DNA of 49,892 nucleotides from a virus. Position 1 is the stretch's first letter. Each line of letters opens with the position of its first letter. The notes under the pieces were generated by a model. The model did no database searches. It saw only the letters and a list, made by a program, of their open reading frames with translations, and had not been told where the DNA came from. The stretch is from the IMG/VR virus record IMGVR_UViG_3300017783_000038, positions 1-49,892 of that record; one strand, 5' to 3'. Both the position numbers and the translations under genes were made by a program. Shown here piece by piece: positions 1-49,892 of this stretch.

Positions 1-186
1 TGCTTCTGTGGTGAGTTCAAAACTTTCTTTGGCAGTCCTCGCCGCCTTTTGAAAAGCATCCTTAGCGGGGTAGTCCTTACTACCTGACTTCGCTGGTGCT
101 TCTCCTCGTTTTCGCTTTGCGTGAATGTTTGCATACAAACCACGCTTAGCTTCGCAGAGTTCCTTAAATTCTCTAAAATCTCTCAT
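1..186 (-). CDS. Conserved cyanophage hypothetical protein, 3'-truncated by window edge
   Basis: This reading frame begins at an ATG 28 bases after the gp16 stop codon and stays open for 62 codons to position 1, so only its N-terminus is visible. The visible part is basic and helical. It begins MRDFREFKELCEAKRG and holds a segment reading NIHAKRKRGEAPAK, followed by KDYP and KDAFQKAARTAKES. I recognise the IHAKRKRGEAPAK-type segment from small proteins common in cyanomyoviruses, but I know no function for them. In T4 the gene after gp16 is the large terminase gp17. This sequence does not look like a gp17 N-terminus, so it is more likely a small gene inserted before gp17. A late promoter motif lies just upstream. 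Confidence 0.72.
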   Translation of the reverse strand, partial: MRDFREFKELCEAKRGLYANIHAKRKRGEAPAKSGSKDYPAKDAFQKAARTAKESFELTTEA

Positions 187-211
187 AACAACCGACGAGG
201 TTTTACGAGAT

Positions 212-218
212 TATTTAG
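212..218 (-). promoter_or_regulatory. T4-type late promoter motif CTAAATA
   Basis: The minus strand reads CTAAATA, overlapping the TAA stop of gp16, with the start codon of the next gene about 25 bases downstream. The same spacing and the same stop-codon overlap recur at other gene junctions in this window, which supports a real gp55/gp33-type late promoter. Confidence 0.5.
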
Positions 219-634
219 CGTTTACCACCACTCATATCTTTAAGCATCTTCTGTAGCTCTGCTGTAGATCCTACAAACATAGCGTTGTTGGTAACTTTTG
301 ATGGACCTTTCTTTTCTTCATCTAGATCCTTCATTTTCCTATGCAGGTCTTGAAGTTTCTCAGTCATATCTGCAACGTGCTTCATCGCCGCTACAGCGAC
401 TTCATACGCTCTTGGGTGCCCTGACTCCTGAGCGACCTCTAAGGCACCGTTGACCGCCTCCTGACCCTTGTCTATGAGGGAGTACAATTCTGTGCGTGTA
501 TATCTGTAATCTTTTTCGCGATCTTCCTCGTCAACTTTAGGTGGAACTGGTTTAGATGGTTTAGATTCCTCAACAGCTTCAGCACTAATGTTGAGGATAT
601 CTTCCATGTTTTCTTCTAGATTATTCATAACCAT
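215..634 (-). CDS. 16: Terminase small subunit gp16
   Basis: Small terminase subunit, which recognises phage DNA and regulates the large terminase motor during head packaging. The protein is 139 aa (T4 gp16 is 164). It has an acidic N-terminus, then a central helical segment (about residues 45-105) with the cyanophage gp16 signature RYTRTELYSLIDKGQEA and AYEVAVAAMKHVADM, and a C-terminal segment KVTNNAMFVGSTAELQKML. It follows gp13, gp14 and gp15 as in T4. Two in-frame ATGs are possible. The first, at 634, has an AAGG ribosome site six bases upstream and is preferred. The second, at 628, would form an ATGA overlap with the gp15 stop. Either way the gene is translationally coupled to gp15. Confidence 0.9.
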   Translation of the reverse strand: MVMNNLEENMEDILNISAEAVEESKPSKPVPPKVDEEDREKDYRYTRTELYSLIDKGQEAVNGALEVAQESGHPRAYEVAVAAMKHVADMTEKLQDLHRKMKDLDEEKKGPSKVTNNAMFVGSTAELQKMLKDMSGGKR

Positions 635-1425
635 TCAATTCCTTCATTAAATCCAAAGTCATCGCCAGCATCAACTAATGCATCATCGAGAGCATCGATG
701 TTTCCATCTGTGTTAATATCTGTAACTGCTTTGGGTGTGTATGTACGTGTAATAGATCTACGACTGACATCAAGATCTCCAATAGTTTCATGGATAATTG
801 CCTTCCTGATAATATCAGATGTGCTGTAAGGACCGTAGAGGTATGACTTCATGGTGAAGTTAAGAGTATAGGCAATATATCTACGCTGCATAAAACTATC
901 ATCCCACTCATCTTCACTACCAATATTGTTTAAAACGATAGCAATATCTCTCTTCTCATTCATGTCAGGAATCATGTTAAGAGTCACAGAGAATGATGGT
1001 TGGAAGTAAGGCAAGATCTGCTCTAGAATTTGTAGAGCATCATCTTGAGACTTAGCAATAATTCCTAGTTCAAAATTTATATTATAAGGAACAGGAACAT
1101 ACTGTACTTTGACTTCATTACCATTATCAGCAACGATTGTTTTGTATTTCTGAATTGGTGATGTCTTACGGGCAGAATCATATTCGACGCTTGTCATCTC
1201 AAAATAGAGACGTGGTAAAGTAATTGCTACTTTGCTGCTGCTAGCATTTTCTCCAATACGAACCAAGAACTTTTGCTTAGGTCCATAAGCAAGAGGAACT
1301 TTTTGTTCTTCTAATACTTCTCCTGTGTCAGGATCACTACTTTTCATAGTGACATTATTGAAGAGAGTACCAAAGGCAATAATGTTCTTACGAACAATTG
1401 AATTGTAAAAATGTGATCCTAACAT
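625..1425 (-). CDS. 15: Proximal tail sheath stabilizer gp15
   Basis: Homologue of T4 gp15, the ring that caps the tail tube and sheath and joins tail to neck. The length is 266 aa (T4: 272). Shared signatures are the N-terminus with HFYNS, the central ILEQILPYFQPSF block (residues about 134-146) and KRDIAIVL. The C-terminus is unusual: residues 236-247 read DINTDGNIDALD, a perfect EF-hand/dockerin-style calcium loop with D, N, D and D at positions 1, 3, 5 and 12. The part of T4 gp15 that I remember does not show this. The start codon overlaps the gp14 stop by one base (TAATG), and the stop overlaps the gp16 start region, so gp14-15-16 are coupled. Confidence 0.93.
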   Translation of the reverse strand: MLGSHFYNSIVRKNIIAFGTLFNNVTMKSSDPDTGEVLEEQKVPLAYGPKQKFLVRIGENASSSKVAITLPRLYFEMTSVEYDSARKTSPIQKYKTIVADNGNEVKVQYVPVPYNINFELGIIAKSQDDALQILEQILPYFQPSFSVTLNMIPDMNEKRDIAIVLNNIGSEDEWDDSFMQRRYIAYTLNFTMKSYLYGPYSTSDIIRKAIIHETIGDLDVSRRSITRTYTPKAVTDINTDGNIDALDDALVDAGDDFGFNEGIEWL

Positions 1426-2549
1426 TAGAAGCTACCTGTTTGATTTCCAAATTCACCGAATGGATTGCCTTCTGTCCAATCAATAATCTCATCGCCAGAA
1501 TCTTCGATCGCTCTATTTTGATCGTAGTTACTAGATGTATTATTTAGAGTGTCAAATGTCTCAGGACTCCACATAGCACCTGAAGTTACTCCAGTAATTA
1601 CTTCTGCAGTAGTAAACGTTCCTGTTCTGTTGATGACTTGGAGAGATCTAGTTGCACTATCCCAGGACTTGACTTCTGCTCTATTGTCTTTGGGGGAGTA
1701 GTCAATTGTGACAGTAGGTGCAGAACTATAACCGCTCCCACCATTTGTGACAAGAATACTATTGACAATACCAGTAGAACTAACTGAAGCAGTCGCTGTA
1801 GCATCATTTCCTCCACCTCCTGAGATAGTGACTGTTGGTGGGAAATTTGGATTGTAATGTAATCCACTATCGGTAATAGTAATACTATCGACAGCATCTC
1901 CCGTAATTGCAGATGTTGCTTTTGCTAAGAACTCATCGCCAACAACCTCTTCACCAACTGTAAAGTTTCCTGTACCACCAGGATCCATAAAGAGTTGAAT
2001 GCTATTTGCAAATGTGAGTTCTACCTCATCGATTTCTTCAACGCCCGTTTCAAAGTTATCACTACCAACCTCATAGATCTCAGCGGTGATAGCATAGAAT
2101 TGGATTTTACCAAACTGGAAGAATGGTTCTTCCTTACCAACAAATTTAATTTCGTAAATGTCTTTTGTTAATGGGAAGTACAGTAAGTCTCCCTCATTAG
2201 GTCTGCTAGCAACAGTAATGCTAGGACTATGTTCTGCTACTTCTTCATCCCAGCGTCTTGTAGACACACGGAAAATAATTTCGTCTGTAATTCTTAAACC
2301 GAACTTGGAGATGAACTCTGAATTGTCACCAAAACCCATGACGTTCTGTAGCAGCATCTCAATTTGGAATTGTTCCTGATACTTGGAGTATCTAACTTCA
2401 GACAAAGTGTTGTCTTGTAGAACTATTCTAGGGATATAGTATATGTCTGTACCAAACAGTTTGATTTGCTCATCCACAAGATCCTGAACGAGACCTTGTT
2501 CACCACTGTGACCTTGGTAGTAAGTTGGAAAATAGGGACTAGTAGGCAT
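1425..2549 (-). CDS. 14: Neck protein gp14 with inserted beta-repeat region
   Basis: Homologue of T4 gp14, which forms the neck collar with gp13 and completes the head. Signatures in the first 170 residues are a tyrosine-rich N-terminus, DIYYIPR, FGLRITDEI and NEGDLLYFPLTKDIYEI, matching T4's YYVPRE, FGMQVQDEV and EGDLIYFPM. The protein is 374 aa against 256 in T4. The extra length is a glycine- and threonine-rich block (about residues 185-330) with two copies of a short beta module; the clearer one reads NGGSGYSSAPTVTI. The same module recurs in several baseplate and fibre proteins of this window. The gene lies two bases after gp13 and overlaps gp15 by one base, as expected for an operon. 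Confidence 0.92.
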   Translation of the reverse strand: MPTSPYFPTYYQGHSGEQGLVQDLVDEQIKLFGTDIYYIPRIVLQDNTLSEVRYSKYQEQFQIEMLLQNVMGFGDNSEFISKFGLRITDEIIFRVSTRRWDEEVAEHSPSITVASRPNEGDLLYFPLTKDIYEIKFVGKEEPFFQFGKIQFYAITAEIYEVGSDNFETGVEEIDEVELTFANSIQLFMDPGGTGNFTVGEEVVGDEFLAKATSAITGDAVDSITITDSGLHYNPNFPPTVTISGGGGNDATATASVSSTGIVNSILVTNGGSGYSSAPTVTIDYSPKDNRAEVKSWDSATRSLQVINRTGTFTTAEVITGVTSGAMWSPETFDTLNNTSSNYDQNRAIEDSGDEIIDWTEGNPFGEFGNQTGSF

Positions 2550-2550
2550 T

Positions 2551-3351
2551 TTATCCGATCATATCCATGGGTGGTAATGCATACTTACTGAGAACTTCGC
2601 TTTCGAGTTTCTCAATTTCTGCGAGTGCGTCTGTGTAGATCTCTCTACCATTAAGAGTAACACCGCCAGGTAACTGAACGTTGTTATACTTAATCAGGTT
2701 CTGACCCCACTGTTTCTTCATTAAAGAAGTAGCATACTTTTTCACAAATACATCATTATTCATTTCGGTTGCATCTGTAGGATCAAGCATACGATGTGCT
2801 TCAATCAGTAGATACTTATCTGTTGCTAAAAAATCAGCATCCACATCAAGATATAAACGATCACGACGTGCTGTAAATCTGAATTGTTGAAAAGATCCAT
2901 TGTTTATAACCATATCTAGTGTTTCTAGATATTGCTTGGTCATAAAATAATTGACAATATCTAGTGATCCAAATGCATAGAGATCATTTAGATACAATTG
3001 ATATTCAACACCAAAGAGATTAGAACGAATTGAATTACTTACCAACCCAAAAACTTTAGTAATACCAGTTACGTGAGGTGGGATTGGAATATAGTTTGTT
3101 GCTTCATTCCAATCTGATCCATTAGTTGTAGTTGATACAGTATCTTTGAATCTAGTAATGTCAGATTCAGTTAATGAGTGTGTTAGATAACATCTTTCCA
3201 TTCCGTTGTAGCAGTTCTCTTGGAAAAACTGATACGTATCATCGATGACATTGTTGACTTGCTCATCGTCAATGTTAACTTGCAAGACGGGTTCGCCAAG
3301 TTGCCTCTTGCAATATGTGATGAGTTCAGCCTTTGAACTTGGAGATGCCAT
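2551..3351 (-). CDS. 13: Neck protein gp13
   Basis: Homologue of T4 gp13, a neck component that closes the filled head and binds the tail. The length is 266 aa (T4: 309). The N-terminus has ELITYCKRQLGEPVLQVN, like T4's LKDVILRRLGAPIINVEL. The C-terminal block is very similar, with YATSLMKKQWGQ, LPGGVTLNGREIY and a closing PPMDMIG (T4: LPGGVTIDGQ, PPFGILVG). It starts directly after a hairpin that carries a late-promoter-like sequence, and it heads the gp13-14-15-16 operon. Confidence 0.94.
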   Translation of the reverse strand: MASPSSKAELITYCKRQLGEPVLQVNIDDEQVNNVIDDTYQFFQENCYNGMERCYLTHSLTESDITRFKDTVSTTTNGSDWNEATNYIPIPPHVTGITKVFGLVSNSIRSNLFGVEYQLYLNDLYAFGSLDIVNYFMTKQYLETLDMVINNGSFQQFRFTARRDRLYLDVDADFLATDKYLLIEAHRMLDPTDATEMNNDVFVKKYATSLMKKQWGQNLIKYNNVQLPGGVTLNGREIYTDALAEIEKLESEVLSKYALPPMDMIG

Positions 3352-3360
3352 TACACATAA

Positions 3361-3395
3361 AAATCCCTTCTTACCTATTTAGGAAGAAGGGATTT
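3361..3395 (-). terminator. Long stem-loop with CTAAATA in its loop, upstream of gp13
   Basis: A 12-base inverted repeat (AAATCCCTTCTT / AAGAAGGGATTT) plus an inner CCT/AGG pairing encloses AAAT, with one unpaired base. On the minus strand the stem is followed by a short T-rich run, so it can act as an intrinsic terminator for the upstream 62-aa gene. The CTAAATA late motif sits in the apex, so the same DNA may end one transcript and start the next. Confidence 0.6.
3376..3382 (-). promoter_or_regulatory. Late promoter motif CTAAATA inside hairpin apex
   Basis: CTAAATA on the minus strand, 25 bases upstream of the gp13 ATG, in the apex of the inverted repeat at 3361-3395. Its distance to the start codon matches the other late motifs in the window. 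Confidence 0.45.
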
Positions 3396-3397
3396 GG

Positions 3398-3404
3398 TAT
3401 TTAT
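3398..3404 (-). promoter_or_regulatory. Late promoter motif ATAAATA before gp13
   Basis: The minus strand reads AATAAATA, matching the NATAAATA late consensus. It overlaps the TAA stop of the 62-aa gene and lies upstream of the hairpin. It is the better match of the two candidates for gp13, but a transcript from here would contain the hairpin in its leader. Confidence 0.5.
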
Positions 3405-3589
3405 TCAGCGGGTGTTTCTTCTTCTGGTGTTTCTGGTTCTCCTTGGAGAAGACCCAGAGTCTCCAAACCGCCTACTAGTTTTAGTTTATATTCTTTTGCT
3501 TTTACTAGATTCTCTTCTAGTTCTGCAATCTGTTTCTCTGTAGTAGCAATTTGCTCTTCAAAGTTCTTCTTTAGTTGTGCTGGATCCAT
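3401..3589 (-). CDS. Small coiled-coil protein (62 aa), function unknown
   Basis: A short, highly charged protein. Residues about 5-45 are predicted helix with a heptad-like pattern (EEQIATTEKQIAELEENL), followed by LVGGLETLGLL and an acidic proline-rich tail (EPETPEEETPAE). The ATG at 3589 is chosen because the only longer option begins with TTG. It lies just upstream of gp13, where T4 carries the whisker gene wac, but it is far too short to be fibritin and no foldon is visible. Similar small coiled coils are common in marine T4-like phages, so the gene is probably real. Its role is unknown. Confidence 0.72.
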   Translation of the reverse strand: MDPAQLKKNFEEQIATTEKQIAELEENLVKAKEYKLKLVGGLETLGLLQGEPETPEEETPAE

Positions 3590-3616
3590 GGTTATCAAAA
3601 ATGATTGTGTATATGG

Positions 3617-4243
3617 TTATTTAGTTGGTGAAATTGATATAGTATTTGTGGCGTTTTCCAAAGGCGATGTAATAATATAATCAAACGCCATCGACCATCT
3701 ATCTTTATCTGTCATGTTTGCTCCAACAGAATGTTTTAATTTTGATGGAAACAAGTACAGATCACCTTTACTTGCTAAATATGAAATTTTTTTGCTGTTA
3801 AAAGAATTGTACTGAGTAAAATCTAAATTGAAAAACTCAGTAAAAGGATAGAAATTATGATCTACAAATGATAACTCACCTGATTCCCTTGCTGGTTCTG
3901 GAATATCAATATAAAATATTCCACTTACGATAGCATGACAGTGTGCATGTTCTTGTGTGAAGTCTCCAGGATCATGTTTATTGACCCATGCTCCATTACA
4001 AACATACTTGTAATGATTACCAGCATTAAACAGATTATCCATGTAATTTTTTACATGCTTTCCAATTTCTTGGAGTAGTCTGTTGTATTTTTCTTTATGC
4101 TCTATTCTAATAAACCATCCATTATTTGCAGGACTTCTTACCACAGGTTCTGATTTTAGATCTGAGTATAGAGATTCTGGGAGGTTTAAATTTGACTTGT
4201 AAATTGGTGTAGCAAAACAGGAATCAATATTATAATTTACCAT
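3617..4243 (-). CDS. 2OG-Fe(II) oxygenase superfamily protein
   Basis: A 208-aa protein of the iron- and 2-oxoglutarate-dependent oxygenase type often carried by cyanophages. The double-stranded beta-helix core is recognisable. The stretch NKHDPGDFTQEHAHCHAIVSG (about residues 88-108) holds the first iron-ligand histidine cluster, ELSFVDH is a following strand, and GDLYLFPSKLKHSV (about residues 160-173) holds the distal histidine. An arginine in RWSMAFDY is the likely 2-oxoglutarate anchor. The N-terminus (CFATPIYKSNL) is typical of this phage subgroup. The substrate cannot be read from the sequence. Its place between the adhesin and the neck genes suggests late expression. The start overlaps the end of the 54-aa gene by seven bases. 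Confidence 0.85.
   Translation of the reverse strand: MVNYNIDSCFATPIYKSNLNLPESLYSDLKSEPVVRSPANNGWFIRIEHKEKYNRLLQEIGKHVKNYMDNLFNAGNHYKYVCNGAWVNKHDPGDFTQEHAHCHAIVSGIFYIDIPEPARESGELSFVDHNFYPFTEFFNLDFTQYNSFNSKKISYLASKGDLYLFPSKLKHSVGANMTDKDRWSMAFDYIITSPLENATNTISISPTK
3618..3624 (-). promoter_or_regulatory. Late promoter motif CTAAATA
   Basis: CTAAATA on the minus strand runs into the TAA stop of the oxygenase gene, about 29 bases upstream of the ATG of the 62-aa coiled-coil gene. Confidence 0.5.
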
Positions 4244-4401
4244 TTATTCAAAGGACACTTAGCATCACGAAATTTAGTTTTGACAGGCATAAAACAATAG
4301 CACTCTTTGCACTGCGTTGTCAACCTAATAAAACGGTCACATTTTTCGCATATTTTATATCTTGATTGTTGCTTAGCTTTAGTTACTTGTAAAAAATCCA
4401 T
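4237..4401 (-). CDS. Cys-rich mini-protein (54 aa), putative zinc-binding
   Basis: An open frame of 54 codons runs from an ATG at 4401 to a TAA at 4237-4239. It fills the gap between the glycine-rich adhesin gene and the oxygenase. The protein holds C18-x2-C21, C31-x2-C34-x-C36 and C49, in the order ICEKCDRF, TTQCKECYCFM, AKCPLNKW. The paired cysteines suggest a zinc ribbon or knuckle. I recognise the CEKC / CKECxCFM / CPxxKW pattern from small proteins of marine T4-like phages, none with a known function. The overlap with the oxygenase start (ATGG inside the last codons) suggests translational coupling. Confidence 0.75.
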   Translation of the reverse strand: MDFLQVTKAKQQSRYKICEKCDRFIRLTTQCKECYCFMPVKTKFRDAKCPLNKW

Positions 4402-4416
4402 AATAATTATTAAAAA

Positions 4417-5577
4417 TTACTCACTAATCCACGTCATTCTGCAATATCCAGCTCCAACATACTCACCATTAAAGTTGGTGGTATTTGAACCAGCAGAGAC
4501 AGAGTTGTTTGATGTAGCAGAGTTATATGATCCAGCGCCACCACCATGGGTGCTATAGGAAGACCACTGTCCTGCAGTACAACCACCAGTATATCCACCG
4601 CCGCCGCCAGGACCAGATAACTGACCACCGCCGCCACCGCCAAATCCACCAGAGTTAGCAAGACCTCCAGTAGTATAACATGTATTTCCTAGACCGCCTT
4701 TTAGACCTTCTGAGAAACCACCGCCACCACCAGCAGTACCACAGTGGCGACCACCTGTTGAACCACTAGATCCATAACCACCACCGCCACCGCCATGATA
4801 GCTACCACTAGCATTTCCGCCTTCACCTGTAGTAGGAGCACTTGCGGTATAAGGACCACAAGTAACCCCAGAAACACCTTGAGTTGACTGTCCTCTACCA
4901 AAGTTTGTATCTCTAGTACAACTAGTTCCCCATGTGTTACCAGCACTACCGCCAGCTCCACCTGCAACCATTAGTAATGTGTCATTTGAGACATCATACA
5001 CCCAAGTTCCGCCCCCGCCACCAGCCTCATTTCCATAAGGCGAAGAATAGTCACCGCCACCAACACCGACAACTACTTCAATTTTTTGATCTTTTGTTAG
5101 ATAGAAATTTCCAGTAGCAGTAGCACCGTACATAGTAGTAACGCCTCTGTTCTGGCACTGTCCTCCTCTGGCTCCACCAATCTCAAATTTATACACCCCA
5201 TCTTTTGGAATTGCTAATTTTTGATATCCTTGTGCTCTTCCCTGACCAAAAAATCTATTATTTGAAGCCCAAGGATACGTTCCTTCATACGTAGACCTTA
5301 AACCCGCAAGCTCTGGTCCTGTATTTTCTCCTCTAGCAACACCTGTTTTGAAGTTAAATTCATTACTAGTAGATTCAATATCCCATAGATCATTACCAGT
5401 ACCAATGTCAGTAGTACCCCAGTTATCATATGGACCATAAATCTGGATATAGTTAACGGTGGAATTGTATACAATTTGACCCTGTTGGGCATCAAGCGCG
5501 TTAATTTCTGCTTGAGTCAATACTGGAATCTGTAGTGCTCCAGTAAGAATAATTTTTTCTACAGTAATTGATGACAT
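4417..5577 (-). CDS. Glycine-rich putative tail-fibre adhesin (receptor-binding)
   Basis: A 386-aa protein. Residues 1-50 form a small fibre-docking module (SITVEKIILTGALQIPVLT, then QGQIVYNSTVNYIQIYGPYD) that is also seen in the 76-aa neighbour. Residues about 115-380 resemble the glycine-rich domain of ALK/LTK receptors: a beta strand (VYKFEIGGARGGQ), NFYLTKDQKIEVVVGVGGG, a GGGGG run with WVYD, LLMVAGGAGG, then many short poly-Gly blocks separated by Cys, Tyr, Ser and Asn. Such blocks can pack as polyglycine-II helices, as in the T-even gp38 adhesins. Its place downstream of the giant fibre gene parallels the T-even gp37-gp38 order, so receptor binding is the likely role. This is inference. 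Confidence 0.75.
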   Translation of the reverse strand: MSSITVEKIILTGALQIPVLTQAEINALDAQQGQIVYNSTVNYIQIYGPYDNWGTTDIGTGNDLWDIESTSNEFNFKTGVARGENTGPELAGLRSTYEGTYPWASNNRFFGQGRAQGYQKLAIPKDGVYKFEIGGARGGQCQNRGVTTMYGATATGNFYLTKDQKIEVVVGVGGGDYSSPYGNEAGGGGGTWVYDVSNDTLLMVAGGAGGSAGNTWGTSCTRDTNFGRGQSTQGVSGVTCGPYTASAPTTGEGGNASGSYHGGGGGGYGSSGSTGGRHCGTAGGGGGFSEGLKGGLGNTCYTTGGLANSGGFGGGGGGQLSGPGGGGGYTGGCTAGQWSSYSTHGGGAGSYNSATSNNSVSAGSNTTNFNGEYVGAGYCRMTWISE

Positions 5578-5611
5578 GGTATGATTCCTAGGGTGCTACT
5601 TGCAATATTTT

Positions 5612-5618
5612 TATTTAT
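5612..5618 (-). promoter_or_regulatory. Late promoter motif AATAAATA before the glycine-rich adhesin
   Basis: The minus strand reads AATAAATA across the stop codon of the 198-aa gene, 35 bases upstream of the adhesin ATG. It matches the NATAAATA late consensus. Confidence 0.55.
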
Positions 5619-6214
5619 TAACCAACTGGATTGGCAGGATCAATTGCCCTATCAGGCATCTCTAATGCTAATCTTGGATTTGGTTCATCTACATCGATGA
5701 CCCATTTTCCTAAACTCTCATCCCAGTTATATACATCTTTTAGAGATGATCCATGGGGAACCTCATCGGGAACATGTGGTTTACCAGGACCAACTGGTGC
5801 TATCCATTCGTTACCATCCCATACCCATGAGGGGTATGGTTTTGTTGGTTTGTTTATAGAAAAGAAACTTTCGTGTACTGCTTCGAGCTCACCGTTCTTT
5901 CCTGTAATAATTAGTTTAAATGTATCATCAATATCTAATACAAGATCTTGTTCTACTAGATATGGCGATACATTATCTCCAGTAAATGGTCTCTTACTAG
6001 AGACTGGCCAGTTAAAATTGACCAATTGTTCTTTTTGTGAAGAATTTCTAAAAACTTTAATACCAAATTGCAAATCTGCTGGAAGTTCAAATTCAGTTTC
6101 GTCTCCTCTTTTGAAACCAAAAGAAACTGTCACCTCTCTAACAGGATGCATTTCTTTACGTACAACCCATTTATTGGTGCTTAAATCTTTTACTGCAGTA
6201 ATCGTGCTTTTCAT
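5618..6214 (-). CDS. Conserved cyanophage hypothetical protein (198 aa), Trp-rich C-terminus
   Basis: I do not recognise a named family. Residues 1-120 look like a beta-rich domain (EVTVSFGFKRGDETEFELP, LVLDIDDTFKLIITG). Residues about 125-180 hold two short tryptophan motifs, PSWVWDGNEWIAPV and YNWDESLGKWVI. Motifs of the form P-S-W-x-W-x-x-x-x-W are common in small cyanophage structural or fibre-associated proteins. The gene sits between the 76-aa fibre-module protein and the adhesin, in the position of a fibre accessory protein or chaperone. It follows its neighbour after 14 bases, with AAGG before the ATG. A virion or assembly role is a guess from position. Confidence 0.8.
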   Translation of the reverse strand: MKSTITAVKDLSTNKWVVRKEMHPVREVTVSFGFKRGDETEFELPADLQFGIKVFRNSSQKEQLVNFNWPVSSKRPFTGDNVSPYLVEQDLVLDIDDTFKLIITGKNGELEAVHESFFSINKPTKPYPSWVWDGNEWIAPVGPGKPHVPDEVPHGSSLKDVYNWDESLGKWVIDVDEPNPRLALEMPDRAIDPANPVG

Positions 6215-6228
6215 AGTTTAACCTTGCC

Positions 6229-6459
6229 CTAGAATTGTACTGTAAATCCAGCTTTAGTTGGAGTCCAGTCAACTCCGTCATAAAACTCCATTTTATTTGT
6301 AGTTTCGTTATAGATTAATGCACCTTTACCCTCTTGGGTTGCATCGTCCGTAGACTCATGGGGGTATACATTATTCCTTTCTGTTGTGGTTAGGATAGGA
6401 ATAATGATACCACCAGTTACATTAATCTGAGATACAACTAATTTAGATCCAGCAGTCAT
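6229..6459 (-). CDS. Small fibre-module protein (76 aa)
   Basis: A 76-aa protein that closely follows the layout of the N-terminal module of the glycine-rich adhesin: KLVVSQINVTGGIIIPILTTTE, then GALIYNETTNKMEFYDGVDW. The second part is the widespread phage fibre motif G-x-x-x-Y-N-x-x-x-x-x-x-x-x-x-G-x-x-W. It may be a free-standing docking or capping unit of the fibre, or a shortened paralogue of the adhesin that has lost its receptor-binding part. It has its own perfect TATAAATA motif upstream and is followed closely by the 198-aa gene. Confidence 0.8.
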   Translation of the reverse strand: MTAGSKLVVSQINVTGGIIIPILTTTERNNVYPHESTDDATQEGKGALIYNETTNKMEFYDGVDWTPTKAGFTVQF

Positions 6460-6483
6460 CTAGAATAAAAACATCTTCGCATG

Positions 6484-6491
6484 TATTTATA
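6484..6491 (-). promoter_or_regulatory. Perfect T4 late promoter motif TATAAATA
   Basis: The minus strand reads TATAAATA, three bases after the stop of the giant fibre gene and 24 bases upstream of the ATG of the 76-aa gene. It is identical to the T4 late -10 consensus. Confidence 0.7.
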
Positions 6492-6494
6492 TCA

Positions 6495-9400
6495 TCAAAG
6501 GATTGTCCATGTCGCGTTAGTACCGAACACGATATCAACACCAGACTTTACTGTGATTGGACCTTCACTATAACTGGTGCTGTTATCATCAAGGGTTACA
6601 TCAAACTCAATCTCAGTATTATATGCTTTGATAATACCCTGTGAGTCTTGATACTGCTTGACGCCACCAATATAAGTAGCACCAACAACGTTAAAGTCTC
6701 CTTCAACATCTAATGCAAATCCTGGATCCTTATCAGTTGAGAAGTTAATACCAACCTTAGATTGTCTGTAGATGTCATTTCCATTAGGAGATTCTGTCCA
6801 TCTAGAAGTAACAAACTCAGAGTTGTTCTGGAAGAACTGACCATTTAGGTTAATATCACCCTGAACATTCATTACATACTTTCTAAGTTGATTGTTTGCT
6901 TCAGGGTCATTTCCTTGGAATACATTAGTATTAATACCAATTCTATGAACATCAGTTCCACTAACATTTTCAACTGTGATTGCTAGTGCTGGAGATCTAG
7001 ATCCAGAATTCCAAGCAACTCCTCCATTATCACTAGAAGATTCGATGGAGAAGATGTTGTCAGCAATAATGTTATTACCAACACGGAAGTTACGGAAACC
7101 ACTAGCACCTTGGAATATAATAGGAGCACCACTATTATCAGAACCAGTCTTAATTTGGAGTGCAGTTCTTGCGATAATTAAGTTGTCAACATCAAGACCA
7201 GTATTAGTTCCGCTGTTCTCAATCAGAAGACCACCATTACCTTGAATGGTTAGTTTGTTAGAAGAGTTGTTGCGGAAGATGAAATCTCTATCAGATGCTC
7301 TACCGTTAAAGATCCAGTGTGCGCCTTCACCAGGTTTGTATGCTGCAGACTGCGATCCAGACGAGATAAACATCATCGCATGGTTAGCATCATCATAGTA
7401 TGCGTCTCTAGCACCATCAATCAGTAACATGTGTCCTGAACTATTAGCAGGACCACGTAACCTTAGAGCAGCAATTGCTCCACCAAGAATATCAAGACCA
7501 ACACCAGCAGTTAGTGTTGTGCCAACGTTAATACCAATACTTTCATTTGAAACATCAACGAAGAATGTATCGCTATCGATATTTAAATCTCCAGAAATAG
7601 TAGCAGAAGATAAGAAATTAGAAATACCAGAAACACTTAACGCTTCACTAGTAGCAACAACGTTGGTGATGGTTAAAGCACCAGTCATGTCATCGCCCGA
7701 TTTGAGGACGTTAAGTGAAGCAGCACCAACTAGTTCAGCACCATTATCTAAGGTAATAGTTCCTGCACCAAATCCACCGTTTCCATCTCTCTTGACAGCA
7801 GTATCTGCAACGCTGGTTACTTGGAATTCGATGTTACCAGCGTTCCAAATCTGGTTACCGTTGATAGTAAATGCATCAGCATTTTCTACCTGAACATTCA
7901 GAGTACCAGAACCAGCACTAGAAGTACCACCAGTTGCTACAATTGCTGCGTTATAACTTGCGGATAACTGAGAAGAGTTAAAATAGATACCAGGAGAAGA
8001 TGCAATTGCATCCTTTCTACCCAATCTGAGATTAGCAGTACCACCATCACTTTCTAGTGTAGCAATATCAATAGTGTTTCCTTCATCAATAGTGAAGTCT
8101 TGGAATTCTTTTCTGTTTCCAGCATCACCAATAGTTAGAGCACCAATAAAGTTACCTGAAGTAAGTCTACCGATGATAATTGTGTAATCGTTAGCATTAT
8201 CAATAGTGTCGTTATTGATAATAATATTATCAATTTCGATTGTACCAGTACCCTGACCATTAGCATTATAAAGGTTAACTGGGTTACCAGGAACAAATGG
8301 TGAGGTATTGAGGATTAGACCAGAAACATAGATCTTATAGCGAGGATCGCCATTATAAGATTTAATCTTGACAGTATTCAGGAAAGATGTTGTGTCAATA
8401 AAATCTGGTAGTCTATTATCAGATATAGTTCCGTAGTTGATATTCAGAGCATTCTGATACCACTCACCTTGCTTGTTATCAAGTTTGTCGGCATCCATAC
8501 CTGATCCGATACCATCGTTCAGGGAGTTCCACATAAGTGCCCATGAACCGAAACTAGTAACACTAGTTCCAGAACCACGAAGCCACATATTGTCATTATC
8601 AGTAAATGCCATCTGTCTGACACCACCGAATGAAGCATCAAAACTAGAACCACCTGCTCTGATGGTCATTACCAAGTTCTTAGAACCACCATCAACTAGT
8701 TGGTTGGCACTGTTGTTAATAGTGTTAGCAACAATACCACCAACGAAATTATCTGGTGTTGGGTTAGAAGTTGGGTTGTTAGTACCAGTTGTTACTCTTA
8801 GAGCATTACCAGCAGAACCAGATACGCTAATGTTATATGTACCAGCGAGTCGATCCGTTGGTAGAGTGCCAGTATTCTGGTTTGCCGAGTTCAGATAGAA
8901 TGCACCTTGAGCACCGTCAAGAAGGTCAGCGTCAAGACCAGAGTCAGCACCAACGTTAAGATCAACAGAACCGTTACCTGATACACCGATAGTAAACTGA
9001 GATTTCTTGAATCTAGCAACACCAATTGTACCGTAAAGGTCAGATGAAATTGTCAGATCAGAAACTCTCTGAACGTCTACTGCAACGTTTGCATACTGTC
9101 TATTAACTGTACTAATTTTTGCTAGTAGTACTAGACCAGAACCTGCACCAATTGCATTTGGTGGGACAGTAATTGTGTAGTCAGCATCGTAACCAGCACC
9201 ACCATCAGTAACTGTAAGTTCTGTAATAGAACCACCGTTGATAGTGAGGTTTGCTTTCAGACCAGTACCAGTACCACCAACAAAGTCAACATCAAAGAAT
9301 TGACCGTTAGTAAATCCTGTACCACCGTTTGAAATAACAATCGTATCAACGAAGTTACCCTGAGTATACGTAGAATCAAAGATGATTGGTGAAGCACCAC

Positions 9401-12400
9401 GTTCAAATTCGATAACAGTACCAGCAGCAATAGTTGCTGTTGCTGCGTTGTTGACAGAGATAGTTGTTGATCCGCCAGTAGTTAGAACACCAGTAATATT
9501 AGTATTTGGTTGAATACCAGTTACGTTGTCTAAAATTTCATGACCGATTAGTGCCTCTGGTAGAGTGGAGAATATCATCTCACTAGAACCACTATTGAAG
9601 TTCTGAGTTAGTTTTGCAAAGTATCTCTTCTCAGCACCCTTGATAGACTGAACCGCTAGTGCGAAGTTCTGGTCACCACGTAAGAATGTGAAGGAGTTTG
9701 CAGCACCACCAGATGCCAATCTATCAGATTCAATAGTACCAGAAACGATATCAGTTGCAGAGATCTGGTTGGAAGATAGTGATACCCAGTTGTTAGCATC
9801 GAATGATGAAGTATTGACTGCTCTAGTGATATCAATAGTCTCTGAAGGTACATCACTACTTTCAATAGTATCAGTATCTTCAATCTTGATCCTATTAACG
9901 ATATCTCCGTAAAGTCTGCTTTCGATAAGTGCAGATGCAGTTGCCTGTGTTCCAGAACCAGCTGGTGCTTGAATAGTTACAGTTGGAGGAACTGTGTATC
10001 CTTTACCACCTTTAAATCCGTTAAATTCAATAACATCAATAGCAACAACTTCTCCGTTTGCAATTACAGTTACTGCCTTTGCTTCTACACTACCTGACTG
10101 AGGAGTACCACCAGAGAGTGTAATTGTTGGAGGAGACGCATATCCAGAACCACCGCCAGTAACGTTAATTCTGTATACAACACCTTGTCTGTACTCAGTT
10201 GCTTGAATTCTACCGCCAGAAACACTAGCAGTAAAGATATCACCTAGAGTGAATTGTAGTGATGGATCTACAGCAAATCCTAAGAACTGACTATCTAGAT
10301 CGTTATTAAGAATAAACGATGTTGATGTGTCTTGTTCAATCGCGATGTCACCAGCAAGAGCTCCTTCAATTGAAAGTCTTTCTGTTGTATTAGATACCGT
10401 GTAGACTTCAAATGGTCTGAGTGCTGGAATCTGGTCAACAGAGATCTTACCAGAATCAGTAAGTTCAACTAGTGCTCTAGGAACAGCGTTCGTAGAGTAT
10501 GGTTTGTTGATGTATGGTCCAAGGTTGTTAGTGATATAGTCTCTAACTGCCTTCTGTGTAGGTAGTTTGGAGTCGCTAGAGTTAGCACCACCAAGTGTGT
10601 TAGATGCATCGAAACCAGTAACAACTGTGTCGCCACCTTTCAGTTTCAAGAATTCAACTTCAGAGATGGTAACCGTACCCGTGAAGGTGATGTTACCAGT
10701 TCTGTTCTCAATTTGTGCGAATGTACCAACTTTAAAGTCACCAAGTTCGTCAGTACCTGAACAGTAAACTCTACCGTAGTTTTCAGATACCTGCTCGTTA
10801 GCAACAACTTTAGTACCACCATTCTCAGGTAGTGCTAGGTAGTTAGTACCTGAACCTGCGAATTCCCAGGTGTGGGAAGAAGAGTTAACAATAGAAGGTC
10901 TGTGTAGTCTTATAGTTTCGCCTACCAAAGTAGAAGGAGAAATTTGCTGACCACTAATAATGTTAGTAACATCTACTGGATCACCAGTACCATTATCAAT
11001 AGTAATTTGTGCTGAGAAAGGAGGTCCAACAGTAACAGCACCAACAGAATCGATGAAGAATTCAATATCTGGATTTGTGTTAGTGTGTCCGTCTACCTTG
11101 ATAACATAGTGCTCAAGTGGTTCTCTACCTAATCCACTTACAGTAAAGATGGTTCTTCCTGTTGGAGTAGAAGAGACGTTTGTAATTGTTGCAACGTCAA
11201 AGCTGTATGCTTCTTTTCTAAATCCAATACCACGGAGAGCGTAGATACCAAAGTTAGTAGCAGAGTTAGTGATTGAGCAGTAACCACCAGTCTCAGCAAG
11301 GACACCATCAGCACAGAAAATAACGAAGACTGAAACTAACTGAGTATAACCATCTTCGATAACCTTGTATCCTGTACCACCAAACGAAACAATCGTGAAT
11401 GCCGCAGCAACCATCGACTTACCCTGATTAGGGAATGTTGCTGTTCCATCTAGTTCTAGACCAGGGAAAGGACAGTTAGGTTGCTTGACTTTAGATCCGT
11501 CAACCAGAGCACCGCCACCACCTAGGAAGGAGATAACAGAAGAGTTCTGGGTATATGGAGATGCCTCAATAATTGGATAATCATCATAGCTACCACGAAT
11601 TGCCATTCGTGTATTGTTCTGATCATAGATGAAGTTATCTGGATATGTTATAATATTAGATGTATCAAATAAAGTTCCTGTATTTTGAGTTAATGAACCA
11701 GGTTCAATTGATGTACTTGAATCTGGATCAGAAGCATATTCAAGAATACCATCTAAGATTTCCATTTCTGTGGAAATAGTAGATTCTACATTTGCACATA
11801 GAGGAGCAGATCCTGCTGCATATACGTTGATTGATTCTGATGAGGTTCTTACGAAAGTATGTGCAGACTGTGGAAGATGCTTAACGGAATTTGAAGATGC
11901 ATTTATGAATGTATGTACAGACTGTGGAAGGTGCTTAATTGCATTAGTTGATGCAGATACAAACTGATGAACAGATCCAGAAGAACTACCAGCATTACCT
12001 ACGTTGATAGTGAAAGTTCCATCTTGACGATCAATACCATTACTAGATGCGCTTACAAATGTGTGAGCACCTGTATAAGAAGAAGGACCAACGTTGATAT
12101 CAAACGTATTTGTAGTTACATTACTAATTTGTAACCAGCGACCAGATGGATAATCATATCCAGCACGAGGATATGCTTTGTTGACTGTATTGCCATCTAA
12201 CACACAACTATATGTTAGGGAACCATCTGCAATTTTAATGTAATCTCCGTTAGCAAATCCATGACTTGAAACAGTTAGTGTTACTACGCCAGTTGCTGCA
12301 TTATATGGAGCATCAGATGCTGTATGCTGTGTGGTTCCAACAGCAGTAATGGGAATAGACTTACCTGCATAAGGGTCACTACCAGGACGTGGATAAGTGT

Positions 12401-15400
12401 GTTGAGAAGCATTTCCATCTAAATCACAAGTGAATGTGAATGAATTGTCCTCAAGAACAACGCTTCTGCCAACACCAAGACCATGTTGTCCTACGGTAAC
12501 AGTCATGTCACCGTTGCTAGCATTATAAGTAACTGCACTAGGAGTGAAGTATTTGTTTGGACCAGAAATACCAGCGTTAACAGTAATGGTTTCTGAAGTT
12601 ATTGATGTGATAGGCATAGACCTACCAGCAAATGGATCGATTCCAGGACGTGGGTATGTCTTCTGGGAATCATCACCATCCATTGTGCATGTGAATGTCA
12701 GCGAGTTATCATCAATAATGATTCCTTCGCCTTGTGACAATCCGTGATCTTCTCCAATTGTTAGTACCAGATCACCAGTTGCTGGATTATAAGATACATC
12801 AGATGGAGTCCATTGTTGATCTGGACCAGAAGCGCCAACATTTACTGTATAAGTATTTGTAGTGGTTCCTGTGATCTGCAGAGAATTTCCGTATGCATTT
12901 TGACCGACGCCTGGTAGAGCATGTTCGGTCTTATTGCCGTCCATATCACAGGTGAATACAAATGATTCAGGTGCAATACGAATTGTATTTGCTGTGGACA
13001 ATCCATGACTATTAACAGTAACTGTGAAGTCGCCGTTAGCAGGATTGTAAGTAGCAGTGGATGGTGTGTGAACTGCGATAGCAGCAGATCCAGTAGCATC
13101 AACTAGGGTGTTCCAATCTTCAAACTTAGGAACAGGAGTAGTGATGTCAATTGGGTTGTAGATAATAAGTGTTGCATTTGTCAGAGCACTTACAAATGCA
13201 TGTGCTACACCAGCAGCAGTTCCTGCATCACCAACATTACATGTTACAGTAGAAACTCCACTACTAGATGTAACGCTGATAATTGGTAGACTCTTACCAT
13301 AGTTTCTATCATTATCAGTTGGACTTGCATGGTTGGCAGGACCAGAACCCATATCACATTGGAATGTGAGAGCACCCTCTTGGAATGCAATTCTATCATT
13401 AGTCGTGATTGTCTGAGTTGGATCTGGGAAGCTAACAACTACAGTTCCATTAGTTGAATCGTATGTTGCAAACGATGGAGTAGTCTGGATAACATCACCA
13501 CCAGACCAGTTACGCATCGCCGCCTTGGCGTAGAATTCAACTCTCTCATATGCGTATCTTGTTTGAGGCAATACTGCTGCATCGATACCAGTTAGTGCAG
13601 CACCCGTGAAATATAGTTCTGCGTTAAAGATAATGCCAGAGTTACCACCAAGAACAAGGTCTCTGATTAATGCAGCAAGAATAAATCTAATGTCTCTACG
13701 ACACTTTCTCTGATTTACATCATTTAATTGTAATGTTGGATATCTTGCTTCGGTATCTGCAAGTGCTTGCTCAGCAATAGCGTCCTTGTTTCTTGCAATC
13801 AAGTATGCTGCATCTAGATATGTTCCAGATGCATTATTTGCTAGAACATCTACCCATAGGTATGATAAAGTATCGATAGAAGATCGTACATCATCACAAG
13901 CAACACCTTGTGCATTTGTAGCAGTTGATGTGATTACAGTATCGTCAAAGTATCTGTTTAAAGATGAATACTGTGGTGAGAAGATAGGATCATTAGGAGT
14001 ACCATTTCCAGTCCTCCAGTTTCTCATCGCGAGAATTGCTAGTTCTCTAGCATATTCAATACCACGAACTGTTTGAATAATTTCATTCTCAACAAATCCA
14101 ATCTTAGCGCCAACGATATATTTCTTAGCAGCTTCGATGATATTGAAGTTTGAACCAAACTCAAGGTCTCTTACCAGAGCGTTGATAAAGTGAACAACAT
14201 CTTCGCGACATTGATCATCGCTAATACGAATATTGTAACTTGGATATTCCTTCTGACCTTCGCTACACTCTAGTAGAATACCATCTAATCTAACGATGCT
14301 GTCTTCTGCTAGGTTTGGAATTGGAGAAGCAGTAGTAATAACTGCAGTACCATTAACAACGTTGTCGTAAGTGAATGCAGTAATATTGTATGACTGACCA
14401 CCAAACTCTACCGTACCACCACTAATATATGTGTGTTCAAATCGTGAGGTTCCTAAAAAGACCTTGAAGTCAGAACCACCAGTTTTGATTGCATTACCAG
14501 ATGCTCTTACAAACGTATGTGGAGACTGTGGTAGATGCTTAACGGCACCAGGGATAGCACCAGCAAAGGTGTGTGCAGAGCGTGGTTCGTGCTTAACAGC
14601 ACCAGAAGTTGCAGTAATAAATGTATGGTTAGAACCAGAAGCAGATCCTGCATCACCAACATTAATGGTGAATGTTCCGTCTTGTCTCTTTAAGGAGTTG
14701 CTATCAGCACTTACGAATGTGTGAGCACCAGTATAATCGGAAGGACCGATATTAATCTCAAAAGTATTTGCAGTTTTGTTGTTAATTGCAAACCAACGTC
14801 CACTTGCTAGGTCATGATTTGCTCTAGGATATGACTTGTCAACAGTATTTCCGTCAATATCACATGAATATGTGAGAGAATTATCGTCAATCTTGACGAA
14901 ATCACCATTATCAAATCCGTGTCCAGTAACAGTAAATTCGATAACACCAGTTGATGCGTCATAAACAGCATCAGTTGGACTATGTGATGTCGATCCAACT
15001 GCAAGAATCTCTAGAGATTTACCTGCATATGGGTCAACACCAGGACGTGGATAAGATTTTTGCTCTGTATTACCATCTTGATCGCATGTAAAGGTGAATG
15101 AATTGTTATTGAGAACAACACTTCTACCAACACCAAGACCATGCTGACCTATGGTGACGACCATCTCACCAGTTGCAGCATTATAAGTAGCATCAGTTGG
15201 TGTGAAATACTGATTAGGTTTCGATGCACCAATATTCATCGAGATTGTAGTATCTGTAACCGCAGTTAGAGGTACTGACTTACCCGCATAAGGATCAATT
15301 CCAGGACGTGGGTATGTCTTGACGGATTGGTTGCCGTCCATGTTGCAAGTGAACTTTAAAGAATTAGGTTCAAATACAACTCCTTCACCAACATCTAAAC

Positions 15401-18188
15401 CATGAGGTCCGACTGTTAGTGTGATGTTACCTGTTGATGGATCATATTCAACAAGTGATGGTGTAAATGTCTGGTTAGCAGCAGATGCACCAACGTTAAC
15501 TGTAAAAGTATTTGTTGTTTCTGCTACAATAGGTAGCGACTTGCCACTAGAATAATGATGTGATTGTGGCGCAGGGTGCTCTGTCTTGTATCCATCCATG
15601 GCACAAGTAAAGACAACTCCCTCGTCATCAATTCTAATACCATCCCCAACAGACAATCCGTGGTTGTTGACAGTAAATGTAACTAGACCAGTCGCTGGAT
15701 CGTATCCAGCATCGGACGGAGTATACTGTGCAGTTGGTGTACCACCAACATCATATACTGCGAAGTGGTCAGTTTTAAATTCGTTATTGATTCTACCAAC
15801 AACTTCATCTGCAATAAAGTCTCTGTTGTTGCGAAGGAATACACAGGCATCCTGATATCTTCTTTCTACTGGAGCTGTTATTGGGAATGTGTTTGGAGAG
15901 TTGAGTAGAGTTAATGTAACGCTGTTACTATAAGTATTAACTGTTGCAGTTTGACCAGGATCAAAATCTGCTTGTGTTAATGCGGGGAACTTTTTAGGAA
16001 TAACAAAACGTCTTGCGCGACCATCAGCATCTTCTAGAACCTTATAGATCCTCTGCTTACCCATCAAGAATGATAGGTCTGGAGATTGTGTTGGAAGACC
16101 AACGATCTCAACTTCTTCACCTTCTCTAAAGTCGTGAATATTTGATCTACCAACTAGTTCGTTGGTATAGAATACAATACCACCTAGATCTTCTGCACTA
16201 CCAAATTGTTCTTCTTGGAAACCACCAGTTGCAATACTTGGATCTCCCTGTAGAGAGAAGTCAATCTTTTGAATAGGTAGAGTAGCAGTAAGATCTTCAT
16301 TAAATTTTACAACCTCACCTTCTGCTCTAATTGATTGTAGTGAAGTAGTATCAACACTATTTGTAACAATATTTGCAGCAAAGATTGTAATCGTGCTTGT
16401 AGCAGCAGTAAAGTCCCATTCAGATGCTCCTAGAATAGGAACAAATTCTACAATCCAGTGATTAGGAGAATTATCATCATCAATATCTTTTACTTCATAG
16501 AATCCTGTATTAAACGCATCACCAGATGTATCCTCTAGATAGACATAACTACCAGATGGAATAGTTGTACTAGGATCGTCTGTTACCTTAAGTTTATTTG
16601 CTCCTGCACTTTCAGTAACTGCTAAGGTGGTATCTGCACCAGCAGTACCAGTAACTAGATAAGTAAATCTTTCACCTTCTAGGAAAGAACCACTATCCAG
16701 GGTAACATCTAGAGTACCAGTAGTATAAGCATTAGAACCAATAGTAGTGTCAAAAGTTACACCAATAATAGTTGCTCTGGAACCAGTGTTAATACCAACT
16801 ACTTCTAGTCCAGTTGATAGATTCGACAAACCAGTATTTTCCTGGAAGTCAACACGGAACTGGTCTGGTCCAAAGATTTGGTGACCAACTGGGAAGTTAA
16901 CACCAAAGTCTCCATTTACATCACTATCGATAACGATTCTTTGCTTATCGTCAAAGACCATAGCAAAGTCCCAGGTTGCTACGGGATCACCAAGGGAATC
17001 GATTTGGTCTCTATAAGTAACACCAATAATGTAGTTCTTATCACCGAACTTCATGATGTGTTTGCCAGGGTTGGCAGGTCTGATAATTACCAGACGCAAG
17101 TTGTCACCAACGATGGATGCATCAGGTGGGATCGAAATGGGGTTATCTTCTACATAATCACCACCAGAAACAATAACAGTTTCTTTAACACCAGGAGTGG
17201 TCCATGCTAACTGACATGCTTTCTTAACTGTTCTAACTGGGTTTACAGCAGAACGACCATCATTCTCGTCGTTACCAATCTGCTGCGAAACATAGATACG
17301 ACCACCAACGTCATTCGTTGCTAGGTTGAGGACGTATTCCGTAGTAGCAATCTTGTCAGATCTATCACCAAGTAGAGGCGTTACAGAACGTGGGAAGATT
17401 CCATCATCTCCCGTTTGGTTGTAAGCAAAGGAATTTTCGTCAATAACACGAAAACCAATATGCTTGAATTGAACTTCTCCGTTGAGCTCAATACCATCAA
17501 CATGAACAGGAGCAATTTCTGGATCTGTTTTTCCTGTATTAATTGACTGATATACGTTAGCGCCAAAATATCTATAGGAATCTTTTTGGATAATAACGTT
17601 AGGAGACCAGGGAACACCTGTGTTATTGACAAAATTCTTTAGGTTTGGTGCTCTGAAGGCAGCATCTGGCGTAATGAAGTTGTCAATATCCAGGTTTAGA
17701 ATTCTTGCCGTATCTGAAATGATCGACGTTGAGGTTCTAATAGCACCGTTGATATCAAGTTCATAGTCAACAGTATCAAGGAATGCTTCACCAGTAGCAC
17801 CTACACCAGACTCACTATTAATAGTTACAGACGGAGGAGAAGTATAACCAGTACCAGGGTTGTTGATAGCGATATTAACAACTTGACCGTTGAAAATAAA
17901 AGCAGATGCTAGTGCTTGAACACCAGTATCTTTCTGTGGTGGTCCAAGAATAACACTAGGTGGCGTGGTATATCCAGATCCACCTGAGGTAATGGCAACG
18001 TTATTGACACGTTCCCCAGTTCTATTGATACCTACACGGGGAAGGTTTGTAACTTCATCAAGCTGTGCTCGTAGAATTTCTCTTTCTGCCGAAGAAACTC
18101 CAACTCTAACAGTAAGCTCATTATCACCGATGAGTTGTGGTTTAGAACCTCTAAAAAACTCTTTATCGGAATTGATATTAAAACTCAT
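6495..18188 (-). CDS. Giant tail-fibre-like structural protein (3897 aa)
   Basis: Layout by approximate residue. 60-130: two GxGYxxPPxV beta modules. 300-400: a beta-helix-like segment. 775-800: first part of a helical module. 815-1237: repeat array of four ~85-residue units. 1324-1513: two helical modules (core CRRDIRFILAALIRDLVLGGN). 1566-1697: one divergent repeat unit. 1705-2120: a second four-unit array. 2128-2147: final part of the helical module. After about 2500: a KAVRDYI fibre motif, more GxGY modules, then long-tail-fibre repeats (DADLLDG at about 3099, DADKLDN at about 3238). The end, VDIVFGTNATWTIL, looks like a trimer-forming fibre tip. It is probably a virion fibre; T4 gp34/gp37 share only the C-terminal repeat style. 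Very large structural proteins occur in cyanomyoviruses. I see no frameshift. Confidence 0.85.
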   Translation of the reverse strand: MSFNINSDKEFFRGSKPQLIGDNELTVRVGVSSAEREILRAQLDEVTNLPRVGINRTGERVNNVAITSGGSGYTTPPSVILGPPQKDTGVQALASAFIFNGQVVNIAINNPGTGYTSPPSVTINSESGVGATGEAFLDTVDYELDINGAIRTSTSIISDTARILNLDIDNFITPDAAFRAPNLKNFVNNTGVPWSPNVIIQKDSYRYFGANVYQSINTGKTDPEIAPVHVDGIELNGEVQFKHIGFRVIDENSFAYNQTGDDGIFPRSVTPLLGDRSDKIATTEYVLNLATNDVGGRIYVSQQIGNDENDGRSAVNPVRTVKKACQLAWTTPGVKETVIVSGGDYVEDNPISIPPDASIVGDNLRLVIIRPANPGKHIMKFGDKNYIIGVTYRDQIDSLGDPVATWDFAMVFDDKQRIVIDSDVNGDFGVNFPVGHQIFGPDQFRVDFQENTGLSNLSTGLEVVGINTGSRATIIGVTFDTTIGSNAYTTGTLDVTLDSGSFLEGERFTYLVTGTAGADTTLAVTESAGANKLKVTDDPSTTIPSGSYVYLEDTSGDAFNTGFYEVKDIDDDNSPNHWIVEFVPILGASEWDFTAATSTITIFAANIVTNSVDTTSLQSIRAEGEVVKFNEDLTATLPIQKIDFSLQGDPSIATGGFQEEQFGSAEDLGGIVFYTNELVGRSNIHDFREGEEVEIVGLPTQSPDLSFLMGKQRIYKVLEDADGRARRFVIPKKFPALTQADFDPGQTATVNTYSNSVTLTLLNSPNTFPITAPVERRYQDACVFLRNNRDFIADEVVGRINNEFKTDHFAVYDVGGTPTAQYTPSDAGYDPATGLVTFTVNNHGLSVGDGIRIDDEGVVFTCAMDGYKTEHPAPQSHHYSSGKSLPIVAETTNTFTVNVGASAANQTFTPSLVEYDPSTGNITLTVGPHGLDVGEGVVFEPNSLKFTCNMDGNQSVKTYPRPGIDPYAGKSVPLTAVTDTTISMNIGASKPNQYFTPTDATYNAATGEMVVTIGQHGLGVGRSVVLNNNSFTFTCDQDGNTEQKSYPRPGVDPYAGKSLEILAVGSTSHSPTDAVYDASTGVIEFTVTGHGFDNGDFVKIDDNSLTYSCDIDGNTVDKSYPRANHDLASGRWFAINNKTANTFEINIGPSDYTGAHTFVSADSNSLKRQDGTFTINVGDAGSASGSNHTFITATSGAVKHEPRSAHTFAGAIPGAVKHLPQSPHTFVRASGNAIKTGGSDFKVFLGTSRFEHTYISGGTVEFGGQSYNITAFTYDNVVNGTAVITTASPIPNLAEDSIVRLDGILLECSEGQKEYPSYNIRISDDQCREDVVHFINALVRDLEFGSNFNIIEAAKKYIVGAKIGFVENEIIQTVRGIEYARELAILAMRNWRTGNGTPNDPIFSPQYSSLNRYFDDTVITSTATNAQGVACDDVRSSIDTLSYLWVDVLANNASGTYLDAAYLIARNKDAIAEQALADTEARYPTLQLNDVNQRKCRRDIRFILAALIRDLVLGGNSGIIFNAELYFTGAALTGIDAAVLPQTRYAYERVEFYAKAAMRNWSGGDVIQTTPSFATYDSTNGTVVVSFPDPTQTITTNDRIAFQEGALTFQCDMGSGPANHASPTDNDRNYGKSLPIISVTSSSGVSTVTCNVGDAGTAAGVAHAFVSALTNATLIIYNPIDITTPVPKFEDWNTLVDATGSAAIAVHTPSTATYNPANGDFTVTVNSHGLSTANTIRIAPESFVFTCDMDGNKTEHALPGVGQNAYGNSLQITGTTTNTYTVNVGASGPDQQWTPSDVSYNPATGDLVLTIGEDHGLSQGEGIIIDDNSLTFTCTMDGDDSQKTYPRPGIDPFAGRSMPITSITSETITVNAGISGPNKYFTPSAVTYNASNGDMTVTVGQHGLGVGRSVVLEDNSFTFTCDLDGNASQHTYPRPGSDPYAGKSIPITAVGTTQHTASDAPYNAATGVVTLTVSSHGFANGDYIKIADGSLTYSCVLDGNTVNKAYPRAGYDYPSGRWLQISNVTTNTFDINVGPSSYTGAHTFVSASSNGIDRQDGTFTINVGNAGSSSGSVHQFVSASTNAIKHLPQSVHTFINASSNSVKHLPQSAHTFVRTSSESINVYAAGSAPLCANVESTISTEMEILDGILEYASDPDSSTSIEPGSLTQNTGTLFDTSNIITYPDNFIYDQNNTRMAIRGSYDDYPIIEASPYTQNSSVISFLGGGGALVDGSKVKQPNCPFPGLELDGTATFPNQGKSMVAAAFTIVSFGGTGYKVIEDGYTQLVSVFVIFCADGVLAETGGYCSITNSATNFGIYALRGIGFRKEAYSFDVATITNVSSTPTGRTIFTVSGLGREPLEHYVIKVDGHTNTNPDIEFFIDSVGAVTVGPPFSAQITIDNGTGDPVDVTNIISGQQISPSTLVGETIRLHRPSIVNSSSHTWEFAGSGTNYLALPENGGTKVVANEQVSENYGRVYCSGTDELGDFKVGTFAQIENRTGNITFTGTVTISEVEFLKLKGGDTVVTGFDASNTLGGANSSDSKLPTQKAVRDYITNNLGPYINKPYSTNAVPRALVELTDSGKISVDQIPALRPFEVYTVSNTTERLSIEGALAGDIAIEQDTSTSFILNNDLDSQFLGFAVDPSLQFTLGDIFTASVSGGRIQATEYRQGVVYRINVTGGGSGYASPPTITLSGGTPQSGSVEAKAVTVIANGEVVAIDVIEFNGFKGGKGYTVPPTVTIQAPAGSGTQATASALIESRLYGDIVNRIKIEDTDTIESSDVPSETIDITRAVNTSSFDANNWVSLSSNQISATDIVSGTIESDRLASGGAANSFTFLRGDQNFALAVQSIKGAEKRYFAKLTQNFNSGSSEMIFSTLPEALIGHEILDNVTGIQPNTNITGVLTTGGSTTISVNNAATATIAAGTVIEFERGASPIIFDSTYTQGNFVDTIVISNGGTGFTNGQFFDVDFVGGTGTGLKANLTINGGSITELTVTDGGAGYDADYTITVPPNAIGAGSGLVLLAKISTVNRQYANVAVDVQRVSDLTISSDLYGTIGVARFKKSQFTIGVSGNGSVDLNVGADSGLDADLLDGAQGAFYLNSANQNTGTLPTDRLAGTYNISVSGSAGNALRVTTGTNNPTSNPTPDNFVGGIVANTINNSANQLVDGGSKNLVMTIRAGGSSFDASFGGVRQMAFTDNDNMWLRGSGTSVTSFGSWALMWNSLNDGIGSGMDADKLDNKQGEWYQNALNINYGTISDNRLPDFIDTTSFLNTVKIKSYNGDPRYKIYVSGLILNTSPFVPGNPVNLYNANGQGTGTIEIDNIIINNDTIDNANDYTIIIGRLTSGNFIGALTIGDAGNRKEFQDFTIDEGNTIDIATLESDGGTANLRLGRKDAIASSPGIYFNSSQLSASYNAAIVATGGTSSAGSGTLNVQVENADAFTINGNQIWNAGNIEFQVTSVADTAVKRDGNGGFGAGTITLDNGAELVGAASLNVLKSGDDMTGALTITNVVATSEALSVSGISNFLSSATISGDLNIDSDTFFVDVSNESIGINVGTTLTAGVGLDILGGAIAALRLRGPANSSGHMLLIDGARDAYYDDANHAMMFISSGSQSAAYKPGEGAHWIFNGRASDRDFIFRNNSSNKLTIQGNGGLLIENSGTNTGLDVDNLIIARTALQIKTGSDNSGAPIIFQGASGFRNFRVGNNIIADNIFSIESSSDNGGVAWNSGSRSPALAITVENVSGTDVHRIGINTNVFQGNDPEANNQLRKYVMNVQGDINLNGQFFQNNSEFVTSRWTESPNGNDIYRQSKVGINFSTDKDPGFALDVEGDFNVVGATYIGGVKQYQDSQGIIKAYNTEIEFDVTLDDNSTSYSEGPITVKSGVDIVFGTNATWTIL
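11830..13075 (-). repeat. Protein-coding repeat array 2 (four ~85-codon units) in the fibre gene
   Basis: Four units in order, each with TPS-x-x-x-Y-N-x-x-x-G-x-x-x-x-T-V, HGL/HGF, F-x-C-x-x-D-G-N and Y-P-R-P-G-x-D-P-Y-A-G-K-S. The last unit ends in short HTF...KHLPQS repeats. The units match array 1 at 14440-15745 one to one and in the same order. For example, 12361-12566 and 15019-15225 are clearly alike at DNA level. A fifth, more divergent unit lies at about 13100-13490. Confidence 0.85.
11857..11964 (-). repeat. 54-bp tandem repeat within array 2
   Basis: Two copies with a period of exactly 54 bases. Plus-strand GTATGTGCAGACTGTGG starts at 11857 and GTATGTACAGACTGTGG at 11911. They encode 18-residue HTF...KHLPQS units. 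The same period occurs at 14515 and 14569 in array 1. Confidence 0.8.
14440..15745 (-). repeat. Protein-coding repeat array 1 (four ~85-codon units) in the fibre gene
   Basis: Four units with the same motif order as array 2, closing with HTFVSAD and KHLPQSPHTFVRASG-type short repeats. The one-to-one order with array 2 shows that the whole four-unit block was duplicated, rather than single units expanding separately. Confidence 0.85.
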
Positions 18189-18223
18189 GGTGCTGACTAC
18201 CTGCGCCTATTTTGCCTCAGTTA

Positions 18224-18230
18224 TATTTAG
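18224..18230 (-). promoter_or_regulatory. Late promoter motif CTAAATA before the giant fibre gene
   Basis: CTAAATA on the minus strand, two bases after the stop of the 166-aa gene and 35 bases upstream of the fibre ATG. Confidence 0.5.
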
Positions 18231-18232
18231 CA

Positions 18233-18733
18233 TCACTGCCATTCAATTGCTACGAGCTCTACTGATACTGCCCACTTAATATTGTTTGTTGTACCTGCTC
18301 TAGTTGTAGAATAACTAAAACGGTTTACTGATCCTAATGGTACAATACTCCAAGTTTGTCCTATGGGAATATCATCTTTCACAACAGTTACTAATGATGA
18401 TAGTACATTAGTATTTCCATTAGTATCACAATAAACTATAGTCTCGATCTTACCAGAGTGAACTGTTCCTGCTGGGTTGACACCAAGATAGTGACCAGTA
18501 ATAAAGTTTACTGTATTATTATCTATAGTGATTTGTGTTCCAATTTGATCTAATGCTAAGACAGCAGTATTAGTTCCTCTTAGAATAAATCTATGTACTT
18601 TACTATCAGTAAAATGAGTATTTTTGATTTCTAAAGTATTTAAATCTTTAGCATTTCTTTCCTCATCGACAATAACAGTCTTGTCGATGGAGAACCCACC
18701 GACAGAATCAAACTTCTCTTGTATACTTGCCAT
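18233..18733 (-). CDS. Structural protein of unknown function (166 aa), gp9 C-domain-like
   Basis: Starts two bases after the stop of the 1603-aa gene. It begins MASIQEKFDSVGG and continues as a beta-rich protein. Its second half (SGKIETIVYCDTNG, then DIPIGQTWSIVPLG, then WAVSVELVAIEW) has the same strand order as the C-terminus of the 1603-aa protein and, more loosely, of T4 gp9. A duplicated or accessory gp9-type domain that links wedge and fibre is possible. The resemblance is weak, and a plain virion protein of unknown fold is the safe call. It precedes the fibre gene, where a fibre connector would be expected. Confidence 0.75.
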   Translation of the reverse strand: MASIQEKFDSVGGFSIDKTVIVDEERNAKDLNTLEIKNTHFTDSKVHRFILRGTNTAVLALDQIGTQITIDNNTVNFITGHYLGVNPAGTVHSGKIETIVYCDTNGNTNVLSSLVTVVKDDIPIGQTWSIVPLGSVNRFSYSTTRAGTTNNIKWAVSVELVAIEWQ

Positions 18734-18735
18734 CG

Positions 18736-21700
18736 TTATTTCTTAGTGGTGTGGGCAATAATAGTAACTCTTACAACATGCGTCTCAGCAATATTGCTGT
18801 CCATATCAATATTTAGTCTCACCTCATTATTTTCAGTTAAGACAAATGCGGGGACTAGTAACTTATTACCAGTAAGGATGTTTCCGTATTCTGCAAAGTA
18901 CACATCGGTGCCATCATCAATTACAGTAAACTCTACAAATTCCTTGTCTCCTGTTGTAATATTTTCTGCACTTGCAGTAACCTTTGCTGATCTTTCAGTT
19001 GCGGTTTCATAAACATTATATCCATTAGTTTCAATACCACCCTTAACCAGAGAGAAATCTACCGAGTGAATTCGTAGATCATTAATTTCTAAGTTCTTAA
19101 GATCCTTATCGAAGATTTTAATTCCATCAAAGGTTCCTGTTCCAAATCCAGTATTATAAAACAAGTCTCCTTGATCATCCATTCTCAGAACAGGATCGAT
19201 TGTTAGACCAGCAGAAATACCAATATCAAAATATTGTTTTGTGGAATGCAGGAATGTATTGGTAGCAGAAGTATTATCTAAAGTAGTTGCTCCTGCATCA
19301 ATACTCAAGAGAGATGCTGTTAATTCAAATTCATCTGAAGTAACTGACCTTACAGTATCAATTGCATAGAAATCTAATGAAGTGGCAGATAATTGTAAAG
19401 TATTGTTGTTGTCATTATAGAAGAAGAGAATATTCTCATTAGCGCCAGGTGAAGTCTCGGGAATAATATAAGTGTTCTGGTCAACATCCTTGACGCCACC
19501 AAGCGAACCCCAGTTATTGCCGTCATAACCTTCATACTGTAAAGAAGTTGTATTGAAACGAATAGAACCTTGTACAGAAACACCTCTATCGTTATCTCCA
19601 CCAACAGGAATTACTATACTTGTTCCAGCATCAATAACTACTTTCTTGCCAGAATTTGGACGCAATATAATGTCGCTAACATCTGTAGAAATAGTATTTT
19701 CAGTTAATCTAAGGTCGCCATTAATTGATAGTGGTAGACTATTTGCAGGACCAATTCTGATCTCTTCACATTCATTAAAAACAATAGGACCAACTGCAAG
19801 GTGAGTCCACTTCAACTCCATAGTACCATTCTGGAAAGTATTTCCAGATGTATCTGTTGGAGCATTACCTGTGGTTGCACTAGTACCAATAGTAACAATC
19901 TCAAAAATATTGATACCGTACTTTAAGTATAAACCTACAGTTGAATACTCGAAGTTTGCAACCCAGTTAATATATGATGGTGCTGTCGTATTGGTAGAAT
20001 TGATTTCCTTAGCAGCTTCAAAGATCAATTCATCTTTCTTCACTTTCATCGAGTTGATGTCATCATTAATGAACCACAAAGTGTTATCATTAACGCCAAT
20101 ACTTTCTTCTGCTAAAATGGTAGTATTGCCATCTAAATCTCTTACACCACCAAGAGAAGACCAAGAACTAGTATCTTCACTATAACCTTCATACTGTTGT
20201 GTTGTTGTGTTGAATCTAATAGCACCATTTGCTGCAAGACTGGTAGGTCTTTGTGCATTAGAACCAGAAGGAATAACTAGCGCAGTAGTATTACCAACCT
20301 TAACAACTCTTCCAGTAAATGCAGATAACTCCAAGTCATCTGTGGAGATAGTAGAAACTACATTATTTTGAATTCTAATCTTATCGTTAACATTCAGTTG
20401 ATTTGTAGTTTTTAGAACACCTGATGTTGTTAAATTAGCAGAAGCACCAGATACGACAAAACCAGTAGATCCAACAGTTAAATTCCCTGAGAAAGTTGTA
20501 TTGATACTAGTAACAGAAAGACCATCACCAGCATCTTGAATTTCTGGTGATTTAAGGAAAGTAGTTGCTTCGTAAATAGGTGATGTTCCTTTGGTATTAA
20601 CTGTAGATTCGTCAATACTAGAAGTTACTGCAGTAAGAGAATCTACAGTCATTAGACCTGTTTCTACATCTCCCGTAATAGAATCAATAGTCTCAATTTC
20701 TGCAACAATAAATTCTGCACCAGAACCAAATACTCTTGGGTTATTTGAATCGATTGTGATGGCAACTTCATCGTAATCAAATCCACCTTCATTTGCGTGG
20801 GCCGATCCAAGTCCTCCACAATAATAGTACAGAGTTGCGGGTGTATTTGTTGTTGGTCTGAATACTACCTGACCCTCTAGTCTCTCTACTCCATCTGTAT
20901 ATTCTACACCTCTAAAATCTGCAGTAAGAGTTCCTGTAGCAAGAGCTGGTTTTGTTAGAGTGATAGTAGTGGCATTATCAACTGACCCAACAAAAGTATT
21001 AGAAACAATACCTTGTCCATCTGTAACTGTTACTGCCATTCCAGCAAGAATACCTGTAGTACTAGCAACAGTTATTTGTGCAGAAGAAATTGTAGTAGTT
21101 ACAGAAACATCCTTAATCCAGGATGGTGCCCAAATACCATCTCTGAATTCAGAGAAAGAGAATACGTGTGAATTATTACTATCGTTTGAAACATCAAAGA
21201 TATATGAATCACCAGCATACATGGTGATGGATGGTTCTAACTGATTGTTAATAAGATAACGATATCCATCAGTTGCAGTATTAACATCAAAGTCTACAGA
21301 AGATCTTACATTTGTTATTGTATCGCCATCTTCAAATTCACTTTCTTGAATAATAATGTAATCAATATTACCACCAGTTTCTTTGATGTAAATTACATTA
21401 TAAGGATCTCCACCAGCAGCAAATTGATCACTTCCAAGAATAGCAGATGATGCTATTGTTCCATTAAAAGTAACAATCTGTACATCAATATTAGTAACAT
21501 TATAAGTTACTGGCGCAACTAGAGATGTTGCATTAACTGCTAGTAGATCTTGGAAAACATAACCATTACCAGGATTATTAACACTAATACCATCAACAAC
21601 ACCTAGAGTTCCTACAGTTAAATTTAAATCTGATGTTGGATTTGGTCCATATGTAGGAGTAACTGTGAAAACACCATCACCAGGAAGTACGGTATCATCT

Positions 21701-23547
21701 GATAGGATTAGTGTATTACCATCAATACTTGAGATCGATGTTCCTTCAAAAAGTTCTGCATCACCAGATGTAACTTTAATTTCCATTCCAGGAAAAATGC
21801 CTGTTACATCAGTAACAGTCATGGTATCACCAGGATCACTTGACGCGAAGGTTAATACAGCAGTACCATCCCCCAACGCAGCAGAACTTAAAGTAACTGA
21901 AGTTGCGCTATTAACACTAACAACTGTTTCCGTACCTTCAAAATCTGTAGATCCACTTACAACCATTCCTGCTTTAACATTAGCAGTAGTTTCTCCTTGA
22001 CCCGTAATCGAAACTGTGGAACTTCCTTCTGTATAGTCACATTCCAACTCAACTTCACCATTAGCATAACCACTAATTCCTGTGGTCTCATCTGGTAACT
22101 GAAGTGTGTCATTTGTTTGATAGTTTTCGCCTTTGGCTACAAAGAAGAAACTATCTACAGCACCAGGTTGTGATGTTACTTCAAATTCAAATCCACTACC
22201 GCCTTTACTGCCAACATCAGAATCATTAATAGTTAATGTATCTCCTTGTACATAATCAACTCCATCATCGTTAAATGAAATGGCAGTAACGATACCTGCA
22301 TAAACAGGACTTCCTAAAGTGTATTCAAATCCAGATCCACCAGGAAGATCAGATGTTACTACATCATTTTGATTGTAATCGAAACCAGGAGATGTAATAG
22401 TAAACTCGACTACTTCACCTAAAGTATCCACACGGATATCTGCAATCATTCCATGACCGTAGATTCCAGTTGTTCCAGATTGTACAGTAATAGCTGCACC
22501 CATTCCATCATGGATACCACAGTTATACTTAATATCACCTACTGGTGCGCCTGGTTTGATAATAAAATCAATAAAATTATTATCTGTTGACTCTAATACT
22601 TGGAAATAATCACTATCTAATTCTGAACCAGAAGTAGTTTGAAATACTAGAGGGTGACCACTAACAGACGAATCTGACATGTCAAATCTGTAAGTGTTGC
22701 CAATGTCTAGTGTTAATGCTTGCTGTGTATTACCATCAATTTGAAAAACATTATTTGGTGGTGGGGATCCAGGATTAGAAACTACAGTTACTGAGTAAGT
22801 TGCAGCAGGGTTTGCTGCGAAAATAGTCTTGCTAGTATAATCTTGATTAGTATAACTAGCACCAACGTTAGTGATACTTCCTTGGTAATTAATAGTACCA
22901 GCAATAGTAACAGTTGCTGTTTCTCCCGATCCAGAACTAGAGATGTTAACTATTGGAACATTTGTAAATGTTCCTGGTAAGTATGCAGAACCACCACTAG
23001 TGATACTTCCTTTTACACCGACAACTTCAAAGTCGATGATTGCACCTGAACCACTTCCTCCTTCTAAGTATTGGTCGCTATATTCTCCATATTCGTAACC
23101 ACTACCAAGACTATTTGTTGAAAATGTATATTCTGTTACAGTAATATTTGAGGTTAAGTTCTCACCAGTTCCTCCTGTCATAGGAACATTAAGGAATGTT
23201 CCTGCATCATATCCAGATCCAGGATTAGTGATTACAATATCACTAACTGTATTTTTCTGAATAATGATATCCCTGAAACTAATAAAAGCAGGGTTTGAAA
23301 AATTTGCTAGTTTTTTGCTACTAGAAGCAATACCTAGAGTTTGATTATCTGGTCTATAGAAACCTAAGGTATCTTCATTAGTGAATGATAGAGATGGAGC
23401 TACCAGCGAACCATCACCAATTTTCAAGATACCTGTTGATAGGTCAGAACCACCTGCAGAAATACTGAAAAGATTTTCTGCAATCGAATTAATTTTGATT
23501 CTTTGCTGTTCAAAGGTATCAGTTCTTGCTACATTAATTGCTGGCAT
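18736..23547 (-). CDS. gp9-like baseplate/fibre-connector protein with cupredoxin-like domains (1603 aa)
   Basis: The N-terminus (FEQQRIKINSIAENLFSIS) is typical of cyanophage structural proteins. Residues about 100-240 carry GxGY beta modules. Residues 250-352 form a cupredoxin-like domain with H298, C343, H346 and M349 in the amicyanin pattern (GHPLVF, then CGIHDGM). Later come tandem beta modules of the type GMxVxG...TVTLS. A second, degenerate cupredoxin-like domain lies at about 760-925 (SHVFSFSE, YYYCGGLGSAH). Residues about 1100-1500 hold repeated fibre motifs (RPTSLAANGAIRFNTTTQQYEGY, RGVSVQGSIRFNTTSLQYEGY). The last 100 residues resemble the C-domain of T4 gp9, the wedge-fibre connector. 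T4 gp9 has 288 aa, so this is a greatly expanded relative at best. The start overlaps the 68-aa gene by 14 bases. Confidence 0.75.
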   Translation of the reverse strand: MPAINVARTDTFEQQRIKINSIAENLFSISAGGSDLSTGILKIGDGSLVAPSLSFTNEDTLGFYRPDNQTLGIASSSKKLANFSNPAFISFRDIIIQKNTVSDIVITNPGSGYDAGTFLNVPMTGGTGENLTSNITVTEYTFSTNSLGSGYEYGEYSDQYLEGGSGSGAIIDFEVVGVKGSITSGGSAYLPGTFTNVPIVNISSSGSGETATVTIAGTINYQGSITNVGASYTNQDYTSKTIFAANPAATYSVTVVSNPGSPPPNNVFQIDGNTQQALTLDIGNTYRFDMSDSSVSGHPLVFQTTSGSELDSDYFQVLESTDNNFIDFIIKPGAPVGDIKYNCGIHDGMGAAITVQSGTTGIYGHGMIADIRVDTLGEVVEFTITSPGFDYNQNDVVTSDLPGGSGFEYTLGSPVYAGIVTAISFNDDGVDYVQGDTLTINDSDVGSKGGSGFEFEVTSQPGAVDSFFFVAKGENYQTNDTLQLPDETTGISGYANGEVELECDYTEGSSTVSITGQGETTANVKAGMVVSGSTDFEGTETVVSVNSATSVTLSSAALGDGTAVLTFASSDPGDTMTVTDVTGIFPGMEIKVTSGDAELFEGTSISSIDGNTLILSDDTVLPGDGVFTVTPTYGPNPTSDLNLTVGTLGVVDGISVNNPGNGYVFQDLLAVNATSLVAPVTYNVTNIDVQIVTFNGTIASSAILGSDQFAAGGDPYNVIYIKETGGNIDYIIIQESEFEDGDTITNVRSSVDFDVNTATDGYRYLINNQLEPSITMYAGDSYIFDVSNDSNNSHVFSFSEFRDGIWAPSWIKDVSVTTTISSAQITVASTTGILAGMAVTVTDGQGIVSNTFVGSVDNATTITLTKPALATGTLTADFRGVEYTDGVERLEGQVVFRPTTNTPATLYYYCGGLGSAHANEGGFDYDEVAITIDSNNPRVFGSGAEFIVAEIETIDSITGDVETGLMTVDSLTAVTSSIDESTVNTKGTSPIYEATTFLKSPEIQDAGDGLSVTSINTTFSGNLTVGSTGFVVSGASANLTTSGVLKTTNQLNVNDKIRIQNNVVSTISTDDLELSAFTGRVVKVGNTTALVIPSGSNAQRPTSLAANGAIRFNTTTQQYEGYSEDTSSWSSLGGVRDLDGNTTILAEESIGVNDNTLWFINDDINSMKVKKDELIFEAAKEINSTNTTAPSYINWVANFEYSTVGLYLKYGINIFEIVTIGTSATTGNAPTDTSGNTFQNGTMELKWTHLAVGPIVFNECEEIRIGPANSLPLSINGDLRLTENTISTDVSDIILRPNSGKKVVIDAGTSIVIPVGGDNDRGVSVQGSIRFNTTSLQYEGYDGNNWGSLGGVKDVDQNTYIIPETSPGANENILFFYNDNNNTLQLSATSLDFYAIDTVRSVTSDEFELTASLLSIDAGATTLDNTSATNTFLHSTKQYFDIGISAGLTIDPVLRMDDQGDLFYNTGFGTGTFDGIKIFDKDLKNLEINDLRIHSVDFSLVKGGIETNGYNVYETATERSAKVTASAENITTGDKEFVEFTVIDDGTDVYFAEYGNILTGNKLLVPAFVLTENNEVRLNIDMDSNIAETHVVRVTIIAHTTKK

Positions 23548-23740
23548 TTCTTATTAACTCTCTAAGTAGGGATTTGATTTCAGAGACTTCATCCTTCAAC
23601 ATATTTATGTCGTCCAACGCGGAATTCAACTGTCGTTGTTTGCGTCTTGCTTCAATAGCAGAACTATTGTTATTCAAGATGGCACCTGTGGTCTCGTCCC
23701 TAACGAGACCATCATGCCCTTCGACTTTAATATAACTCAT
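23534..23740 (-). CDS. Small coiled-coil protein (68 aa), conserved in cyanophages
   Basis: Starts MSYIKVEGHDGLVRDETTGAI. Residues about 28-63 form a charged helix with a heptad-like pattern (LNSALDDINMLKDEVSEIKSLLRELI). I recognise the SYIKVEGH...LVRD...GAI start as a common small protein of marine T4-like phages, without a known function. It lies between two giant baseplate genes, nine bases after one and overlapping the next by 14 bases in another frame, so translation is probably coupled. An assembly or scaffolding role is possible. Confidence 0.85.
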   Translation of the reverse strand: MSYIKVEGHDGLVRDETTGAILNNNSSAIEARRKQRQLNSALDDINMLKDEVSEIKSLLRELIRNASN

Positions 23741-23749
23741 ACGCGGAAC

Positions 23750-26700
23750 TTAGAATGCAGCAACTGCTCTGATATCTTGAATTTTAGGAACATATGAAGG
23801 GTCTGTACCTTTCATTACAACCTTGATAGAGAATGCTCCAAACTCTGGAAGATCTGATGCACTATAAGTAATATCCTGATAGGAAGATTGCTTCTCTACA
23901 GCACTAGAAATACTATTTTCTGGGGATGCAATTTCTAATGAATCGGGTTGTCCGTTACCATTAAAGTATACCCAGTCAATATCCTCAAAGTTTTCTTGAC
24001 TTGAAGCTTTCTTGTACTTATAAAGTACTTCTAGATCATTAATATTTTTTACATTAACAGTCAAGTGTACTGTCATCGCAGTAGCAGGATTATTAATTGA
24101 TACTTCTTTCGAGATGTATTTTGATACAGAAGAACTATTTTTAGAAGTAATTTCTGAAACAAAATAAGTTCCACTAGTATAACTAATTTTTGCAACTTCT
24201 AAGAAGGATGCTTCATCATCTGTTTGTGTTGGATACTTAACAATATCACCTACACGGAAGATATCATCAATTTGGTCAGCAACAATAGAATTTCTATTGT
24301 AAAGAACACTATCTTTAATTCTTCCAGTAAAGTCATTTGCAATTGGTTGAGTATCTATTCTTAGAGTCAACTCTTGAGTTTTGTCATTCCAAAGAACTGT
24401 CTTACCAGTAATGATGTTATCATACGATTGTAGGATTACAGATGGATTTCTAGCAACAATAGTAGCAAGATTGGCAATATCTACAAATACCTGAATTGGA
24501 TTTGAAGTGATTGTAGCTACTGGAGTACATAGACCACTAATACGTTCCATATTAGTTGGACATGGATCTGATGCTGTTTCACCTGGATCAAGAGGTACAG
24601 GATCACCACAAATTAGATATTCGTTAGTAGCAAAGAACTGAGTAGTTTTTAATCTAACCCATACAGTATTATCTTCAATCTTAGCAATAACACCAATTGC
24701 TTTTGAAGTATTTCCTTCAATAGACTGACCTACTCCTAGATTGTTATCGTTAAAGTCAACTGCGAATTTATAGATTGGGTAGAATTGGATTACTTGATCT
24801 CTTCTTCCATACCTATCTTCTTGTCCACTTGCTTTTTCAATTCTGTTAGATACAGTCTTGACACTAGTAGTAGAAAGATCAACAATTGGTGATAGGTAGG
24901 ATACTGTAGAAGATAGATCTAATTTGTATACTAACGAATCATTCAAATTATTCATAATTTTATTAATCTCAGAAATAACTAGTTTCTGATTTGTAAAATA
25001 ATGTGGTTCATTTAAGAAAGTCTTTTCATATTGTGCTTGTGAATACGATGGAAATGTACTCAATTCAGCATCAACAGGAACTACATTTGTAGTCTTAACA
25101 GAAGTATCTAAAGTGGTCCCACTAAATGTGAGATACTGAACCTGTGGGTATAGAGTTTCAAACTTTCTGTTATATGTTGAATAAACATCTTCACCACCAC
25201 CTGAAATATTTCCAGATGCAGAAATTGGAGAGGTGAGATTATAGCGATCAATACCGCTATTAGAAACCTTAAACAATCTACTATTCAATACATTTGATGT
25301 AATACCACCTGTCTCTTGAGCACTTCTAAAGAATACATACGAGTTTCCAGAATCTTCAAAACCATGATCTCTATGATTAACATTAAAGATATAATTGTTG
25401 TTTCCAAACAACTTGGATGTAGCATTAGTATTTGCAGTAGCATTCGTTGTGAATGGATTCTTGGATAGTAATTCGTATCCTAGAGTTTCTGGAGATAAGA
25501 GCAATTCAGCAGTTCTTTCAATATCAAACTCTGCTCTGTACATCGTAAACTTGATGTCTTCAAAGTTATCTTCTGTCCAGTTTTCTGTGTTCTGAGATCT
25601 GTATACAGAACCAAGAGATGGTTGAGTTGTAATAACGGTGCTAGTAGCAATATCAATTTCACCAAGTCTTGATGCCCACATCTGATAATCAACAGAATCA
25701 GTTTCAATTGCGATAGCATACTCAGTATCATTTTGAAGATATACTGGATGATCAAACTCGAAGTGTGTTGGAGTTGTGGAATTAGTGATCCCTTCAGAAT
25801 CGATTGCTACGCCCATTCTAACAGCAGGGGTGTCAATATCTATAGTTGTCTCAATTACCGCGCCCCCAGCGCCGTTACCGACCCCTCTGATGACAATAGG
25901 TGGAGCTTCGGTATAACCAAATCCATTTAGAGAAATCTCTGCATTATACAATCTACCTTCTGAAACTTCGACCCTAACAGTAGCTACAGATCCGCCTGGT
26001 AACTGAGGACTCTCCACAGTAACAATAGCATTATCATAATTGCCACCAGTATTAGATACCTTGACAGATGATAGTTTTCCACTATCTTTTGCAATTGTCA
26101 ATAGTCCGTTTTGTCCTTGAGTATTATTAGCAAGTGTAACAGAAGGAACAATTAAGTTCTCGTTCTGTGCAAACGAACGACCATTATGATTCGATAGAAC
26201 CAAAGTATATACTTGCTCGTTTGTAAGTAAGAATCTTCCAGAAGCAGATGGAATCAATTCGGTTCCATTTTTATCAACAATCTTTTCAACAGGACCACGA
26301 GCAGCAGAAGTTGCTCCAGTTACAGATTCTCCTTTAGTAACATATACATTTCCATTAGTATAGAACTTGAGGAATGTGAATGGAGAAAGAACTTTCTCTG
26401 TTCCAGGAACAATATTTTTGCCTGGTTTGTCGGAATCTACATTAGATAAGTATACTTTAATTGGAATACTGTTACTCTTTTTATTGAAGTATAGATCAAC
26501 ACCAGTAGTAAATACTCCACCATCGTAGTTTTCAACTTTGAATGTTTGAGCTAGTGGATTTGGTCTGACAGGATTGTCGGTATTGCTATCTACAAACTGA
26601 ACACCTTCATTTGCTTTGAAGAAAGATGGTTTTGTAGAAATGATACTTACTGGATTTTCTGGTAGAATACCTGTAGCATAATACTTAACCTCTGCGTAAG

Positions 26701-29700
26701 TATCTACATCTGCCTTATCTTCATCAGTAGAACTAGAAGTAAATCTAAATGTTTTTACTCCAGTACCAATTCTGATTTCTTCTGCATCTGTATCGTAATC
26801 AACTGTAGTAACATCTCCACCCCAGGTTGCATTTTCTCTAGGAGGAGCACCTGCAGGAAGAAGAATTAGACCACTAGCATTACCATTTGAATCTGTAGTT
26901 ACAGTTCCACCAAAAGCAGATAGGGAGTTACCAGCAATACCAGTAAATCTTAAATCTGGATTAGTCCAGCGACCAACATTTCTACCTTCCAAGAAAATAG
27001 AAATAGTTGTATTTGGTTTTAATCTCTTTACAACAAATTTGATGGGAACAGATCTTGCAAAGAACTGAATGGAAGAGGATACTGTATTTCCTCTTACAGT
27101 TTTAGACTGAACACCTTTAGCAACATCGTTATTCTTAGGACTAATATTTGAAGAACTAGAAACGGATGCATTACTTATTGTAGATTGTGCATTCTGTGAA
27201 TTAACTTCTCCTAAAGAATTAATTGATGTAAATGCAGGGGAAGAACCAACCCAGTTGATAACAAAGGAGTTGTGTAAACTAGAGAATGCTTCTTTTACAT
27301 CTAACTTAGATAAGAAAATTGTGTATAGATCTGTGTTTGTATCAACAATTAGTGGTTCAGCAGATTGATCATACCATTGATCAATACTTGGGGAGATATT
27401 TGCATCTCCAACGTACTGAAGAACAACGAATGGATTTGGATTTAAAGTTTTAGATGCAAAACTATTTCCAAGCAACTCTAAACTTGTATATGGAAGAGTT
27501 ACAATATCTCCAGATCTCTTATAACCAGAAACAACTCTCTGATCATTTCTAGTATTAACTTCTTGTAAAATAAATGAATCTTCTTTGGACTGTGGACGCA
27601 ATACTGCTTGCTGAGAATCAACTGCACACTGATAATCCAGAGAAGATAGATTTCCTGTTCTATGAGATTCAAAGTTATCTACCAAGAAACCAGACTTAAA
27701 TCTGTCAAAACCAATTTCATCCTTGACTTGCATATTAAGAGCTTGTTGCTCAAGAACACTAAGAGTGGTATAATACTCAAGACGTTCAATACGCTTCTCT
27801 AGTTTACCGATGTCACGCATCGTGTAACGACGGTTATCAACAGGAGTAATTCTTACATCCTTGCTGTTTTGTGTAAACGCTGGAATATAAGCATAGAAGA
27901 GAGCAACTGCATCATCTACTGGATCTGGTTTAGATGGGTTAAGTGAAGAGTTACCCTCCTTAACAATAAACTGACCTTTCTTATTGAGGAATACTCCATC
28001 AATTCTGTCTAGGTATTCAATTTGACTGAACTCTACAGTATAACCTAGGTTTTCATCACATGCAGGAGAAGAAGAAATAACTGCTCCAGAATTAGCAAAT
28101 GCACCTATGGACTTAGACAAAGATGATTCATCTTGGAAACCACTAATAGTTTTAGTGGAATCTACTTTAGGTCTGAAGTCGAGTACATTCTTAAGACTTA
28201 CAATTCCATGAACAGAAGAGTTGAACGATGGAACTTCGTCTTCAGTAACACCTGCTTCGTGAATGTAACTATCAATTGTACAGAAATCACCTTGTGAATG
28301 ATCGAAATAATCAAAACAAACAACTAACTGTCCTAGTGTTTGTTCTTCACCTGGTTTTAAAACAATTCTTGATACATCATAAATTGTATCTCTCTGACCA
28401 TTATCGAAAGTAAATCTATCAGTAACGTCAGTACCTGATACAAGATTACCAGCAGTGTCTACTGATGGTGGTTGTGTTGCACTACCCTCATAAACATATC
28501 TGAGTCTATAAGCATCTGAATATGAGAGAGTTTCTACAACTTCACTATCATAGTCAGTTCCTCTAAAAGGAATAACTCTATCACCAGAAGATGTAATTAC
28601 AATTCTCTGGTTTCTAATAGAAGTTTTAATTCTTGGTTTTGCATTCTCTGTTTCAATAGTCGCAGTCAATTTAAGTTTTGGATATGTTCCATTAGAAGGA
28701 ATAGCACCAAAATACTTAGTTGGTAAGTTGAGACTAACACTTCCCGATGTCAATCCACTAGCAGTATCTGTAGAAGATGTAATATCTACATAATCTGAAT
28801 TAATGTAAATGATATCTCCTGTATGTACATTAGGAGCATCACCTGGATCTAGTACAGTAATGATATAGTTTTCTTCGCTGAATGGAGCAAACCTTTGTGT
28901 TCCGAAAGCTAGTTGTGCTGCAAATGTAATAATACCACCTGAAGAAGCTGCTGTAGTAACAAAATCTCTTCTAAAGTAGTATTTAATTTTTGTATCTTCT
29001 TGACCAGCACTAATTTGCTTAACTTGTCTACTGCCCGTTGGGTAGATTAAGGTTCCTTGGTTTGCACTAATAACACGGGCACGTAATCTAACAACACTAC
29101 TGTTAACAACATCTGCTGGAAGAACAGTATTCAAATAAATTCTAGACTTAAAGATTCCTTCGTTTTCTGTTGCATATTGAACAGTTGTACGAACGATGTT
29201 ATTATCAGAATCAGTAAACTGAACAACATCACCTTGCTGTAGCAAAATACTAGCATCAGCACTAAAACTTGTGGATTCAATAAAGTTATATCCTCTAGAT
29301 CCAAAGAAAGTGAAATCTGTTACTGGTTTGATTTCTGCAAACTCTGCAGAATCAGTAACTACATCTGCAGTAAATACGTTTGCACTTCCAGAACCATAAC
29401 TAGTTGCTAGTGATTTTACATTCTGTGGTGTATATGTTGTTACAGAATTTCTAGTAAGGATGGGAAGGACTACACAAATCTGTGAAGGATTGCCAACTGT
29501 ACCATCTGGTTGCTTTAAACTAACTAGTGGTGGTTGAGCATACTCTGTTGATAATGCACCTTTGTTCTTAATAATTGCCGAGTAGAAACTTCCAACACCA
29601 GATAGTTCAACAACAGATGCATCATATTCTACACCATTAATAACAAGTGTAGTACCAGCTGCATATCCTTGACCACGATTAGCAACAACAAAGTGTGAAA

Positions 29701-31903
29701 TAGTATTGTCACTTGCAACTTTATTGATATTGTTATCTTCATCTCTGATAGTTTCACCAGAGAGGAATCTACCAGATAAGGTTTTAACAAAAAGTCTCTT
29801 TCCGATTGAATATACTCCAGATGGAGCACCTTCTACAACACCATATGCTCCACTTCTAATACCAAAAACATATTTACCAACGCCAAATGATTGACCTGTT
29901 GGAACTGTATCTAGAAGTATTTGAGTGAAAAATTCTGGATCAAAATAGGATAAACCAAATGTAGCATTATAAGTTTCTCCACCTTCTGCCAAACGTCCTC
30001 TAGATAGAACAATATCAGAATCTGAATTGAATCCTGGTCCTCTCTTTTGTAAGAAGAAGTTGTTTGGTTTTACTCTACCAATAACAGGAGTAATAGTTTC
30101 TCCATAATCAACAATATTACCTAATTGCTGAGTATCTGTGTTTGCATTTGCTGCATTCAAGAATATTTTTCTTTGATAATTTACATCTCCAAAATCATAC
30201 TCAAGGAAAAGAAGCTCGATATCATCTTTCTTTCCAGCAATAGTCAACTCCAAATACAAAGCATTTTCTGCAGGATTTAGAAGTGGCTTGTTTACCTTTG
30301 CATATGAGAGTGCTTTAATACTACCAATCGATGTAGCATTACCACTATCATCTCTGGTTTTAATAAAATATAAAGTTCCTAAATTGCTTTCAAAAGTACC
30401 ATCAGTAATAGTTGCTAATGTACTAGTTGTGCTAGTTACATTTACTACAATTGTTTTAATAGCATCATCAGAAGTAAAGAATTCTCCTCTTCTGTTGACA
30501 GTTTGTCTGTAATCTATTGCATTTTCTGTATCGTTTAATCCAACAGATCCATCATTATACGTGGAGTATAAGTTAACAAAGGGATATGCAGTTAGATCTG
30601 CACCTTCTTTGTTTAGAGGAACACTTCCAAAAGTATTTGTTATACTGAACGTAGGAAGTTTTTTTGATTTTAATCTTAAATTATCGCTAGACAGACTTTC
30701 TCTTGCTTTGTTGATTTCAAGATACTTTGTCTCTTTGTTAACAATTTCATATCCTCTGATATATGCTTTTCCTGCTCCGATACTAGCAAGCATCTTTTTA
30801 GATGCTTCTTGCTCAGTAAGACCATTATATAAGTTAAGATCGTCTATAGCATATACACCATTATTTCTATTTTTCTGTGCATATTCTCTAATGTCTACAG
30901 AAAAATTCTCAACAATATAATCACCACTTTCATCAAACGTTCTACGCGCAAGAGTTTGCTCTAATAGATTATAGTTAGTTGGACTTACTTTTTTCTTTAC
31001 AGCACCTTTAGATGTTGTGAGTAATTGAATAAAATTCTTATCAGTTGCTTCGTTAGATTCAAACTTCTTTAGAGAAAGTTTAATTCTTAGTCTGTGTGCT
31101 CCAGGTGATGTATAGTTAGATGATCCAATAGAATTATCATATAGAGAATCATCTTCTTCTGGAGTTACAATCTCTTCTTTGATAGTAAAACCAACCTTTA
31201 CAGATGGTTTATCGTAGTAACTATCAATTACTAATAACTCAGTACTATTACGTACAAAATATCCATTAACAAAATAAATGCCTTCTTCTACTTTTACAGC
31301 AGAACCATAACCCATAGCAGGACTTTCAAGAGAAGTCGTCTCTCCTGTGTCTGGATTTGTTACTAGAATACTGGTTGGTAGAACACTACCATCTGTTCCT
31401 ACTACTAGTAATGGAGTATTTACACCGTCGATTACTTCTAACGTTTCACCTTGTCTGAAAGTAGCGTCACTATTAGAATCGCCACTATTTAAATAGTTGA
31501 CAAAAAGAGTATCTGAAGTCGTTTGTTCCCCTAACTGTGCCTCTAATACAGTTGCAGTAACACCCGAACTTAATCCTCTTAATTCTAGACCGATTAGATC
31601 TTCGATATTATATTTTTTGTATACAATATCATTACCTTCGCTAACCGCAACTTCAGAAACAGAAGAGAGTTTAACGAAATCTAGTTTGGTGTTTAGACCT
31701 ACTTCACCAGGAACTACTAAGTCTCCCTGCTTGAAAGCATACTTACCAAAACTTTCAACCTGATTCTGTAGAATAGATTGAATTTGTGTTAGTTCTCTAG
31801 TCTGAATAGAATATCCAGGACGGAAAAGAATCTTATAGAAATTCTTACTCGCGTCGAAGTCCTCGTAATAAGGATTTACATTTAGGTTCGTCTTTTGAGG
31901 CAT
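23750..31903 (-). CDS. DUF4815-type giant baseplate structural protein (2717 aa)
   Basis: The N-terminus carries the DUF4815 hallmark: NPYYEDFDASKNFYKILFRPG, then QTRELTQIQSILQ, then GDLVVPGEVG (residues about 10-65). AYIRGYEI and YTTLSVLEQQALNM follow, and mid-protein RSVPIKFVVKRLKPNTTI. Later regions hold GxGYxxAPPIVI beta modules and a Cys-containing insert (CPTNMERISGLC, about residue 2440). The end, YVPKIQDIRAVAAF, looks intact. It occupies the slot between gp8 and the gp9-like gene, where T4 has gp9 and gp10, so it may do the work of gp10 or of an outer wedge protein. That role is inferred from position. A GGAG ribosome site precedes the ATG by four bases. Confidence 0.85.
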   Translation of the reverse strand: MPQKTNLNVNPYYEDFDASKNFYKILFRPGYSIQTRELTQIQSILQNQVESFGKYAFKQGDLVVPGEVGLNTKLDFVKLSSVSEVAVSEGNDIVYKKYNIEDLIGLELRGLSSGVTATVLEAQLGEQTTSDTLFVNYLNSGDSNSDATFRQGETLEVIDGVNTPLLVVGTDGSVLPTSILVTNPDTGETTSLESPAMGYGSAVKVEEGIYFVNGYFVRNSTELLVIDSYYDKPSVKVGFTIKEEIVTPEEDDSLYDNSIGSSNYTSPGAHRLRIKLSLKKFESNEATDKNFIQLLTTSKGAVKKKVSPTNYNLLEQTLARRTFDESGDYIVENFSVDIREYAQKNRNNGVYAIDDLNLYNGLTEQEASKKMLASIGAGKAYIRGYEIVNKETKYLEINKARESLSSDNLRLKSKKLPTFSITNTFGSVPLNKEGADLTAYPFVNLYSTYNDGSVGLNDTENAIDYRQTVNRRGEFFTSDDAIKTIVVNVTSTTSTLATITDGTFESNLGTLYFIKTRDDSGNATSIGSIKALSYAKVNKPLLNPAENALYLELTIAGKKDDIELLFLEYDFGDVNYQRKIFLNAANANTDTQQLGNIVDYGETITPVIGRVKPNNFFLQKRGPGFNSDSDIVLSRGRLAEGGETYNATFGLSYFDPEFFTQILLDTVPTGQSFGVGKYVFGIRSGAYGVVEGAPSGVYSIGKRLFVKTLSGRFLSGETIRDEDNNINKVASDNTISHFVVANRGQGYAAGTTLVINGVEYDASVVELSGVGSFYSAIIKNKGALSTEYAQPPLVSLKQPDGTVGNPSQICVVLPILTRNSVTTYTPQNVKSLATSYGSGSANVFTADVVTDSAEFAEIKPVTDFTFFGSRGYNFIESTSFSADASILLQQGDVVQFTDSDNNIVRTTVQYATENEGIFKSRIYLNTVLPADVVNSSVVRLRARVISANQGTLIYPTGSRQVKQISAGQEDTKIKYYFRRDFVTTAASSGGIITFAAQLAFGTQRFAPFSEENYIITVLDPGDAPNVHTGDIIYINSDYVDITSSTDTASGLTSGSVSLNLPTKYFGAIPSNGTYPKLKLTATIETENAKPRIKTSIRNQRIVITSSGDRVIPFRGTDYDSEVVETLSYSDAYRLRYVYEGSATQPPSVDTAGNLVSGTDVTDRFTFDNGQRDTIYDVSRIVLKPGEEQTLGQLVVCFDYFDHSQGDFCTIDSYIHEAGVTEDEVPSFNSSVHGIVSLKNVLDFRPKVDSTKTISGFQDESSLSKSIGAFANSGAVISSSPACDENLGYTVEFSQIEYLDRIDGVFLNKKGQFIVKEGNSSLNPSKPDPVDDAVALFYAYIPAFTQNSKDVRITPVDNRRYTMRDIGKLEKRIERLEYYTTLSVLEQQALNMQVKDEIGFDRFKSGFLVDNFESHRTGNLSSLDYQCAVDSQQAVLRPQSKEDSFILQEVNTRNDQRVVSGYKRSGDIVTLPYTSLELLGNSFASKTLNPNPFVVLQYVGDANISPSIDQWYDQSAEPLIVDTNTDLYTIFLSKLDVKEAFSSLHNSFVINWVGSSPAFTSINSLGEVNSQNAQSTISNASVSSSSNISPKNNDVAKGVQSKTVRGNTVSSSIQFFARSVPIKFVVKRLKPNTTISIFLEGRNVGRWTNPDLRFTGIAGNSLSAFGGTVTTDSNGNASGLILLPAGAPPRENATWGGDVTTVDYDTDAEEIRIGTGVKTFRFTSSSTDEDKADVDTYAEVKYYATGILPENPVSIISTKPSFFKANEGVQFVDSNTDNPVRPNPLAQTFKVENYDGGVFTTGVDLYFNKKSNSIPIKVYLSNVDSDKPGKNIVPGTEKVLSPFTFLKFYTNGNVYVTKGESVTGATSAARGPVEKIVDKNGTELIPSASGRFLLTNEQVYTLVLSNHNGRSFAQNENLIVPSVTLANNTQGQNGLLTIAKDSGKLSSVKVSNTGGNYDNAIVTVESPQLPGGSVATVRVEVSEGRLYNAEISLNGFGYTEAPPIVIRGVGNGAGGAVIETTIDIDTPAVRMGVAIDSEGITNSTTPTHFEFDHPVYLQNDTEYAIAIETDSVDYQMWASRLGEIDIATSTVITTQPSLGSVYRSQNTENWTEDNFEDIKFTMYRAEFDIERTAELLLSPETLGYELLSKNPFTTNATANTNATSKLFGNNNYIFNVNHRDHGFEDSGNSYVFFRSAQETGGITSNVLNSRLFKVSNSGIDRYNLTSPISASGNISGGGEDVYSTYNRKFETLYPQVQYLTFSGTTLDTSVKTTNVVPVDAELSTFPSYSQAQYEKTFLNEPHYFTNQKLVISEINKIMNNLNDSLVYKLDLSSTVSYLSPIVDLSTTSVKTVSNRIEKASGQEDRYGRRDQVIQFYPIYKFAVDFNDNNLGVGQSIEGNTSKAIGVIAKIEDNTVWVRLKTTQFFATNEYLICGDPVPLDPGETASDPCPTNMERISGLCTPVATITSNPIQVFVDIANLATIVARNPSVILQSYDNIITGKTVLWNDKTQELTLRIDTQPIANDFTGRIKDSVLYNRNSIVADQIDDIFRVGDIVKYPTQTDDEASFLEVAKISYTSGTYFVSEITSKNSSSVSKYISKEVSINNPATAMTVHLTVNVKNINDLEVLYKYKKASSQENFEDIDWVYFNGNGQPDSLEIASPENSISSAVEKQSSYQDITYSASDLPEFGAFSIKVVMKGTDPSYVPKIQDIRAVAAF

Positions 31904-31937
31904 CGTACTCCGCCAAATACTAGTATCTAGTCCCTAG

Positions 31938-31944
31938 TATTTAG
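31938..31944 (-). promoter_or_regulatory. Late promoter motif CTAAATA before the DUF4815-type gene
   Basis: CTAAATA on the minus strand, just downstream of the gp8 terminator and 34 bases before the ATG of the 2717-aa gene. Terminator followed by promoter makes a clean transcription boundary. Confidence 0.6.
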
Positions 31945-31951
31945 TAGAGAT

Positions 31952-31978
31952 AAAAAAAATCCCCCGATCTCTCGGGGG
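31952..31978 (-). terminator. Intrinsic terminator after gp8
   Basis: The minus strand reads CCCCCGA-GAGA-TCGGGGG followed by ATTTTTTTT: a perfect 7-bp GC-rich stem, a GAGA tetraloop and eight T residues. It begins 22 bases after the gp8 stop codon. Confidence 0.92.
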
Positions 31979-32000
31979 ACTTAAAGTTATGATCTTTTGA

Positions 32001-33812
32001 TCAGAATTCGATGACTAGTTTGATGTCTTCAATCTGGTCAGGAGCACGAGTGATTAGACGACGGTTCTCTAGGTAAATTACATCACCTGAGTTGTTCTCA
32101 ACTTCAGGAGTTGCCAAACCAGCAGTAAAGTCTACACCTAGAAGTGTGCCAGCGTAACCAGTGTCTACGTTACCAGCAGCAGCGGATAGACCACCTGAAA
32201 CAGCGTTAGAACCGTTGCTCTCGAATGCTCTTACAATACCTTGATCGGTGTGAGCATCGTTAGTCTGGAGATACTTAAGAACTCCATCAGTTGTCGAACC
32301 ACTATCGAGTGTCCAAGAAACAACTGTACCATATGCACTACCGCCAGTAACAGTCTGAGTGATTCTCTCATCAGGAATGTAGTCTGCGTTAGCACCAGTA
32401 ATCTTAACTGCTTTCAAACCAGAAAGAGTGTCTGCAGTTGCGAAGGTTGTAGTTCCCCACTCATATGGGTCCTTGATAATACCGATACGACGGAAGTCGT
32501 TATCAACAGGGAAGTCTCCAGAACCTTCAGCGTAGGTGAGGCGAATGTTAGTCATTACGCGCTTACCGTTGAGTTCTAGTTCATGATCGGAACCATGACC
32601 ACCCTGAGGAGGTAGAACAACTTCAAGAGCACCAGTCGCGTTAGCAGGAGTAGAAACTGCTGCAGTTAGACCAGCATCAGAGAAGAGATTGCCGTTACCT
32701 AGAAGAACGTTAGCGTAGGTATAACCTGAACCTGCTGCTTGAATAGAAGCGGAGGCGACACTACCTGAACCGTCAGTCGCAAACTCAATTACGCCATTAG
32801 TACCATCTCCTTTGACGCTAGTATAAAGAGTCTGTGAAGGAGGAAGGTTTAAACCAGCATCTTCAACCAAAACAACGTCAACAGCACCAGCAACAGCAGC
32901 TGCTGCTACGTTAGTACGTGATGGGTTGGAAGGAAGAACGATTGGCATGAAGTCTGAAGATAGGAATCTTAGAACATCATCAGTTGGAATAGTGTACATG
33001 TACTTCCAGATGTATCCAGCACCTGAAGTTTCTGTATAGAGACCAGTAGCAGAAGCATAGTTGCCACCAGCAGTTCTGGGTTCTTCAGTAGCGTTCTGAC
33101 CCTGAAGGTTGCTAGGATCCTCTCCGTTATAGAGGCACTTGAATACTTCGTAGTCAGAGTTCATTACATAGAACTTAGCATCAGCGATGCTGTCAGCAGC
33201 AGTTGCAGTTTGCTTACCAACTTGACCACCACCAGCAGGAGTTGCTGAGTAGTCAGGCTTCCACATGTCATACTTAGGGTTAGCAACTAGGTCCCAGTTG
33301 TAACGACGGATAACTGTTCTTGCGAAAGCATCGGTAATACGCTTAGCAGCGATGATTTCGTCATAGACACCCATTTTTTCTCTCTGGTTATCAAGAGGAA
33401 GGGGTGGAATGTCCTCAGTACCGTAACGATAGACACCAGTCTTAGCGGTAACAGCAGTATCGGTTGAACCACCGTCTGCAGTTTCCTTTAGAGTTGTACC
33501 TAGTGCTGGAGTCGATGCTGTACCGCTGCTGCCAAAAACGTCGGTCAAAAGAAGGGCACTATCATATACTGCAGCAACAGTTGCACGGAATGCAGTGGAA
33601 CCATATGTTCCAACGTAAACTTCGTTTCCTACGGTGAACGTGCCACCGTCTTTTGCATACACTTCTAAGTATGCTTTCCAGGGTTGTGGACGACCGACAA
33701 AGAAGTACATTCTGGAACGTTCGGCGCTAGTATCCGTAGCACCTTCACTGAGCGATTCTAAGAATTGCCTAGCATTAAAAATTCTAAATTTATCAGAGAT
33801 AATAGCAGCCAT
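32001..33812 (-). CDS. 8: Baseplate wedge protein gp8
   Basis: Homologue of T4 gp8, a wedge component that binds gp7 and gp10. Matching blocks are FFVGRPQPW near residue 40 (T4: ITFGRSEPW), PTDDVLRFLSSDFMPIVLP, DFRRIGIIKDPYEWG (T4: FRQISIITNPLE) and the closing VIYLENRRLITRAPDQIEDI (T4: MIYMENRPPIIMAMDQTEEI). The length is 603 aa against 334 in T4. The extra length comes from internal beta-rich insertions, one of them with a GSGYTYANVLLGNG module like that in gp14. The gene is bracketed by strong late promoters upstream and a strong terminator downstream, so it can be transcribed alone, unlike most genes here. Confidence 0.92.
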   Translation of the reverse strand: MAAIISDKFRIFNARQFLESLSEGATDTSAERSRMYFFVGRPQPWKAYLEVYAKDGGTFTVGNEVYVGTYGSTAFRATVAAVYDSALLLTDVFGSSGTASTPALGTTLKETADGGSTDTAVTAKTGVYRYGTEDIPPLPLDNQREKMGVYDEIIAAKRITDAFARTVIRRYNWDLVANPKYDMWKPDYSATPAGGGQVGKQTATAADSIADAKFYVMNSDYEVFKCLYNGEDPSNLQGQNATEEPRTAGGNYASATGLYTETSGAGYIWKYMYTIPTDDVLRFLSSDFMPIVLPSNPSRTNVAAAAVAGAVDVVLVEDAGLNLPPSQTLYTSVKGDGTNGVIEFATDGSGSVASASIQAAGSGYTYANVLLGNGNLFSDAGLTAAVSTPANATGALEVVLPPQGGHGSDHELELNGKRVMTNIRLTYAEGSGDFPVDNDFRRIGIIKDPYEWGTTTFATADTLSGLKAVKITGANADYIPDERITQTVTGGSAYGTVVSWTLDSGSTTDGVLKYLQTNDAHTDQGIVRAFESNGSNAVSGGLSAAAGNVDTGYAGTLLGVDFTAGLATPEVENNSGDVIYLENRRLITRAPDQIEDIKLVIEF

Positions 33813-33846
33813 GTTTTTTTTCCGACGTAGGGTGATGTGCCAAGGT

Positions 33847-33860
33847 TATTTATATTTATA
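33847..33860 (-). promoter_or_regulatory. Two overlapping perfect late promoter motifs (TATAAATA x2) before gp8
   Basis: The minus strand reads TATAAATATAAATA, giving two perfect TATAAATA boxes at 33853-33860 and 33847-33854. The ATG of gp8 is 35 bases downstream. A further CTAAATA covers the stop codon of the preceding gene at 33865-33871. This is the strongest late promoter cluster in the window. Confidence 0.8.
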
Positions 33861-33867
33861 CGGTTAT

Positions 33868-36800
33868 TTAGGAGATAGAATACGGGATAATTTCATCGCC
33901 AGTAGATAGAGAAACCGTTCCTCTAATAATAATGCAACCAGTAAATGAAGTTGCAGTTATTCCAGAATATTGAATGATAGCAAGAGTTCCTGCAGAAGAG
34001 CCAATATTTGACTTAATTGCAAGATAACCTTCAGACTCAAAATATGCGGTAGAATTAACATCTATCACTCCGTTAATGAGATCTGATGTTGTGAATGTGA
34101 CACCATTTTGTATTGATGGTGGTGCAAGATTAAATTTCTCACCAGAGATTGTGAAACTAGAATTACCTCTAGAAGAGAAATCTTTGATTGAAAGTGATGA
34201 GAAGTAAAGCGTGACTTCTTCAATAGTCATACCCGAAACATTAGCGGATCCATCATCGAAGAATCCGTCAAAGTGACTAATAGTATGTCCCGCATTTGTC
34301 TTGGCATAATCGCCAATATAACCAGATGATGCACCAGAAAGCAAGTTTGTTATAAAGACCACGTTACTATTTCTCTGAACAACACCGTAGTCATCTGTGA
34401 GATCTACGAATCCATTCAGTCTAGTCGGTACTGGGTCTGTTATAAAGATACTCTCTTCATAACCATCAACAGCACCAGATCCAGGTGGAATAAGAAGCAA
34501 TTCTAAAGAATTCTTTCTAATGAATAGTTCAGTTCTAATAGATTGAACTGTACTGGAAACAGTAGTTTCATTATATGTGATAGAATCAATAGTGGTAACT
34601 GTTTCAGAAGGTCTTACCGAAACGCTATCAGTAACAAATGTAATGTATGATGTACTTTCTACGATTGGATCAACAGAAACAGAAATTACTGTCTGTGTTA
34701 CATTAAATGTGTAGAACTCATCAATCTGTTTCTGTAATTCATTTCTTACATTCGTTTCATTATGAGCAGTTTCAAACGATTGTACATTCTGTAAAGCAGT
34801 TTCTAGTCTGTAAACAACCTGCGATTGTACATTAGAGATAGACTCTACTACAATTTGTGGTTGGAGTTCTAATTCAATTACTCTTGTAGTTTGTACAGGT
34901 GCAACATCAGGAGTTACAATTTGACGATTGGTATTTCTCTCGGTAACTGCTTGTTCTGTAGGTACAAGTTGAATAGTAACAACTTGAGAATCAGACTCAA
35001 CAAGAGTAACACCTGCATATGTAGAAGCAACGAGATCAGGAATCTGTCTCAGATATGTTCCTGCAGCCCAGAATTGTGCAGTTGTATTATCTTCTCCTCT
35101 ACTTACAGTTAAGAAACGATCATTAATCTTACGGAAGTATCTTACAACTTCGTTACCAATCATTAAGTAACCATTATTCTTGAACTTGCTAGTATCTGGA
35201 ATATAAACAACAGTATCTGTTAGATCCAGATCTACGTTCAAGAATGCTGCAACTTCATAGTAATTGATATTACTTAGAACATCATTTGTTATGACCTTCT
35301 GAATATTCTGAGTAATTTGTCTCTCAGCACCAAGACGTAGAGATCTAGACTCAGAGTAGATATTAAGAACTTCCGCTGGAGTCTCAATATATGCATTAAT
35401 TTCAGTTCCAGCATGTACCGTTTCAATAGGAAGAGTTTGTCTATTAAACTGATCATCAATCTTAAGAATAGGTGCTACAACACCAGCAGCTAAGTCTCCA
35501 CCACAGTCTTCTACAAGTTGAATCTGTGCTGTAATTACTCTATCAGTATCAACAGGACTATTGAATTGAATAGAACTAAAGGTATCAATACCAGAGACTT
35601 GATTACCAAAGACATTAACTATAGACGAACTTGCAAGTGTAAACGTAATAGGATTCGGTCTGAAACCAACGAATATCTCATCAACACCAATATCATTATC
35701 TTTGATAACATCATACTTTCTAGAAACAATTACACTAGGTTCTTCTGTATACCCAGAACCAGGATCAGTAAGATCTACACTAATAACTTGACCTTTGCTC
35801 ACAAGAACATTTGCTCTTGCACCGCCACCATCTCCATTTTGAGAGACGAAAACAATTACTGGTGGTGTATAATATTGATATGCAGTTGGTTGAGTAATAG
35901 GATCATAACTTCTCTGGTTCCAATCAAGTCTTTCAATCTTTCCAGTTAACTTACCGCTTCCATCTTTCTCCATGATGGGAACAATACTGAGACCTTCGCC
36001 TCTGGTAGTACCGTTATATGACTGGACTTCTACAGATGCAAAGTATGAATTAGAAACTTGTTCCTGAGGTCTTTGCTCTCTACTAGTTAGAATAGAAGGC
36101 AGTTGTTTAATTTTTCTAAATGCATCCTCACCTTCTACTCTAATAGTACTATTATTAGAAAGACTTACAAATGGGTCTCTATATGATTTTCTAATAATAG
36201 TTCCACGCCAGATCTGATCATTACCAGAAAGAAGCATTCTTCCCGATTCATCTGTATCATAAGTAATTGAAGAACTACTTAAGTCAATAGAACAATTTAA
36301 GGATATGCTATAATTCTGTTTGATTAATAGTGTAAGATTACGATCAAGTAACTTAGATTTATAACCAAAAATATTTGCTTTTAAATAACCAGACTCTACC
36401 GTATAGTCTAATACTTCGCCAATAACATTATATGTTCCGTCAGATCTTTCTTGGACTAGTTGAATAGGTAAACCTTTGTAATATCCCATCCATGATCTAT
36501 CTTCAACGATGTTAGCATTTGAAGTAAGTTTTATTGATAAACTACCTTTAGCATAATAGATGTCTTTGTTGTAATCATACAGATTCAAGATCTGACCAAT
36601 ATCTCTTCCATAGAGATATCTCATGTCAATCTTCATTTGAGTAGTGATTGGAACTGTAAATCTGATGTTTGGACCAGATACAGTATACGATACATCCTTT
36701 TGTTGCAGAACTCCGTCAATAAAGACTAAAAGGTAATCAGGTTCTTCGATATTAGCAACTGTAAGGTCTTCTAGATCAAGAATTAAGAAAGGACCCGTTT

Positions 36801-39800
36801 TCACATTATTGATTAGATTACGATCAATTGTGAGTCTCTTGTAATTACCAATACCAATAGCAGAAACTTTTTCTACTGCTGTTGGTTCGCCAAGAGTTTT
36901 CGCTCCTTCATACTGATCCCAGATAGGAGCAACATCAAATACTAATTTATTAGGAACAACAGTTCTATCAATATAATAGGAGTCATCTCCAGGATAAGAA
37001 GCATTAAATTTAGTTTCTTGTAAAACTGCATTAATGGTAATTAAGAAGTTTTCATAATTTTCTGAAATAACTTCTGTACCGTCTTCCCAGTAGAGATCGA
37101 ACTCTTTTGTCTCTCCGTCAATATAATCTGGTAATTGTTGTAAAATAGTTACATTATAAAGGATGTCTCTTAGGTCAGAATATAATGAATCAACTGCAGA
37201 CATGACATCTGCACACTCACTATCTGGAATAAGAGGATCTGGAAGTATGTTATAATTGGAATACGTTGTGCGAGTAGTCCAATATCCAGGTTTGTTCTGG
37301 TTAATTTTTACAATTTCTACAATACCAGTTCCCTTGTCTAAAATTTCCTTAACAATATCGACATATGTGTTAATAGAAGATTCTACTTCGATACATGTAG
37401 GTAATTGACTATCTGCAGTAACAGTAGAATCGATAAATGGTTCGATAGTAGTATGTGATCCTGCGCCGAGAGTATTTCTCATAGCAAGAACCATTAATTC
37501 TGCTAACTTATCCCATGCAGCAATAGATGCGGCAGTTTCTTCTGGAGATCTATTAATAGTGTTTAATTCCTCTCCATAAGGATATCCTTTATTACTATAA
37601 TAAAGTTGTGCAAAATTAACAACTCTTTCGTTTCCACCAAATCTTAGGTGGTATACAATATTGTCAATTAAAAAACCTAAGTCTCTGTAGCACTTTGCTC
37701 TACCACCAGCAGTAAGTGTGTAATTTGAATAAACAAATCCACTAACTTCTTCTTGTAAAAATTCTTTATTAGATGCAATTAGATTAGAAGCATCATAGAA
37801 TGTACCATTATTGATACCACTCATAAAGAATGTTGCTTCATCAGTTCCTGAGAATGATAGAGGAACGATAAGTTCATCTCCTGGTTGAACACTAAATTCA
37901 TTTCCAGGTTGTACTACACCTGTATTAGTTGATATAATAGTGCTTCCACTAGTAGTACCAGACAGATTAGTTTGACCAAATGCAGCACCACCAGGACCAA
38001 CACCAGAGTTAATAAGTGCAGGTTTTGATACTGTAATATGATTTACATCTTCAATAGAAACAATTTTAGTTCCTGGTGAGAATGCTCTTCCAGAACTGAT
38101 GAACATACCAACTGCAAGTCTATTTGAATTACTTACAGTAACAGTAAATGATCCTTGAATATATGTGACATCTTTATCGGTAGTATCCCAGTTCAATACA
38201 GCAAGTTTTGCTAACCTTGTGGCATAGTTAAAAATGTCTAGAGACTGAACTTTATTTTTTGTAATATAATCAGAAGAAGTCTCAAAGATATCTGCATAAT
38301 CAGTTGTCTTGGCATTACCACCAAATCTAAGGTCATGACTATAAGCGTCTAGAATATGTCCAATATCTAAACTATAGTCATCTAGTTTTGTACTCCAATC
38401 TAGGGAATTATGGGTTTGTTTACCATATCCAACAGTTTCTTCAATAATAAACTGTCTGTTCTTCTCAATTTGATTTGCTGAGTCTATCCATGTACCACTT
38501 CTTTGGAAGATATTTCTAATCTTCTTAAGATATCTTGTGTTGTATTCACTTCTCTTAAAGAAGAATGCTTTACCTAAAAATGTAACTCCATTATAAGGTG
38601 TAGATGCTCCTTTATTTTGACCAGTCAATTTTACATTATCACCTAAAGGTGGTTGTGCAAAAATAATTCTGTCTCTATTAACAGTATACGCAACTTTAGG
38701 TTCTTGGAGAATACCATCTAAAGTAACAATTAAAGATTCTGCATTAATTGGGAAGAATGCGTTTCCGAATTCATCTAATACTTGGAATGAAGTTGTTCCT
38801 TTTAATTTTCCATCCTCATTAAAGTAACCATCAAATGGTGCAGCAAGTACGAAATTGAAAGCACGAGTTTCGTTGAAATTAAACTCTGAAGTTGCTGCAG
38901 ATCCCGAACCTTTTCTAATTCTGGTATTTTCAACCTTCTGTACAGTTTGTGTTACTACTCTACGAGTATTTTCTACTGTAATTTTATTCTTCTCTGGATC
39001 CCAGAGTTGAAGGATAGTAAACGAACTAGCACCAGCACCAGTAGATGAAGGCATTTCTGACTTAGCAGAAGTTTCTACATCAACCTGTCCAAACAGTTTA
39101 AATCCAGCAGGGTGTGTGGTAGACTTGATAAGGTCTCTCCACTGTTCAATAGATGTCTTGGATTTGACAACATATGAATAGTCTTGGTAGAAGAAACTAT
39201 CAGTTAGTTTCTGGTTTGCTACACCAAGTCTTCCTTTGTCTGATGTATAGTATCCTAAGTTGTCAAAGAAACTACTAATTTGATTCTCAAATGTAGAAAC
39301 AAATACATTAGTAACAACACCAGTCGCTTTAGAAATATATCCTTTCAGAACAACATTCTCTCTAATGATACCTTCAATATTCTCAAGTTTTACTAAATTA
39401 GAACCCTCTCTGTATTCAGAGACTCTTGCACGAAGTACTTCAGAATTATTAATAGACTGAGTGATCAGTTCTCCTTTCTTAAATTTACCACTAAAGTTCT
39501 TTAATGATACTGTATACTTAGAAGTTACCTTAGATGCAATAGTTTTGTCAAGATGGTATGCAGCACCGTTTTTAATAATATTAACGGTTCTTGGTAAACC
39601 AATTTGCTCACCTTTTGCATACATCTCAACATCACTTTCGATGATCTCGATAGTTGGTGCATAGGTATACCCTTGTCCCTGTTTATCTACAGTAACAGAG
39701 AATAGTTTTCCTTCTCTTTGAACAACTCTGAATGATGCCCCATTACCATCTCCGTCAGTAATGATTGCAATAGGATTGACATATCCTGATCCTAAGCTAT

Positions 39801-42800
39801 CAATATCGACACCACTAATCGTATTAGTTACAGTATCAAATAATACAGTAGCAGTTCCTATGTTATTTTCAGTTGGTCTTACACCTAGAATCAAAGGAAC
39901 TTTTTTATAATTTTCACCAGTATTAATAATTTTAACAGTATTAATTTCTCCAACAGCAAACTGACCTGTTGTGGTGTACGTGATATTTCCCGAACCGTCC
40001 CATAAAGGTTCTGCTGGTAGATCATAAACAAATCGATTTGATGTCACATAATTAATCGTCTTTTCTCCTTGCAGAGGATCGTTGATAATTTTTAAGTATG
40101 CATCATCAGATTCAACAACATCGTTATTGTCGAAGTAATAAAAATTGAGGTAATTCGTTCCTAGTTTGTCTTCACTCGCTACAGCGTTTGCTGATCTCCA
40201 ACCAAAACCAAATTTAACATCAGTAAATGCTCCAGAACTACCAGGGAGTGGAGATGTTGCAAATTTTTCTAATGTTAATAGATTGTAACTCTTACTTGGA
40301 CTTAGATCGAAATAAGTTTGTAATAGAGACGAGTGTGAGGTATCAAAAATATAACGATAATATTCTTGAACTGAAATAGTAGGATTGGGAGTAAATGTTA
40401 AGTTATCTTCGGAGAATTCAAACCTATACTTAAGATTTTCTACAGAAGATACCGTAACTAATCTTTCAGGACTACCAGAATCAAAGAATGTTGTACTAAT
40501 AGTTACATTTGCTGCTGTTTCTTTCTCAACAGAATAGTTGTATACAATAGTTGCTTTCTGAGTTGTAAAATCATATTTTCTAATAAACCCAGTACCTAGT
40601 TCATTTGAGATTGCATAATCTGGAGTGAAGTGATATCTTGGTTTGTATAGAGAAACCTTTGCTCCGTTGTAATGATCTACTGCCTTACTATCTTCCTGTG
40701 CTCTTTCAACCGTAAGACGATTATCAGTAATTGCAACAATTTTAGCAATTTCAGATCCAATTGAAATAATATCATCTACAGCAAAACCATTTGAAGACTT
40801 TAAAGTAATTGTATTTGAATCAAAACTGATACCAGCATGATCAACATAAACTGCAAGTCTAGCAGAACTTAGTGATGCTCCTGATCTTTGTAGTTGATCA
40901 TCATCGACACCTAGATAATCTCCTCTTTTATATCCAGTTCCACCATTCTGAATTATAATACTAAAAGCTTGACCAGCTGAAGATACAAGAATAGTAGCAG
41001 TAGCACCAGTACCACTTCCACCAGTTATTGGAACATTTGTATAAAATCCTTCTGTATAGTCAGCGCCACCGTTTAGAGTGGTAATTCTACCGATACCATC
41101 AAACTCAACAACAGAAGAATTTTTAGGTGTATTAAAGATTACTTCTTGATATAGTCTCTTTCTTATATACCAAGTTTCTGTTTTTGTATTATCCTCTGGA
41201 ATAATATCAACAGTAATTTTATCGTTAATACCTAAACCATGTGGAGTTGTTGTTTCGATTAGAGCAACTTTTTGGTTTACATCAAATGGTTCTAAGTTAT
41301 CACTAAGTGATACAATAGTAACTATTCTAGAACCAGAAGTATTGAATAGGTTATCGGATTGTAAGAAGTAATCGTCATCAACAACCCAAGTACCAGAAAG
41401 AACTTTAATTTTAACTACATTTTGTCTGCTAGTTCCTTCTAGAATTTCACCTGTTGCGATTGGTGGGTTGATACCATCAGTCAAACTAAGAATAGCACCT
41501 TTAGTGTAATTACTATCCTGATCTATAGTAATAGTGAAAGTTTTGATGTCAGCAGAAAATGTTCCTGTGTTATTGAAAGTTCCGATTACATTCTTCAGAA
41601 CAATAACATTATCATCAGTAACAGTACCAACAATTTGACCTGATGCACCAGATGCTGGTTGTCTTAAGAAATCATCTTCAAACAAGTATGCATTCTGGAT
41701 AGTTGTTAATTTTACAACTTTATCTTCCTTACTCTGTAAGTATTGTACTTCTTTACCTTTTACTGATTCTACTAAGACTTCACAGTCTCTTCCATCTGTA
41801 CCAAGATTGTTCAGGAAGACTTTGGAGTTAACAGAGAAATTCGTTGTAGATCTCTGAATGTCTAGTCCTGTTACAGAACCAGCAGAAACTTCTCCAATAT
41901 TAGCAACCAAACCTTCGCCATTTCTTGGCATTCCAGCAGTAAAGAATCTCTTTGCTTTTTTGGGGATATCTTTTTGATTAATTAAAGAATTGTAATTACT
42001 ATCTACAGGAAGTGAATAATAGTTCTCTCCTAAAATATAGGGGAATTGTGGTACTTGATTGCTATCAACAGTAATGAAATACGCATAAGTTCCTAGTGGG
42101 AAATCTGGCGTGATGCAGTATCTTCCATTATTTCTATCTAGAGATCCAGATTTATGGGAATACTGATAATCATCAATAAACGTTCCCAGGGGGTATTTCT
42201 TGATAGCAGGCCCTTCTCTTCTGTTTCCTCTTAATGAAAAACTAGAAGTCATTCTAGAAATACCACTATCTCCATTTAAAGGATCGGTGTATCCGAAAGG
42301 TCCATAAATTGGGTTGCCATCATAAGCAAATCCAAGAATAGGCGAGTGGGTCTTGACAGATGGTTCTGAATCAGCACTATCTAAGTTATCAGATAACTGT
42401 ACTCTAATTGCTTTAGGATTGGCAAGTTGACCATATCCGTACTCTAAAACATTATAACGATTTGCAAAAACATATCCATACTGAGAATCTAATTTAGTTT
42501 TATTAATTTCAAATCTATTTTTGTTCCACTCTTTTAGATAAGGAACTGCTGTAGCACCTTCTCCAACTGGTAAAATATCAACTACAACATTCTTTTGTGT
42601 GTATAGATTACCACCAGAAACCTTGTCTATACTAATGATAGAACCGTCATTATCAACAACACTAATATATTCGGCAAATTTACCTCTGCCTGCTTTATCT
42701 CTAATTCTAATTAAAGGAGGTGAAGAATAGAACTCACCTGCGTTCTCAACAACAATACTTGTTACTTCACCACGAGTTACAACTGCTCTAGCAATAGCAC

Positions 42801-44610
42801 CACGTCCTGATGTAATTTCTACAGTTGGAGTTTTAACAAAAATGTCTTTTGTATCTACTTCAATACTATCAACAACCTGTCCAACCATTACTGCCGTAGC
42901 TTTAAATGGAAGACCATCAACAAGAACATAAGGTGGAGTGTTATATCCTCTTCCTCTAATGCTAACATCAATTAATTTTAGTTTACCATATCTGATGCTT
43001 TCTTCATCTCTGAAACCAAACAGTCTTACCCCATTTACTAATACACCAATATCACTCTTTGGTGTACTATATGTCTCAGTTGTAGTAATTGCTTCTTTTC
43101 TGATAATTCTAAGCAACTGCTGATCTTGAACGGGAACATCAACAGGATATCTGTCAAGGATGTTGTATGTTGGCCAACCAGAAGTTGTGATGTAGTAATT
43201 CTGCTCATCTTCAAAGATAGCAGATACATTTGTCGAAATATCAGATAAAGATGCAGAAACATCTAAATTAGTTGGAGATGATACTGGATTCCACTGATTC
43301 AGCATCCATCTGGTGTTATTAGATCCAGGTGCTAGAATTTTAGCATCATTTGCTCTAAATCCTGGTTCCGATACTTGAATTTTATCATCAGTAAAAGAAT
43401 ATGGTTGTGCATCTTTAACAGATAGATTGTAAGTAACACCAAGAGTTAATAGTTCTACTCCATTACCAGCAATAACTACTGGTTTGTAAACAGATGTTCC
43501 TTGAGGGTGAGAGATAGGATTATCTCTTTTACTAATATTAAATTGATTTACTACTTTTCTATCAAATTTAATAAATTCAGATCCTACTAGAACTTCACCA
43601 TAACTATCCCAATATACAGTAGAGTGTACATCAATCTTTTTACCTACACCATATGAGTCTGGTAGAGGTCTTTCTAATCTAGTTTTAGTAGATACTGCAA
43701 ATTCACCATTAACAGTCTCTGGTGCTAATACAATATTCCAAATTACTTCACCATCAGAAGTTCCATCTTCATAAACGGTGTCAACAGTAGAAGACGAGTA
43801 TGCATACTCATCTGTTGGTTGCTGAATAATCTTTTGTCCAATGAGAGATTTTGGATCTCCAGAAATAACTTTGCACTTTAGGGCATATACATTAACCCAG
43901 TCAGACTCTGAAGTCTTGTATGTAAAATCTCTTGGATTGTAAACTTCTGGTTTGTTGTCTACATCCTTAGCAACAATAGAATTAAAGATAAATTTGATAG
44001 AGCTAGTAGTTCCCTTTGCTCTATAAAACTTTTGAATATTCTTGATAAGGGTTCTTTTGTCTACCTCACCCCTTAGATACTTTTCGGGGAATCCACCTAG
44101 GTACTGATTCTCAAAGTTCTTAACAAATGCATATAAGAAAAGATTACTGACATTATGTACTTCTTTCCCTGAAACATGAGAAGCAGCAGTTGTGCTTTCA
44201 AAGTTAGAGGAATCGTATAGATCTCCTAGAGTTGTATTACCACTGACACCTCTGGCACACTTCTGCAGTTCTGTGTCTGTTCTAGTCTCATAGAAGATAA
44301 TTTCATCTTCAATTCTTACATAACCATTTTTTTCTGGAAATGAACTAGCATCTACTATAGTAATAGTAGTATCTGTATCATTAATAGAAACAGCAAGAGT
44401 ATCTTTCTGTTTTAATAAATTTTGTTCGTAAAAATTGATATCTGCATATTTCTGGAGGTTATTAATAACATCCAGAGTTCCACCTTGAACTTCCTGTGCT
44501 TCATAGTACTTCTGAACAAACTTTCCAAAAAGTTCATACTCAGTAGAAATGAATTCAGGAAGCTGTGACTCGATCAGAGTAGAAATTCTTTTGGTCTTAA
44601 CAGCAGCCAT
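33868..44610 (-). CDS. Giant gp7-like baseplate wedge protein with nested insertions (3580 aa)
   Basis: I assign this to gp7 from two separated blocks that match the T4 gp7 C-terminal domain. Residues about 10-245 include FVQKYYEAQ, NIQKFYRAKGTTSSIKFIFNS (near 200) and SLIGQKII. Residues about 1815-1840 include YSYVVKSKTSIEQWRDLI and THPAGF. In T4 these blocks are only about 90 residues apart. The insertion holds a YHYH domain at 753-867 (AYDGNPIYGPFGY), many GxGY beta modules and FPxxGYxxIxxEI modules. The second half holds DGxLQ modules near 1970, 2525 and 2630 and two helical modules with DLRFGGN or HLRFGGN near 2095 and 2323. Position between gp6 and gp8 supports gp7, which starts wedge assembly in T4. 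The T4 protein has 1032 aa and its N-terminal part is not recognisable here. Confidence 0.8.
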   Translation of the reverse strand: MAAVKTKRISTLIESQLPEFISTEYELFGKFVQKYYEAQEVQGGTLDVINNLQKYADINFYEQNLLKQKDTLAVSINDTDTTITIVDASSFPEKNGYVRIEDEIIFYETRTDTELQKCARGVSGNTTLGDLYDSSNFESTTAASHVSGKEVHNVSNLFLYAFVKNFENQYLGGFPEKYLRGEVDKRTLIKNIQKFYRAKGTTSSIKFIFNSIVAKDVDNKPEVYNPRDFTYKTSESDWVNVYALKCKVISGDPKSLIGQKIIQQPTDEYAYSSSTVDTVYEDGTSDGEVIWNIVLAPETVNGEFAVSTKTRLERPLPDSYGVGKKIDVHSTVYWDSYGEVLVGSEFIKFDRKVVNQFNISKRDNPISHPQGTSVYKPVVIAGNGVELLTLGVTYNLSVKDAQPYSFTDDKIQVSEPGFRANDAKILAPGSNNTRWMLNQWNPVSSPTNLDVSASLSDISTNVSAIFEDEQNYYITTSGWPTYNILDRYPVDVPVQDQQLLRIIRKEAITTTETYSTPKSDIGVLVNGVRLFGFRDEESIRYGKLKLIDVSIRGRGYNTPPYVLVDGLPFKATAVMVGQVVDSIEVDTKDIFVKTPTVEITSGRGAIARAVVTRGEVTSIVVENAGEFYSSPPLIRIRDKAGRGKFAEYISVVDNDGSIISIDKVSGGNLYTQKNVVVDILPVGEGATAVPYLKEWNKNRFEINKTKLDSQYGYVFANRYNVLEYGYGQLANPKAIRVQLSDNLDSADSEPSVKTHSPILGFAYDGNPIYGPFGYTDPLNGDSGISRMTSSFSLRGNRREGPAIKKYPLGTFIDDYQYSHKSGSLDRNNGRYCITPDFPLGTYAYFITVDSNQVPQFPYILGENYYSLPVDSNYNSLINQKDIPKKAKRFFTAGMPRNGEGLVANIGEVSAGSVTGLDIQRSTTNFSVNSKVFLNNLGTDGRDCEVLVESVKGKEVQYLQSKEDKVVKLTTIQNAYLFEDDFLRQPASGASGQIVGTVTDDNVIVLKNVIGTFNNTGTFSADIKTFTITIDQDSNYTKGAILSLTDGINPPIATGEILEGTSRQNVVKIKVLSGTWVVDDDYFLQSDNLFNTSGSRIVTIVSLSDNLEPFDVNQKVALIETTTPHGLGINDKITVDIIPEDNTKTETWYIRKRLYQEVIFNTPKNSSVVEFDGIGRITTLNGGADYTEGFYTNVPITGGSGTGATATILVSSAGQAFSIIIQNGGTGYKRGDYLGVDDDQLQRSGASLSSARLAVYVDHAGISFDSNTITLKSSNGFAVDDIISIGSEIAKIVAITDNRLTVERAQEDSKAVDHYNGAKVSLYKPRYHFTPDYAISNELGTGFIRKYDFTTQKATIVYNYSVEKETAANVTISTTFFDSGSPERLVTVSSVENLKYRFEFSEDNLTFTPNPTISVQEYYRYIFDTSHSSLLQTYFDLSPSKSYNLLTLEKFATSPLPGSSGAFTDVKFGFGWRSANAVASEDKLGTNYLNFYYFDNNDVVESDDAYLKIINDPLQGEKTINYVTSNRFVYDLPAEPLWDGSGNITYTTTGQFAVGEINTVKIINTGENYKKVPLILGVRPTENNIGTATVLFDTVTNTISGVDIDSLGSGYVNPIAIITDGDGNGASFRVVQREGKLFSVTVDKQGQGYTYAPTIEIIESDVEMYAKGEQIGLPRTVNIIKNGAAYHLDKTIASKVTSKYTVSLKNFSGKFKKGELITQSINNSEVLRARVSEYREGSNLVKLENIEGIIRENVVLKGYISKATGVVTNVFVSTFENQISSFFDNLGYYTSDKGRLGVANQKLTDSFFYQDYSYVVKSKTSIEQWRDLIKSTTHPAGFKLFGQVDVETSAKSEMPSSTGAGASSFTILQLWDPEKNKITVENTRRVVTQTVQKVENTRIRKGSGSAATSEFNFNETRAFNFVLAAPFDGYFNEDGKLKGTTSFQVLDEFGNAFFPINAESLIVTLDGILQEPKVAYTVNRDRIIFAQPPLGDNVKLTGQNKGASTPYNGVTFLGKAFFFKRSEYNTRYLKKIRNIFQRSGTWIDSANQIEKNRQFIIEETVGYGKQTHNSLDWSTKLDDYSLDIGHILDAYSHDLRFGGNAKTTDYADIFETSSDYITKNKVQSLDIFNYATRLAKLAVLNWDTTDKDVTYIQGSFTVTVSNSNRLAVGMFISSGRAFSPGTKIVSIEDVNHITVSKPALINSGVGPGGAAFGQTNLSGTTSGSTIISTNTGVVQPGNEFSVQPGDELIVPLSFSGTDEATFFMSGINNGTFYDASNLIASNKEFLQEEVSGFVYSNYTLTAGGRAKCYRDLGFLIDNIVYHLRFGGNERVVNFAQLYYSNKGYPYGEELNTINRSPEETAASIAAWDKLAELMVLAMRNTLGAGSHTTIEPFIDSTVTADSQLPTCIEVESSINTYVDIVKEILDKGTGIVEIVKINQNKPGYWTTRTTYSNYNILPDPLIPDSECADVMSAVDSLYSDLRDILYNVTILQQLPDYIDGETKEFDLYWEDGTEVISENYENFLITINAVLQETKFNASYPGDDSYYIDRTVVPNKLVFDVAPIWDQYEGAKTLGEPTAVEKVSAIGIGNYKRLTIDRNLINNVKTGPFLILDLEDLTVANIEEPDYLLVFIDGVLQQKDVSYTVSGPNIRFTVPITTQMKIDMRYLYGRDIGQILNLYDYNKDIYYAKGSLSIKLTSNANIVEDRSWMGYYKGLPIQLVQERSDGTYNVIGEVLDYTVESGYLKANIFGYKSKLLDRNLTLLIKQNYSISLNCSIDLSSSSITYDTDESGRMLLSGNDQIWRGTIIRKSYRDPFVSLSNNSTIRVEGEDAFRKIKQLPSILTSREQRPQEQVSNSYFASVEVQSYNGTTRGEGLSIVPIMEKDGSGKLTGKIERLDWNQRSYDPITQPTAYQYYTPPVIVFVSQNGDGGGARANVLVSKGQVISVDLTDPGSGYTEEPSVIVSRKYDVIKDNDIGVDEIFVGFRPNPITFTLASSSIVNVFGNQVSGIDTFSSIQFNSPVDTDRVITAQIQLVEDCGGDLAAGVVAPILKIDDQFNRQTLPIETVHAGTEINAYIETPAEVLNIYSESRSLRLGAERQITQNIQKVITNDVLSNINYYEVAAFLNVDLDLTDTVVYIPDTSKFKNNGYLMIGNEVVRYFRKINDRFLTVSRGEDNTTAQFWAAGTYLRQIPDLVASTYAGVTLVESDSQVVTIQLVPTEQAVTERNTNRQIVTPDVAPVQTTRVIELELQPQIVVESISNVQSQVVYRLETALQNVQSFETAHNETNVRNELQKQIDEFYTFNVTQTVISVSVDPIVESTSYITFVTDSVSVRPSETVTTIDSITYNETTVSSTVQSIRTELFIRKNSLELLLIPPGSGAVDGYEESIFITDPVPTRLNGFVDLTDDYGVVQRNSNVVFITNLLSGASSGYIGDYAKTNAGHTISHFDGFFDDGSANVSGMTIEEVTLYFSSLSIKDFSSRGNSSFTISGEKFNLAPPSIQNGVTFTTSDLINGVIDVNSTAYFESEGYLAIKSNIGSSAGTLAIIQYSGITATSFTGCIIIRGTVSLSTGDEIIPYSIS

Positions 44611-44615
44611 TTACT

Positions 44616-46412
44616 TTACTCTTTGTATGCAGTGAACGAGGAATTAGCAACGTCAACATCAAGATAAACCTCACGGAGTGCCTTGATATCATTAGAAAGC
44701 GGTTTTATTCTAACTGAAATGCGATTATCAAAGAAACTACCTTTAATGATAGTCAGATTGTACATTTTAAGTTCGCCCTTTTCATAATAAATATCGCCAA
44801 TATCGCTGTCAAGAACAACCTTTTCGCCAGTTACGCTATCTAGTCTATATAGGACAATTTTGCCACCCCTATCTTCGATATAGACATCGAAATTAGGATA
44901 TTCTGTAACTCTAAAACCAGTAGACGACAGGACTGGATCATCACAATCCCTGTCAAATGGGTTTTGGAAACAGATCTCATAATATGACGTGGAGTTAAGA
45001 AGAGGATAAAAATCTTTTCTCATGAATACTTCAGTAAGGTTTGAATTGATTGCACGATCTGTATCGTCAATTACTCCTACTACTTTACTATATCTAAACT
45101 TACCGTTAAACTTCTCAGTATCAGATGTGTCCAGATATGACTGAACAGAACCAATTACTTTATCTCTAATCTGTGCTGGAGTCTTATCAGTCGCTTTTCC
45201 ATCAAAATAAATCTTACTACTAATCTCAACATACAAGATTGATGCATCAACAATAACAGGTTCTACTGAAGCAACTACGTATTGCTTAAGATCTGCAATA
45301 ATTCTCTGTTTGGTTAAATTAGTGAGGTATGATGCATCATTTGGTTTCAATACAATAAAAACTTTTCCATATTGTGGGGGTTCTTGATCCTCACCACCAA
45401 AAATGATAATGTCACTAGTAGATGGATATAAAGTACGGACAATCGATTTATAATCTTGTGATGTTACAGCACGATTCTGAGCACTATATGATTTTGGTGC
45501 ATTAAATTTAATCTTATTTGTAGTCTCAATCTCTTCACCACCAGATGAAGGAATAATATTAGTAATGTCTACTGTTACTGTAGTTGGAGTAACACCAAAA
45601 ATATTTTCTAGAACTCCAGAGAAGATGAATGATCTTACACCATTTGATGCAGGACCATTTGTTGTAATATATGAAATTTCAACTCTAGATCCATTCTCGA
45701 TTACTTTACCAAGAACACCATCACCTAAGATAACTTCGTATCTCTCATCTTCAATCTCATCTAAGAAGAAAACCTTTGAGTTACCATCAACTTCTAAAAT
45801 GTTATCTGCAACTAGGTAAGGTTCGCTAAATGAACCACCATTAGGAAATACTCTTACTCTAATAGTATTAGTATCGATATTTTGGTTGTCTAATACGTAT
45901 CTCTTATCCTTTAAAGATGTATTGATTGTAAAGGTGTTGACAACTTGAGTTCCTTCATAAACTGGAACATCAGTAAATGTTGCAACATCATTTGATACTT
46001 GACCCTTTGCATCGTCAAGTACAATATACTGATATAATGTATTGTCGTAATTGGCAACAAATCCAGTTCCCTTCTTCAATAGAAGTTCTGTATCGTTCGT
46101 GGGATTCTGGTATGTTGTAGTAAATGAAATATAAGCGACAGGTGCAGTAGCACTCTTGGGTCTGTACCCTAATTGCTTCGCAATCGCTACTACGTTGTCT
46201 CTCAGGGTGGCAGAATCTATGAATAGTTCATTCACCACCATGTTGGTGTTAAACGCCGTATAATAGGTATTATAAGCGAGTGTATCTAAAAGGGTCGCCA
46301 TGGCGGAACCCTCAAAATCATAATCAGTAAAATCTGATGTTGCTCTAAGGTAATCTTTTAGAGCAACTTTAATATCTTCAAAGTCTAAATTAGCAACCTG
46401 AGTATAAGGCAT
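44616..46412 (-). CDS. 6: Baseplate wedge protein gp6 (baseplate J-like)
   Basis: Homologue of T4 gp6, whose dimers form the inner ring that joins the baseplate wedges. The length is 598 aa (T4: 660). The N-terminus (DFEDIKVALKDYLRATS, then LLDTLAYNTYYTAFNTNMVVNELFID, then AKQLGYRPKSATAPVAYI) is the standard gp6/J-like start. A mid segment holds APKSYSAQNRAVTSQDYKSI (about residues 310-330), diagnostic of the J family, followed by PPQYGKVFIVLKP. It overlaps the gp25 stop by one base (TAATG) and is followed after five bases by the gp7-like gene, so gp25-gp6-gp7 form one coupled operon. Confidence 0.95.
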   Translation of the reverse strand: MPYTQVANLDFEDIKVALKDYLRATSDFTDYDFEGSAMATLLDTLAYNTYYTAFNTNMVVNELFIDSATLRDNVVAIAKQLGYRPKSATAPVAYISFTTTYQNPTNDTELLLKKGTGFVANYDNTLYQYIVLDDAKGQVSNDVATFTDVPVYEGTQVVNTFTINTSLKDKRYVLDNQNIDTNTIRVRVFPNGGSFSEPYLVADNILEVDGNSKVFFLDEIEDERYEVILGDGVLGKVIENGSRVEISYITTNGPASNGVRSFIFSGVLENIFGVTPTTVTVDITNIIPSSGGEEIETTNKIKFNAPKSYSAQNRAVTSQDYKSIVRTLYPSTSDIIIFGGEDQEPPQYGKVFIVLKPNDASYLTNLTKQRIIADLKQYVVASVEPVIVDASILYVEISSKIYFDGKATDKTPAQIRDKVIGSVQSYLDTSDTEKFNGKFRYSKVVGVIDDTDRAINSNLTEVFMRKDFYPLLNSTSYYEICFQNPFDRDCDDPVLSSTGFRVTEYPNFDVYIEDRGGKIVLYRLDSVTGEKVVLDSDIGDIYYEKGELKMYNLTIIKGSFFDNRISVRIKPLSNDIKALREVYLDVDVANSSFTAYKE

Positions 46413-46804
46413 TATCGTGTACGCTCTAAGAAGAATTCTACTGCTACTGGTGTATCATCTCTACCAACAATAGTGTAGAATAATTCAACCGAATACCCAT
46501 TATATTCCTCATCAACATTAGTGATGATATCGGTAATAGTAATTCTTGGTTCGTACCTTCGTAGTACGTCAAGAACTTGGGATCGAATTACACCAGCGGT
46601 AGCAAAATCAAGCGGTTCAAATAATGACTTATACAAATCACATCCCAATTGAGGTTGGAATGGTCTCTCACCTTTAATTGTATACAGTAAAGATGAGATT
46701 GACTGTACAATAGCTGCCTTATCCTTCACCGTTACCAAATCATCAGTAACGGGGTGTTTCTTAAATGTGACACTTAAGTCTTTAAATGTCTGAAAGGAAG
46801 GCAT
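46412..46804 (-). CDS. 25: Baseplate wedge protein gp25
   Basis: Homologue of T4 gp25, a GPW/gp25-family wedge protein that links gp53 and gp6 and primes sheath assembly. The length is 130 aa (T4: 132). Diagnostic residues are KAAIVQSISSLLYTIKGERPFQP-type sequence at about 28-50 (the E-R-P-F-x-P/P-x-x-G core), LGCDLYKSLFEP, and RRYEPRITITDI in the second half. It opens the wedge operon behind a NATAAATA late promoter. Confidence 0.95.
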   Translation of the reverse strand: MPSFQTFKDLSVTFKKHPVTDDLVTVKDKAAIVQSISSLLYTIKGERPFQPQLGCDLYKSLFEPLDFATAGVIRSQVLDVLRRYEPRITITDIITNVDEEYNGYSVELFYTIVGRDDTPVAVEFFLERTR

Positions 46805-46828
46805 TTAGACACAGCAATAGGCTGTTAC

Positions 46829-46835
46829 TATTTAT
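46829..46835 (-). promoter_or_regulatory. Late promoter motif GATAAATA before the gp25 wedge operon
   Basis: The minus strand reads GATAAATA, overlapping the TGA stop of the 67-aa gene, 24 bases upstream of the gp25 ATG. It matches the NATAAATA consensus and should drive gp25, gp6 and the gp7-like gene. A weak ACAGC/GCTGT stem lies in the leader. Confidence 0.65.
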
Positions 46836-47038
46836 CACTTACCGCAGAATCCGTCCGCCCATTCCTGTTTGTTGTCAAAGAATTCTCCTTCTTTAACATC
46901 TTTCATCTTTCGTGCTCTTTTAAGATGCACTTCACTATCAGTTTCTGTGATGAGTGTCATCCCAGATTGCCTAAAGTCTTCACTCTTGTCCACTCGTTTG
47001 TCCATGGATGGTTTCCTGCTGTTGTTTTCGTTCGTCAT
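46835..47038 (-). CDS. Hypothetical protein (67 aa)
   Basis: A small charged protein ending in EFFDNKQEWADGFCGK, a C-terminus I have seen in small cyanophage proteins. The ATG at 47038 is the first plausible start; another at 47005 (MDKRVDKSEDF) would shorten it by 11 residues. It overlaps the end of the 229-aa gene by 59 bases (or 26) in another frame. It has no visible domain and no known function. It sits directly before the gp25 promoter. Confidence 0.62.
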   Translation of the reverse strand: MTNENNSRKPSMDKRVDKSEDFRQSGMTLITETDSEVHLKRARKMKDVKEGEFFDNKQEWADGFCGK

Positions 47039-47669
47039 TAGTTTGCCAAAAATAATCATCGGTGTCTCCAAGGCGTCCCCAGTCCGTTCCTCCTTCAACT
47101 TCATACTCTATGGTAGATACTTTAAAGTCGGGGAACAAAGGTGCCTCAGGGGTCAGAGAGAGGTCATACAGACGCATCCTGTTATTGGGATACAAAGCAT
47201 ACTGACCATTCTCTAATGCAATACAATTGTGCGATTTGTGCTCATTAGGAGTTTCGCTCACATTATTATCTATCACATCAGGATTTGCATGATAGTTATC
47301 TAATGTAAACAAATATTTACCCTTCTGTAATCCATGATTACGAGTAAAGATCTCCACTTCCATTTGTGCAACAAAACCTTTGTTGATTGCCATTACTCCA
47401 TAGTCCATGCAATTCCAAAATTGTAAATTGCTGAGATCCATGTCTATGACTGGGGTTTGGGGAGATCGTACAAATGCACTTATGGGTAATTTATCATACA
47501 TCGCACCATATTCTGGTAAGTATGTTTCAAAATAAAAAGCACGCCCAGGTATACTTTTAGCAGCAACCCAGACGCCCTCAACAAACTCCCCATGTCCATC
47601 TTGATGATCGCGTAAGTATTCTCTACGAACCCAAACTTTTTCTGCAGGGAGATTGCAGATTAAATTCAT
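46980..47669 (-). CDS. Conserved cyanophage hypothetical protein (229 aa)
   Basis: No named family is recognised. The protein is rich in aromatic residues, with VWVRREYLRDHQDGHGEFVEGVWVAAK-type sequence at the N-terminus, GRAFYFETYLPEYGAMYDKLPISAFV (about residues 42-67), LQFWNCMDYGVMAI, and a late segment KVSTIEYEVEGGTDWGRLGD. I believe proteins with this combination recur near the baseplate genes of cyanomyoviruses, with no assigned function. There is no signal peptide or membrane segment. The start overlaps the stop of the 48-aa basic gene (ATGA), so the two are coupled. Confidence 0.82.
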   Translation of the reverse strand: MNLICNLPAEKVWVRREYLRDHQDGHGEFVEGVWVAAKSIPGRAFYFETYLPEYGAMYDKLPISAFVRSPQTPVIDMDLSNLQFWNCMDYGVMAINKGFVAQMEVEIFTRNHGLQKGKYLFTLDNYHANPDVIDNNVSETPNEHKSHNCIALENGQYALYPNNRMRLYDLSLTPEAPLFPDFKVSTIEYEVEGGTDWGRLGDTDDYFWQTNDERKQQQETIHGQTSGQE

Positions 47670-47812
47670 CTACCTTGACCACGGTAACGCTTCTTTGCAA
47701 CATTACGTGATGTAGCTGTGTACTTGGTGTGCTTACCACGTCCTTGACGAGTGCGCTTTGGTTTTGACTCAATTGTGTCGCCACCACTTAGTCCAACTTT
47801 TGCTTTTGCCAT
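47666..47812 (-). CDS. Small very basic protein (48 aa), conserved in cyanophages
   Basis: An open frame of 48 codons begins MAKAKVGLSGGDTIESKPKR and ends KKRYRGQGR. It carries about 15 Lys or Arg residues and only two acidic residues, so nucleic-acid binding is possible. I recognise the GLSGGDxIESKPK start and the KRYRGQGR end from small proteins of marine T4-like phages without a known role. It has a GGGAG sequence upstream and a sigma70-like promoter 24 bases before the ATG, suggesting that it is expressed earlier than the surrounding late genes. It overlaps the 229-aa gene in an ATGA junction. Confidence 0.82.
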   Translation of the reverse strand: MAKAKVGLSGGDTIESKPKRTRQGRGKHTKYTATSRNVAKKRYRGQGR

Positions 47813-47835
47813 AATCTGAATCAATTGACTCCCAT

Positions 47836-47844
47836 ATTATACCA
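47836..47844 (-). promoter_or_regulatory. Host sigma70-like extended -10 promoter (TGGTATAAT)
   Basis: The minus strand reads TGGTATAAT, a perfect -10 box with the extended TGn element. A weak -35 (TTGCAG) lies 16 bases upstream, inside the end of the PAAR gene. It precedes the 48-aa basic gene. It differs from the TATAAATA late motifs elsewhere and would suit early transcription by host RNA polymerase. Confidence 0.55.
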
Positions 47845-47849
47845 CAAAA

Positions 47850-48149
47850 TCATCCTGCTGCAAATACCGTCCAACATGCTGCTGCCATTAATGCCCCTCC
47901 AGGCGCTAATGCATCACCTAAACGTGAAACAGGTTGTCCCTCTACTATAACCTTCGCAGAACCGCCTACAAGCACGTCTGGGTGGACATCCTGACCACAG
48001 GTGTGTGGGGTAAAGGTATTACCAACTTGATGTACAGGTAATCCATTAGCAAATACAGTCTTTGCACTAGTAACACCTGTTGATGGTGAATAACAACCAT
48101 GTCCAGTTGTAATGTCACCAAGTCTACTTACGGGTCTTAATGTTGCCAT
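47850..48149 (-). CDS. PAAR-domain spike-tip protein (gp5.4-like)
   Basis: A 99-aa protein filling a single PAAR domain. It has RPVSRLGD at the N-terminus, GHGCYSP (His17), NGLPVHQVG, a His/Cys cluster in TPHTCGQDVHPDVLVGG, and a second VSRLGD near residue 75. PAAR proteins form a sharp cone, often zinc-bound, at the tip of the T4 gp5 spike; T4 gp5.4 has 97 aa. The gene therefore supplies the membrane-piercing point of the tail. It follows the 317-aa gene with a one-base TAATG overlap. gp5 itself is not in this window. Confidence 0.92.
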   Translation of the reverse strand: MATLRPVSRLGDITTGHGCYSPSTGVTSAKTVFANGLPVHQVGNTFTPHTCGQDVHPDVLVGGSAKVIVEGQPVSRLGDALAPGGALMAAACWTVFAAG

Positions 48150-49102
48150 TATGGTAGTGAAATAAAGTTTCCATCTGGGGTATCTAAGAACCCCTTTTGC
48201 CTATCTATGTAGTATGATAAACGGTTTGCTGCTGGTGTCCAGTTGTTTTCAACCAACATCTTTCCTTGAAACGATGTAACAAATGGAGGACATGTATGTG
48301 TTACTACTAATGTGTAGTTATACTGCATAATTTCAATAAAAGATGGTCGCCATTTAACCCAACTACTAATCTCTGGTTGAAATGATGCCAAATAATCACT
48401 TCCTTCTGTTAAAACATCACTTTCAGTATCAGTTGCTAATTGTTCTAGTGTAATCGGAATCGCTGGTGGAGGAAACATCTCTAATGTAATCGACTCAGCA
48501 TCCTCTGGGATCTTACCTAACTCTAAAAACTTTCTACCTGATATTAGATTGATAGCAGTTAACCGATTCACATCAGGTACTATACCCTCGGCTATTTCAT
48601 CGTAAAAAGATCCCTGAAACTCTGGACTCCCTGAATAGTATGATGCGTAGATATACTCGGCGTCGTAAAAATACTTCTCACCATAATATCCCCTTAAGGG
48701 TCCTACTAATGCTAACGTCGGTACAGGACCACTCGCAACATTTCCATAACTCATCCTAGGTTCTATCCACCCCCTTTGCATACTATACTCGGGAATGTTC
48801 GGTACGGGTTTGTCAGCAATATCGACAAGACTTACAATACTATTCCCTAGTCCTGTACCACCACTCGGTCCCTGCCCAGGTACTAACGATATACTTGTGA
48901 TTAGTTCGGGTAGTACAGGATCAGGACACCCTCCCACCGCCTGCACAGTTATCGTAAGACTGGGAGATATTAACTCATACAACAACGGATTTGCTGATGT
49001 CCTAATATTATCCTGAAATAATACCGTGCTAGGAGCTGGATTCAAGACAAAACTTGAACCACTTACTATTACATTCGGTGATGGGACAATCTGTACGGGC
49101 AT
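48149..49102 (-). CDS. Conserved hypothetical virion-associated protein (317 aa)
   Basis: I do not recognise a family. The protein is beta-rich and proline-rich: an N-terminal VIVSGSSFVLNPAPSTVLFQD, a glycine-proline linker near residue 75 (LVPGQGPSGGTGLG), a tyrosine-rich block (YFYDAEYIYASYYSG, about residues 145-160) and a C-terminal NYTLVVTHTCPPF plus WTPAANRLSYYIDRQKG. Tight coupling to the PAAR gene (TAATG) and to the coiled-coil gene upstream (TAATG) suggests a role in the tail hub or spike. It has no signal peptide or membrane segment. Confidence 0.8.
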   Translation of the reverse strand: MPVQIVPSPNVIVSGSSFVLNPAPSTVLFQDNIRTSANPLLYELISPSLTITVQAVGGCPDPVLPELITSISLVPGQGPSGGTGLGNSIVSLVDIADKPVPNIPEYSMQRGWIEPRMSYGNVASGPVPTLALVGPLRGYYGEKYFYDAEYIYASYYSGSPEFQGSFYDEIAEGIVPDVNRLTAINLISGRKFLELGKIPEDAESITLEMFPPPAIPITLEQLATDTESDVLTEGSDYLASFQPEISSWVKWRPSFIEIMQYNYTLVVTHTCPPFVTSFQGKMLVENNWTPAANRLSYYIDRQKGFLDTPDGNFISLP

Positions 49103-49329
49103 TATACCGTCTTCGCTACTTGTAATAGATCCTTCTTAATACCCTCTACATTATTATGCAGATAATCTAACGTCTCTGAGAGACTTTCATAGTCACTTCC
49201 CTTCGGACGCCTATACATCAATTGCGGGCGCTCCAATTGCGATATCCGTTGGTCCAGGCTCGTCAACCTCTCGGACAGCTGGAGGAGTACTATCTCCAAT
49301 TTCTGCTGTTGCTGTTGTAACTCTTCCAT
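49102..49329 (-). CDS. Coiled-coil protein (75 aa) overlapping the upstream gene
   Basis: A glutamine- and leucine-rich helix with clear heptads (MEELQQQQQKLEIVLLQL, then LTSLDQRISQLE), a short basic linker (MYRRPKG) and a second helix (SLSETLDYLHNNVEGIKKDLLQV). The ATG at 49329 is chosen because an excellent ribosome site, AGAGGTGATC, lies six bases upstream; a longer frame would need a TTG start. The first half of the gene (49211-49329) also encodes the C-terminus of the upstream 93-aa protein in another frame. Function is unknown. It is coupled to the 317-aa gene. Confidence 0.75.
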   Translation of the reverse strand: MEELQQQQQKLEIVLLQLSERLTSLDQRISQLERPQLMYRRPKGSDYESLSETLDYLHNNVEGIKKDLLQVAKTV

Positions 49330-49492
49330 CGTTTTGATCACCTCTATTGAATGCTTCAGATGCTCGCGACTCAAACTCGTCGCAGAATTTATCGAAATTA
49401 TTAAGGATATTATCGTAATCCTTAAAGTCAGCTTTTTCAGGCATTTTTTTGCTGGGAAATTTTTTTGGGTTTGAAGGTTTTGAAAAAACCAT
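49211..49492 (-). CDS. Hypothetical acidic protein (93 aa)
   Basis: The frame from the ATG at 49492 gives MVFSKPSNPKKFPSKKMPEK, then an acidic helix (DYDNILNNFDKFCDEFESRASEAF) and a low-complexity Pro/Asp-rich tail. A start at 49444 (MPEKADF) is also possible. It has no recognised domain. The final 119 bases are shared with the coiled-coil gene in another frame. A CTAAATA motif lies just before the first ATG, too close for a normal late leader, which slightly favours the second start. Confidence 0.62.
   Translation of the reverse strand: MVFSKPSNPKKFPSKKMPEKADFKDYDNILNNFDKFCDEFESRASEAFNRGDQNDGRVTTATAEIGDSTPPAVREVDEPGPTDIAIGAPAIDV
49336..49345 (-). promoter_or_regulatory. Strong ribosome binding site of the coiled-coil gene
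   Basis: The minus strand reads AGAGGTGATC, nearly a full complement of the 16S rRNA 3' end, six bases before the ATG at 49329. It lies inside the upstream reading frame and fixes the start of the overlapping gene. Confidence 0.8.
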
Positions 49493-49501
49493 TTGCAAAA
49501 A

Positions 49502-49508
49502 TATTTAG
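49502..49508 (-). promoter_or_regulatory. Late promoter motif CTAAATA
   Basis: CTAAATA on the minus strand at the downstream end of a 160-base gap between the edge gene and the 93-aa gene. The rest of the gap (about 49509-49652) is more G/C-rich than the neighbouring genes. It holds a GGACAGGGGACAGGGG direct repeat and an ACAGT/ACTGT small stem, but no gene that I can support. Confidence 0.45.
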
Positions 49509-49652
49509 TGCTCGTCTGGATACTTTTGTAGGTTAGGGAAGGGGTAGGAGTCCCATCGCCGCTTGGCGCATCGCTAAGGGGGCAACGGGGGGCATATAAC
49601 AGTCATTTAACTGTCCACCCCTGTCCCCTGTCCCCCGTGAGGGGTGCTACCC

Positions 49653-49892
49653 TCAGAGTTCTTCCATCATCTCATTCATCTCATCTGCATCGATGGCGTC
49701 GTCATCCCATGCCACACCGTCATCAGTCTTGCCTAGCATCCGTCCGATCTGCCCTTCGGTCATGCAACGTTGGAACTTCTCCCATGGTGTCTCGTCCTCG
49801 CTGCAGAACTTCACACATGCCTTCGCTGTGTTGTAGAGAAACTCATCGTTGCCAATCCACAGCGACACGTTCCATGTCTCGTAGTTTGCCCA
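49653..49892 (-). CDS. Conserved cyanophage hypothetical protein, 5'-truncated by window edge
   Basis: The frame is open to the edge of the window. Eight codons before the first in-frame GTG (49868) read WANYETWN and continue directly into VSLWIGNDEFLYNTAK, so the GTG is probably internal and the true start lies outside. The visible 79 residues hold YETWN-x-SLWIGNDE, a pattern known from small phage proteins of unknown function, then an acidic C-terminus (DDAIDADEMNEMMEEL). The gene is noticeably more G/C-rich than most of the window, as is the gap that follows. It may not belong to the late structural operons. Confidence 0.7.
   Translation of the reverse strand, partial: WANYETWNVSLWIGNDEFLYNTAKACVKFCSEDETPWEKFQRCMTEGQIGRMLGKTDDGVAWDDDAIDADEMNEMMEEL

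Follow-up and report, generated by a model that had tools for sequence, protein, structure and literature searches.

Can a phage tail protein carry a copper site of the blue-copper type? The question is raised by a virus record of 49,892 bases (the window, meaning the whole stretch of DNA analysed), which holds T4-like cyanophage tail and baseplate genes and whose DNA relatives among isolates are Synechococcus and Prochlorococcus phages. A first-pass annotation, made from sequence alone, had proposed that residues 250–352 of a 1603-aa protein (22492–22800) form a small blue-copper fold with an amicyanin-type ligand set. The four residues that it named in this protein, H298, C343, H346 and M349, are each found in their place. 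The features of the protein and of its first cupredoxin-like domain (copy 1) are listed below; the ligand assignments are predictions.

18736..23547, minus strand: 1603-aa virion structural or baseplate-region protein, containing both cupredoxin-like domains (open reading frame and PHROG matches)
22453..22809, minus strand: cupredoxin-like domain copy 1, residues 247–365 (profile match, AlphaFold2, structural matches)
22654..22656, minus strand: H298, predicted first His ligand, in HPLVF (position and conservation)
22519..22521, minus strand: C343, predicted Cys ligand, end of strand 7 (position, model, conservation)
22510..22512, minus strand: H346, predicted second His ligand, strand 7–8 loop (position, model, conservation)
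22501..22503, minus strand: M349, predicted axial Met ligand (position; Met conserved 3 or 4 residues beyond the second His)

The host protein and its setting

The 1603-aa protein matches phrog_6005 (virion structural protein, E=0) and phrog_32294 (baseplate wedge, E=9.5e-55) and is adjoined by baseplate genes in the window, so its initial designation as a baseplate or fibre protein is reasonable. The isolates Syn1, S-MbCM7, S-H9-1, S-RIM32 and S-CAM4 each encode a related protein that has the domain in the corresponding position and is annotated as a virion structural protein. A very large protein, which the records label variously as gp7, virulence-associated or structural, adjoins these isolate proteins. 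Mass spectrometry of S-SM1 virions identified 41 proteins (Sullivan et al. 2010, PMC3037559), and the same study marks orthologues in other cyanophages, with S-PM2 and Syn9 proteome data; the presence of the 1603-aa protein there is not established.

Elsewhere on the minus strand of the window, 47850–48149 encodes a protein with a PAAR motif that probably forms the metal-bound tail-spike tip, and 3617–4243 encodes a 2OG-Fe(II) oxygenase among the tail genes (PF13759, E 1e-20). A 229-aa protein (46980–47669, minus strand) carries the PHROG label 'ferredoxin' (E 1e-115), which looks doubtful because the protein has just three Cys and no Pfam match.

Sequence pattern of copy 1

The spacing C-x2-H-x2-M had been described as that of amicyanin, and this holds: the Paracoccus-type reference, the P. 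denitrificans amicyanin gene, was fetched and aligned, and its spacing equals that of copy 1. The amicyanin query is a 100% match to P. denitrificans. Among the 18 main window proteins checked, C-x2-H occurs a single time, in copy 1, and the full four-ligand pattern was met in 0 of 5000 shuffles of the 1603-aa protein. The protein contains 4 Cys and 10 His in total; 2 Cys and 4 His fall on the two predicted sites. There is one Cys per domain in 108 of 118 and in 72/72 copies, and therefore no conserved intradomain disulphide.

Predicted fold

The AlphaFold2 model of copy 1 (28-sequence alignment; pLDDT 87.1, pTM 0.81) supports a cupredoxin-like fold, the type defined by a Greek-key beta sandwich of about eight strands. 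Foldseek matched the model to rusticyanin and plastocyanin at E about 1e-3, alongside other beta sandwiches. In the VIA comparison, 50/50 listed rows are cupredoxin-fold proteins (Z 7.3–8.1 over 97–108 residues), including nitrite reductase, laccases, CotA and CueO. VIA cautions that a Z below 8 may reflect a common arrangement. As the best Z of 8.1 is modest, the fold assignment rests on the uniform match list and the ligand layout. The first His (H63 in the model) is located just before the strand at 65–69, which is strand 4, as in type 1 copper proteins. The Cys (C108) closes strand 7 (102–108), and H111 and M114 are within the strand 7–8 loop, ahead of the strand at 116–121. The four ligands are thereby predicted to occupy the strand positions of a type 1 copper site; their clustering in space is inferred, without distances. 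The small blue-copper fold that had been proposed is thus supported by AlphaFold2 and the structural matches, as a prediction only. The claim that all four type 1 ligands are present is supported by the strand layout and by conservation, including the coordinated loss in copy 2 described below.

An immunoglobulin-domain reading, suggested by the YYC motif, was rejected, since the Cys lacks a partner and VIA matches the model to copper proteins.

In BFVD, the copy 1 fold is matched by proteins from Pithovirus LCPAC and Marseillevirus LCMAC records that bear the name 'Beta-sandwich protein' (E 1e-6 to 3e-5), and the fold, irrespective of the ligands, may therefore also occur in giant viruses. 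Another BFVD match is a YHYH domain-containing phage protein. PF14240, the YHYH domain, is also matched strongly (E 1.2e-28) in the window itself, at 42049–42360, minus strand, residues 751–854 of a 3580-aa protein (33868–44610). At residues ~1407–1465 of the same protein (~40216–40392, minus strand) there is a weak, partial match to the module profile (E 0.014) without the ligands, conceivably a decayed copy of the module.

Sequence kinship to known cupredoxins

Profile comparison with eight cupredoxins (hhalign) was weak, at 48% (A2), 29% (A1) and 56% (A4). C-x2-H-x2-M was in register in all three comparisons, and reversed and column-shuffled controls, made for A2 alone, reached at most 4%. 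Masking the ligand columns drops the signal to noise. Descent from cupredoxins is therefore plausible on fold and site, but unproven by sequence. No Pfam or NCBIfam family scored above its curated cut-off for the module; among 35 relatives, four had sub-threshold matches to PF00127 (best E 0.04), and the plastocyanin family TIGR02656 gave E 0.093. A search of the domain sequence against PDB chains returned no match, and a profile search against PDB chains returned only chance-level matches, with antibodies mixed with plastocyanins. The module family may lie outside the reach of curated cupredoxin profiles, although we put this forward only as a possibility.

Conservation and spread of the copy 1 site

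A fold that is kept while the four residues vary freely would have refuted the proposal; this outcome was looked for and was not found in copy 1. To avoid bias, relatives were gathered by a viral scan seeded only with the peptide GNTYRFD, which is free of ligand residues. The 118 unique full copies were clustered at 60% identity to 38. In these non-redundant copies, the first His, the Cys and the second His are kept in 97, 95 and 95%, well above the column mean of 50%. Met occupies the axial column in 82%, and many of the remaining copies have Met one residue later; Met is kept in loops of two lengths. A scan in the opposite direction, with the C-terminal motif YYYC-x2-H-x2-MG alone, scored for an upstream His in an H-x-hydrophobic-x-hydrophobic context, found this His in 76 of the 77 copies with enough upstream sequence, compared with 11% in shuffles; the single exception seems to have a domain inserted.

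All four ligands are kept in 14/14 isolate loci examined, which come from cyanophages, pelagiphages and Methylophilales phages and have 28–56% identity to the window. The module is carried by a gp7-type baseplate protein in P-HM1, by a structural protein in S-TIM5, and by tail fibres of P-SSM2, P-TIM68, Bellamy, Mosig, Melnitz-3 and Baldr. Because these carrier proteins are not all orthologous, the module is mobile, like the Ig-like domains of phages. This wide spread in marine phages had been overlooked in the first-pass annotation. The copy 1 site is under selection. With a Pelagibacter phage copy as the query, six loci titled as marine bacteria were found (five Pelagibacter-related and one Porticoccaceae), and these could be phage DNA. 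Two contigs (L187 and L190) each hold two YYYC-x2-H-x2-MG modules, in L187 both within one 445-aa open reading frame.

A second, modified copy

The same protein contains a second, modified copy that had also been missed. Its features are:

20746..21303, minus strand: cupredoxin-like domain copy 2, residues about 749–934, interrupted (profile, AlphaFold2, structural matches)
20905..21120, minus strand: nested beta domain in copy 2, residues about 810–881 (VIA matches)
21166..21168, minus strand: H794, predicted first His ligand of copy 2 (immediately ahead of the strand formed by model residues 62–65)
20818..20820, minus strand: C910, predicted Cys ligand of copy 2 (alignment, model)
20797..20799, minus strand: H917, predicted second His ligand of copy 2, C-x6-H (alignment)
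20788..20790, minus strand: E920, axial-ligand position of copy 2, replaced by Met in some relatives (alignment)

The AlphaFold2 model of copy 2 has a pLDDT of 82.5, and its structural matches are rusticyanin and small laccases (Z about 7–7.5). The nested domain matches, in VIA, a structure from Arthrobacter phage Bridgette (Z 9.2) and a phage tail tube (Z 7.5). In relatives the axial residue of copy 2 is Glu or Met, and the gap between Cys and His is 2, 5 or 6 residues. The choice between Met and Glu at the axial place separates even two close relatives, L114 and L115.

In 53 relatives, the Cys and second His of copy 2 are both present in 29 and both absent in 24, and neither residue ever occurs without the other. 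The first His accompanies the pair in 29/29 proteins and is absent in 16 of the 24 that lack it. As the rows are related, a Fisher value for this co-occurrence is not an independence probability. On the tree, the full-site state of copy 2 changed at least 3 to 4 separate times, and the site was lost several times independently.

In the 24 proteins without site 2, site 1 is intact in all (22 by the automatic test; L010 and L129 were judged intact by reading their sequences). Site 1 is lost in L083 and L120 alone, which are sister rows, and their site 2 keeps His, Cys and His. The loss of site 1 is confined to proteins with site 2, and therefore 54/54 proteins, including that of the window, keep at least one site. 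We regard this as the best evidence that the site itself, and not merely the fold, is used.

Comparison with known systems

The module resembles amicyanin and plastocyanin (PF00127) in its predicted fold, the His before strand 4 and the Tyr-x-Cys that ends strand 7, and amicyanin in its C-x2-H-x2-M spacing. It differs from both in its location within a 1603-aa virion protein, in having no curated profile match and no known redox partner, and in the Pro after the first His and the longer stretch from the first His to Cys. Amicyanin is a stand-alone periplasmic electron carrier encoded in the mau cluster (mauJ adjoins), whereas the module sits inside a virion protein encoded among tail genes and does not share this setting. 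The top structural matches are cupredoxin domains of two enzyme groups, nitrite reductase and the multicopper oxidases. In the latter, the type 1 His resembles the His-Pro found at the first ligand of the module; however, the His-x-His ligands of their trinuclear copper centre are not evident in the module, and there is no enzyme context.

Cyanophage plastocyanin (petE) is likewise a phage-encoded cupredoxin with type 1 ligands, but its product is made in the cell as a soluble protein of photosynthesis, whereas the module is part of the virion. No petE was found in the window, an absence of little weight given a partial record. For metal sites in phage tails, marine phages included, there is a precedent in the iron-binding HxH sites of T4 gp37 and marine phage tail fibres, for which a role in attachment has been proposed (PMC11705849). 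Those fibres are trimeric and bind iron through His pairs; the module is one beta sandwich with His-Cys-His-Met. Promiscuous Ig-like domains of phage tails are mobile beta-sandwich modules in non-orthologous virion proteins. They are not known to have a conserved metal ligand set, unlike the module, where such a set is predicted.

Proposed site and rival explanations

The explanation that we favour, and consider likely, is that residues 247–365 are a cupredoxin-like module of the tail or baseplate that keeps its type 1 ligands by binding a metal, most likely copper. Both metal binding and the identity of the metal are inferred. H298, C343, H346 and M349 would be conserved because the site binds metal, and copper would be favoured over other metals by the Met and the fold; zinc is not excluded. 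As the protein is made in the cytosol, copper loading would be expected to follow lysis, in sea water. By analogy with the iron in T4 fibre tips, the most likely role would be structural or adhesive, with the metal pinning the strand 7–8 loop of an exposed tail module. As a role, electron transfer is less probable, given that no redox partner is evident. That the site stabilises the fold, or senses or carries copper, as first suggested, is still conjecture without binding or functional data; no metal has been measured, and its identity and the role of the site remain possibilities drawn by inference. The residue after the first His, Pro, is a point against the favoured explanation. Asn or Thr is common at this position in small cupredoxins.

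Zinc, or another soft metal, at a purely structural site is the rival that survives best, although we consider it unlikely. Zinc is also bound by Cys/His sets and tolerated by type 1 sites. Virion assembly takes place in the cytosol, where free copper is very low, and the axial place of copy 2 is often Glu. Against this, the Met of copy 1, kept in two loop lengths, and the cupredoxin layout favour copper. A metal-free structural cluster, built on contacts between buried loops or on a disulphide from C343 to another molecule, also seems improbable. Packing alone could preserve a buried group of Cys and His, and disulphide networks are reported to occur in the tail of phage Milano (PMC10811340). 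However, four residues distant in sequence are kept together, the Cys and second His of copy 2 are lost together, and the domain nearly always has a single Cys. Least likely is that the domain descends from a plastocyanin captured from a host or phage, no longer binds copper and is kept only as an Ig-like spacer: plastocyanin genes are common in cyanophages (401 records), and the copy 2 site was lost in several lineages with the fold pattern retained, but the copy 1 site is kept in nearly all relatives and 0/54 proteins lost both sites.

Beyond the favoured explanation of a metal-binding tail module, a bolder reading is possible but less likely. Marine phage tails may carry widespread, selected type 1 copper centres that bind host surfaces or copper-uptake receptors, or that sense redox or copper on contact; copy 2, with its axial Glu, may be a second, differently tuned site.

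Significance

That no phage copper site of this kind had been described was part of the original claim, and we found no published description either. The literature searched, which left most subscription journals and bioRxiv outside its scope, contained no paper on a cupredoxin with a tail fiber, or with phage and baseplate. As many journals were outside the search, this is weak evidence of novelty. The module, at ~110 residues, offers a likely fold for stretches of many hypothetical and virion structural proteins. The known metal of virion tails is iron, which underlies the idea that phages attach via metal uptake systems. If the assignment is true, a copper-type site spread over the tails of phages that abound in the ocean would place a second metal beside iron, and would link these viruses to the copper chemistry of sea water.
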